The notes beneath the pieces are model-generated. The model searched no databases, had not been told where the DNA came from, and saw nothing but the letters and a program-made list of their open reading frames with translations. Below are positions 1 through 42,289 of a stretch of 42,289 bases of DNA, in pieces. The number at the start of each line of letters is the position of its first letter. The stretch's first letter is position 1. Made by a program: the position numbers and the translations under genes. The stretch lies in contig JAQSDX010000031.1 in NCBI GenBank assembly GCA_029946125.1, positions 1 through 42,289 of the forward strand. Reading direction: 5' to 3'. The stretch is from Candidatus Methylobacter titanis. Lineage in GTDB: Bacteria > Pseudomonadota > Gammaproteobacteria > Methylococcales > Methylomonadaceae.

Positions 1-2
1 TG

Positions 3-257
3 CTGAAAACACAACTTGAATATAAGTCGATAGCGACGCAAGGCGTGTTTATAGAAGTCAATGAGTCGTACACTACCCAAGCCTGTTCGTGCTGCGGCTG
101 TATAAGCGCCAGTAGTCCGAAAGGTAGAGCAGGACTTGGAATAAGAGCATGGACTTGTGCCGAGTGTGGCATCACGCATGATAGAGATATGAATGCGGCA
201 AAGAACATTCTCGCGCTTGGGCATAAGCGTCTAGCGGTAGGAATCCCCGTCCTTTAG
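3..257 (+). pseudogene. tnpB: IS200/IS605-family TnpB, C-terminal part (cut by window edge)
   Basis: The frame is open from the left edge, so only the C-terminal end of this RNA-guided nuclease/transposon accessory protein is visible. It carries the typical TnpB zinc ribbon: CSCCG, then CAECG about 20 residues later. This is followed by HDRDMNAAKNIL, which contains the last RuvC aspartate. A GTG at 45 is an internal codon, not a real start. The frame ends at a stop that lies inside the element's terminal hairpin (245-264), as is usual for the tnpB end of such elements. Whether the gene is intact upstream cannot be told from this window. Confidence 0.85.
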
Positions 258-272
258 GTCGGGGAGGATGTC
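245..272. repeat. IS200/IS605-type right-end hairpin
   Basis: The stem CCCCGTCCT/AGGTCGGGG has one mismatch and overlaps the tnpB stop codon. It is followed by GAGGATGTC. Subterminal hairpins of this kind are what the HUH transposase of IS200/IS605 elements recognises. The outer sequence GGTCGGGGAGGATGTC recurs in inverse orientation at 38279-38294, at the edge of the MITE-like element there, which links the two. Confidence 0.7.
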
Positions 273-407
273 AACAAGTGTGGTCGCTCACATAATGCGG
301 CATCTTGGGCAAAAAAACTGGGCTACACCAATGTATACCGTGCGCCAGGTGGCATTTCTGCGTGGATAGATGGCGGCTATTCCTACAAAACTAATCTGAA
401 TAAGTAA
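273..407 (+). pseudogene. rhodanese-domain protein, C-terminal fragment
   Basis: The frame reads NKCGRSHNAASWAKKLGY and then NVYRAPGGISAWIDGGY before a TAA stop. This is the last third of a single-domain rhodanese (sulfurtransferase). CGRS is the active-site loop and APGGISAW the conserved closing motif. There is no start codon or upstream domain: the fragment begins directly at the outer edge of the IS200/IS605 end. The simplest reading is that the element inserted into, or deleted up to, a rhodanese gene. It is too short to fold as a complete enzyme. Confidence 0.75.
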
Positions 408-719
408 TGATGTAACAATTATTCGGCATTTTATGTCTACGCTTCCCAATATTTATCACAGTTGGTTTTCAAATAACTTTCGAATGACGACTTAAGTGGT
501 TTTTTTGAAAGTGGGGGCGGTGAGATTAACGGCATTTTATAAGTAAAAAAATATCTACCACCCTTTAATTTTGCCAGCAAACACTGTGGGTTTATCCACC
601 TGTAAATGGAAATAATGAATGCAGCAATTAACCGCGCCATTTCTCTTAATCGCTTTATTGATAATAATTTCGGCTTATGCCGTGGGAAAAGCCAGTAAAC
701 AAAACAAAGGAAGCTACTT
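408..719. other. intergenic, 312 bp, no gene recognised
   Basis: AT-rich spacer between the rhodanese fragment and the exporter operon. The longer frames through it on the minus strand are shadows that run into the adaptor gene. A 27-codon frame starting at ATG 616 has no recognisable similarity. The operon promoter should lie here, but no convincing -35/-10 pair could be chosen by eye. Confidence 0.5.
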
Positions 720-1880
720 TTGTTAATAAAGAAGCTTTCTGTACGCCACCTCATCTGGCTAATCGTAGCCGTCATTGTTCTGCTTTTTGTCGTGTATTGG
801 CTGAAATTCAAACCGGTTTCGGTGATAGCCCACATGGTCGCCAACGTCGAGTTGCGTGGTGAGGTCATGGGGACCGGCACCTTGGAAGCGCGGGTCAAGA
901 CGACGATCAGTCCGCGCATTCAGGAGCGCCTGGCTGAAGTATTCTTCGATCAAGGCGACACGGTGAAGACCGGACAACTACTGGCTCGGCTCGATGATGC
1001 GGAACTGAAACAGCAGGTCGCGGTCGCCCAAGCCACGCTAGCCGCTGCCAGCACTACCGTCATACGCGTGCGCACCGATGAGGCTCGTGCCCGGGCCGTG
1101 CTCCAGCAGGCACAATTGCAGCATAAGCGTCTCGCCGAACTGGTCTCCGGTAAGGCAGCCTCGCAAGAAGAGCTTGATAAAGCGACGGAAACTCTGCATA
1201 TAGCCGAAGCTGATCTCAATCGTTCTCGGTCCGTTATCGTCGAGGCTCGCAGCCAAATAATTAACGCTGAAAACAATTTACAACTGCGCCGGGAGCAATT
1301 GGCTTTCACCGAACTGCGTAGCCCTTACGAGGGACTGATTGTACGTCGCGATCGCGACCCGGGTGGAATCGTAGTCCCCGGCTCATCAATTTTGCAACTC
1401 ATTGATACCAAGGAAATCTGGATCAGCGCCTGGGTCGACGAGACCTCGATAGCGGCGCTGGCGGTGGGCCAACCGGTTCGTGTGGTATTCCGTTCGGAGG
1501 CGACACGGAATTATTCAGGTACGGTAGCACGGCTGGGCCGCGAAGCCGACCGCGAGACCCGTGAGTTCTTGGTGGACGTGCGCGTGCAGCAGTTGCCTGT
1601 CAACTGGGCGGTAGGGCAACGAGCCGAGGTCTATATTGAATCCGGACATAAGTCCGCTGTCATCGCTATTCCGCAGAAATTCCTGCTCTGGCGCGGAGGT
1701 GAGCCCGGTGTATTCGTTAACTATAATGGCCGGGCACTCTGGCGGAGCATCACCTTGGGTCTTTACGGACAACAAGACATTGAGGTGACAAAAGGCCTTT
1801 CCGCCAGCGATCAAATCGTGATGCTATCTGAGACCCTGAAGCAACCTCTGGAAGATGGCCAAGCCATCAGCGTGCGATGA
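720..1880 (+). CDS. HlyD/MacA-type periplasmic adaptor (DevB-like)
   Basis: Membrane fusion protein of an ABC exporter, 386 aa. It would link the inner-membrane permease to an outer-membrane channel. One N-terminal membrane anchor (about residues 10-28) precedes a barrel-sandwich (lipoyl-like) half motif. A long coiled-coil hairpin rich in A, E, L and R follows (about 105-200), then the second half motif with ELRSPYEGLIVRR, and a beta-barrel domain. The start is TTG at 720 with AAGGAAG about 8 bases upstream; no ATG is better placed. The stop overlaps the start of the permease gene by 4 bases (ATGA), which implies translational coupling. The order adaptor-permease-ATPase is that of DevBCA exporters. 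The cargo is unknown. Confidence 0.88.
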   Translation: MLIKKLSVRHLIWLIVAVIVLLFVVYWLKFKPVSVIAHMVANVELRGEVMGTGTLEARVKTTISPRIQERLAEVFFDQGDTVKTGQLLARLDDAELKQQVAVAQATLAAASTTVIRVRTDEARARAVLQQAQLQHKRLAELVSGKAASQEELDKATETLHIAEADLNRSRSVIVEARSQIINAENNLQLRREQLAFTELRSPYEGLIVRRDRDPGGIVVPGSSILQLIDTKEIWISAWVDETSIAALAVGQPVRVVFRSEATRNYSGTVARLGREADRETREFLVDVRVQQLPVNWAVGQRAEVYIESGHKSAVIAIPQKFLLWRGGEPGVFVNYNGRALWRSITLGLYGQQDIEVTKGLSASDQIVMLSETLKQPLEDGQAISVR

Positions 1881-3088
1881 ATCTGGCCGTTCGAGATATT
1901 CGCCACAATTTCAGCCGCTTCGCCTTCACCACTGTCGGTATCGGCCTGTTGCTGATGGTAGTCATGGGCATGGCTGGAATTTATCGAGGCCTCATCTTCG
2001 AAGCCACTTTACTCGTGGATCGTATCGGGGCCGATCTGTGGGTGGTACAAGGCGACACACGCGGCCCCTTTGCCGAGCTCTCACGCATCCCCGCCAATCT
2101 CGAAGACCGCGTCCGTACCGTACAGGGTATTGCCCAGGCACGCCGGTTCGTCAACCATTCGATTCAACGCGAGCATCATGGTAAGCCTTTGCGCTTGATG
2201 GTTCAGGGCCTTGCATGGCCGGATGACAAAGGCGAATGGGTATCGCTGGTTGCAGGACGCCCGTTGGGGCAGGCACATTTCGAGATGGTCGCCGACCGTT
2301 CATTGGGACTAGCACTGGGCGAGCAAGTCAAGTTCGGCAAAGACGTGTATCGGGTAGTCGGACTCACTACCGGGATGTCCGGCATCGCCGGTGACGGCCT
2401 GGCTTTTTTCACCGTGAGTGATGCGATGGCCATCCAGTTCGACACGCCTAGCGAAGCCATACGCCTGGAACGCGCCGCTCGTCTCGCTCGCAGTGAAAAT
2501 CAGGATCTGGGTCGTGTACAACCTTTGCTATTGGAGCGCGCTGGTGGACCGTCCAGCGGCATTTCAGAACTGCCTCGGCCACAGGTCAGTGCCATACTGG
2601 TCACCCTAAACCCAAGCGCCGATGTCGACCAGATCATCAGCACACTGTCGACATGGTCCGATGTTACCGTTTATACCGCACAGCAACAAAAAGAGCTGCT
2701 GCTTTCCGGCACGGTGGACAAATCCAGACGACAACTCGGCCTGTTTAGCGTGTTGCTGATCATCATCTCGACCATCATCATCGCGCTCATCATGTACACA
2801 CTGACACTCGACAAAATTCACGATATTGCTTTACTCAAACTTATCGGCGCCCGTAATCGAGTCATTGTCGGTCTTATTCTGCAACAGGCTTTACTCATGG
2901 GGGCGTTTGGATACGCTCTGGCGTGGTGGTTAGGCCAATACCTCTTCCCTTATTTTCCACGACGGGTCATGCTGGAGACGCCAGATCTTATTAAACTGGC
3001 ATTTATCACTGTGCTAATTTCAATGCTGGCCAGTCTTTTAGGAATATGGAAGGCGATGCGAGTCGAACCAAACACAGTACTGGCTTGA
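1877..3088 (+). CDS. ABC exporter permease, FtsX/DevC-like
   Basis: 403 aa inner-membrane permease of the MacB/FtsX superfamily. An N-terminal membrane segment (about residues 18-38, LLLMVVMGMAG) is followed by a large periplasmic domain that includes DLWVVQGDTRGPFAE. Three C-terminal membrane segments lie at about 285-310, 330-355 and 370-392. This 1+3 arrangement is typical of type VII ABC mechanotransmission exporters. DLWVV near the start of the periplasmic domain is seen in DevC-like proteins. It overlaps the adaptor by 4 bases and the ATPase by 1 base (TGATG), so the three genes form one operon. Confidence 0.88.
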   Translation: MNLAVRDIRHNFSRFAFTTVGIGLLLMVVMGMAGIYRGLIFEATLLVDRIGADLWVVQGDTRGPFAELSRIPANLEDRVRTVQGIAQARRFVNHSIQREHHGKPLRLMVQGLAWPDDKGEWVSLVAGRPLGQAHFEMVADRSLGLALGEQVKFGKDVYRVVGLTTGMSGIAGDGLAFFTVSDAMAIQFDTPSEAIRLERAARLARSENQDLGRVQPLLLERAGGPSSGISELPRPQVSAILVTLNPSADVDQIISTLSTWSDVTVYTAQQQKELLLSGTVDKSRRQLGLFSVLLIIISTIIIALIMYTLTLDKIHDIALLKLIGARNRVIVGLILQQALLMGAFGYALAWWLGQYLFPYFPRRVMLETPDLIKLAFITVLISMLASLLGIWKAMRVEPNTVLA

Positions 3089-3804
3089 TGAATACCGTCA
3101 CAGATCAAGTCCCGGCCATTGAGGCCATTGGCGTCACCAAAGTTTATGGCCATGGCCAAACTGAGGTTATCGCTCTGAACGATGTGACACTCCGCGTCGC
3201 CCGTGGCGAAGTCGTCGCTCTGTTGGGTCCAAGCGGCGCGGGTAAATCCACGCTGCTGACCGCAATGGCACTGATCAATCCGCCGACCTCGGGGCGTATC
3301 GTTATCGGCGGAAAACTGGTCATGGACGGCGAAGACGCCAAGATCGACCTGCGCACGTTCCGCCGACAACATCTTGGTTTCGTCTTCCAGAAAGCCAATC
3401 TGATTCCATTTCTTACCGCCCTGGAGAATGTACAAGTCGCGCTGGAAATCAATGACAGACCGGCCCACGCCGCCCGGCAACGGGCGATGTATTTGCTTGA
3501 CCATTTAGGTATAGGCGACCGCGCCGATAATTTGCCCGATGCGCTTTCCGGTGGCCAGCAACAGCGCGTTGCCGTAGCACGGGCACTGGCCAACGAACCG
3601 AGTTTAATTCTGGCTGACGAACCCACCGCAGCACTCGATAGTCACCGTGGCCGCCAAGTCATGGAGTTATTTGCTCAAGTCGCCCATGAAAGTAATGCCG
3701 GCGTTATCGTGGTTACCCACGATGTCCGCGCACTGGATGTGTTTGATAGAATTGTGGAAATGGAGGATGGCCGACTGCTGCCCCCCTCGAAAGCATCGAG
3801 GTAA
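3088..3804 (+). CDS. ABC exporter ATPase, DevA/LolD-like
   Basis: 238 aa ATP-binding subunit for the preceding permease. Visible motifs: Walker A GPSGAGKST, Q-loop FVFQKANLIPF, signature LSGGQQQR, Walker B ILADEPTAALD and switch histidine VVTHD. The frame is open further upstream to 3046, but ATG 3088 overlaps the permease stop as TGATG and gives the normal family N-terminus, so 3088 is chosen. LolD/MacB-type ATPases drive their permeases from the cytoplasm. No outer-membrane partner is encoded in this operon; the tolC-family gene at 8424-9806 belongs to another one. Confidence 0.9.
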   Translation: MNTVTDQVPAIEAIGVTKVYGHGQTEVIALNDVTLRVARGEVVALLGPSGAGKSTLLTAMALINPPTSGRIVIGGKLVMDGEDAKIDLRTFRRQHLGFVFQKANLIPFLTALENVQVALEINDRPAHAARQRAMYLLDHLGIGDRADNLPDALSGGQQQRVAVARALANEPSLILADEPTAALDSHRGRQVMELFAQVAHESNAGVIVVTHDVRALDVFDRIVEMEDGRLLPPSKASR

Positions 3805-3810
3805 CAAAAT

Positions 3811-4050
3811 TGACACCCTCCCCTAGCTAAAGCCATAGCTTCCACACAACTTTTTGTATCATCGATACAATGGGTTGCAAGTTGACCTGGCTCCCTCTCC
3901 TGCAGGGATGCAGGAGGTAGAGCAACGCAGGAGCAGTTGGGGAGAGGAGAATAAAAACAAGCACTTAGATTTCCCTAAGTGCCCAGCCTTCTCCGTTCGG
4001 AGAAGGGGCAACAACATTTGTGTAGATAGCGATGAGTTTAGGTCGGGATA
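3811..4050. repeat. hairpin-rich MITE-like element between convergent operons
   Basis: About 240 bp with imperfect terminal inverted repeats. The left end (3811-3850) contains CTAAAGCCATAGCTTCCACA. The complement of the right end (4013-4050) contains CTAAACTCATCGCTATCTAC. Four perfect hairpins lie inside: TTGTATC/GATACAA (3854-3870), CTCCTGCA/TGCAGGAG (3897-3916), GCACTTAG/CTAAGTGC (3961-3982) and CCTTCTCCG/CGGAGAAGG (3987-4006). The ends match the element at 38279-38470. It sits between two converging operons, so the hairpins may also act as a two-way terminator. Confidence 0.55.
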
Positions 4051-4061
4051 GTGCATCTTCG

Positions 4062-7000
4062 TTAAAACGATTGCTTATCTGCTTTAGCTTCCTTGTTAAT
4101 CAAAAAATAAACCACCGGAATCACCAGCAACGAAAACAGGGTCGAGGCAAAGATTCCGAAGATAAAGCTCCAGGCCAGCCCTGAAAAGATCGGATCGAAA
4201 ATAATCACAAATGCGCCGAACATCGCCGCTCCGGCGGTCAGAAATATCGGCCGCAGGCGTATCGCACCGGCTTCAATCAGGCCTTCTGCCAGCGTCACAT
4301 CGGCGCGGGCGCGGATGCGTTCGATAAAATCGATCAGGATAATCGAGTTGCGCACCACGATACCCGCCAGGGCAATCATGCCGATCATCGCGGTGGCGGT
4401 GAAATAAATGGGGTTCGGGTAACCGGCAACAGGCGCAGCAAACAGGTTAAGCACCCAAAAACCCGGCATGATGCCGATGACGGTCAGCGGGATCGCGATC
4501 ATCATCACCAGCGGCACGCTCAGCGATCCGGTTTGCCCGACCAGCAGCACATAGATCATCACCAATGCGGCCGCAAAAGCCAAGCCAAGATCACGAAATA
4601 CATCGACGGTGATTTTCCATTCGCCTTCACCCGCTAATTCGGCGGTGTAACCTTCCGGCAAGGGTCGTTCGGCCAGCACCTCATTCAGATCGAAAACCGC
4701 TTCTACCGGGCTTCGCCCGGCCATTCCGGCAACAACATAATTTACTCGTTGCAGGTTCTTGTGAAAAATAGGCTGGTCTTCGCTTTCTATGTTGGCGCTG
4801 CCTATTTCGCTTAACGGTATCAAATCGCCTTGCCCGGTTTTGACGCGTAACGCCAATAAATCGGCAATGGACGAGCGCAGCGCGCGCGGCAATTGCAGTG
4901 TGATTTCCAGCGGTTGGCGTTCGCTGTCTACATGCACGATGCCGACCGTCTGGCCTGCGGCGGCGATGCGCAGGGTTTGGGCAACTTGTGCAACGCTGAT
5001 GCCGGATAATGCGGCTTTTTCCCGGTTCAGGTGAAAATGCATCTTGTCATGTTGCGCTTCGGAATAGTCGTCGACATCGACCACGCCTTCGGTTTTTTCC
5101 ATATCGGCCCTGACCCGCTTGGATACGGCGACCAAGCTGTCAATGCTGGCTTCCGGCGGACCGTAGACTTCGGCGACCAAGTCGGAAAGCACCGGCGGCC
5201 CCGGCGGGATTTCCGTGATTTTAAGGTTTGCGCCGTATTTTTTGCCGAGCCGTTCTATGTCCGGCCGGATGCGCAAGGCGATTTCGTGAGATTGTTGCTC
5301 CCGCCGGTCTTTAGCCAACAAATTGATTCTGACTTCGCCGACATAGCCGCCGCTGCGCAAATAATAATGGCGAACCATGCCGTTGAAATCCATCGGCGCG
5401 GCAAGACCCGTATAGGTTTGATAATCGGTGACTTCGTTGACGGTGGCCAGGTAGCTGCCCAGGGCGCGCGCAACTTCATCGGTTTGCTCAAGCGTCGAGC
5501 CGCGCGGCATGTCGATCATGATTTGCAGTTCGTTTTTATTGTCGAACGGCAATAACTTAAGCGGAACGGCGCGGGTAACAGCCAGCAGCGTTGAGCCGAT
5601 AAAGGCTATCAACACAATAAGCAAAAATAATTTGGCGCGTCCCGAGGTCGCCAGCAAAGGCCCGAGTGCGGCGTTATAGGTCCGATAAATAAAAGTTTGT
5701 TTGAGCTCCAACGGCGCTTCGTCGCTATGCTTGTGATATTCGCTTTGCAGTAGTTTGAAGCTCGCCCACGGCGTCACGGTAAACGCGACAATCAACGAAA
5801 CGATCATCGCTATCGGCACATTAAAAGCCATCGGCGCCATGTACGGCCCCATCATGCCGGTGATGAAAAACATCGGCAGGAACGACACGATTACAGTAAA
5901 AGTCGCCAGAATGGTTGGCGGCCTGACTTCATCGACCGCGGTCAACAGTGCTTGAAGCGGCGATTCCTTGCGTAATTTATAGTGCCTATGGATGTTTTCG
6001 ACATCGACTATCGGGTCGTCCACCAGCAAACCCAGCGACAGGATCAACGCAAACAGGGTGACGCGGTTGATCGTGTAACCGGAGAGATAATCCAGCAACA
6101 AGGTCAGCGCCAAGGTCATCGGCACGGCAATCGAAACGATGAACGACTCTTTGAGTCCCAGCGAAAAAGCCAGCAACACCACGATAATCACAATCGCAAA
6201 ACTCAAATGCTTAACCAGTTCATTGACTTTGTGGTTGGCCGTTTCGCCGTAATCGCGGCTGATGCTCAGCAAAATATCTTCGGGGATCAGCGTGCCGTGC
6301 AGCTTTTCCGCGGTAGCGATAACGGCTTCGGCGACGTGTACGGCATTGCTGCCTTTGCGTTTGGCAACGGCAATGGTGACCATCTGGCGTTCCTGTCCGA
6401 CTTGCGGCTTGTTGCCGGTGGCATGGCCAATAGTGGGCATCTCATCAACCGCAGGGCCAAAGCCGATGCGGGTGTAATGGTCGACATCGGCCGGGCCGTC
6501 TTCAATCCGCGCCACATCGCGCAGGTAAACGGGCCGTCCTGCAACGCTTTTGATGACGGTCGCGCCGACTTCTGCCGATGATTCAAAATGCGGACCGGCT
6601 TCCAGCAGGATTTCGCGGTTGCCGCGTTCAATGCTGCCGACTTGCAGATTGACATTGGCATCAGCCAGCGCCTGGGTGACTTCAAGCAAGGTTACGCTGT
6701 GCGCGGCCAGTGCGGCAGGGTTGGCATAAATCGAAACCCGCCGCTGCTCGCCGCCGACGACCCAGCTTTTGCCGACATCGCCGACACTTCTAAGGGAAAT
6801 AATCAGCTCGTCGGCGATACGCCTTAAAGCCATCGAATCGTAATTATTATTTTGAGCGGAAAGTGTCAGCAGCACGATAGGCACGTTATCGATTTCAACC
6901 GGCGACACTTTCCAGTGTGTTACGCCCGGAGGAATCAGGTTCTGGTTGGACATCAGCCTGTCCCAGGTCTTGACCAGACTGTCTTCAAAATCCTGACCGA

Positions 7001-7328
7001 CGAAATAACGCACGGTAACCAACGCCGCACCGGGTCTGGAAACGGAATACACATATTCCACGCCCTCAAGCTGTTTGAGCAAAACCTCCAGCGGCGTGGC
7101 AACCAGTTTTTCAACTTCTTCGCTGGAAGCTCCCGGATATTCGACCAGCACATCCATAACCGGCACGACAATCTGCGGGTCTTCTTCGCGGGGCGTAAGA
7201 ATCAACGCCGCCGCTCCCGCCAACAGCGAAATAATCAGGAACAGTATTGACAGCTGGGAGGTGGTGAAAATTTCGACAATCTTGGTCGTCAATCCGCGCT
7301 TAGGAGTTTGGTTTTGCAGGTCGTCCAT
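4062..7328 (-). CDS. RND efflux pump inner-membrane transporter (AcrB/HAE family)
   Basis: 1088 aa, the usual length for an RND pump subunit. An N-terminal membrane helix (about 28-46) precedes the first periplasmic porter domain. TM4 carries the proton-relay aspartates in LGLLVDDPIVDVENIHRH (D437-D438). The second half repeats the pattern, with the conserved region AGIVVRNSIILIDFIE near 980-1000. REEDPQIVVPVMDVLVEYPG after TM1 is common in a branch of RND pumps found in environmental proteobacteria. It is the last gene of a tolC-hlyD-RND operon and overlaps the adaptor stop by one base. The substrate cannot be read from the sequence. Confidence 0.93.
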   Translation of the reverse strand: MDDLQNQTPKRGLTTKIVEIFTTSQLSILFLIISLLAGAAALILTPREEDPQIVVPVMDVLVEYPGASSEEVEKLVATPLEVLLKQLEGVEYVYSVSRPGAALVTVRYFVGQDFEDSLVKTWDRLMSNQNLIPPGVTHWKVSPVEIDNVPIVLLTLSAQNNNYDSMALRRIADELIISLRSVGDVGKSWVVGGEQRRVSIYANPAALAAHSVTLLEVTQALADANVNLQVGSIERGNREILLEAGPHFESSAEVGATVIKSVAGRPVYLRDVARIEDGPADVDHYTRIGFGPAVDEMPTIGHATGNKPQVGQERQMVTIAVAKRKGSNAVHVAEAVIATAEKLHGTLIPEDILLSISRDYGETANHKVNELVKHLSFAIVIIVVLLAFSLGLKESFIVSIAVPMTLALTLLLDYLSGYTINRVTLFALILSLGLLVDDPIVDVENIHRHYKLRKESPLQALLTAVDEVRPPTILATFTVIVSFLPMFFITGMMGPYMAPMAFNVPIAMIVSLIVAFTVTPWASFKLLQSEYHKHSDEAPLELKQTFIYRTYNAALGPLLATSGRAKLFLLIVLIAFIGSTLLAVTRAVPLKLLPFDNKNELQIMIDMPRGSTLEQTDEVARALGSYLATVNEVTDYQTYTGLAAPMDFNGMVRHYYLRSGGYVGEVRINLLAKDRREQQSHEIALRIRPDIERLGKKYGANLKITEIPPGPPVLSDLVAEVYGPPEASIDSLVAVSKRVRADMEKTEGVVDVDDYSEAQHDKMHFHLNREKAALSGISVAQVAQTLRIAAAGQTVGIVHVDSERQPLEITLQLPRALRSSIADLLALRVKTGQGDLIPLSEIGSANIESEDQPIFHKNLQRVNYVVAGMAGRSPVEAVFDLNEVLAERPLPEGYTAELAGEGEWKITVDVFRDLGLAFAAALVMIYVLLVGQTGSLSVPLVMMIAIPLTVIGIMPGFWVLNLFAAPVAGYPNPIYFTATAMIGMIALAGIVVRNSIILIDFIERIRARADVTLAEGLIEAGAIRLRPIFLTAGAAMFGAFVIIFDPIFSGLAWSFIFGIFASTLFSLLVIPVVYFLINKEAKADKQSF

Positions 7329-8413
7329 TATTGCGCCTGCTGTGAATTAATTATGACGGTTTCACCGGCATGCAAGCCGGAAATGACTTCGATTTTCTCG
7401 CCGAAAGTTTTACCGGTTCTGATATGGCGCATGAGCTCACGGCCTTCGGACCAGACCTTGACGACTTCCAGTTGGCCGATATGTTCTACTGAGCTGACAG
7501 GAATCAACAAGGCTTCATGCTGACCGCAGGCTTGTTCCAGCCAGCCGAAATATCCCGGTTGCAGGCCTTCGATGGCAGGCAGTCCGATTTTGATCAGCTG
7601 GGTGCGGGTTTGCGGGTCGACTTCGGGGCTGATCTCGTCAATTTGCGCCCGGCTTGTTAGGCCCAAGGTATCGATACGCACCGTAACATCCATACCGATA
7701 CTGTAGCGTCCGGCGCAAGTGCTCGGCACGTCGGCTTCAAGCCTTAATCCTTGCGATGTTTGCAAGGTCACCACGGGAACGCCGGGCAGTGCCATGTCGC
7801 CGGTCTCTTTAAGGCGTTTCACAACTATGCCGTCAAATGGAGCGAGCAACAACGAATCGGCCAGATGGGACCGGATTTCAGTTACCGTACTTGCAGCCTG
7901 ATTCACGCCGGCTTGCACCTCTTTTGCCCTGGCGACTACCGCATCAAAATTTTCTCGGGTCGCCGCCTCTTTACTGTACAGGCTACGGATGCGCTGTTCG
8001 TCTGCTTTGGCGCGATTGGCTTGAGCATTGGCTCCGGCAAGCGCGGCCAGGGCTGCATTTTCCTGAGCTTTAACGTCGCGTTCATCCAAGCGGGCGATGA
8101 CGGCGCCTTTTTTGACTTTGTCGCCTGCCTTGACCTTGATCTCGATAATCCGGGCCGTCATTCTAGGGGCGATATTGGCAACGGTTCTCGACCTTACCGT
8201 GCCGGGCCAAGCCAGAATATCGTCAACCTGCTTTTTTTCGACAACAGCCGTGTCGCTTTTCTGCGCGTTTGAATCATTAACCAATGGGCTATTTCCTGGC
8301 GACACTTTGCTGACAAAACTGCCTTGCATATAAAGCAGTAACAGGATCAAGGCTAAAACGGCTGCGAAAATAATGGCGATTTTGTTGATATTTTTGGGTT
8401 CGGTTGATGACAT
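7328..8413 (-). CDS. RND efflux periplasmic adaptor (HlyD/AcrA family)
   Basis: 361 aa membrane fusion protein. One N-terminal membrane anchor (about 10-30, IIFAAVLALILLLLYMQG) is followed by lipoyl-like halves around an alpha-helical hairpin. The first half reads VKAGDKVKKGAVIARLDERD and the second LLLAPFDGIVVKRLKETGDM; a beta-barrel and a membrane-proximal domain follow. It lies 10 bp after the tolC-type gene and overlaps the RND gene by one base, so the three pump parts are made together. It would bridge the inner-membrane pump to the outer-membrane channel. Confidence 0.92.
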   Translation of the reverse strand: MSSTEPKNINKIAIIFAAVLALILLLLYMQGSFVSKVSPGNSPLVNDSNAQKSDTAVVEKKQVDDILAWPGTVRSRTVANIAPRMTARIIEIKVKAGDKVKKGAVIARLDERDVKAQENAALAALAGANAQANRAKADEQRIRSLYSKEAATRENFDAVVARAKEVQAGVNQAASTVTEIRSHLADSLLLAPFDGIVVKRLKETGDMALPGVPVVTLQTSQGLRLEADVPSTCAGRYSIGMDVTVRIDTLGLTSRAQIDEISPEVDPQTRTQLIKIGLPAIEGLQPGYFGWLEQACGQHEALLIPVSSVEHIGQLEVVKVWSEGRELMRHIRTGKTFGEKIEVISGLHAGETVIINSQQAQ

Positions 8414-8423
8414 AAGATTTCCT

Positions 8424-9806
8424 TTATTTCCAGTTGCCGACAGCTTTTTTTAATGCGGCTTCAGCACTCAGGGCATCGTAATGCGCTGCAATCGTGTTGG
8501 AGTGGGCTTTATTCCTGGCAACCTCCGATTCGATATAACGGGTAACCGTGACTGTTTCGGCCCGTCGTTGTTCATTGACCAGTCTTAACGCTTCGTCGGC
8601 AGATCGCACCGAGGCTTCGGTAACGCGCATGCGCGCCAGGGCTTCTTCCAGCTTCAGGAAAGCAATTTTGACTTCCTGCTCGATGGCCAGCTTGGTTTTT
8701 CGTTCCGTTTCCCGTGCTTCGGCGGCTTTCCGTTCCGCAGCACTGACGCGGTTTTTGGTTTCTAATCCGGAAAACAAATCCATTTCGACGCTGACTCCGG
8801 CGGTGACATTGTCTTTGCCACTGGAAAAACCGGGAGATTGGCTGTTTTGACCGTAGCTGACATAAGCATCGGCTTTAGGCAAATAAGCGCCCTGCTCGCT
8901 TTTTACCCGGCGCAAGCTGATTCCCACCTGATTGGCGGCCGCTTTAACTTCCGGACGTTGCGTCATCGCAAGCTCAAGCAAGTCGTTAAACGATGCCGTC
9001 ATTTTAGGTTCGGGTAACATCGAAGATGCCGATGCGACAGTAATCGCGTCATCAGCTGGCAGGCCAAGCAAGGTGGCGATGCCGGTTTTGGCCAGCTCGA
9101 TACCGTTGGCGGCCCTGATTTCAGCTTCCTGAGCTTCAGCCAATTTCACTTCCAACGATAAAACATCGGATTTGAGTACGGTTCCGGCCTCATACCTTAG
9201 TTTTGATTGCTTTAGCTCGCTGGTAATGGCCAAAATGGAATCCTTGCTGACTTTCTGCGCTTCCTGCGCGGCCAAATAGGCGTAATAAGAAGCGGTTACG
9301 GCTTCAATCAAGGCATTGCGTACGGTTGAGCGTTCAAACTCCGCCGCGCTTATGCCCAACTCCGCCGCTTTACTGTTTTGATAATCCTGACCGCCACGGA
9401 ACAGGGACAATTTCCCTATGATTTCGGGGCGAAAGTTTTGTCGATAACCGGGATTATTGATGTTATTGATCGAGTTGGCATTGAAATCCCTTTGCGCCAC
9501 AATCATCGAAAAGACTTGCGCCGGATTGTTGGAATGATCGTAGCCAATCTTGGCGGTTACTTGCGGATAAAATGCAGACAAGGCTACGCCTAATTGGGCT
9601 TCGGCTTGCCCGATACGTTCTGCGGTAATTTGCAAGTCGGGATTGTTGGCTAATGCGTAATCAATGGCCTGATCCAGCGTAAAAGATTGGCTGATTGATT
9701 TTTCCGGTGCAGCCTGATCAGCTACTGCCGAGCAGTTCGATAGCATGAGCATCGGTAATAGACTTAATGCCAGTTTGTTTTTTATTGTTTGAAGCATCAT
9801 CTTCAC
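8424..9806 (-). CDS. TolC-family outer-membrane efflux protein
   Basis: 460 aa with two outer-membrane efflux repeats, each with long amphipathic helices, e.g. LDQAIDYALANNPDLQITAERIGQAEAQ (shown in part: AIDYALANNPDL) and the matching LLELAMTQRPEVKAAANQVG in the second half. The N-terminal signal sequence ends at LMLSNCSA, so it is either an ordinary signal peptide or a lipoprotein signal with an unusual Asn before the Cys. It is first in the operon, upstream of the adaptor and the RND pump, and would form the outer-membrane exit duct. Confidence 0.9.
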   Translation of the reverse strand: MKMMLQTIKNKLALSLLPMLMLSNCSAVADQAAPEKSISQSFTLDQAIDYALANNPDLQITAERIGQAEAQLGVALSAFYPQVTAKIGYDHSNNPAQVFSMIVAQRDFNANSINNINNPGYRQNFRPEIIGKLSLFRGGQDYQNSKAAELGISAAEFERSTVRNALIEAVTASYYAYLAAQEAQKVSKDSILAITSELKQSKLRYEAGTVLKSDVLSLEVKLAEAQEAEIRAANGIELAKTGIATLLGLPADDAITVASASSMLPEPKMTASFNDLLELAMTQRPEVKAAANQVGISLRRVKSEQGAYLPKADAYVSYGQNSQSPGFSSGKDNVTAGVSVEMDLFSGLETKNRVSAAERKAAEARETERKTKLAIEQEVKIAFLKLEEALARMRVTEASVRSADEALRLVNEQRRAETVTVTRYIESEVARNKAHSNTIAAHYDALSAEAALKKAVGNWK

Positions 9807-9848
9807 GTCTCTGTTAAGAGTGCGGCGAAAGTCTTTGGTCCTTTACGC

Positions 9849-9880
9849 TGGTTCCCAAGCTGGAGTTTGGGAACCAGCAT
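9849..9880. terminator. strong perfect hairpin between two minus-strand transcription units
   Basis: The stem GCTGGTTCCCAA/TTTGGGAACCAGC has 12 paired bases and a short loop. It lies just after the DUF2892 gene end (minus strand) and upstream of the tolC-type gene. There is no T-run on either side, so it is not a classic intrinsic terminator. It may stabilise the 3' end of the SQR message or be a REP-like palindrome. Confidence 0.5.
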
Positions 9881-9882
9881 AA

Positions 9883-10083
9883 TCAGAATGCACTACCCGG
9901 CTTAACACCCAACTTTTTAAGTATGATTGCCATCGGACAAAACCCTGTAAATGCCGATTGCAATAAATTGGCGCCGACAAAAGCGGTAAACCATAGCCAC
10001 AGCTCAGAATGGTAATGCGCCAGCAACAAGCTGATCAAAATAAAGCTGCCGGCGACAGCAAAAACTACGCGATCAATAGTCAT
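9883..10083 (-). CDS. DUF2892 (YgaP-like) small inner-membrane protein
   Basis: 66 aa with two hydrophobic helices (about 6-22 and 28-45) and the family ending [18 protein letters not shown]2892 segments occur alone or fused to rhodanese domains, and standalone copies are common next to sulfide:quinone oxidoreductases and sulfurtransferases. The gene follows the SQR gene by one base, so it is almost certainly co-transcribed and probably works with it. A role in handling sulfane sulfur at the membrane is inference only. Confidence 0.85.
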
Positions 10084-10084
10084 C

Positions 10085-11365
10085 TTACTTTCCTTTTAAC
10101 CGGACTACGCCTATTAATTTGAGCGTCATCCTTTCATAAAAAGGTTCGCTGATGCCTTTTCTGATTTTACGCATGAAATATTTCTCGAAACCGATTTTAG
10201 CCAGATGCACCCACTTACCTTCGGCCGACCAGGTTACATTACGCGGTGGAATTTGCGGTTTGGCCAGAAAAGCCACCCCTGAATCGCCAAAATCGGCCAG
10301 ACATAAAGCATTCAACGTCGCTTTATGTGACGGCTCTTTGCCGGCCAATTCATCAGCAATATTGTGCGCGGTGGCGGTCACCATCGATTCGATCATATAG
10401 CCGGTTTTTGGCGCGCCAACCGGTACCGGCGTCTTTTCAACCGGCGGAATGGCAATGCAAACGCCGATAGAATAGATATTTTTAAAGGTAAGATTGCGCT
10501 GATGCTCATCCACCAAAACAAAGCCGCGCGGGTTAACCAAGCCTTCAACGCCGACATTGCGCACCGCATCAACGCCGGTAAAAGCGGGCAACATCATTGA
10601 ATGCTTAAAAGGCAGTTCATGTTTTTTCTTGTCCTTGCCGTCATCATCAACCTCGGTAACATACATCATGCCGGGCTCGATTTTGTCGACCTTGGCATTG
10701 GTTATCCATTTGATGGTCTTGTCACGCAACGCGCTTTCCAGCATACCTTTGGTATCGCCGACACCGCCTAAACCCAAGTGACCGATATAAGGCTCTGCGG
10801 TAACAAACGTCATCGGCACCTGATCGCGGATTTTTCTTTTGCGCAATTCCGTTTCAAGAATCATTAAATATTCATATGCAGGGCCGTAACAGGATGCACC
10901 CTGAACCGCACCGATCACAATCGGGCCGGGATCTTCGATGAATTTATCCCAATCTTTTATGGCAACTTCAGCATGATCGACATGACAAACTGAGGAGGTA
11001 TAACCATCAGGGCCCAAACCGGGAACTTCATCGAAGGCCAGACGCGGCCCGGTGGCAATAACCAGAAAGTCGTAAGCGACGGCAGAACCGTCATCCAGCT
11101 GCACCTGATTATTGACCGGATCGATTTTCGATGCCGCTTTTTGAATAAATTCTATGCCTTTTTTTTTAAAAATTGGGGCTAATGCAATCTTCAACTCTTC
11201 AGGCGTTCGCCATTTGGGTGGAACCCAGGGATTTGACGGCACAAAATGAAAAGTGGGACTATCGGAAATCACAATCACATCATGATTTTTTCCTACCGTT
11301 TCCTTCATTTCGTAAGCCATCGGTACGCCGCCAATACCTGCACCTAAAATTACTATACGAGCCAT
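10085..11365 (-). CDS. sqr: sulfide:quinone oxidoreductase, type I-like
   Basis: 426 aa FAD enzyme that oxidises sulfide to sulfane sulfur and passes electrons to quinone at the membrane. The N-terminus is the FAD dinucleotide fold, [20 protein letters not shown]. All three cysteines used by type I SQRs are present: C127 (SSVCHVD), C159 ([12 protein letters not shown]) and C355 ([12 protein letters not shown]). [12 protein letters not shown] and [18 protein letters not shown] are also typical of the family. Length agrees with characterised SQRs of about 430 aa. The C-terminus ([15 protein letters not shown]) is the amphipathic membrane-binding part. It heads a two-gene unit with DUF2892. A palindrome at 11527-11546 in its upstream region may be an operator. 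Confidence 0.92.
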
Positions 11366-11729
11366 GATATTCTCCTGATTAATAATTATTATTACGATCC
11401 TTAATCATCAACGTTAATTTAAAATCTCATTAAAGTGAATAAGTACGTCTACTAGGTAATAAAAAAGAAAAGTCATTAAACCGTAACCGATCAGATAAGT
11501 ATCGAAAAACTTAAAAGCCCACCTCTATATTAGTTGTTACTAATATACGGTAACACGCTTTTATTTTTGCATGCAAGTCTAATTGTTAGAATAAAGCACG
11601 CTCAAAGTATGTGTTGTTTCTCAAAGTGTAATTTGTTCTAATCGCAAACAGGAGTGGTTTACTTTGTTTTCAATGCCATTCATCTCAAGTTCTGATCTAC
11701 AGGACTGCAACCTACATATAGGGGGATTT
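11366..11729. other. divergent promoter region between SQR and cyd genes
   Basis: 364 bp separating the minus-strand SQR gene from the plus-strand cydABX genes; both promoters must lie here. It is AT-rich. The one clear element is the palindrome at 11527-11546. The frame of cydA is open back to 11664, but nothing there looks like CydA sequence. Promoter boxes could not be assigned with confidence. Confidence 0.6.
11527..11546. promoter_or_regulatory. perfect 8+4+8 palindrome, candidate operator
   Basis: ATATTAGT-TGTT-ACTAATAT, with perfect 8-base arms around a 4-base spacer. It lies midway between the divergent SQR and cydA genes. Size and symmetry suit a dimeric repressor such as an ArsR or TetR family protein. 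No regulator gene is adjacent, so the binding protein is unknown. Confidence 0.45.
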
Positions 11730-13292
11730 ATGATTTCAGAGGCCGTGGTTGATTTATCGCGCTGGCAGTTTGCGGCAACTTCTTTATACCATTTTTTGTT
11801 TGTTCCGTTGACATTGGGATTGTCGTTTTTACTGGCGATTATGGAATCGACCTATGTGATGACCGGCAAGGAAATCTACAAGGATATGACCCAGTTCTGG
11901 GGAAAATTATTCGGGATCAATTTCGCGCTGGGTGTCACCACCGGTCTGACCATGGAATTTCAATTCGGCATGAACTGGTCCTATTTCTCGCATTATGTCG
12001 GCGATGTTTTTGGTGCACCGCTTGCGATCGAAGGCTTGATGGCGTTTTTTCTGGAATCCACCTTTGTCGGTCTGTTTTTCTTCGGCTGGGATAAGCTAGG
12101 CAGAGGACAGCATTTGCTGGTGACCTGGCTGGTTGCTTTAGGGTCCAACTTATCCGCATTATGGATTCTGGTGGCTAACGGTTGGATGCAAAATCCGGTT
12201 GGAGCGGAGTTCAATTATGAAACCATGCGCATGGAAATTTCCAGCTTTAGTGCGCTGCTATTTAACCCGGCCGCCCAGGTCAAATTTGTCCACACCGTGG
12301 CCGCAGGTTACACCACGGCTTCTGCTTTCGTGCTGGGCATCAGCGCTTATTACATGTTGAAAGGCCGGGATGCGGCTTTTGCGCAGCGTTCTTATACCAT
12401 CGCCGCAGGCTTTGGTCTGGCAGCCATCCTGTCGGTCATTGTTTTGGGTGATGAAAGCGGCTATACCGATGGCGAAGTACAAAAAACCAAACTGGCGGCT
12501 ATCGAAGCCGAATGGCATACCGTAGAGCCCCCCGCTGCATTCACGGTCATCGGCATACCGGATCAGGACGCCATGGAAACACATTATGCAATCAAAATTC
12601 CCTGGGTATTGGGTTTGATCGGCACGCGTTCTATCGATGAGCCGATTACCGGTTTATCGGAAATCCTGGAAAAAAATCGCTTGCGTATTCGTGACGGCAT
12701 GAAGGCCTATTCGCTGTTGCAAACCTTAAGAGCGGGCAACAAGGATCCCTTTGTCCGTGCCGAGTTTGACCGCTACAAGCAGGACCTGGGTTATGGTCTA
12801 TTGCTCAAACGCTATACGGATAACGTGGTCGACGCGACCGACCAGCAAATAGAACTGGCGGCGCAATATTCTATCCCCAGAGTCGTGCCTTTATTCTGGA
12901 CCTTCCGGATCATGGTGGCGTGCGGATTTATCATGCTGGCGATATTTATATTTGCGGTTATAGCCAGCTCAATTCGCAAATGCAGACAGGATTGGTTATT
13001 ACGTGCAAGTCTCTATATGATGCCCTTGCCCTGGATTGCCTCTGAATTGGGCTGGTTTGTGGCCGAGTTCGGTCGCCAACCGTGGACTATTGCGGAGATT
13101 TTACCGACATTCTTAAGCGTATCATCCTTAACCGAACTGGATTTATACTTGAGTCTGGCGGGCTATATCGGTTTGTATACGGTTTTTTTGATTATCGAAA
13201 TGTTCTTGATGCTCAAGTTTATCAAGTTAGGTCCGAGCAGTCTGCATAAAGGCCGTTACCATTTTGAAATCGCCACAGGAGCGTCACTATGA
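11730..13292 (+). CDS. cydA: cytochrome bd ubiquinol oxidase subunit I
   Basis: 520 aa heme-carrying subunit of a quinol:O2 oxidoreductase. Conserved features: the N-terminal heme histidine in SLYHFLFVPLTLG, GFGMNW-like QFGMNWSYFSHYVGDVFGAPLAIEG (glutamate E in AIEG), the heme histidine in VKFVHTVAAGY, the axial methionine in FRIMVACG, and GWFVAEFGRQPW. The length equals E. coli CydA and implies a long Q-loop. The frame is open from 11664, but ATG 11730 has GGGGG just upstream and gives the family N-terminus, so it is chosen. The gene overlaps cydB by 4 bases. bd oxidases tolerate sulfide, which fits the divergent SQR gene. Confidence 0.96.
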   Translation: MISEAVVDLSRWQFAATSLYHFLFVPLTLGLSFLLAIMESTYVMTGKEIYKDMTQFWGKLFGINFALGVTTGLTMEFQFGMNWSYFSHYVGDVFGAPLAIEGLMAFFLESTFVGLFFFGWDKLGRGQHLLVTWLVALGSNLSALWILVANGWMQNPVGAEFNYETMRMEISSFSALLFNPAAQVKFVHTVAAGYTTASAFVLGISAYYMLKGRDAAFAQRSYTIAAGFGLAAILSVIVLGDESGYTDGEVQKTKLAAIEAEWHTVEPPAAFTVIGIPDQDAMETHYAIKIPWVLGLIGTRSIDEPITGLSEILEKNRLRIRDGMKAYSLLQTLRAGNKDPFVRAEFDRYKQDLGYGLLLKRYTDNVVDATDQQIELAAQYSIPRVVPLFWTFRIMVACGFIMLAIFIFAVIASSIRKCRQDWLLRASLYMMPLPWIASELGWFVAEFGRQPWTIAEILPTFLSVSSLTELDLYLSLAGYIGLYTVFLIIEMFLMLKFIKLGPSSLHKGRYHFEIATGASL

Positions 13293-14428
13293 TTTTCGAT
13301 TATGAAACCCTGCGCCTGATCTGGTGGGCTTTATTAGGCGCTTTATTGATCGGCTTTGCTATGACCGGCGGTTTTGACCTGGGCGTAGCCATCCTATTAC
13401 CCTTTTTAGGGAAAAACGATAGCGAACGCCGCGTGATTATCAATTCCATCGGCGCAACCTGGGAAGGCAATCAAGTTTGGTTTATCACCGCCGGCGGCGC
13501 ACTGTTTGCTGCCTGGCCTATCGCCTATTCCGTGGCGTTTTCAGGATTTTATTTTGCCTTATTGTTAACCTTGTTCGCGTTATTTCTGCGACCGATAGGC
13601 TTTGATTACCGCAGTAAATTGCCCAGTCAACGATGGCGCAGCAACTGGGATATCGCCTTATTTATCGGCGGATTTGTACCGACATTAATTTTCGGTGTCG
13701 CATTCGGCAATTTATTACAAGGTGTGCCGTTCCATTTCGATAACGATATGCGTATTTTCTATACCGGTTCATTCTGGGCATTATTAAACCCGTTTGCGTT
13801 GACGGCGGGACTGCTCAGCTTGGCGATGCTGATTATGCACGGTGCGGTCTATTTACAGCTTAAGACCGAGGGTGACATTCATCAGCGCTGTAAAAAAGTG
13901 GCCACTGTTTCTGCAATAATAACACTAGCCGTTTTTGCTTTGGCGGGCATCTGGGTTGCCAATATTGACGGTTACCAGATCAGCTCCGAAGTTTTTCCTA
14001 ACGCGCCGTCCAACCCGCTGGCAAAAATAGTGTCTAAAGAACCGGGATTATGGCTGGGTAACTATGCGAATTACCCCCTGTTGTGGGCTGTTCCCGGACT
14101 GGCTTTTATTGCCGGAGCTATGACCCTAGCGCTATCGAAAATTGGGCGTCCGGGTCTGGCATTTATAACCAGTTCATTAGTATTGGCTTCCGTTATTTTG
14201 ACGGCGGGCGTGTCGATGTTTCCGTTCCTGATACCATCAAGCTCGGCTTTGAACAGTTCGTTGACCGTGTGGGATGCCAGCTCCAGTCTTACCACCTTAA
14301 AAATCATGTTCTGGACAACGGTGATTTTTTTACCCCTCATTGTGGCTTACACCACTTGGGTGTTCCGTGTGTTGCGCGGCAAAATAACGCTGGAACACAT
14401 TCATCAGAACGATCATTCGGCTTATTAG
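13289..14428 (+). CDS. cydB: cytochrome bd ubiquinol oxidase subunit II
   Basis: 379 aa, the same length as E. coli CydB. The N-terminus reads RLIWWALLGALLIGFAMTGG and is followed by FDLGVAILLPFLGKND. WEGNQVWFITAGGALFAAWP is the other conserved block. Several hydrophobic helices follow in the usual eight-helix pattern. The start overlaps the cydA stop by 4 bases. The stop is 9 bp before the CydX-like gene, with AGGAGG in the gap. It pairs with CydA to form the bd core and carries no heme itself. Confidence 0.96.
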   Translation: MIFDYETLRLIWWALLGALLIGFAMTGGFDLGVAILLPFLGKNDSERRVIINSIGATWEGNQVWFITAGGALFAAWPIAYSVAFSGFYFALLLTLFALFLRPIGFDYRSKLPSQRWRSNWDIALFIGGFVPTLIFGVAFGNLLQGVPFHFDNDMRIFYTGSFWALLNPFALTAGLLSLAMLIMHGAVYLQLKTEGDIHQRCKKVATVSAIITLAVFALAGIWVANIDGYQISSEVFPNAPSNPLAKIVSKEPGLWLGNYANYPLLWAVPGLAFIAGAMTLALSKIGRPGLAFITSSLVLASVILTAGVSMFPFLIPSSSALNSSLTVWDASSSLTTLKIMFWTTVIFLPLIVAYTTWVFRVLRGKITLEHIHQNDHSAY

Positions 14429-14437
14429 GAGGTTGCT

Positions 14438-15010
14438 ATGTGGTATTTCACCTGGATACTTGGATTATTACTGGCCTGCTCATTAGGCATTATCAACGTG
14501 CTTCGGCTGGAGGCGCAGGAAACATGGGATAAAGAACATATCCCCTTAGATCCGCTAACCCAGTTAATGACCAAAGACACGATGCTGGGGAGGTTAAAGG
14601 AAAAAATCGAGAACTCCAAACGCAACGGCTTTCCTTTTTCCATTATTTTTATCAGCTTAAAGGATTTTAAAACTAAGCATAATAATTTCCCTGACTATGA
14701 AATGGACGCCATATTGCGTGGTGCGGCCGATTGTTTTAAACAAGACATCAGGGCGGGCGTCGATATTGCGGCAAGAATAGATGAACAGGATTTTCTGATT
14801 GCGATGCCGGGTTCTTCATTGAAAAAAGCCGAGGAAATCGCGACACAGATTAAAAATCAAATTTTAGAGCAGGTTAAAGCGCCCAGTGCCTTGGTTATTG
14901 AAGTAGCTACCGGGGTTGCTGAATACGCCAATTACCCTAAAAAATTTTCCACTACAGCCAATGAAGTAGATGAATTGATCAGAATTGCAACGGCAAAGAG
15001 TCGCTTGTGA
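14438..15010 (+). CDS. CydX-like subunit fused to a degenerate GGDEF domain
   Basis: 190 aa. Residues 1-28 (MWYFTWILGLLLACSLGI and on) are a clear CydX, the small single-helix subunit that stabilises the bd oxidase; a normal CydX stops near residue 35. Here the frame continues into a cytoplasmic GGDEF-fold domain from about residue 38, DPLTQLMTKDTMLGRL, a usual GGDEF opening. The signature loop is RIDEQDF (113-119) in place of R-x-GGDEF. The metal-site aspartate is lost in FISLKDFKTKHNN, and the RxxD inhibitory site is not intact. Diguanylate cyclase activity is therefore unlikely. It follows cydB by 9 bp with AGGAGG ahead of the ATG. The C-terminus stops at the junction with an IS5-type remnant, so the last residues may have been altered by that insertion. 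Confidence 0.85.
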   Translation: MWYFTWILGLLLACSLGIINVLRLEAQETWDKEHIPLDPLTQLMTKDTMLGRLKEKIENSKRNGFPFSIIFISLKDFKTKHNNFPDYEMDAILRGAADCFKQDIRAGVDIAARIDEQDFLIAMPGSSLKKAEEIATQIKNQILEQVKAPSALVIEVATGVAEYANYPKKFSTTANEVDELIRIATAKSRL

Positions 15011-15535
15011 AGCACCATTCCTGACTTCAGCAGTCTTTTTAAACGCAGTATTACCTTACCTAAGCATATTCTGACCAAAGCGATGGAACCAGGTAGTCTC
15101 GTGATTGTTGATTTCACAGGGCTCAAGGTCTATGGTAAAGACGAATGGCATCAGGAAAAACACGATGTTCCTGCTCGACGCACCTGGCGCAAATTGCATC
15201 TTGCGATCGATGAAAATCATCAAGTGCCGACGTGCGAACTCACTACGCCAGAAGCGGGCGATGCCACTGCAGTTTCAGATCTGCTCGCGCAAATTACCAC
15301 CACTTTCGATACCTTCATGGGTGATGGCGCCTACGATGGCGAACCCGTTTCTCAAGCTGTTTTAGACAAGCAAGCTGATGCGCAAGTAATCATGCCGCCA
15401 CACACGACAGCCGTTGTTTCAAACGCTGGCGACACACAGCGAGACCAGCATATTCAAACCATTGCGCAACAACGGCGAATCGCATGGCAGCAAAAAACGG
15501 AAGCATGGACAGTACGTCTGCACTCAACATAACGT
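15011..15535 (+). pseudogene. IS5-family DDE transposase fragment
   Basis: The reading continues in frame right after the preceding stop: STIPDFSSLFKRS, then GSLVIVDFTGLKVYG (first catalytic Asp), RRTWRKLHLAIDENH and FMGDGAYDGEPV (second Asp). The N-terminal third is missing. At the 3' end the normal last region with the catalytic Glu is lost: after QQRRIAWQQKT the frame ends in an unrelated short tail. An ALN-like segment in another frame downstream suggests a deletion plus a frameshift. The ATG at 15083 is internal. Not functional. Confidence 0.8.
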
Positions 15536-15563
15536 TAGCAATGGGGAGCTTTAACCCAATTTT

Positions 15564-15581
15564 GATTTATTCAACAACGCC
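15564..15581. repeat. IS5-type terminal inverted repeat
   Basis: GATTTATTCAACAACGCC; its complement starts GGCGTTGTTGAATAAATC, which resembles the outer end of IS5-group elements. It lies just after the broken transposase. A near-identical, oppositely oriented copy lies alone at 23598-23614. Confidence 0.55.
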
Positions 15582-15584
15582 GTT

Positions 15585-15623
15585 TAGATAGCTATGCCCT
15601 GAAGGAAAGGGTTTTACGTGCAA
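15585..15623. repeat. relic of an IS605/PATE-type end
   Basis: TAGATAGCTATGCC is identical to part of the terminal repeat of the element at 38279-38470. It is followed by CCTGAAGGAAAGGGTTTTACG, which resembles the end at 28855-28873 (CCTGAACGGCGGGGTTTTACG). Only this end is present here, between the IS5 remnant and cydC. Confidence 0.45.
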
Positions 15624-15685
15624 ACTGGTAAAGCCTAGCGGAAATGCTGCGGACGGGTTTAAACAAATCTATCCGGTTAATAGAA

Positions 15686-17365
15686 TTACAACTCCCGCAA
15701 AACACCCCGCTCCATTCGATAGACAACATCGACCAAGCCCAATCCGGCCTCGCGGTGAGTCACCATGACCACGGTTTTATCCCTGGCAAAATCCGCCAGC
15801 GCTTTGAATACATCGCGTTCAGTTTCACCGTCTAAACCTTCGGTGGGTTCATCCAGAATTAATATTGGCGCATTTTTAAGATAAAGCCGCGCCAAGGCGA
15901 TACGCCGCGCTTCACCTCCCGACACTTTCGCGCCGCTTTCGCCTACCCAGGTATCAAAACCTTCCGGCAGATAACCGATAAAATTTTCCAATCCTGCGGC
16001 TTTTACGGCAATGTCCAGTTCCGTTGCCGAGGCATTCGGCTTGGCAATCAACAGGTTTTCTTTAATAGTGGCGGCGAACAATTGGCTGCGCTGAGACAGT
16101 ACGCCAAAACAGCTCATTAATTCATCGGCATCGAATTGCCTAATGTTTTGTCCGGCCAATAACACACTGCCCTGCTCTGGATCGAAATAACGCATTAAGA
16201 GTTGCAATAAAGTTGTCTTACCTGAGCCGCTAGGGCCGGTAATGGCAATTTTACCGCCCTGTGGAATGTTCAGGTTGATATTCTTCAGCACCCTCTCTTG
16301 CTGATCTGGATAACGAAAGCTCACATCGTTTAATTGCAAATCATAAGTATCCGGTAATGCTAATGTCTGAGTTGGCCGGGTTATTGTCGATGACATTTCT
16401 GTCACCTGTCTGATACGCCGGGCAGATTTTTGGGTTTTTGCCAGCATTTGTAAGGCTTGCGGCAAGGGCGTCACTAACTCAAAAGCTGCAATCACGCAAA
16501 AAATAACCAGGGCTAAATCCGATCCTGATAACAGTCCTTCTTTAAATGAAACCGCTGCAAGAACTAATGCCGTTAATAAGGTTATCTGCGACAGCAGCAA
16601 GGTGAGCGCTGAAGAAATCGCCGACAAGCAGTTGTTCCGGCGCTGGGTGTTAATCATCACATCGGAAAATTGCCCGAGCTTATCGCTGAATCGCCCGTAA
16701 GCCTGATTGGCTATTAAGTCCTCCAGACCCTGCATCATATCGAGTTGCCGAATCCTGAAATTTGCCGCCAAAACGACGATTTTTTCGGCTCCGTCACGTC
16801 CCAAACGATTAAAAACCCACGGTGTCCATACCGAAGCAATAATCAGCATAAGACCAGTAGTCAGGCTAACTACCGGCGAATAAAATGCCAAAAATACGGT
16901 AACTGCGGTTACACCAATTACCGCTACAATGGCCGGAGCGAGCAGTCGTAAATACAGCGCGTCCAAGGCGTCAATATCCGCCGTCATGCGTGATAATAAA
17001 TCTCCGCTGCGCATAGCCGACAATCGCCCCGGAACCAGGGGAATAAGCTGTTGAAAAAACCAGCTGCGTATGCCTGCTAATACCCGAAAAGTTGCTTCAT
17101 GTGTCACCAAGCGCTCACCATAACGGCCCAACGTGCGGATGAGCGCCAAAGCTCGTATCTGCGCGGCAGGCAGCATAAAATTGAAAGCAAGTGTATTGCC
17201 GCCAATAGCGACTAATCCCGCTATAGCGGAAGAGCTGATAAACCAGCCGGATAGCGTTAATAGAGCAATAGAAGCCAATGCGGTCAGCAATGACAGGCTT
17301 ATCCCACCCGATAACCAGATGCTATGCGGTTTGAATAATTTCAGGAAAAACCATAAATCTTTCAT
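15686..17365 (-). CDS. cydC: thiol reductant ABC exporter subunit CydC
   Basis: 559 aa half-transporter: an N-terminal six-helix membrane domain (about 15-310) and a C-terminal ATPase. ATPase motifs are Walker A GPSGSGKTTLL, signature VSGGEARRIALARL, Walker B LILDEPTEGLD and VMVTHRE. CydDC exports glutathione and cysteine to the periplasm and is needed to assemble bd oxidase. It overlaps cydD by 4 bases and faces the cydABX genes end to end. Synteny with the oxidase supports CydC over a generic lipid or drug exporter. EGLDGETERDVFKAL after Walker B is common in CydC. Confidence 0.92.
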   Translation of the reverse strand: MKDLWFFLKLFKPHSIWLSGGISLSLLTALASIALLTLSGWFISSSAIAGLVAIGGNTLAFNFMLPAAQIRALALIRTLGRYGERLVTHEATFRVLAGIRSWFFQQLIPLVPGRLSAMRSGDLLSRMTADIDALDALYLRLLAPAIVAVIGVTAVTVFLAFYSPVVSLTTGLMLIIASVWTPWVFNRLGRDGAEKIVVLAANFRIRQLDMMQGLEDLIANQAYGRFSDKLGQFSDVMINTQRRNNCLSAISSALTLLLSQITLLTALVLAAVSFKEGLLSGSDLALVIFCVIAAFELVTPLPQALQMLAKTQKSARRIRQVTEMSSTITRPTQTLALPDTYDLQLNDVSFRYPDQQERVLKNINLNIPQGGKIAITGPSGSGKTTLLQLLMRYFDPEQGSVLLAGQNIRQFDADELMSCFGVLSQRSQLFAATIKENLLIAKPNASATELDIAVKAAGLENFIGYLPEGFDTWVGESGAKVSGGEARRIALARLYLKNAPILILDEPTEGLDGETERDVFKALADFARDKTVVMVTHREAGLGLVDVVYRMERGVLREL

Positions 17366-19083
17366 AACACCAGCCGCCCTTGCTGTAACTCTATCCGCCG
17401 TTTCATTCTATCGATCACTGCAGAATCATGAGTCGCGATAATCAGCGTTTTATCAATAAACAATCGATCGATGACATCCAATAGCAGCGTTTTGTTAGCG
17501 GCATCGAGATTGGCAGTCGGCTCATCCAGTAAAATAATATCAGCATTTTTTAAAAACGCTCTGGCCAGCGCAATTCGTTGCACCTGTCCACCCGACAAAC
17601 CATAGCCCCGCTCGCCAATCGGGGTGAGCAAACCTTCCGGCAATTGTGCGCTGAATTCAGTAACGCCGGCTGCCTGTGCCGCATGAATAATGTGTTGTTC
17701 AGAGGCATCTGGATTAGCCAGCACGATATTGTCCTTGATACTTCCGTGGAAGATGTAGGTGTTTTGTCCCACCCAGGCAATAGCTTTTGCGGCGTATTCA
17801 CGGTTTACAGTCTGGCCGTTAAGCAATACCCGCCCGACAGTTACTGACTCAAAACCTAATAACAGATTTAAAAGAGTCGTTTTTCCAGCGCCTGATTCAC
17901 CGACCAGGGCAACTTTTTCACCGGCGGCAATTTGCAAGTTAATGGCAGTTAAAACCTGACGCTTGCCGTAAGATTTGCTGACATCGTTAAATTCGATGAG
18001 GCTGATTTTGTTGGCCGGGCTATCGTCAATACAGATTGTAATCATCGCATCAGTGTTTTGCTCCAGTATGGCGAGGATAGCATCAGTCGCGCCTAATGCG
18101 GCAGCCCGGTCATGATAATTGATGGCCAATTGCCTGAGTGGTATAAAAAACTCAGGCGCCAACAGCAGAACAAACAGCGCTTCCCTTAAACTGATATGCT
18201 CAGCTGGGCCAAAATGAATCTGCCCCAATAAACCCAGCCCCACATACACGGCTACCAGCGCAACCGCAACCGCGCTGAAAAACTCCAGGACTGCCGACGA
18301 CAGGAACGCGATACGCAATACCGCCATGGTTTTTTCCCGAAACTCATCAGCAATCGTGTTGATGTTTCCCAATTCACGAGCAGCCTGACCAAACATCTTT
18401 AGTGTCGCCAATCCTTGCAAACGATCGAGAAAATAGCCGCTCATTCTAGCCACTGCCAAAAACTGACTGCGATTTGCAGAGGCTGCCCCCATGCCTACTA
18501 AGGCCATGAAAACCGGCACCAGTGGCCCGGTCACTAAAAAGATCAATCCGACTACCCAATTGACCGGCATGACCACGATAATCATGATGATCGGTAATAC
18601 ACCGACAATCATTTGTTGAGGCAAATAACGCGAAAAATAATTTTCCAGCGCATCAACCTGCTCCAAAGTAATCGCCGCCAATTCACCGCTTTGATGTTGC
18701 TTGATTTCGGAGGGTCCCAGCATTAAAAACCTAGCGAACAACTGTTGTCTTACCGACGCTCGGACTTGCGCTCCAGCTTCAAATCCCCAGGTTTGATGAC
18801 CGTATATGCATAAGCTGCGTAGGATGAAAACGGCTGCCAGCACTATGAATGGCGTAATTAATGACGCCCACGGAAGCTTGTCAATAATAATAGCTTGAAG
18901 TATGAAAGCCAGCACTGCCGATTGAACAATGACTCCAAAACCGTTGGTGATTCCTGCAACTGCGGCTAAGAGAATAGGTTTGCGTACTGCTTTGCTTTGC
19001 CCTTTTAACCATACGGCACAGGTTTTTTCTCTGGCTTTGGTTTTATCAAAATAAGCTTGATTGTCCGTTTCCGTTAGATGCAC
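17362..19083 (-). CDS. cydD: thiol reductant ABC exporter subunit CydD
   Basis: 573 aa half-transporter and partner of CydC. The membrane domain starts near residue 35; ANRSQFLAVARMSGYFLDRLQGLATLKMFG (cited in part: MSGYFLDRLQGLATLKMFG) is a CydD hallmark. The ATPase domain has GESGAGKTTLL, LSGGQVQRIALARA, IILLDEPTANLD and IATHD. It overlaps cydC by 4 bases, giving a cydDC operon. The upstream region holds an integrase remnant, so the promoter may be partly made of mobile-element sequence. Confidence 0.93.
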   Translation of the reverse strand: MHLTETDNQAYFDKTKAREKTCAVWLKGQSKAVRKPILLAAVAGITNGFGVIVQSAVLAFILQAIIIDKLPWASLITPFIVLAAVFILRSLCIYGHQTWGFEAGAQVRASVRQQLFARFLMLGPSEIKQHQSGELAAITLEQVDALENYFSRYLPQQMIVGVLPIIMIIVVMPVNWVVGLIFLVTGPLVPVFMALVGMGAASANRSQFLAVARMSGYFLDRLQGLATLKMFGQAARELGNINTIADEFREKTMAVLRIAFLSSAVLEFFSAVAVALVAVYVGLGLLGQIHFGPAEHISLREALFVLLLAPEFFIPLRQLAINYHDRAAALGATDAILAILEQNTDAMITICIDDSPANKISLIEFNDVSKSYGKRQVLTAINLQIAAGEKVALVGESGAGKTTLLNLLLGFESVTVGRVLLNGQTVNREYAAKAIAWVGQNTYIFHGSIKDNIVLANPDASEQHIIHAAQAAGVTEFSAQLPEGLLTPIGERGYGLSGGQVQRIALARAFLKNADIILLDEPTANLDAANKTLLLDVIDRLFIDKTLIIATHDSAVIDRMKRRIELQQGRLVL

Positions 19084-19119
19084 TGATTTCTGCCATTAGT
19101 GATATTGGGTTTACGACCC

Positions 19120-19380
19120 CTAATACGCCACCTTAAAACTCGGACTATCTTCCGGCCGACTATGCCGTTTCGTACAGTCGGGTGGTTGAAATATTGGCAT
19201 AGCCCAGCCATTTCTGGACTTTGGCAATATCGGCTTTATGCTCCAAAGCATTGGTAGCGGCCGTGGCTCGCAGCGAATGTACACAGAAGCCATGCGTATC
19301 CAAGGTGCTTGGCATAGAATATCACGACATCCCGATACACGAAGCCCGGATTGGGCTTATTGAACCCAAAGAACATCAAA
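19120..19380 (-). pseudogene. tyrosine recombinase (phage/XerD-type integrase), frameshifted C-terminal fragment
   Basis: Reading the minus strand gives, in successive frames, FGFNKPNPGFVYRDVVIFYA, then GFCVHSLRATAATNALEHKA and VQKWLGYANISTTRLYE, then HSRPEDSPSFKVAY and a TAG stop. These are the HxLR box and the catalytic tyrosine (RLY) of a tyrosine recombinase, but at least two frameshifts separate the pieces and the N-terminal half is gone. It marks an old mobile-element insertion between cydD and the CS2 hydrolase-like gene. Confidence 0.75.
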
Positions 19381-19550
19381 ACCCTTGCAGATAAGCTTAA
19401 ACAATTGGCAGGACTTGTTGACGATGTTTTTCAGTTAATGCACCTTCTGACAAACATAGGGTTGGGAGAGATTCCGGACGCCTAGGACAGACAGCTTTGC
19501 TACAGTACGGAGTTTCCGGATGACTTTTTCAAGAACCAGTTGCAAAAAAT

Positions 19551-19571
19551 TTAAAAACTTGAACATCGAGT
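19551..19571. repeat. 21-bp repeat, copy 1
   Basis: This stretch, starting TTAAAAACTTG and ending CATCGAGT, is identical to the complement of 42237-42257. The second copy lies exactly where the nqrF coding sequence is broken off. It is therefore likely to be the end of a mobile element. Confidence 0.5.
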
Positions 19572-19767
19572 TATAGGATTTTTTAAGGAAATTCTACTTC
19601 CTAGTAAGAACCTTTACTTCTCAATAAAAAGATTTCACTTAATTATATTTATCCTGTTGATTTTTAAAGCAATAAAATTTATTTTAGTTATGTTTCCCGA
19701 AGAGATAAGTGTCCGCGCATAAACCAATTATTTTTGTAAGCAATTGATATGTAATTATATTTACGAG

Positions 19768-19783
19768 TGGCATGTGAATTGCT
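19768..19783 (+). promoter_or_regulatory. sigma-54 (RpoN) promoter of the CS2/COS hydrolase-like gene
   Basis: TGGCATGTGAATTGCT has the -24 GG and -12 GC elements exactly 10 bases apart, as sigma-54 requires, and fits the consensus TGGCAC-N5-TTGCW with one mismatch. It lies about 70 bp before the ATG of the gene at 19855. A sigma-54 activator gene (20875) is on the same strand two genes downstream. No clear pair of enhancer palindromes could be seen upstream. Confidence 0.75.
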
Positions 19784-19854
19784 GAAGTATGGTGTGGTGG
19801 CAACACCATTTCAGGCTTTAAGTTTTTTACTTCACTATTGAGGATAATAAGATT

Positions 19855-20508
19855 ATGACAACATTGAAAGGTAAGCTGGAAAAGCGGACTACAGATTATG
19901 ATTATTGGGCGCAACGTCGCCGTTATGGGGCTGAAGGACACAATAACGCAAGTTTGTGGGTTCTTGCTTGTATGGATGAGCGTTTGCCGGTAGACGAGGC
20001 ACTGGGCATTCATGTAGATACACCTGTCGGCGGTGGAGATGCGCATTGTTTTCGTAATGCGGGTGGAATTGTAACTGACGATGCGATCCGCTCTGCTATG
20101 TTGACGTGTAATTTTTTTGGGACCAAGGAAATTGTAATTGTGCAGCACACCCAGTGCGGTATGCTTTCGGCGAATGCCCAGGATCTTGAGAAAATGTTTT
20201 GCGACAAAGGGATCGACACGGACAATATAGCGCTTGATCCGACATTGCCTGAACTAAAGCTTGAAAAAGGCTCATTTGCAAAGTGGATCGGAATGATGGA
20301 CGATGTCGATGTAACGTGTATGAGAACGATTGATGTTTTTAAGAATCACCCACTTATACCTAAGGATGTTGTTATCAGTGGTTGGGTTTGGGAAGTTGAA
20401 ACCCGGCGATTGAGAGCGCCTACACTTGATCCTGAAAAACGCTTAAGAACCGATGTTTCTTCTACTGCGTTTGGGGTGAATACTAAACAACCTGCTCGTT
20501 GGGGCTAG
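19855..20508 (+). CDS. beta-carbonic-anhydrase-fold hydrolase, CS2/COS hydrolase-like
   Basis: 217 aa. The zinc site is C39, H98 and C101 (LACMDER and QHTQCGM), with the D41-R43 dyad of beta-carbonic anhydrases. Beyond that it matches, from memory, the archaeal CS2 hydrolase of Acidianus: RNAGGIVTDDAIRSA, NFFGTKEIVIVQHTQCGM, LDPTLPEL, and NHPLIPKDVVISGWVWEVET followed by RRLRAP. These enzymes turn CS2 and/or COS into H2S and CO2, unlike ordinary carbonic anhydrases. A six-residue insert separates C39 from H98 relative to the archaeal enzyme. A sigma-54 promoter precedes it and an intrinsic terminator follows. Substrate (CS2, COS or only CO2) cannot be fixed from sequence. Confidence 0.8.
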   Translation: MTTLKGKLEKRTTDYDYWAQRRRYGAEGHNNASLWVLACMDERLPVDEALGIHVDTPVGGGDAHCFRNAGGIVTDDAIRSAMLTCNFFGTKEIVIVQHTQCGMLSANAQDLEKMFCDKGIDTDNIALDPTLPELKLEKGSFAKWIGMMDDVDVTCMRTIDVFKNHPLIPKDVVISGWVWEVETRRLRAPTLDPEKRLRTDVSSTAFGVNTKQPARWG

Positions 20509-20519
20509 AAAGCCTACAT

Positions 20520-20556
20520 AACTGGAGAATGCTTAATGTGTTCCCCAGTTTTTTTT
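20520..20556 (+). terminator. intrinsic terminator
   Basis: The stem AACTGGAGAA/TTCCCCAGTT has an 11-base loop and one mismatch, and runs directly into a T-tract of eight. It lies 12 bp after the stop of the CS2/COS hydrolase-like gene and before the FmdB gene. The hydrolase thus probably has its own transcript, with the downstream genes made by read-through or another promoter. Confidence 0.8.
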
Positions 20557-20573
20557 ATAGTTGAGGGTAAAGT

Positions 20574-20822
20574 ATGCCAACTTATGATTATAGATGTACC
20601 CAATGCAAGGTACAGTTTGAAGCAAATCATCGAATGAATGCTATTCGTCCTACTTGTCCGACTTGCGGCGAGGCATGTGAGAAACTCATTCTATCGCCCC
20701 CAGCTGCGCATGGTTACAAAGCGATCGGTCGCGAACAGGCGATGCACTCGTTACAACCGAAAGCACCGAATAATAGGCATCAACATGGCCCCAGTTGCGG
20801 TTGTAAATCATCGTCATCATGA
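20574..20822 (+). CDS. FmdB-family zinc ribbon protein
   Basis: 82 aa. The first 45 residues are the FmdB-type zinc ribbon: MPTYDYRCTQC, then CPTCG, then CEKLILSPP. The tail is low-complexity and ends HGPSCGCKSSSS, giving extra Cys and His residues that could bind metal. FmdB was named for a putative regulator of the amide-degradation gene fmdA; the biochemical role is unsettled. RBS GAGGG lies about 6 bases before the ATG. Its place between the CS2/COS hydrolase-like gene and the sigma-54 activator suggests a linked role. Confidence 0.88.
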   Translation: MPTYDYRCTQCKVQFEANHRMNAIRPTCPTCGEACEKLILSPPAAHGYKAIGREQAMHSLQPKAPNNRHQHGPSCGCKSSSS

Positions 20823-20874
20823 CATTCTGTGCCAAGCAATACATAAAGTTAAATTTTCGTAGACAAGGTCTTTG

Positions 20875-22464
20875 ATGATAATGAAAAATAAATTATTGTC
20901 TCGCTTAACTCCAACTTCATTTCTTCAGGCCTTTGTGATTCAAAGTATGAAGTTATGGCGCAAGAAAAATTTAGGGCAACAGAGCAATGACAACTATATC
21001 CAACATCTTGGCTTGTTGGCGAGCAGTTCTTTAGAAAAAATTGTTAGGGAGCAATTAGAGTATGAAAATACATTAACGTATGACCAATATGCCGATGTTA
21101 TCATCAAAATTAAGAATCAAATCGGTGGCGGATTTTCTAGGGTCTCAAGCGATGTAGGTACTATCCGCGTTGAAAATACACGTTGTCCGTTTGGTGAGAT
21201 GGTAAAAGAAACGCCTGAGCTGTGTCAAATGACATCTTCGGTTTTTGGTGGTATTGCCGCGCGAAATTTCGGGTACGCAAAAGTCGAATTAAAAAAACGG
21301 ATTGCTACTGGCGATACGTATTGCGACATCAGCATTCATTTGGATAAGGAGCTGAGTCAGGCGAGATCTGGGGATGAATACCACAACCAGGAAGGCTCTA
21401 TCATTTCTAAATTGAATTCTACCGAAACTATTGTGCAGGTAACAGAGGAGATAGAGAAAAATTGGTGTCATTGTGGGGCGACTGAATCTGATCCTCGGCA
21501 AAATTCGCAAAATATCGTTATTGGGCAATCGCAAGCGATGCGAGAAGTTTTTGATTCAATACAGATAATTGCTCCGACCATGGTTAATGTGCTGATAGGT
21601 GGTGAGACAGGGGTTGGTAAAGAGATTATTGCTCGAGCGATACACGTCGGCAGCGGACGTAACCCGGAAAGGTTTATTGCTGTAAATTGTGCCGCTATAG
21701 CTGAGACTTTGATTGAAAGTGCTTTATTTGGCCATGAAAAAGGTGCGTTCACTGGAGCTTATAATGTTCATAAGGGATTTTTCGAGAGAGCTTGTACTGG
21801 TACACTGTTTTTGGATGAAATAGACAGCTTGAGTTTGTCAGGGCAAGCAAAGTTGCTACGTATACTTCAAGAGGGCGAATTTGAAAGAGTGGGTGGCAGA
21901 CAGGCGATCAAGGCGGATGTCCGGGTTATCGTTGCCGCTAATCAATCAATCAAAGACATGGTGTTGGCAGGCGATTTTCGAAAAGATCTTTTTTATCGGT
22001 TAAACGTTGTTCCTATTCAGATCCCACCTTTGCGAGATAGGCGCGAAGACATTGGAGCTTTAATTGATTTTTTTCTAAAGCAGTTATCGAATAAATATCA
22101 AAAGCCTAGAAAAACTCTTGGTGAAAAGGCATGGCACAAAGTGATGATCTATGATTGGCCCGGCAATATTCGGGAATTGGAAAGCGTTTTGGAGCATGCG
22201 TTTTTGTTCGCACAGGGAGCTATTATTGAGGATGTTTCTGTCGATTGTAGTGATTTAAATGTAGGTCATATTTACACAGGAAGTCTGAATATGACAAAGA
22301 AGAAAGTTGCTGGTGAAATTGAAGTTAAAATGCTTCATGATGCATTAAAGAAATTTTCTGGAAACGTGAGTGCAACCGCAAAAGAAATTGGAATGACTCC
22401 ACGGGCTGTCCATCAAAAACTGAAAAAACATCATATCGAAGCGGCTACTTATAGAGACAAATAG
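20875..22464 (+). CDS. sigma-54-dependent transcriptional activator with MetOD1-like sensor domain
   Basis: About 529 aa. The N-terminal sensor (about 45-160) has RCPFGE, PELCQMTSSVFGGIAARNFG and GDTYCDISIHL, the three-cysteine pattern of the MetOD1 domain (C105, C118, C151). The central AAA+ domain has Walker A GETGVGKE (244-251), the sigma-54 contact loop GAFTGA (291-296), Walker B TLFLDEI and WPGNIREL. A Fis-type HTH is at the C-terminus (GNVSATAKEIGMTPRAVHQK). Numbering is from TTG 20872; ATG 20875 with AAGG about 8 bases upstream is the more likely start. It is the obvious regulator of the sigma-54 promoter at 19768. Cysteines in the sensor could bind metal or a sulfur ligand. Confidence 0.9.
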   Translation: MIMKNKLLSRLTPTSFLQAFVIQSMKLWRKKNLGQQSNDNYIQHLGLLASSSLEKIVREQLEYENTLTYDQYADVIIKIKNQIGGGFSRVSSDVGTIRVENTRCPFGEMVKETPELCQMTSSVFGGIAARNFGYAKVELKKRIATGDTYCDISIHLDKELSQARSGDEYHNQEGSIISKLNSTETIVQVTEEIEKNWCHCGATESDPRQNSQNIVIGQSQAMREVFDSIQIIAPTMVNVLIGGETGVGKEIIARAIHVGSGRNPERFIAVNCAAIAETLIESALFGHEKGAFTGAYNVHKGFFERACTGTLFLDEIDSLSLSGQAKLLRILQEGEFERVGGRQAIKADVRVIVAANQSIKDMVLAGDFRKDLFYRLNVVPIQIPPLRDRREDIGALIDFFLKQLSNKYQKPRKTLGEKAWHKVMIYDWPGNIRELESVLEHAFLFAQGAIIEDVSVDCSDLNVGHIYTGSLNMTKKKVAGEIEVKMLHDALKKFSGNVSATAKEIGMTPRAVHQKLKKHHIEAATYRDK

Positions 22465-22613
22465 AAAACCAGTCCGGTTATAACTTCGCGACAGTTGTAG
22501 AGCGGTTTTCGGTGCAGCGACCAGAAGATATTTCAATCATGCGGTGACGATCCCTATCTAAACAGGATGTCCTTTTATTAAGTTTTTTTGACCACAAAGA
22601 TCGAGGTTATTCC

Positions 22614-22997
22614 ATGTATTACATAGTTGAAACAAATAAATCATTCGACCAAGCATCTGCAGACCTTGAATCAGCCGTTAAACATCATGGCTTCGGGGTG
22701 TTGCATGTCCACGACCTGGGTGCCACGCTACGCAGCAAAGGCATTGCTTTTGATAAAGAGTGCAAGATTTTTGAAGTCTGCAATCCGGGGCAGGCTGCAA
22801 AAGTTTTGTCCGCCGATATGCGCTTGAACATGGCGTTGCCGTGTCGTATTTCGGTGTATACAGAGACAGGCAAAACCATGATCGGCCTCATCAAGCCGTT
22901 GCAAATGCTTTCGGCACTATCTCAGGATGCCGAATTAGTCGAAGTTGCCAAAGAGGTTGAGGAGAAAACCATCCAGATGGTTGACGAGGCGAAATAA
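22614..22997 (+). CDS. DUF302 family protein
   Basis: 127 aa. MYYIVETNKSFDQASADLES, GFGVLHVHDLGATLRSKGI, KIFEVCNPGQAAKVL and LPCRISVYTE are the DUF302 core. The function of the family is not established; members often sit near sulfur oxidation or metal resistance genes. GAGG lies 7 bases before the ATG. It is 149 bp downstream of the activator gene and could be on its own transcript. C-terminal residues are a charged helix. Confidence 0.9.
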   Translation: MYYIVETNKSFDQASADLESAVKHHGFGVLHVHDLGATLRSKGIAFDKECKIFEVCNPGQAAKVLSADMRLNMALPCRISVYTETGKTMIGLIKPLQMLSALSQDAELVEVAKEVEEKTIQMVDEAK

Positions 22998-23057
22998 GTA
23001 CTCGTCACATAAACAGTTCCATTAACTTTGGATAAGCAAAAGTGGCGTGCCTGAAAA

Positions 23058-23261
23058 ATGCGCTACTTTAGTCTGCCTGACTTTGGCGGCGTGATTGACA
23101 GTGAGCGGGCAAGAAACCCATTCCCGAATTATGCTAAAGCCAAAGGCAAGTATGGTTTATTGCAGCTTGATGCCATTGCTGAAACCTATTGGACTCTTCA
23201 TAAACACCCCAGCGCATGGACTCATGACTTGGATTTGAGGCCGTTTAAAAAACCTTTTTAG
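23058..23261 (+). pseudogene. short-chain dehydrogenase, C-terminal remnant
   Basis: The 67 residues match only the last quarter of short-chain dehydrogenase/reductase proteins: YGLLQLDAIAETYWTLHKHP then SAWTHDLDLRPFKKPF. The glycine-rich NAD-binding motif and the YxxxK site are absent. An in-frame TGA lies two codons before the ATG, so nothing upstream belongs to it. Likely a leftover of a deleted gene. Confidence 0.65.
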
Positions 23262-23300
23262 AACGTGTTATGCTGGAAACAAAAAAGGGTATTTGTGGTA

Positions 23301-23331
23301 GTTGTTGAAACATGTAACATGTTTCAACAAC
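23301..23331. promoter_or_regulatory. perfect 31-bp palindrome
   Basis: Arms of 15 bases, GTTGTTGAAACATGT and its exact complement, around one central A. There is no T-run, so terminator function is unlikely. The size and core GAAACATGT-A-ACATGTTTC suit a dimeric regulator of the TetR type, but no regulator gene is adjacent. Confidence 0.5.
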
Positions 23332-23435
23332 ACTCATGAAAACATGGGCGAAGACTCCGCTGAATTAATTATTTTTGAATTAGCACCTGCCAAATAAATT
23401 TATCAGCAATCAATGGGGACGATGTAGCTCAATAC

Positions 23436-23461
23436 TGTTGGCTTAAACTTTTAAGCCAACA
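23436..23461. repeat. perfect hairpin, 11-bp arms
   Basis: TGTTGGCTTAA-ACTT-TTAAGCCAACA. No T-run follows on either strand. It could be a stem-loop of the upstream message or a repeat end; nothing decides. Confidence 0.4.
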
Positions 23462-23597
23462 TACAAACGGCTGCCGGTGCAGACTTATCCGCGCAATGCG
23501 TGTAAATTCGCGTCTTAAGCCCAAAGTTCATTAACCTAATAGCACTGCGTTCAGCAAAGTCGATCCATTTTATCGTTTATCAGATTGCTTGTGAAAC

Positions 23598-23614
23598 GGC
23601 GTTATTGAATAAAT
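23598..23614. repeat. isolated IS5-type terminal repeat
   Basis: GGCGTTATTGAATAAAT matches, with one change, the complement of the end at 15564-15581. No transposase lies beside it. It is 8 bp upstream of the next start codon, so it replaces the native upstream region of the gene at 23622. Confidence 0.5.
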
Positions 23615-23621
23615 AAACAGT

Positions 23622-24392
23622 ATGAATCGCACAATTGCCAACATCATCATCGACATAATTGCTGCATTTCTATTCTTAGGCATGATTGCGACGGGTTACC
23701 TACTGCGTTTTCCGTTGCCACCAGGCAGCAACAAAACTTTGAGTTTATGGGGTTACACCCGCCACCAGTGGGGTGATATCCATTTTTGGATAAGCCAGGG
23801 ACTTTTGGTAGTGCTTGTGGTTCACTTAGTGCTGCATTGGAACTGGATAGTGACCGTTATAGGCAAGCGCTGCCATTTGGTAACGACTGCACACCCTTCA
23901 CTAATCCGCAGTGGCATCTTAACAGCGAGTATAGTCATTCTTACGATGACGCTCTTCGCGTGGACGGCTCAAAATAGTGTTAAAGAAACAGCCAGGCCAA
24001 TGCGGGGAAAACACTGGGCACATACCAGTCAGGTTAATGAATCTTTAGCCACAGTCCAAGTGCAGAGCAGTATCGATCAAGAGAGTATAGAGTTTTGGAA
24101 AAATATCTATCCGATATTCGAGAACAATTGCCTACCATGCCATGGCCCGCAAAAACAACTAGCCCATTTTCGTATTGATCGCAGTGAGGATTTCTTCGGA
24201 AGTAATGATCGCCCGCCCCTGATTATGCCGAAACAGAGCGCTATAAGCCCGTTAATCGCGATTGTGTCTGGTACAAAAAAAGATATGCCTATGGCAGAAA
24301 GGCACAAACTTTCCGAACAAGACGTAGCGTTACTCAAAGCCTGGATAGACTCAGGAGCCGAGTGGCCTATAAAAACTGACGCTAAGAAATAG
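23622..24392 (+). CDS. DUF4405 membrane cytochrome b fused to a c-type cytochrome domain
   Basis: 256 aa. The first 120 residues form three membrane helices with histidines at 54, 68 and 72 (GDIHFW, VVHLVLHW), typical of DUF4405 b-type cytochrome-like proteins. After helix 3 a periplasmic domain starts with IYPIFENNCLPCHGPQKQ. One CxxCH heme c site (C170-H174) is seen, followed by AHFRIDRSEDFF and MPMAERHKLSEQDVALLKAW, as in PSCyt1-type cytochromes of planctomycete style. It could carry electrons between periplasmic cytochromes and the quinone pool. No catalytic partner is encoded beside it. Confidence 0.8.
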   Translation: MNRTIANIIIDIIAAFLFLGMIATGYLLRFPLPPGSNKTLSLWGYTRHQWGDIHFWISQGLLVVLVVHLVLHWNWIVTVIGKRCHLVTTAHPSLIRSGILTASIVILTMTLFAWTAQNSVKETARPMRGKHWAHTSQVNESLATVQVQSSIDQESIEFWKNIYPIFENNCLPCHGPQKQLAHFRIDRSEDFFGSNDRPPLIMPKQSAISPLIAIVSGTKKDMPMAERHKLSEQDVALLKAWIDSGAEWPIKTDAKK

Positions 24393-24540
24393 GTATAATG
24401 ACGCGCACAACGTATATCCAATAAACGGATTTACTGGATACGCCTCACGAATGAAATACCTTAAATATCGCCGACTGCTGCACGTATTATTGATCCGCCT
24501 ACTTGTGTGCAGCTATCTTTAATTTGAAGGGAGAATCCAG

Positions 24541-24924
24541 ATGCCGTCATGGCTCACATTCGTAATTATCGGTGTTCTCGGTGGTATATCAGCGGGCCTC
24601 TTCGGCATCGGTGGAGGCATCGTCATCGTACCGGCACTTATTTATTGGGCTGGTTTCTCTCAGCATATGGCAACGGGAACGTCCATTGCGGTGCTGCTTC
24701 CGCCCATAGGTCTCGCCGCAGCATTCGAATATTACCGGCACGGCAATGTAGATGTAAGGGTTGCCGCCATTCTGGCCGCAACCATGTTCCTCGGGTCGTG
24801 GATTGGCGCTTACTTCGCGAATCAAATGGCGGGGCCGCAGCTCCGTCTCATCTTTGGCCTTTTTGTTTGCGGTCTTGGTATGTACCTCGTATATGGCGCT
24901 TGTAAGCGCCTCGGCTGGCTCTGA
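24541..24924 (+). CDS. half-size TSUP (TauE/SafE-like) permease
   Basis: 127 aa, about half the usual 250. The N-terminus is the TSUP repeat: GGISAGLFGIGGGIVIVPAL followed by ATGTSIAVLLPPIGLAAAFEYY. There are four hydrophobic segments. GAYFANQMAGPQLRLIFGLF is the end of one TSUP repeat. RBS AAGGGAGA lies about 6 bases before the ATG. TSUP proteins move sulfite, sulfonates or other small anions; a single-repeat protein would need to dimerise. It appears complete, with a proper start and stop. Confidence 0.82.
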   Translation: MPSWLTFVIIGVLGGISAGLFGIGGGIVIVPALIYWAGFSQHMATGTSIAVLLPPIGLAAAFEYYRHGNVDVRVAAILAATMFLGSWIGAYFANQMAGPQLRLIFGLFVCGLGMYLVYGACKRLGWL

Positions 24925-25559
24925 ACGGGTGATTAGACTTTTCAGCCAAACTGTCTCATGTTTCATCGACCATCCGTTTAACCGTTACCGTGTTTTATAA
25001 ACAAATTTGACTGACTGGTTTGGGTTGCTATGGATAGTAGCCACTATGTATAGCTGTATTCCATTGCGCGCTCTATCCTATGCGCTACCAAACATTGCCG
25101 ATAGCACCTTATAACATAGTTACAGTGGCTGAAAGAACAACATCATTGCGGTGATGGCGGCATATTTTTGTGTCGGGTTCTTGGAGCCTGATCAGCTCCT
25201 TACTTTTCATCGCCAAGGTGGTCTTGATGTAGCAAAACTATTCCAAGTTAATAAGTTCCCAACTTTTCTGTAGAGCAATGAAATAAGGCTTCCCCTTATA
25301 GGTGTCTACAATATTATAAGTTTGTGGGCAGGGTAATTGCCTTTGAATAAAACGCTTAGATTCAACTCATAGACGAGAAAGCGCATGAGAAACTATAAAC
25401 AGCTAAGCCAAGCGCAACGATACCGGATTGGGATATTAAATAAAGCCGGAAAAAATCAAAAAGAGACAGCGGAGTTGCTGGGAGTGTCTATATCTTAGCA
25501 ATGAAATTCAACGATCTATCTCAGCGACTGGCCCGCTTGAGCGCTGAGTTGAGCGGGAA
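24925..25559. other. gene-poor stretch with an IS30 fragment
   Basis: 635 bp between the TSUP gene and the pentaheme cytochrome gene, which converge. The only recognisable coding piece is the IS30 N-terminus at 25385-25498. No terminator-like hairpin was evident. Confidence 0.5.
25385..25498 (+). pseudogene. IS30-family transposase, N-terminal fragment
   Basis: 37 codons: MRNYKQLSQAQRYRIGIL, then NKAGKNQKETAELLGVSIS, then TAG. This is the N-terminal HTH of IS30-type transposases, normally continuing STISRE. The stop and the loss of everything after it make it a remnant. The sequence just before the ATG may be the element's left end. Confidence 0.7.
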
Positions 25560-27692
25560 TCAATATCGCGCGTCTTGCGGTTTTTTATCCTTCGGCCAAT
25601 CCTTTACTTTGTCCGGGAAATCGGGACGTGGCTGGTGGGAGAAATACTCGGCGACATCAACAGCTTCTTGATCAGAAAGACCGCCTTGCCCCAGAGGAAA
25701 CTTCTCGTGCAATCCTATTGGCATGTTTCTTTTCACAAACGCCGCGGCTGTATAGGTGCGGGCCATACCGGCGCCTATGTTGAATGAATCATCTCCCCAT
25801 AGCGGAGGATAAATGTATCGACCATCCGCCTGTTTCAAGCCTTCGCCTTCTTTGCCGTGACACACAGCACACTGTAGCGAATAGACTTTTTTGCCGTTTT
25901 CAATATCTGGCTTGATTGCCGTATCAACCTTGCCCACACCACGGCCAGCGACTTTGTCCTGCGACTTGGTTTCACCTTTCATCCAATTGAAATAGGCCAC
26001 CATCGCCTTCATGTCTGCGGATTCCACCGCTAGCGGTTTGCCGTTCATTGAACGCCTGAAACAGCCATTGATCCGGTCTTCAAGTGTGATGATTCTTGAC
26101 GCACGTGGGGCATAGCCTGGAAAGAAAGCAGAAACACCCACGAAAGGCGAACCATCAGCCACGGTGCCTGCGTTCAGGTGACAACTTGTGCAATTCAGTG
26201 CATTACCGACGTTCTGTGGCAATAATGCTTGGGTTTCAAGGTGCAAACGCATGCCGCGAATCAACTGCTCTGGGTTGGGTTGGGTAAGCAGATTCGCTAG
26301 ACGCGGAGTTTCAAATTTGGGGGAATCTATGGTCTGAGAGTCGAGTTGTCGGTGCAATTTCTTAACCTGAGCTGCATTGATTGGCCCGGCGTTATTGCCC
26401 CAACTTTCACGCACAAAGCTCAGGATTTCAGCCAATTCCTGATCAGCCAATCGACTGAAAGCCGGCATGGTGTATACGCGCGGGTGCGCCGCCGTTTGCG
26501 CTGTTTTCCAACCCGTCAAGGTGATATGAACAAGTGTCGATGGATCCGACGATGTAACAGAAGCGTTCTGCGCTAACGACGGGAAGATTCCTTTTACTCC
26601 CGCACCATCCTGACGATGGCAAGCGACGCAGAATTGCAGATAGCCTAACCCACCCCGTGTGGAGAAAAGGTTGAGAGGAATTGTTGATGTCGCCGCATGA
26701 ACTGGCACTGCGGGTATAGGTAAATCGTTTTTCCCGGGTGGCAGCGATTTCAGATAGATGGCAATGGCTGTCAAATCGTCATCGCTAAAGTATTGGGTGC
26801 TGTGATGAATGACTTCGACCATGCTGCCGGAAACGCTACCGAAGCGATTCTGCCCGGTCTTAAGCAGCAAGACAGTATCTTCCACTGCCCATAAGTTACG
26901 CAGACTGAGTGCTCGCCAAGCCTCTACCGTTTCGCCTGAAAGATAGAATTTGCCGTTAGAACCTTCTTGAGTCATAGCTTTCTCTTGAAAGCCAATGCCG
27001 CGGGGCGTGTGGCAGGCACCGCAATGTCCCGGACCTTGTACCAAATAAGCTCCGCGGTTCCATCTGGCATCTTTGTTCGTATCAGACTTGAAGGGAGTCC
27101 CATCAAGGAATGCCCCGTTCCAGAGCGACAGACCCCAACGCATGCTGAACGGCCAGGACATCTCCGCAGGCTTGTTGAGCTGCTTGACTGGCGCAACTCC
27201 CTGAGTCAGATAAGCGTACAACGCGCGCATGTCTTCACCGCTCATCTTGGCGTAGGAAGGGTATGGCATGGCGGAGTACAGATTGCGCCCATCTGAGGCG
27301 ACTCCCTTGCGCATGGCGCGATCAAATTGCTCAAAAGAATACTTACCGATGCCTGTTTCGACATCGGGTGTTATGTTGGTGGAATAGAGTGAGCCAAACG
27401 GCGTCTTGAGTTCCAATCCGCCGGACATCAATTTTTCATTGGGTACGGTGTGGCAGGCGATGCAGTCTCCCAGGCGGGCCACATACTCCCCACGATTGAT
27501 CAGAGCTGATTTCTTTTCGAAAGCCGTGGTTACTTGTAAAGCGAGATTAGCTCCAGATGGCCTAAGTTCAATAGCCCAAGCACAGTGACTGAAAAGCAAC
27601 AACGCGCCAATAAGCAGCACCGGATAAAACTTAGTAGTAGCTATTACAAACCTCCTTAAAGTGTCAAACAGCTTTGAAAATGTGCCCGTCAA
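25560..27692 (-). CDS. pentaheme cytochrome c: triheme dehydrogenase-type cytochrome fused to a TsdA-like thiosulfate dehydrogenase
   Basis: 710 aa periplasmic protein with a signal peptide (about 1-40, ending AWA). Five CxxCH sites are present: C77-H81, C224-H228, C355-H359, C501-H505 and C608-H612. The first three with ISTNITPD-like YSTNITPDVETGIG and RGAYLVQGPGHCGACHTPR match the triheme subunit of alcohol/gluconate dehydrogenases. From about 470 onward it resembles TsdA: ALNCTSCHLNAGT, PFVGVSAFFPGYAPRA, LEDRINGCFRRSMNG and LQCAVCHGKEGEG. C544 in INGCFRRS corresponds to the unusual Cys heme ligand of TsdA, which oxidises thiosulfate to tetrathionate. Start is TTG with AGAGG about 8 bases upstream. 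A truncated IS element ends 25 bp upstream, so the original promoter may be lost. Confidence 0.85.
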   Translation of the reverse strand: MTGTFSKLFDTLRRFVIATTKFYPVLLIGALLLFSHCAWAIELRPSGANLALQVTTAFEKKSALINRGEYVARLGDCIACHTVPNEKLMSGGLELKTPFGSLYSTNITPDVETGIGKYSFEQFDRAMRKGVASDGRNLYSAMPYPSYAKMSGEDMRALYAYLTQGVAPVKQLNKPAEMSWPFSMRWGLSLWNGAFLDGTPFKSDTNKDARWNRGAYLVQGPGHCGACHTPRGIGFQEKAMTQEGSNGKFYLSGETVEAWRALSLRNLWAVEDTVLLLKTGQNRFGSVSGSMVEVIHHSTQYFSDDDLTAIAIYLKSLPPGKNDLPIPAVPVHAATSTIPLNLFSTRGGLGYLQFCVACHRQDGAGVKGIFPSLAQNASVTSSDPSTLVHITLTGWKTAQTAAHPRVYTMPAFSRLADQELAEILSFVRESWGNNAGPINAAQVKKLHRQLDSQTIDSPKFETPRLANLLTQPNPEQLIRGMRLHLETQALLPQNVGNALNCTSCHLNAGTVADGSPFVGVSAFFPGYAPRASRIITLEDRINGCFRRSMNGKPLAVESADMKAMVAYFNWMKGETKSQDKVAGRGVGKVDTAIKPDIENGKKVYSLQCAVCHGKEGEGLKQADGRYIYPPLWGDDSFNIGAGMARTYTAAAFVKRNMPIGLHEKFPLGQGGLSDQEAVDVAEYFSHQPRPDFPDKVKDWPKDKKPQDARY

Positions 27693-27717
27693 GAGCGTCC
27701 TCTCAAGAAGCTCATAT

Positions 27718-28381
27718 TAAGCTAATTTCTCGGCTTTCGCTTTGAAACTGTTTAAAGGCGCGTAGACAGTGCTATTAAACAGCGTGGCAAATTGCTTAAT
27801 GCCCATATCGATGCCAACGATGGTCGTTGATTTATGCGGCAATAACTCGGCTTCATATTCGGTTTGAATGGAAATATACCAGTATTTCCCTTTACGGCTT
27901 ACGGTGATGTTCTTGGCTTCGCCGACAATCTTGCGGCTATTACGATAGTTTAACCAACCGATTTTTGGCAAAAACACTTGGCTTTTTTCTTGGTCTATCT
28001 TAAAACCTTGCGGGTAGCGAAAGCTGTCGCGCTGGCCTTTTTTCTTGAAAACAGGGATACGTTTTAACGGCTGGTTTTTGTCAAACGCATCTTTAAAGGC
28101 TTTCTCCAAATCCTTGAGTTTTTGCTGTATTGCCTGGGATGGCAGTTCTCTTAAGAAGCCGCATTCATCGTATTGTTTCCATAAGGTTGCCCAGAAGTTA
28201 AGCTCTTGATACCACAGCAACGGCGCTTTTTGTTCAAGGCGATCAAGATTTAGCGCCAGTCCTTTATTCCAGACAAAGCGACTTCCGCCCGCAAAGTTAG
28301 CTAATTGCTGGCTAACCGCTGGCTAACCGCTGGCGTTGCTTTGAGCTGGAACTTAAAGGCTTTGCGTATAGTCTTTTTCAT
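27718..28381 (-). pseudogene. tnpB: IS200/IS605-family TnpB, frameshifted and truncated
   Basis: N-terminal half of a TnpB. From ATG 28381 it reads MKKTIRKAFKFQLKATPAVS and then breaks: an 11-bp tandem duplication (28307-28317 and 28318-28328, GCTGGCTAACC) shifts the frame. Removing one copy restores QQLANFAGGSRFVWNKGLAL and then LLWYQELNFWATLWKQ. The rest reads normally through FKIDQEKSQVFLPKIGW to GIDMGIKQFATL (first RuvC aspartate) and ends at EKLA followed by a stop. The second half, with the remaining RuvC motifs and the zinc ribbon, is missing. Confidence 0.88.
28307..28328. repeat. 11-bp tandem duplication inside tnpB
   Basis: GCTGGCTAACC occurs twice in a row and is followed by a partial third GCTGG. 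The unit length is not a multiple of 3 and breaks the tnpB frame, so it arose after the gene was functional. Confidence 0.85.
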
Positions 28382-28413
28382 AGTGCTATACTAGCATAAT
28401 TTTTAATTGGTCT

Positions 28414-28819
28414 ATGCAAAACAATCAAGACATTCGTCATGGTAGGCACTGTGTTTTTAATCTTCATGTTCATTTGGTCTTTGTGACCAAATACCGCCGT
28501 GGCGTATTCACTCAAAGCGTGATTGATGATCTAAGGGACATCTTCACCCAGGTTTGTGCTGACTTTGAAGCGGAACTGGTAGAGTTTGATGGCGAGGACG
28601 ATCATGTTCATCTGTCCACCAAAAGTTTCGATCTCGTCATTGGTGAACAGTCTTAAAGGGGTATCAAGCCGAATGATTCGCAAGAAGGATTATCCTGAAA
28701 TCAAAAAGAAATTGTGGAGGGGCGCATTATGGTCGCCCAGTTACTTTGCCGGGAGTTGCGGTGGCGCGCCTATAGCTATTATTCGTCAATACATTGAACA
28801 ACAAAGAACGCCAAAATAG
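28414..28819 (+). pseudogene. tnpA: IS200-type TnpA transposase (HUH/Y1), frameshifted
   Basis: The first part reads HCVFNLHVHLVFVTKYRRGV and DHVHL, the HUH motif. It then changes frame into PPKVSISSLVNSLKGVSSR, SYFAGSCGGAPI and IIRQYIEQQ, which carries the catalytic tyrosine. Family members usually read DHVHLLVNYPPKV here; about 11 bases are missing after DHVHL (near 28614), which breaks the frame. It is divergent from tnpB, as in IS605 elements. The element can no longer make its own transposase. Confidence 0.85.
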
Positions 28820-28847
28820 ATTATTTTGCTAACTGAGCCGCTTACAT

Positions 28848-28867
28848 CCCCGCCCTGAACGGCGGGG
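28848..28867. repeat. terminal hairpin of the IS200/IS605-type element
   Basis: CCCCGCC-CTGAAC-GGCGGGG, a perfect 7-bp stem, followed by TTTTACG. It lies after the tnpA stop and marks this end of the element. The same CCTGAA...GGGTTTTACG pattern occurs alone at 15599-15620. Confidence 0.7.
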
Positions 28868-28975
28868 TTTTACGCTACTTAGTGATAAACAGATTCAATA
28901 TAATTGCGATATCAAATCCAATATTTCAAACTATTTGGGATTGGTAAAGTATTGATATTACCAGGAGACATTTTT

Positions 28976-30013
28976 TTGAAACAATCCTTTTATGACCTAA
29001 ATTATTCTGATTTAGAAATAGTCATAAATCAGAATAATTTAAACCACTCAGCAGCGGCAGTTCTTTTTAATTGGCATTATAAGAAAAAAGAAAATACTCA
29101 ATGCCATGATAAAATTGCCAAATGTTCATTGGCCTTTTTTCAAGATAATTTCGACTTTTCTCTACCCGAAATCGATACGGTTCATGAATCAAAAAATGAT
29201 CGAACAGTAAAGTTTCTTTTTAAGCTTAAAGACAATCATAAAATTGAAACTGTCCTAATTCCGTTTCATAATAAATATTCTATTTGTCTTTCATCGCAGG
29301 TTGGCTGTGCAATGAATTGTTCTTTTTGTTTTACCGGAAAACAAGGGCTTAAAAGAAATTTGACTACAAGTGAAATTGTTGGCCAGTTTCTACAGGCTTG
29401 GCGTTGGTTAGCGAAAAACAGACCTGGAGAAGAGAGAATTTTAAATATTGTTTTTATGGGACAAGGCGAACCTTTACATAATTTTGATGCCGTCAAAAAA
29501 GCGTGCGAAATATTTTTATCACAACACGGAACTTCAATTGGTGTTCAAAAAATTACCATTTCAACGGCTGGTTATATTCCTGGACTTAAAAGATGGAGCC
29601 AGGAAATTCCTGGAGTGAACCTTGCGTTATCTCTTCATTCACCCTTTGAAGAAAAGAGGAACGAACTTATTCCCATTAATAAAAAATATCCGCTAGATGA
29701 GGTATTGGCAACTATTGACAAGATACCTTTAAATAAAAAGCAATTTATTACTTATGAATATATTCTGATAAAAGATTTTAATGATTCTCCGGATGATGCT
29801 AAAAAATTGGGAACGATACTGGCTGGTAAAAGTGCTTATATAAACTTAATTCCTTTTAACTCATTCCCGGGATCGCATTATGAGAGTCCGGATTTGGATA
29901 AAATTGAACAGTTTAAAGAAATTTTAGATACTTTTAAAATCCCGACTTTAATAAGAAGTGCTAAAGGCGATGATGTATTAGCAGCATGCGGTCAACTCAA
30001 TTCTAAAAATTAA
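28976..30013 (+). CDS. RlmN/Cfr-family radical SAM RNA methyltransferase (atypical)
   Basis: 345 aa from TTG 28976, which has AGGAG 8 bases upstream; the frame is open to ATG 28904 without a good ribosome site. The radical SAM cluster motif is VGCAMNCSFCFTG, followed by FMGQGEPLHNFDAV, LALSLHSPFEEKRNEL, IPINKKYPLDEVL and the catalytic cysteine in LAACGQL. These proteins methylate A2503 of 23S rRNA (and tRNA for RlmN). GQGEP for GMGEP and LHSP, as in Cfr, set it apart from ordinary housekeeping RlmN. The N-terminal domain is short. The gene is visibly AT-rich, which suggests transfer. Cfr methylates C8 and gives antibiotic resistance, but nothing here proves that activity. Confidence 0.8.
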   Translation: MKQSFYDLNYSDLEIVINQNNLNHSAAAVLFNWHYKKKENTQCHDKIAKCSLAFFQDNFDFSLPEIDTVHESKNDRTVKFLFKLKDNHKIETVLIPFHNKYSICLSSQVGCAMNCSFCFTGKQGLKRNLTTSEIVGQFLQAWRWLAKNRPGEERILNIVFMGQGEPLHNFDAVKKACEIFLSQHGTSIGVQKITISTAGYIPGLKRWSQEIPGVNLALSLHSPFEEKRNELIPINKKYPLDEVLATIDKIPLNKKQFITYEYILIKDFNDSPDDAKKLGTILAGKSAYINLIPFNSFPGSHYESPDLDKIEQFKEILDTFKIPTLIRSAKGDDVLAACGQLNSKN

Positions 30014-30510
30014 ATAGCTATCGAGTGCCAGTGAATGGGGTCGGGCCAAGTCAACAATATGTTTTCATGGAAAAAAATACATAAAACCTGAAATTTAACC
30101 GATAAATCACCGGATGAGCCGGTGATTTTCATGTTACACCTTTTAGAAGTAGTTTATCGACTAACTGCTAAGGGGCGTTAACCACCCGACGAACAAAGAG
30201 AGCCAACTCCTCTCAATTTTTGATCAATCTTGACGGTCGCTTGTCGACCAATAGCGGACTGCTACGTTGCCGTTGTGAGTGACAGCACTTGAATGGATAG
30301 CTGCCTTCCTGACAGTTTAGCTATATATGCTTGATCATAAAACCTGAATCAGTGGCCTAGTGGTTGGCAATATTGCATACTTATTCCGTGGATGCAGTAA
30401 ATTTGCGATGATTAGAGGAGTTATTGGGGTATTGGGATATTGGGTTGCAAAAAGCGGCAATCCAACTTACGCTACTATGGTTGATTTTTTATTTTAAAAA
30501 TATTATATCT
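30014..30510. other. intergenic with hairpin and repeat-like sequence
   Basis: About 497 bp. It contains the perfect hairpin at 30104-30128 and a stretch at 30222-30250 (TGACGGTCGCTTGTCGACCA) similar to 36511-36530. An AGAGGAG at 30414-30420 sits only 3 bases before a TTG whose frame leads into the next gene; that spacing is too short. No gene recognised. Confidence 0.5.
30104..30128. terminator. perfect hairpin after the radical SAM gene
   Basis: AAATCACCGG-ATGAG-CCGGTGATTT, 10-bp arms with A-tract/T-tract flanks. It lies about 90 bp after the stop codon. The stem's T-rich end and following TTC suggest a bidirectional terminator, though the T-run is short. Confidence 0.6.
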
Positions 30511-30960
30511 ATGGAAGACTTCGCAGGTGCTTATTTAGCAAGAAAAAATGATATTTTTGCGTTACCTAGAGATCAAAATCATACAATTGCTATTTTTCAT
30601 TTGGGCGGGATAGCGGTTGAGTGTCGCCTAAAATCCTTATTGCTTGATTATCATCGAATTAACAAGTTTGATAAAAATAGCAACCGACCGAAAGATTCCA
30701 TGTACAATCAACCTGTTATGAATCCGAGTCATGGTTTATTGACAGCTCTCAAACGCATGTCCGACTTTCACAAAAAAGCTAAGTCGGATATTCAGCTATT
30801 GAAGCATCTTCAAACCATCCTTTATCCGTTAGGTTCAACTGAGGTTGATTACATCAGCTTGAGATATATTCCTCAAACCACTCAATCTCAAGAAGATTGG
30901 CAAAAAAGTTTTGATTATGTTTGTGGTTGGTTAGAAAAAAACGAGAAAACAATCCTATGA
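30511..30960 (+). CDS. HEPN-like protein, first gene of a two-gene module
   Basis: 149 aa from ATG 30511 (the frame is open to 30424, but the extra residues look non-coding). Mostly helical. HLGGIAVECRLKSLLLDYHR resembles the second helix of HEPN-fold proteins, and NPSHGLLTALKRM is like a later HEPN helix. The RNase motif R-x4-6-H of HEPN toxins is not clearly present, so catalysis is doubtful. It overlaps the next gene by 4 bases (ATGA), so the two are co-translated. AT-rich like its partner. The fold call is inference from short motifs. Confidence 0.5.
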   Translation: MEDFAGAYLARKNDIFALPRDQNHTIAIFHLGGIAVECRLKSLLLDYHRINKFDKNSNRPKDSMYNQPVMNPSHGLLTALKRMSDFHKKAKSDIQLLKHLQTILYPLGSTEVDYISLRYIPQTTQSQEDWQKSFDYVCGWLEKNEKTIL

Positions 30961-33572
30961 ATGCTGCAATCCAACTCAGAAAGGCTCTGAATCAGAAGTT
31001 TCCAAAACAATTTGAATTGGATATTGGTGAAGGCGGATTTGTTTTACTAACCATCATTTCAAATCAGTTTAAAAAAAAGACCCGAAAAGAACGCTTAGAG
31101 CTAGTTGAACCATTAATTAAAGAATTGGAGTTAACGCCAGGAATCATAGAGCTTTATACCTCTGAAGAAGCGACTAATGAGGGCGTTTCAATTTCAAACA
31201 CAGAAGATGCCGCTCCTTTATCATGGCAAGATGCAGTGGGAATGTTATCTGCGGGTAAAACCTCATTTGCTAAAAAACCGAAACATTCTATTAAGCGCGT
31301 GGTGTTTTATTCTTATAAAGGCGGCGTTGGACGAACTACCGCGTTAATTCAAACCGCTTTTCAATTAACAAGACAAGGCAAGCGTGTTGTTTTAGTAGAT
31401 ATGGATGTAGAAGCCCCAGGATTACAAGCTTTGTTACCGCCTATTGATAAGCCTGTTGATGAAGGCTTGATTGATTATTTATGGGAACGACAAACGTGTT
31501 TTTTTGATGAGCATCATCAGCCGAAAATTGAATTAACCAATATCATTTATAGCGTTAAAGATAGCCAATCACGTCGCGATTTATTTATTGTCCCCGCCGG
31601 AAAAATAGGACAACGTTATATTCAGCGTTTATCCATTCTTTCCACTACGCATTTATTTTCTGCAAACACAGATCCTTGGTATCAATTTGAAGAGGAGCTG
31701 TGGAAGCAATATCAACCCGATATTATGCTGATTGATGCGCGTACCGGATTAAATGAATGGGGCGGATTATCTTTATTACAGCTTGCTGATGAAGCTTTTG
31801 TAGTTTTATATCCCAGTCAACAAAATGCCGAAGGGATTTGTTTTGTTAGAAATTTATTAAAAGAATTAACAGGAGTTCAAGCTAAATTAGTTTTATCGCC
31901 TATTCCTGTAGGTGAAGCTGGTGATTTCTTAGTAAAAAAAATAAAACCTTTCTTAAATTTAATCGAGGATGAAGAACCGATTTCAATCTACTATGACCTC
32001 AATATTGCAGTCAGCAATCAATTCCCAGTAGAGCCTGCTTTACCTTATTACGCCCCGCTTGCTAATCAACTACTTGAAATTAGCGGCGTTGAAGATACTG
32101 CTACAGTATTGGCAGAATCCAATCGCTTAGAACTTATCAAATCATTAAACTTTCCAGAACGTAACGCAGCGAGTATTTTAGATACTGATTTTGATGCAAT
32201 TTTTCAAAAAACAGCCGACTTTGACCGTTGTTTAGAAGATCAAGTGTGGGTTATTCGGGGTAGAAAAGGCACTGGAAAATCAACGCTATATACTTTATTT
32301 ACCCAACACAGAGAAAATGCTGAAAAACGTTCTCGTGGTCGTTTGGATAATGTGACAATTATTTCAGGACATGGTGTTAGCAATAGCTTTAAACCGAATG
32401 CAGATGTTTTTTCAGATATTCAAAAGCAAATAACAGCCGATGATACAGATTGGTTATCATTATGGCGAGCTTATGCGGTGATTCGACTTTATCAATCTTA
32501 TCCTGAATTTAGCGAAATCATCAAAAAAGCAAAATTAACTGGCTTGCTCTCTCGCTTAAAAAACTTTAGTACAACTGAGTATAGTGCATGGGAATCTAAA
32601 CATACTGCCAAATTATTAGAATTTGTTAATGACATAGAACTCAATGGTTTGTGTCGAGATGCTATCACGCGCTTAAATAGCCATTTAAAAACGAAAAATC
32701 AAAAAATATGGTTGCTTTATGACGATTTAGACCAAGATATTAAAGAAAATACATCTTGGCAAAAAGAAGCCCTTGGTGGATTGATGCGTTTTATTTATGA
32801 CACCAACAATAACAGTTTGTATCAAATTCGCTTTAAAGTTTTTTTGCGCGAAGATATTTGGAGTAATTTGGTTTTTACAAACAAAAGTCATTTTGGCGAC
32901 CAAAGAACTCTACTTTTAAAATGGGACGAAGAAGATTTCTTTCGTCTGGCTTATCGTTTGGCGATTGCAGGGTCAGATAAATTTAGAAATCTTGCTAATC
33001 GCATTATTCCTTTACCTGACAATCAATTGGATGAGTGTAATATAGAATCTTTGCGGCAAATTTTATCGCCTTTATGGGGATTGCGTCGTCAAAAGACTCA
33101 AAATGCTTATGTTTCAACATGGGTTTATTCCCGCTTAACGGACTCAAGTGAAAATACTTATCCTCGCTCATTAACTATTTTATTAAGCAGAGCTAAAGAA
33201 GTTGAGTTGCAGCAATCTCAAGGAAAATCAGTTCCTACTGACCACTTATTACGTTGGAACTCTCTTACTAAAGGCTTAGAGGCAGCTTCCGTAGAACGAT
33301 GTGATTCTATTAAAAATGAATATCCTGAATTATCTGAATTCTTTAATAACATTGGTGAATTAGGGTCATTATTTAGTGAGAAGCAATTAAAAGATTTTTG
33401 GCAAAAGTCAACGCAATTGCACGCACAATTTGAAACTTTTGATGCATTTTTGAAGCGCTTAAAAGATATTGGTATGTTGCAAGATAAAAAATACTCTAAA
33501 AAATATAATTATGCGATTGCCAATATTTATATAGATGGCTTTAATATAAGAACAATGGGGCAAAAGAAATAG
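30957..33572 (+). CDS. KGGVGR-variant ParA-like ATPase fused to a second P-loop NTPase (Sll1717-like)
   Basis: 871 aa. Residues 1-80 form a small N-terminal domain (FVLLTIISNQFKKKTRKERL and IIELYTSEEA). Residues about 112-375 are a MinD/ParA/SIMIBI-type domain with deviant Walker A YSYKGGVGRTTAL (121-128), VVLVDMDVEAPG and DIMLIDARTGLNE. Residues about 400-770 are a second P-loop domain: GRKGTGKSTLYTLF (435-443), Walker B IWLLYDDLD (584-591) and FKVFLREDIWSNL, as in Sll1717-like NTPases. The C-terminal end looks like a winged helix (FLKRLKDIGMLQ). ATG 30957 overlaps the preceding stop. KGGVGR proteins turn up in defence islands; the role here is inferred from architecture and the IS-rich setting. 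Confidence 0.75.
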   Translation: MNAAIQLRKALNQKFPKQFELDIGEGGFVLLTIISNQFKKKTRKERLELVEPLIKELELTPGIIELYTSEEATNEGVSISNTEDAAPLSWQDAVGMLSAGKTSFAKKPKHSIKRVVFYSYKGGVGRTTALIQTAFQLTRQGKRVVLVDMDVEAPGLQALLPPIDKPVDEGLIDYLWERQTCFFDEHHQPKIELTNIIYSVKDSQSRRDLFIVPAGKIGQRYIQRLSILSTTHLFSANTDPWYQFEEELWKQYQPDIMLIDARTGLNEWGGLSLLQLADEAFVVLYPSQQNAEGICFVRNLLKELTGVQAKLVLSPIPVGEAGDFLVKKIKPFLNLIEDEEPISIYYDLNIAVSNQFPVEPALPYYAPLANQLLEISGVEDTATVLAESNRLELIKSLNFPERNAASILDTDFDAIFQKTADFDRCLEDQVWVIRGRKGTGKSTLYTLFTQHRENAEKRSRGRLDNVTIISGHGVSNSFKPNADVFSDIQKQITADDTDWLSLWRAYAVIRLYQSYPEFSEIIKKAKLTGLLSRLKNFSTTEYSAWESKHTAKLLEFVNDIELNGLCRDAITRLNSHLKTKNQKIWLLYDDLDQDIKENTSWQKEALGGLMRFIYDTNNNSLYQIRFKVFLREDIWSNLVFTNKSHFGDQRTLLLKWDEEDFFRLAYRLAIAGSDKFRNLANRIIPLPDNQLDECNIESLRQILSPLWGLRRQKTQNAYVSTWVYSRLTDSSENTYPRSLTILLSRAKEVELQQSQGKSVPTDHLLRWNSLTKGLEAASVERCDSIKNEYPELSEFFNNIGELGSLFSEKQLKDFWQKSTQLHAQFETFDAFLKRLKDIGMLQDKKYSKKYNYAIANIYIDGFNIRTMGQKK

Positions 33573-33964
33573 CAGCGAGTAAGCTCCGGCGGTTGGCGAG
33601 GCGTAATCGGAGGATCACTACTTCGAAATGTGCGATTACGCAAGCTAATTGCACCTACATTTTGAATGACAGCTTATTGTCATTTGTTGACCCAGCATTT
33701 TAAATCTTATCTGGCAGCTCAGGGTCGTAACCGGATGTTCATCAATGATCTTCGGTGATCCGGTTGGCTATATGTGTAGTTCTGATTCTGGAGCTATCTT
33801 GTCCATTGAAACGCCAATAGCCGTTTGAACTCTTGTTACCGGAATCGGCACCGGAACCAATTTAGACCACGTGATTGGGAATATTCGATCCCGCCCATAG
33901 GCACTGTGAATTCCAAGGGCTCCAATCTGATCGGGGCCTTATTTATTAGTATTCGTTGGTCCTA
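33573..33964. other. intergenic, 392 bp, nothing recognised
   Basis: GC content returns toward the local average. An inverted repeat AACCGGAT (33729-33736) / ATCCGGTT (33758-33765) with a 21-base loop is present. Frames on both strands are short and match nothing I recognise. Confidence 0.45.
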
Positions 33965-34606
33965 CTATTTTCTTTGGGCTACATCCTGTCTGTTATTGCT
34001 AATAACTCCAGCATCAAGTTTCTTCTTCATGCAGCGGGTTATATCAGGAGTAAATTGGCTTTCCAAGTCCCATTGCTTTTCAACAGGCAGTGTAACGGTT
34101 AGATGAACTTGTCCGGCAAAGACTTGCTCAAGAATTTGCCCGTTCACTTTTTTCAATGCGTAATCAAAAGACTGAAATCTTTCATAATCCAGCGTGAAAT
34201 GAAGTGTTGTCATTTCGATGTAAGGTTGTAATGTCGATGTTTCAATCACCTGTTTCGCCATATGACCATAAGCTCTGTTAAGCCCACCGGCCCCCAGCTT
34301 CACTCCGCCAAAATAGCGGATCACTACAACGAGTGCATTAATAATGTTTTTACCTTCAAGATGTTGAAAGATCGGTTTGCCTGCTGTACCTGTAGGCTCG
34401 CCTGCATCATGAAACCGATAAATAATGCCTTCATTGGTTTTGATACGGTAGGCAAAGGCAATATGATTGGCGTGTGGATGTTCGGCTTGTAACGTTTTTA
34501 ATTGATGCAAAACAACCTGATCGCTGGTGCAGGGAAAAATTACACTGATAAAGCGTGATTTTTTTATAATATCTTCGAATGTGTAGAATTCCGTAACATA
34601 AAACAT
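33965..34606 (-). CDS. yigZ: YigZ/IMPACT family protein
   Basis: 213 aa from ATG 34606 (GAAAG 8 bases upstream); a TTG at 34621 is possible but less likely. The N-terminal IMPACT domain contains FIKKSRFI-like IIKKSRFISVIFPC, HANHIAFAYRI, DAGEPTGTAGKPIF and VVVIRYFGGVKLGAGGL. A C-terminal DUF1949-type ferredoxin-like domain follows. The family is widespread in bacteria; its cellular role is poorly known, and eukaryotic IMPACT proteins act in translational control. It stands alone on the minus strand. Confidence 0.92.
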   Translation of the reverse strand: MFYVTEFYTFEDIIKKSRFISVIFPCTSDQVVLHQLKTLQAEHPHANHIAFAYRIKTNEGIIYRFHDAGEPTGTAGKPIFQHLEGKNIINALVVVIRYFGGVKLGAGGLNRAYGHMAKQVIETSTLQPYIEMTTLHFTLDYERFQSFDYALKKVNGQILEQVFAGQVHLTVTLPVEKQWDLESQFTPDITRCMKKKLDAGVISNNRQDVAQRK

Positions 34607-34731
34607 TTTTGATTCTTTCAATTAAGTTTTGAGTATCTGCTATTCGATAATAACTGCCTCTCATCATATCAGCCGCATGCAGCTTTTCAATTACACTGTT
34701 CTATAAGCAGTAGAATTGTTTGAATTTAATT

Positions 34732-34748
34732 AGGAGGATATGATGTAG
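34732..34748 (+). promoter_or_regulatory. strong Shine-Dalgarno with ATG-ATG-TAG mini frame
   Basis: AGGAGG is followed 2 bases later by ATGATGTAG, a start-start-stop. It lies about 100 bp upstream of the DUF3581 gene, whose own start has a weak ribosome site. It may be a relic, or a leader. Confidence 0.3.
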
Positions 34749-34845
34749 CGCCCTACAGATTCTCTGCGGAACCGGTTAATGAAACCGGATATGAGCACTT
34801 ACTGACGTAGAATTATTCCTTGCACCCATATTAGTAAATAACAAT

Positions 34846-35568
34846 ATGTTTTTAAAAGATTTTTATAGTATTCATGATGGCAGTGTCAGTATTGTCGCCG
34901 AACAAGCCAGTATGTTTGCCAAAGAAGTGGCACATGATTTCAACCCTTTACACGATGTTGACGCCAAACGTTTTTGCGTGCCAGGCGATTTGTTGTTTTC
35001 AATGGCATTGGAGAAATATGGCCTTAGTCAAAATATGCATTTTATCTTTTCCGGCATGGTCGGACATGACGTATTGTTAAACTTTCCGGACACCGATGCC
35101 GAACTGATTGATGTAAACGACAATCAGGGTAAAACCTATTTGCAGGTCGAACGTTCAGGAGACATTAGTCGTGATTCAGCATTGATTGAAAGCTTTATTC
35201 GCGATTATGTGGCTTTTTCAGGGCAAAATTTTCCCTATGTGCTGGTGCCGTTATTAGCCCAGGAAAAAGTTATGTTTAACATCAACCGGCCACTGGTCAT
35301 TTACGAAAGCATGACCCTGTCATTTGATCATCTTGATTTTCAGCGGGCGTCCGTGGAAATGCTGGAACCGAAGATAGAAGTCAACGGCAAACGCGCTTCA
35401 GCTTTTTTACACTTTCAGATCAAGGCGGACGGAGATGTGGTCGGCACTGGCTTTAAAAAACTAGCGATCAGTGTGCCGAGTGATTATGAAGCTGAGCCGA
35501 TGCAGACATTTGTCGATGAATATCTAGCCAGGAAAAACGACTATCTAGGTAACTTGGCGGTTACATGA
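34846..35568 (+). CDS. DUF3581 family protein (hotdog-like)
   Basis: 240 aa. FLKDFYSIHDGSVSIVAEQA, ASMFAKEVAHDFNPLHDVDA and RFCVPGDLLFSMALEKYGLS are family hallmarks. The HDFNPLH-type block resembles the active region of MaoC-like hotdog hydratases, but the function of DUF3581 is not established. The family is mainly gammaproteobacterial. The stop overlaps the GyrI-like gene by 4 bases (ATGA), so the two are translationally coupled. Confidence 0.85.
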   Translation: MFLKDFYSIHDGSVSIVAEQASMFAKEVAHDFNPLHDVDAKRFCVPGDLLFSMALEKYGLSQNMHFIFSGMVGHDVLLNFPDTDAELIDVNDNQGKTYLQVERSGDISRDSALIESFIRDYVAFSGQNFPYVLVPLLAQEKVMFNINRPLVIYESMTLSFDHLDFQRASVEMLEPKIEVNGKRASAFLHFQIKADGDVVGTGFKKLAISVPSDYEAEPMQTFVDEYLARKNDYLGNLAVT

Positions 35569-36029
35569 TTGATACACCACTGCTCATTCAAACAGAAGAA
35601 CAGTTAACCGCAGTCATTCATCTCACCGTTCCCCGTGCTGAAATCAGCAAGGTCATGGGACCGGCCATTGCTGAAATCATGTCCACCATTGCGGCTCAGG
35701 GAGCCACCATTACCGGACCGTGCTTTTCTTACCACCAGAAAAGACCCACCGACATTTTTGATTTCAAGGTAGGTTTCCCCGTTAGTCAGCCAATCACTGC
35801 TGCCGGTCGCGTTAAGATGAGCAGATTGCCCGCCGTAAAAGTCGTCCGGACTATTTATCAAGGTGGATATGAAGGGCTTGGTGCAGCCTGGGGTGAGTTT
35901 TGCCAATGGATTGAAGCCGAGGGGCTTAATGTGCAAGAAAGCCTATGGGAATGCTATCTAACAGATCCTGAGTCCAACCCAGATCCGGATACATGGCGCA
36001 CTGAACTTAATCGTCCGTTGAGTGAATAA
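35565..36029 (+). CDS. GyrI-like small-molecule-binding domain protein
   Basis: 154 aa. AVIHLTVPRAEISKVMGPAI, GPCFSYHQ, FDFKVGFPV, GYEGLGAAWGEFCQWIE and ESLWECYLTDPESNPDP are the GyrI-like/AraC effector-binding domain pattern. These domains bind diverse ligands, sometimes hydrolyse them, and in E. coli SbmC inhibit gyrase. There is no DNA-binding domain. It is coupled to the DUF3581 gene. Confidence 0.88.
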   Translation: MIDTPLLIQTEEQLTAVIHLTVPRAEISKVMGPAIAEIMSTIAAQGATITGPCFSYHQKRPTDIFDFKVGFPVSQPITAAGRVKMSRLPAVKVVRTIYQGGYEGLGAAWGEFCQWIEAEGLNVQESLWECYLTDPESNPDPDTWRTELNRPLSE

Positions 36030-36081
36030 AGGCTCCGGCAGATGCTCAACTGGAATGAAATCAATCAAGGAATTTAACAAG

Positions 36082-36414
36082 ATGAGATTAAAAGATAAAG
36101 AGGTTGAAGTAGGCTATTTATATTTGACCACTGTCAATCAATATCGTGCTGTACTCGCGATGAAAGGTGAATTTTTGATTTATGCTCCCAGTTTGGAAGG
36201 GACTGCACCATTAAATCTGGATTCTACAAAAATGCCGTTTGAAAATATGCCATTCAAGAAGTGCCAAATCGCTACCTTTGCCAAAAAGGATTATCAAGTA
36301 TTTGACTTCAACGGCACTGAAGCTATCAAACATAAATTGAATGAATTACAGCTAGCAGAAGCAATTGCACAGTGTAATGCCAAGCCTGCTATTGCTACAC
36401 TGTTAGCAGAATAA
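36082..36414 (+). CDS. conserved-looking hypothetical protein
   Basis: 110 aa from ATG 36082, which has AAGGAA 9 bases upstream; earlier starts at GTG 36022 and ATG 36055 are possible in the same frame. I do not recognise the family. It begins with a charged beta-rich part (KDKEVEVGYLYLTTVNQYRA) and ends with helices. No signal peptide, membrane segment or metal motif. It follows the GyrI-like gene and may share its transcript. Confidence 0.55.
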   Translation: MRLKDKEVEVGYLYLTTVNQYRAVLAMKGEFLIYAPSLEGTAPLNLDSTKMPFENMPFKKCQIATFAKKDYQVFDFNGTEAIKHKLNELQLAEAIAQCNAKPAIATLLAE

Positions 36415-36620
36415 AGCAGTTGCAACAGAAAAATTTATAACTCAATTCTGGGGTTACGCTTCAAAAAAACGGTCACTAAAAATATCTTCTTCCACATACA
36501 AAAACCTGACGGACGCTTGTCGGCCATAAAGAGTCGTTCGCCAATTTCCAGTGAACGGCTGATCATCATTTAAAAGCGCCACTCAGCGAAAGTCATTGAC
36601 CGGCCCCTTTACATCTACGA

Positions 36621-36971
36621 TTACTTTGGGCAAGGCCATTCTTTCATGAGTGCAGCTTTAACAAGTGACTCGGCACTTGAACTCCATAATTCTGGATGCT
36701 CATTTAGGTATTTAGATACAACATTTGCAGCTTGATCTGAAGTGATATTTTGTGGACAAAATAAACCTGACCCAATAGTTGCGTCAACAACACCCATTAC
36801 ATAATAAACATAAGCTCCGGCATCATAGAGCTCCGTATTGTCTATATCACCGCTTTTATAGGCGGTTGACTTGTCGTGAAGCTTCTGGCCACTTATAAAA
36901 GCATTGAAACCAGCGTTAGCTGAGATTGGCATCAGCATTGTAGCGATTAGGATTAACTTTGACGCTTTCAT
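36621..36971 (-). CDS. Rap1a/Tai family immunity-like protein
   Basis: 116 aa with a signal peptide (about 1-20, ISANA). The mature part has YDAGAYVYYVMGVVDAT, FCPQNITSDQAANVVSKYL, HPELWSSSAESLVKAAL and WPC, the Rap1a/Tai pattern, including the two cysteines expected to form a disulfide. Rap1a and Tai4 protect bacteria in the periplasm against type VI amidase effectors. GGAG is 8 bases before the ATG. No effector or T6SS gene is beside it, so it is an orphan; many family members are not tested immunity proteins. Confidence 0.82.
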   Translation of the reverse strand: MKASKLILIATMLMPISANAGFNAFISGQKLHDKSTAYKSGDIDNTELYDAGAYVYYVMGVVDATIGSGLFCPQNITSDQAANVVSKYLNEHPELWSSSAESLVKAALMKEWPCPK

Positions 36972-37226
36972 TTTTATACTCCATGGATCTTTTGTTACAT
37001 CAGAACAGTTTATATCGATATAAGCTGGATTACACGTGCAACTGATAATAACAGGATTCGGCCAAAACCAGACCTACAACTGCCCGATACTCGCATGACT
37101 TCGACGTCTGCTTAGCGATCCAGAAGCGGTCTTAAGCTTTTCGAATAGATGTCTCCGTTTTCCGGCCTGAGCAGCCCGAATCGGCCAACATCAACAGTGA
37201 GGCCAAGATCGGATCATTAGATACAC

Positions 37227-37907
37227 CTATCCATTGATGGTCTCGACAGTTACACCGACACAGGGACAGATCAGTGCGATAGTGTCTTTATTTACCTTCC
37301 GCCAAATATTTTCTTTCTCATCAACCCGATAAGCGTATGCCTTGATCCAAATGGTGCGTTTATCATATTGAAATCGAATGCAGCTTAAGTCACCTTTAAT
37401 ATGCCCAGATGCCCGATTTACCTGCTCATGGCGCTCAAAAACTGTCGCTATAATTTGTAGTTGATAATTTTTGCCAAGCCCTTGCTGATATTTTGCAAAC
37501 TTTGCGTCACTAGAGGATTGTTCAAAGAGCTTTCCTCTTTGAAGCTCTAGTTCGGTCTTGACCTCGTTTACATCATAGGGGTGGCTATGGAAATCTCCCA
37601 AGTATTCGAGCTCTGGGAAGAAGCTATCAGCAAAGTCAGTCTTCAAGTCAAACGTGTCATCTGCCGGTGTAGCTTCGCCCGATTTGCATTTGGCAGAGGT
37701 ATCAGAGTCAGCCAAAACGACATGGAGTAGCGATTCCTTACGTTTTGTTGTGGCCTGATAACCCCATAGATTGCCGTATGTTTCTAGGGGAACGTGGTCA
37801 TCTTTCGAGTCGTCCTGGTGACATATGCTGTATGCCTCTAGGGCGGAAGTCACGATAGTAAAGAAAGCAGAGTCGGATAAAGAGATAATTTGTCTTATGT
37901 TTGCCAT
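37227..37907 (-). CDS. JAMM/MPN-like metalloprotease domain protein
   Basis: 226 aa from ATG 37907 (TTG 37928 also possible; neither has a good ribosome site). Likely zinc ligands follow the JAMM pattern: E42 in LETYGNLWGY, H107 and H109 in YLGDFHSHPYD, and S131-x-x-D134 in EQSSSDAKF. The spacing from HSHP to S-x-x-D is about 12 residues longer than in typical JAB proteins. JAMM proteins cut isopeptide or peptide bonds after ubiquitin-like modifiers. No ubiquitin-like, E1 or E2 gene is nearby. A small frame (37963-38151) precedes it on the same strand. Confidence 0.65.
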   Translation of the reverse strand: MANIRQIISLSDSAFFTIVTSALEAYSICHQDDSKDDHVPLETYGNLWGYQATTKRKESLLHVVLADSDTSAKCKSGEATPADDTFDLKTDFADSFFPELEYLGDFHSHPYDVNEVKTELELQRGKLFEQSSSDAKFAKYQQGLGKNYQLQIIATVFERHEQVNRASGHIKGDLSCIRFQYDKRTIWIKAYAYRVDEKENIWRKVNKDTIALICPCVGVTVETING

Positions 37908-37962
37908 AGGTTCGGGTAAAAGTATCAAAGGGAGATGTAATAGTTTTTAATTTTAGCACCTA

Positions 37963-38151
37963 TCAATGCGCGACGCTTTCAGGGATACAGTTCGCTGCTA
38001 GATTTGCTTCAAGCTCAGCCTTGTTGCCGATCGCACCGTACTTTAGAGAAACTCCTGCGCACTGATTAAGCACAGAGGCAAAGTGGCCGGACTGGGCGAA
38101 GACTCCTTTGCAGCTAGTGACTGCATTATGTTCAGTTAGCGGACATTGCAC
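37963..38151 (-). CDS. possible small protein upstream of the JAMM-like gene
   Basis: 62 codons from GTG 38151, ending 35 bp before the JAMM-like frame begins. It reads MQCPLTEHNAVTSCKGVFAQ and has four cysteines. I recognise no family. The ribosome site is weak, so it may be a chance frame or a remnant of a longer gene. Confidence 0.25.
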   Translation of the reverse strand: MQCPLTEHNAVTSCKGVFAQSGHFASVLNQCAGVSLKYGAIGNKAELEANLAANCIPESVAH

Positions 38152-38792
38152 TTCTATTTCTCATCAGTCCGCTTGGGGTCGTGAACTGCCTGTCACCGTC
38201 TATTAAACGTTTATTGGACAGGTTTGGAAAACCCTCTTTTGCACACCGTTCTGAATCTTTAATTGTTAATATCCCATTGACATCCTCCCCGACCTAAAGG
38301 GCATAGCTATCTACACAAGTTATTCGCTCGCTTTCGCGCCAGAGTGCCACCACCATTAAGCAACTGTGTTAAAAAATCAAGCTAAATTGCAGTGACGCGG
38401 GAGCGTGGGAACGCATAATTCAGGAAAACTTGTGTAGATAGCTATGCCTTTAGGCAAGGTGTTAAGTGATGCTAAAAACAATACAGTCGTTGAATGAATG
38501 TCGGTGGATAGTTTTTACCCCCGTCCTGTACTTGCAGAATTCCGCCAGGAAAGCAGCCAAAAAGCATAGAACCCAGCCAACCGGCGACTATCCCTGTTAT
38601 GTTAATTAAAAAAGACGAGAGTTTTCCGCCGTTTTGGCAAAAGCAAAGCTATTTTATTGATGTTATGGAAGATTTTTATCTGAGGATGCGCAAGAATGTC
38701 TTGAAATTCCTGTAATTTTTGCAGATGCAAAGTGGTTTTTTACTCTTGATTTTAATCATGGTTATGGGTGGGGTATTATTTTTTTGTAGAAA
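38152..38792. other. gene-poor region with MITE-like element and possible broken gene
   Basis: It contains the inverted-repeat element at 38279-38470. After it, ATG 38599 starts MLIKKDESFPPFWQKQSYFI and, after a frame change near 38690, continues as VIFADAKWFFTLDFNHGYGW up to TAG 38790. This may be a frameshifted gene for a protein of about 65 aa; the family is not recognised. Confidence 0.4.
38279..38470. mobile_element. MITE/PATE-like element with 28-bp inverted repeats
   Basis: The left end reads CCTAAAGGGCATAGCTATCT and on to ACACAAGTT; the right end (38430-38456) is its inverted copy with one base less (AACTTGTGTAGATAGCTATG then CCTTTAGG). The outermost left 16 bases equal the end of the IS200/IS605 element at the start of the window. 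There is no coding capacity. Related ends occur at 3811-4050 and 15585-15598. Likely a non-autonomous element family derived from an IS200/IS605-type element. Confidence 0.65.
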
Positions 38793-40421
38793 ATGGCAAA
38801 TTTTATACAATGCCCTAAACTAATATGCGCGATGACTGAAGCCTCAGGCACGCATAAGAAATGGGAAAATACTTTGCTAATCATTTTCAAGACAAAACCC
38901 TACTGGATTTACAGCCTCATTTTTCTGGCTTGGACTGCGGTGATATCGATCACAATGAGTCTGGTATTCAACAAGCTTGTGCTGCATGAAGCTGAAGTGG
39001 CCTTCAATCAGAGGGTAATGCAACTACACGAAAGCATTGAACTCATAACTCGGGACAATGAGTCGATTTTGGAAGGTTTTGCCGCTTATCTGAGCGCTAT
39101 TGAATATGCCGATAGGGAAAGCGCATCCCGTTATGCACGACAAATCCTTTCCCGCTACCCTCATGTTTATGCGCTCGAGGTTGCACTTATCGTGGAACGG
39201 CATGATTTAGCGAAGTTTATCGCAAGACAAAAACGATCTTGGTTTCCCTCGTTTAACGTGAAAGCGGTCAGTTACGGGGTTGATGGCCGTACTAAGCAAC
39301 GGGTTAAAAAGAAGCCGATATACTACCCCATTATTTTTATTGAACCGATGTCGCCTAACACCAAGCAGATGATCGGCGCAGACCTGGACTCGGAACCCTT
39401 TCTACGCGATACCCTAAATCAATCGAAAGAATTACAGTCCTCTGTCGCTAGCATCCCCTACAAACTCGTCGAAGGGTCTCAAGGATATCTCCTATCTCGC
39501 CCCGTTCCCGATGTTCCAGGAAGAGATTATTCCGGGCGGAAACAAGCATTTGCGCTACTAGAAGTCAATGCTGAAACGATTCAGAAAAATATTGCTTTTC
39601 TGGTGAAAAACCTTGATTTTCGTCTTTATTACGCGAGCTATTCGAGCGATGCACCGGAAGGCTTGTTATTACATATTGCTGCATCCACACCGAATCGATT
39701 AGAAGCTTGGCTATTTCCAAAGCTAACTGCCCAAATGAAGCTGGATAGTCGAAGCCAGCCGTTCGCATTCAGGGTCGACAAACAAATGGGTTGGTCTGAT
39801 CTTGATTTTCCACTTGTGATCGCAATAGGCTGTACTTCGCTCTTGTTCCTGGCGCTTCTTCTACTCTTCATGAACACCCATTTACGCCGGGAGGACCAAA
39901 GGAAAGTATCGGCAAAGCGCTTGCTCCACATGGCGACACACGATGCCTTGACGGGACTCCCCAACAGAACGCTACTGGAAGATCGATTCAATCAGGCCTG
40001 TTCCCGAACACAACGTAATGGCCTGACATTTTCAACTATGTTTCTCGATCTGAATGGCTTCAAAAAAGTGAATGACACCTATGGTCACCAAATTGGCGAT
40101 TTGCTGCTCAAGACCTTAGGCGGTTTACTAAATGAGTGCATCAGGGACGAGGATACCTTGAGCAGAATCAGTGGCGATGAGTTCGTGATCCTACTGGAAG
40201 ATACGTCTTATGCGAATGCAGAAAAGGTCGCGCATAAAATTCACGCCAAGTTAGCCCGACCGGTGCTTATCCAGGACATTGAACTCAATATTAATCTCAG
40301 TTTAGGTATTGCGGTTTATCCCAACGATGGCACAGAGATGAGCGAAATACTCAGGAAAGCAGATGCAAGGATGTACAAGGCAAAAGAACAAAGTAAACGC
40401 GTGATGAAGGAAGGTACATAA
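38793..40421 (+). CDS. membrane CHASE-domain diguanylate cyclase
   Basis: About 529-542 aa; ATG 38832 (MTEASG) is an alternative start. One membrane helix near 40-60, a periplasmic CHASE-type sensor domain (about 75-310, with YPHVYALEVALIVE and YYPIIFIEPM), a second helix near 345-365, then a GGDEF domain. The domain opens HDALTGLPNRTLLEDRF, has the metal site FLDLNGFKKVND, and the active loop SRISGDEFVILLED; SGDEF is a common active variant. RDED upstream of it fits the RxxD product-inhibition site. It should make c-di-GMP in response to an unknown periplasmic signal. It is a complete cyclase, unlike the decayed domain at 14438. Confidence 0.9.
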   Translation: MANFIQCPKLICAMTEASGTHKKWENTLLIIFKTKPYWIYSLIFLAWTAVISITMSLVFNKLVLHEAEVAFNQRVMQLHESIELITRDNESILEGFAAYLSAIEYADRESASRYARQILSRYPHVYALEVALIVERHDLAKFIARQKRSWFPSFNVKAVSYGVDGRTKQRVKKKPIYYPIIFIEPMSPNTKQMIGADLDSEPFLRDTLNQSKELQSSVASIPYKLVEGSQGYLLSRPVPDVPGRDYSGRKQAFALLEVNAETIQKNIAFLVKNLDFRLYYASYSSDAPEGLLLHIAASTPNRLEAWLFPKLTAQMKLDSRSQPFAFRVDKQMGWSDLDFPLVIAIGCTSLLFLALLLLFMNTHLRREDQRKVSAKRLLHMATHDALTGLPNRTLLEDRFNQACSRTQRNGLTFSTMFLDLNGFKKVNDTYGHQIGDLLLKTLGGLLNECIRDEDTLSRISGDEFVILLEDTSYANAEKVAHKIHAKLARPVLIQDIELNINLSLGIAVYPNDGTEMSEILRKADARMYKAKEQSKRVMKEGT

Positions 40422-40670
40422 GAATCGAATTTTATCACCTCAACCCCACGCAGAAACGCCGCAAGGGGCGGAGATGATTACGCAACTTGAGGAATAAACC
40501 AAGAACAGGGGAATTCGGACTTTGGGCGCTCAAAACATCGGCTGTACTTTGCTAACGTGGGCTTTCCGCTATGAAAGATGCCCCTAGTTTGTCATGTCAA
40601 TCCCGATGGTCATTTTTAACGGGCGAACCGCACTGAAGATCTTCTCAACCCATGTCCTGTCGCATGTCCG

Positions 40671-40700
40671 TGGTTTAACCCAGTTTAACCCAGTTTAACC
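40671..40700. repeat. three tandem 10-bp units
   Basis: TGGTTTAACC followed by CAGTTTAACC twice. The repeat covers the 3' end and stop codon of the Gfo/Idh/MocA gene on the minus strand, so copy-number change could extend or shorten that protein. Confidence 0.7.
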
Positions 40701-41698
40701 CGTTGCCCACTAGCCGAAGATTGCAAGGCGGCAACGATGATTTGGCAATTGGCTTGGGCATCTTCCAGCGACAGCTTCGGGGCAGTGCCATTTAATACGC
40801 AAGCGCTGAAATGTTCGATTTCCAGCCGGAAGTGATTTGCCGTAGGCAGCGGCTCTTCACCGAGTTGACCGTCTTCAGTCCACCATGAAATCACCGGCAC
40901 ATCGCTCGGCATAGACCAGACGTTGTGGCATTTAATCCCGCCTTTGGTGCCGATAATTTCATATTCACAGCGTCTTGCGCGTTCAAAGCTGAAATCGAAA
41001 TGCGCGTATTTCCCGTCGCCGAAATCGATGATGCCGCTGGTCGTAATGTCCGCGCCGCTGTCGACATATTTAGCGATGGCCGTTACCGCGACAGCGGACT
41101 GATTAAAAAACATCCTTGCTGAATGGATCGCATAACAACCGATGTCCCACATCGCGCCGCCGCCGTTTTCGACGCTTTCTGTCAGGCGATAGAGCCGGGC
41201 AGGTTTCATCATGAAAGAAAAACTGGAGCGCACCGACCTGACTTCGCCGATTATTCCCGACTGAATCAATTCCTGCACGCGTTGATGTTGCGGGTGGAAT
41301 CGGTACATAAAGCCTTCCATGACGGTGACTTTATGCCGCTGTGCGGCGGCTTTAATGGCTGCTATGTCGGTTACGGTTAACGCCATAGGCTTTTCGCACA
41401 ATACATGTTTGCCGTGTTCGATGGCGCGCAACGTCCATTCGGCATGTTCGTGGTTGGCCATCGGTAGGTATATGGCATCGACTTCAGGATCATCGAGTAA
41501 GGTTTGCAGGTCGTCGTAAGTGCGCACCTGCTGCTGTTGCGGTGCGTATTGCGCCAGCGTTTGTGCGGCGGCACCGGGGCGACGACTGGCTATCGCAACC
41601 AGCTCGGCATTGGATGCTTCGACGATAGCAGGCATCAGACGCTCGTTGATGCGCGCCGCACCTAAAATGCCCCAGCGCAGTTTGGTTTTGTTGTTCAT
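40685..41698 (-). CDS. Gfo/Idh/MocA family oxidoreductase
   Basis: 337 aa NAD(P)-dependent sugar-type oxidoreductase. The N-terminal Rossmann fold begins LRWGILGAARINERLMPAIV; EHGKHVLCEKPMALT contains the catalytic-region lysine. The C-terminal beta-sheet domain includes EGFMYRFHPQHQRVQELI, GAMWDIGCYAIHSARMF and YEIIGTKGGIK. The family acts on sugars, inositols and dihydrodiols; the substrate here is unknown. It lies 22 bp after the DUF5062 gene on the same strand. The stop codon falls within a 10-bp tandem repeat. Confidence 0.92.
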   Translation of the reverse strand: MNNKTKLRWGILGAARINERLMPAIVEASNAELVAIASRRPGAAAQTLAQYAPQQQQVRTYDDLQTLLDDPEVDAIYLPMANHEHAEWTLRAIEHGKHVLCEKPMALTVTDIAAIKAAAQRHKVTVMEGFMYRFHPQHQRVQELIQSGIIGEVRSVRSSFSFMMKPARLYRLTESVENGGGAMWDIGCYAIHSARMFFNQSAVAVTAIAKYVDSGADITTSGIIDFGDGKYAHFDFSFERARRCEYEIIGTKGGIKCHNVWSMPSDVPVISWWTEDGQLGEEPLPTANHFRLEIEHFSACVLNGTAPKLSLEDAQANCQIIVAALQSSASGQRVKLG

Positions 41699-41720
41699 CG
41701 GATTTACCTTGAGTTAGGGT

Positions 41721-41981
41721 TTACTGCAAAAGAGGGTGATCTTTCGGCAATTGTCGCGCTATCCATAAGGCTAGTTTATGTTTCATATTCACCCCGTTTT
41801 CCTGGTCAATCGCCAGCGGCTGAATAAGTTGATCATTAACCAGCAGACGATAAAGACATTCAGTCTTGTCTTTTGATGAATCCGTCGAGGCAAAATTTGC
41901 GTAGCCACGATTTTTCGCATAATTTTCACCAACCTCCATCGCTTTTTTTAGCAGCTGGGATTCATTTTTTAATTTAGCCAT
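41721..41981 (-). CDS. DUF5062 family protein
   Basis: 86 aa. MAKLKNESQLLKKAMEVGEN, YAKNRGYANF, KTECLYRLLVNDQLIQPLA and MKHKLALWIARQLPKDHPLL fit the DUF5062 family of small gammaproteobacterial proteins. Function unknown. It has no signal peptide or membrane helix. It lies 22 bp upstream of the oxidoreductase and is probably in one transcript with it. Confidence 0.75.
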   Translation of the reverse strand: MAKLKNESQLLKKAMEVGENYAKNRGYANFASTDSSKDKTECLYRLLVNDQLIQPLAIDQENGVNMKHKLALWIARQLPKDHPLLQ

Positions 41982-42104
41982 TGATGCGTGTCCTTTGCTA
42001 ACGTTGAGTGATTGTTGCTTAAAAAATTAAGCGACTAAAAAGACCGCTTTATTCCTTTGGGAATTGATTAAATAGCCGTTCGTTGAGTGTTTGCCTATTG
42101 CATT

Positions 42105-42239
42105 TTAACCGCCAAATTTATCGAACATGATATTTTTTGCATTGACGCCAAAATCATCAAGCATTTTTCCACGGCGGCTATCATCAGCGGCCCGCACAGG
42201 TAATACTCGGAGTCTTGGGGAACCGGGTGATCTTTTACT
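42105..42239 (-). pseudogene. nqrF: nqrF C-terminal remnant (Na+-NADH:quinone reductase subunit F)
   Basis: The minus strand reads VKDHPVPQDSEYYLCGPLMI then AAVEK, and, after one missing base in a run of A, MLDDFGVNAKNIMFDKFGG and a stop. This is the end of NqrF, the FAD/2Fe-2S subunit of the sodium-pumping NADH dehydrogenase; EYYLCGP and the FGG ending are typical. Upstream the similarity stops at a 21-bp repeat (42237-42257). Only about 45 of some 400 residues remain, and one base is missing, so it is dead. Confidence 0.75.
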
Positions 42240-42257
42240 CGATGTTCAAGTTTTTAA
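42237..42257. repeat. 21-bp repeat, copy 2 (inverted relative to 19551-19571)
   Basis: Identical, on the other strand, to 19551-19571. It begins precisely where nqrF similarity ends, so it is probably the terminus of an element that continues past the window edge. Confidence 0.5.
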
Positions 42258-42289
42258 TTGTTGATTTTTAAGAATCCTGCCAAATCAGG

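What the first reader, a model, noticed from the sequence alone, without database searches (positions are those of the whole stretch)
19768..22464. CS2/COS hydrolase-like enzyme under a sigma-54 promoter with its own MetOD1-type activator
The enzyme shares long motifs with the archaeal CS2 hydrolase, not just the beta-CA zinc site. A sigma-54 promoter with ideal 10-base GG-GC spacing lies upstream, and a sigma-54 activator with a three-cysteine sensor lies two genes downstream. Together this looks like an inducible system for CS2 or COS, which I have not seen described in this kind of bacterium.
Basis: partly seen in the sequence, partly recalled or inferred. Interest (0 to 1): 0.85.

Follow-up and report, generated by a model that had tools for sequence, protein, structure and literature searches.

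The report
Regulated carbon disulfide hydrolase gene cassette
A methane-eating bacterium carries a small gene cassette that very probably breaks down carbon disulfide and carbonyl sulfide under its own sigma-54 switch, and the same cassette recurs in many ammonia-oxidising and sulfur-oxidising bacteria.

Summary
Window 19855-20508 encodes an enzyme whose best solved match is CS2 hydrolase 3TEN (173 bits; next carbonic anhydrase 82, COS hydrolase 64), and trees place it with 3TEN, apart from carbonic anhydrases and COS hydrolase. Its Phe-Phe motif, called characteristic of CS2 hydrolase in print, is in 98 of 98 relatives compared and in none of 18 methanotroph carbonic anhydrases. A sigma-54 promoter lies upstream; an FmdB zinc ribbon and a MetOD1-sensor sigma-54 activator lie downstream. 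New here: this is a conserved cassette. Of the 80 relatives kept, 73 have the activator, 76 FmdB, 75 the promoter. Paired dyads (TGAAG-N5-CTTCA, 20 bases apart; degenerate in the window, 19587-19621) lie upstream; in 125 genomes of the Nitrosospira family, 29 of 30 such pairs sit upstream of a hydrolase gene, one of them 1.6 kb away. In 12 of 81 neighbourhoods, mostly nitrifiers, sulfide:quinone oxidoreductase follows, some with a sulfite exporter or persulfide dioxygenase. Catalysis, inducer and sigma-54 dependence are inferred, not measured. The enzyme is a known kind; the dedicated regulatory module looks undescribed in the papers I could search.

The parts
19587..19601 (+). upstream dyad 1 (GGAAATTCTACTTCC), probable activator binding site
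   Evidence: PWM from 37 sites of other loci; as a single site 1.8% of shuffles score as high, as a pair at 20-base spacing 0 of 500. Degenerate: 3 of 10 arm positions differ from TGAAG-N5-CTTCA
19607..19621 (+). upstream dyad 2 (AGAACCTTTACTTCT), 20 bases after dyad 1
   Evidence: also 3 of 10 arm positions off consensus
19768..19783 (+). sigma-54 (-24/-12) promoter TGGCATGTGAATTGCT
   Evidence: GG-N10-GC; conserved upstream in relatives
19855..20508 (+). CS2/COS hydrolase (beta-CA fold), 217 aa; conserved C39, D41, R43, F87, F88, H98, C101
20520..20557 (+). hairpin plus T-run between hydrolase and fmdB (possible terminator or attenuator)
   Evidence: -13.6 kcal/mol; not reported by the consensus scan; not a family trait (12 of 81 loci at -8 or lower against 6 of 81 shuffled)
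20574..20822 (+). FmdB-type zinc-ribbon protein, 82 aa
   Evidence: PF09723 6.2e-12, TIGR02605 2.2e-13; in 76 of 80 relatives
20872..22464 (+). sigma-54-dependent activator: MetOD1 sensor + AAA+ + Fis-type HTH; start codon uncertain (TTG 20872, ATG 20875 or ATG 20881)
   Evidence: sensor found in 73 of 80 relatives
20962..21339 (+). MetOD1 sensor domain with invariant Cys105, Cys118, Cys151
   Evidence: PF18546 3.2e-14; 66 of 66 rows; model of V4R/TRAPP/H-NOX-like fold
21517..22020 (+). sigma-54 interaction AAA+ domain (GAFTGA loop visible in the translation)
   Evidence: PF00158 1.1e-66; translation

Best explanation
This is an inducible CS2/COS-hydrolysis cassette. The hydrolase, a zinc enzyme of beta-carbonic-anhydrase fold in the CS2-hydrolase clade, converts CS2 (by way of COS) and COS with water to CO2 and H2S. 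Its gene is read by RNA polymerase with sigma-54 from the promoter at 19768. The activator encoded two genes downstream binds the paired dyads at 19587 and 19607, and its AAA+ domain opens the promoter when the MetOD1 (V4R-like) three-cysteine sensor meets its signal. The H2S formed is oxidised by sulfide:quinone oxidoreductase (on another contig of this genome; downstream on the same strand at some relatives). FmdB is a conserved small zinc-ribbon partner of unknown role. In methane and ammonia oxidisers the likely benefit is removal of a toxic volatile; in sulfur oxidisers also sulfide supply. Shown by sequence: family, motifs, promoter, dyads, gene order, and that in one nitrifier family the dyad pair occurs almost only at this gene. 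Inferred: catalysis, the inducer (CS2, COS or a product), binding of the dyads by this activator, the benefit.
For: 3TEN is the best PDB match by 91 bits. It shares a clade with the window enzyme: 38 of 48 rows, split 100/100, and 17 of 27 rows, 99/100, with one outgroup row. Phe-Phe is in 98 of 98 relatives compared (window included, near-duplicates not removed); one of the six search peptides contains FF, so most rows are not independent of it, but the 17 rows found by whole-protein search also all have it. Leu-Leu stands there in 18 of 18 methanotroph carbonic anhydrases and in COS hydrolase 3VQJ; of four PDB carbonic anhydrases three have LL and 3LAS has QL. PMC6382920 calls Phe-Phe characteristic (passage). 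Cassette: activator and promoter together in 73 of 80, neither in 5, promoter without activator in 2. Dyad with a 5-base gap in 56 of 76 loci that have the promoter (of 81 with the window), 4.6 expected from shuffles; other gaps 2 to 21. In 125 genomes 30 dyad pairs, reversed-pattern control 0; set beside, 28 lie within 400 bases upstream of a hydrolase gene, one 1.6 kb upstream, one beside an activator in a genome without the hydrolase. Downstream on the same strand within 7 kb: SQOR in 12 of 81 neighbourhoods, TauE in 8 and persulfide-dioxygenase-like in 4, each of these with SQOR. Own genome: rpoN, pmoA, SQOR relative at 50% identity.
Against: No activity, expression or binding data. CS2 versus COS cannot be decided by sequence. 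The window's dyads are degenerate. All three sulfide genes together on one strand are seen in one locus only (L037); in the window itself the next genes (DUF302, cytochrome, short TauE) are not conserved with the cassette. More distant carriers can lack the cassette: of 17 rows found by whole-protein search, FmdB is near 12 and the sensor near 9 (one of these at 31% identity), most with only 1.5 kb of flank; a haloarchaeal and a mycobacterial plasmid copy with 4 kb flanks have neither. Among the 80, L075 has about 8 kb on both sides and lacks all three. No link with ammonia monooxygenase within the nitrifier family: AMO in 20 of 35 hydrolase-positive and 47 of 90 hydrolase-negative genomes (my tally), though amo is often missing from draft assemblies (recalled). 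The AlphaFold model of the enzyme was poor (pLDDT 61) and was not used.
Confidence: 0.77

Rival explanations
1. The enzyme is mainly a COS hydrolase, induced by COS (for example from thiocyanate breakdown), and CS2 is a minor substrate.
For: COS is the intermediate of CS2 hydrolysis (established chemistry); close relatives sit in sulfur and thiocyanate users such as Thiohalobacter thiocyanaticus and Thiobacillus (record titles).
Against: The known COS hydrolase (3VQJ) and a methanotroph homologue of it (L111, 1.4e-110) form a separate clade with Leu-Leu in place of Phe-Phe.
Confidence: 0.25
2. It is an ordinary beta-carbonic anhydrase for CO2/bicarbonate, regulated by nitrogen or carbon status through sigma-54.
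For: Same fold and zinc site; Pfam names it Pro_CA; plasmid records annotate relatives as carbonic anhydrase.
Against: Tree placement and Phe-Phe motif; the genome has three further PF00484 matches, one of them with an in-frame stop; SQOR, TauE and persulfide-dioxygenase neighbours at some relatives; sporadic distribution, unlike a housekeeping enzyme.
Confidence: 0.06
3. The hydrolase is real, but the activator senses a thiol, sulfide, a metal or an unrelated ligand rather than CS2 or COS.
For: MetOD1 shares three cysteines with V4R sensors and with ATC hydrolase (PMC5847659, passage); the model resembles MopR/PoxR/DmpR sensors only at fold level.
Against: In the nitrifier family the dyad pair is found at this gene in 29 of 30 cases, which fits a signal special to this substrate better than a general one.
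Confidence: 0.4

Closest known systems
CS2 hydrolase of Acidianus A1-3 (PDB 3TEN/3TEO, EC 3.13.1.5)
   Same: Clade, zinc ligands, Asp-Arg dyad, Phe-Phe motif, 89 of 165 aligned residues
   Different: The window enzyme has a 2-residue and a 6-residue insert (TPVGGG) and a longer C-terminal tail; the second insert is in 94 of 98 relatives. These may hinder the interlocked-ring form (inference)
CS2 hydrolases of Acidithiobacillus thiooxidans (Smeulders 2013; paper not held)
   Same: From recall of its abstract: the strain S1p enzyme has inserts at 26-27 and 56-61 (TPAGGG) and a longer tail, forms octamers and hydrolyses CS2 and COS; the window enzyme has the same layout
   Different: No sequence of it was at hand, so no alignment was made; how those genes are regulated is not known to me
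COS hydrolase of Thiobacillus thioparus (PDB 3VQJ)
   Same: Beta-CA fold and zinc site
   Different: Separate clade, Leu-Leu instead of Phe-Phe, 47 of 191 aligned residues identical
MopR/PoxR/DmpR-type phenol-responsive sigma-54 activators (V4R sensor)

Membership tests
CS2 hydrolase (EC 3.13.1.5) | Grouping with a biochemically proven CS2 hydrolase, apart from carbonic anhydrases and COS hydrolase | tested here: met
   100/100; 99/100, one outgroup row; 3TEN and the outgroup are long branches and inner order is weakly supported
CS2 hydrolase (EC 3.13.1.5) | Phe-Phe motif | tested here: met
   F87 F88; 3TEN FF; 98 of 98 relatives, partly selected by a search peptide with FF, but 17 of 17 found otherwise; LL in 3VQJ and 18 of 18 methanotroph CAs, QL in 3LAS
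CS2 hydrolase (EC 3.13.1.5) | Cys-His-Cys zinc site and Asp-Arg dyad | tested here: met
   C39, D41, R43, H98, C101 in 98 of 98; shared with the beta-CA rows compared
CS2 hydrolase (EC 3.13.1.5) | Converts CS2 and COS to H2S, negligible CO2 hydration | not testable with these tools
   needs an enzyme assay
CS2 hydrolase (EC 3.13.1.5) | Octamer ring or catenane assembly | not testable with these tools
   inserts noted; model too poor
COS hydrolase (3VQJ type) | Grouping with 3VQJ | tested here: not met
   separate clade
Sigma-54-dependent activator with MetOD1 sensor | MetOD1, sigma-54 AAA+ domain and Fis-type HTH, each over the Pfam cut-off | tested here: met
   53.6, 224.1 and 36.7 bits against cut-offs 23.8, 20.2 and 22
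Sigma-54-dependent activator with MetOD1 sensor | Nearby -24/-12 promoter with upstream sites | tested here: met
Sigma-54-dependent activator with MetOD1 sensor | Binds and activates this promoter | not testable with these tools
   needs binding and transcription assays
V4R phenol sensors (MopR/DmpR) | V4R-type fold | tested here: inconclusive

The most novel reading that the evidence does not exclude
The MetOD1 activator is a dedicated CS2/COS-responsive transcription factor, the first such sensor, working through a one-target regulon (paired TGAAG-N5-CTTCA dyads plus a sigma-54 promoter); the cassette moves between methane-, ammonia- and sulfur-oxidisers and lets copper-monooxygenase bacteria survive and use CS2, an inhibitor of ammonia monooxygenase.
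Probability: 0.35. Interest if true: 0.8.

Novelty: new variant of a known kind. Interest (0 to 1): 0.62.

Why it matters
Biological removal of CS2 and COS is part of the global sulfur budget, but in databases these enzymes pass as carbonic anhydrases and I found nothing on how they are switched on. A dedicated switch with a defined candidate binding site makes induction testable in cultured nitrifiers and methanotrophs, gives markers (Phe-Phe plus cassette) to tell CS2 hydrolases from carbonic anhydrases in genomes, and could explain how some nitrifiers and methanotrophs cope with an inhibitor of their key enzyme.

Tried and rejected
DUF302, cytochrome and TauE ORFs downstream (22614-24924) as parts: rejected. 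Apart from one 29% DUF302 match in L054 none of them, nor the multihaem protein at 25560-27692, is matched in the loci; and L005, the 96% relative, shares with the window only 19481-22534 as a long block, plus one 63-base match.

A conserved terminator after the hydrolase: rejected as a family trait, 12 of 81 against 6 of 81 shuffled.

Profile search of the sensor against PDB sequences: no match up to E 1. AlphaFold model of the hydrolase: too poor to use.

Link of the hydrolase with AMO inside the nitrifier family: none seen (20 of 35 against 47 of 90).

The first dyad scan took any gap from 3 to 9 and gave a weak contrast (65 of 81 against 47.9 shuffled); only the 5-base gap, counted apart, stands out. 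The dyad's form was read from these same loci, so one search is partly circular. One search asks something new (are there other sites in the genomes?), but its pattern comes from nitrifier loci, and it covers one family.

The promoter and activator co-occurrence has a small Fisher value; the loci are related, so I do not use it.

Papers: searches with CS2 hydrolase; carbon disulfide hydrolase; MetOD1; and combinations with methanotroph, Nitrosomonas, sigma-54, carbonyl sulfide and A. thiooxidans. Passages were seen in PMC13098186, PMC8209446, PMC6382920, PMC5847659, PMC7170481, PMC6548844, PMC5248467, PMC5037610, PMC13352647 and PMC4136832; the others only as listings. None of this describes the cassette or its regulation. 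The 2013 paper on bacterial CS2 hydrolases is not held.
Full report
WHAT IS THERE. The window belongs to a 3.5-Mb genome with pmoA and rpoN; the closest relative of the enzyme, 96% identical, is in a Methylobacter MAG (L005), so the host is taken to be a Methylobacter-like methanotroph (inference). The cassette reads, on the + strand: dyad pair 19587-19621, sigma-54 promoter 19768-19783, hydrolase 19855-20508, FmdB zinc ribbon 20574-20822, activator 20872-22464.

THE ENZYME. phmmer against PDB sequences ranks 3TEN (CS2 hydrolase) first at 173 bits, then 3LAS 82, 5ZTP 71, COS hydrolase 3VQJ 64. In a tree of 48 rows, 38 rows with 3TEN are split from the carbonic anhydrases and COS hydrolase at 100/100; with one outgroup row the clade of 17 of 27 rows keeps 99/100 (a second intended outgroup, L002, was not picked up by the script). 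3TEN and the outgroup are long branches, so the inner order is not to be trusted. In an alignment of 98 relatives (window included, near-duplicates not removed; 37 of them in the first tree) the zinc ligands, the Asp-Arg dyad and Phe-Phe are invariant. The loci were fetched by six short peptides, one of which holds FF, so part of that invariance is selection; the 17 rows found by whole-protein search (L087, L107-L110, L113-L124) have FF too. 18 of 18 methanotroph carbonic anhydrases (clade D is my label) and 3VQJ have Leu-Leu; of four PDB carbonic anhydrases three have LL and 3LAS has QL. PMC6382920 calls Phe-Phe characteristic of CS2 hydrolase and reports one putative case in Thioalkalivibrio (passages). 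PMC8209446 says that the CS2 hydrolases of Acidianus and A. thiooxidans and the COS hydrolase of T. thioparus showed negligible or no CO2 hydration (passage). The window enzyme has a TPVGGG insert, present in 94 of 98, and a longer tail than 3TEN; from recall this is the layout of the A. thiooxidans S1p enzyme, an octamer. The genome has three further PF00484 matches, one with an in-frame stop.

THE DYADS. Of 81 loci (window included) 76 have a promoter by the script; of these, 56 have TGAAG-N5-CTTCA (at most 2 arm mismatches) upstream of it, 4.6 expected from shuffles, while other gap lengths give 2 to 21; copies are most often 20 bases apart. The window's own pair is degenerate but as a pair scores above all of 500 shuffles. 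A search for the nitrifier form of the pair (one mismatch allowed) in the 125 genomes of the family of L037 (Nitrosospira briensis) gave 30 sites in 28 genomes, and none for the reversed pattern. Set beside, 27 of these 28 genomes are among the 35 that have the hydrolase (E <= 1e-60); 28 sites lie within about 400 bases upstream of a hydrolase gene, one lies 1.6 kb upstream (G142), and one (G089) lies beside a divergent activator in a genome without the hydrolase. The two genomes with two hydrolase genes have two sites. Eight genomes with the hydrolase have no such pair. This is what a one-target regulator would look like; that the activator itself binds the dyads is inference.

THE PRODUCT ROUTE. 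Within 7 kb downstream on the same strand a sulfide:quinone oxidoreductase (best PDB match mitochondrial SQOR 6MP5, 5.6e-102) is found in 12 of 81 neighbourhoods, ten of them by record title Nitrosomonas, Nitrosospira or Nitrosovibrio. Eight of the 12 also have TauE/SafE and four a persulfide-dioxygenase-like protein (4YSK 4.6e-116, ETHE1 4.9e-14; that 4YSK is a persulfide dioxygenase is recalled). All three on one strand occur only in L037; in L014 the dioxygenase-like gene is on the other strand. CS2 -> H2S -> persulfide -> sulfite -> export is my inference from these. The window's genome has an SQOR relative on another contig, 50% identical. Two Methylomonas loci and a Methylobacter plasmid copy have a ZIP metal transporter and a cupin gene beside the activator.

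DISTRIBUTION. 35 of 125 genomes of the nitrifier family, 13 of 369 sampled class genomes, the own one included, at E <= 1e-30, 3 of 61 relatives, the own one included, below 1e-100. L005 shares with the window only 19481-22534 as a long block, and one copy lies on a plasmid: the cassette behaves like a mobile unit (inference). AMO is no commoner among carriers inside the family: 20 of 35 against 47 of 90. That CS2 inhibits ammonia monooxygenase rests on the title of Hyman 1990 in the reference list of PMC7170481.

KNOWN OR NEW. The enzyme kind is known from Acidianus and Acidithiobacillus. PMC13098186 lists carbon disulfide hydrolase activity within its beta-D clade (passage). I found no description of the regulatory cassette, or of its place in methanotrophs and nitrifiers, in the searches; most subscription papers are not held, so this is a weak negative.

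Noticed in passing
window 14438-15010: A CydX-type small subunit of cytochrome bd oxidase (PF08173, residues 1-27) fused to a GGDEF domain whose signature looks degenerate (by eye), next to cydA and cydB; matches over most of its length, at 39-83% identity, in 19 of 60 related genomes.
   Followed up: partly
window 25560-27692 (-): One 710-aa protein joins several cytochrome c domains with a SoxA/TsdA-like domain: a possible sulfur-compound-oxidising multihaem fusion.
   Followed up: no
window 24541-24924: TauE/SafE ORF covers only about half of the family profile (2-107 of 237), possibly truncated.
   Followed up: no
L126 (G089:C17, around 5632): Divergent MetOD1 activator with a perfect dyad pair in a genome without a hydrolase match at 1e-60; a methyltransferase-like and an SDR-like ORF (by eye) lie on the other side.
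   Followed up: partly
L111: A methanotroph of the same family carries a COS hydrolase of the 3VQJ type (1.4e-110), apart from the CS2 clade.
   Followed up: partly
L047 and L055, about -1470 and 0 relative to the hydrolase start: A second ORF of the hydrolase cluster lies just upstream of the first: tandem copies or a related enzyme.
   Followed up: no
L013 9096-9734: The activator's sensor reading frame holds one internal stop codon.
   Followed up: no
window 15083-15532 and 27717-28656: A transposase ORF (DDE_Tnp_1) and ORFs that look like TnpB and an IS200-type transposase (by eye) lie on either side of the region.
   Followed up: no
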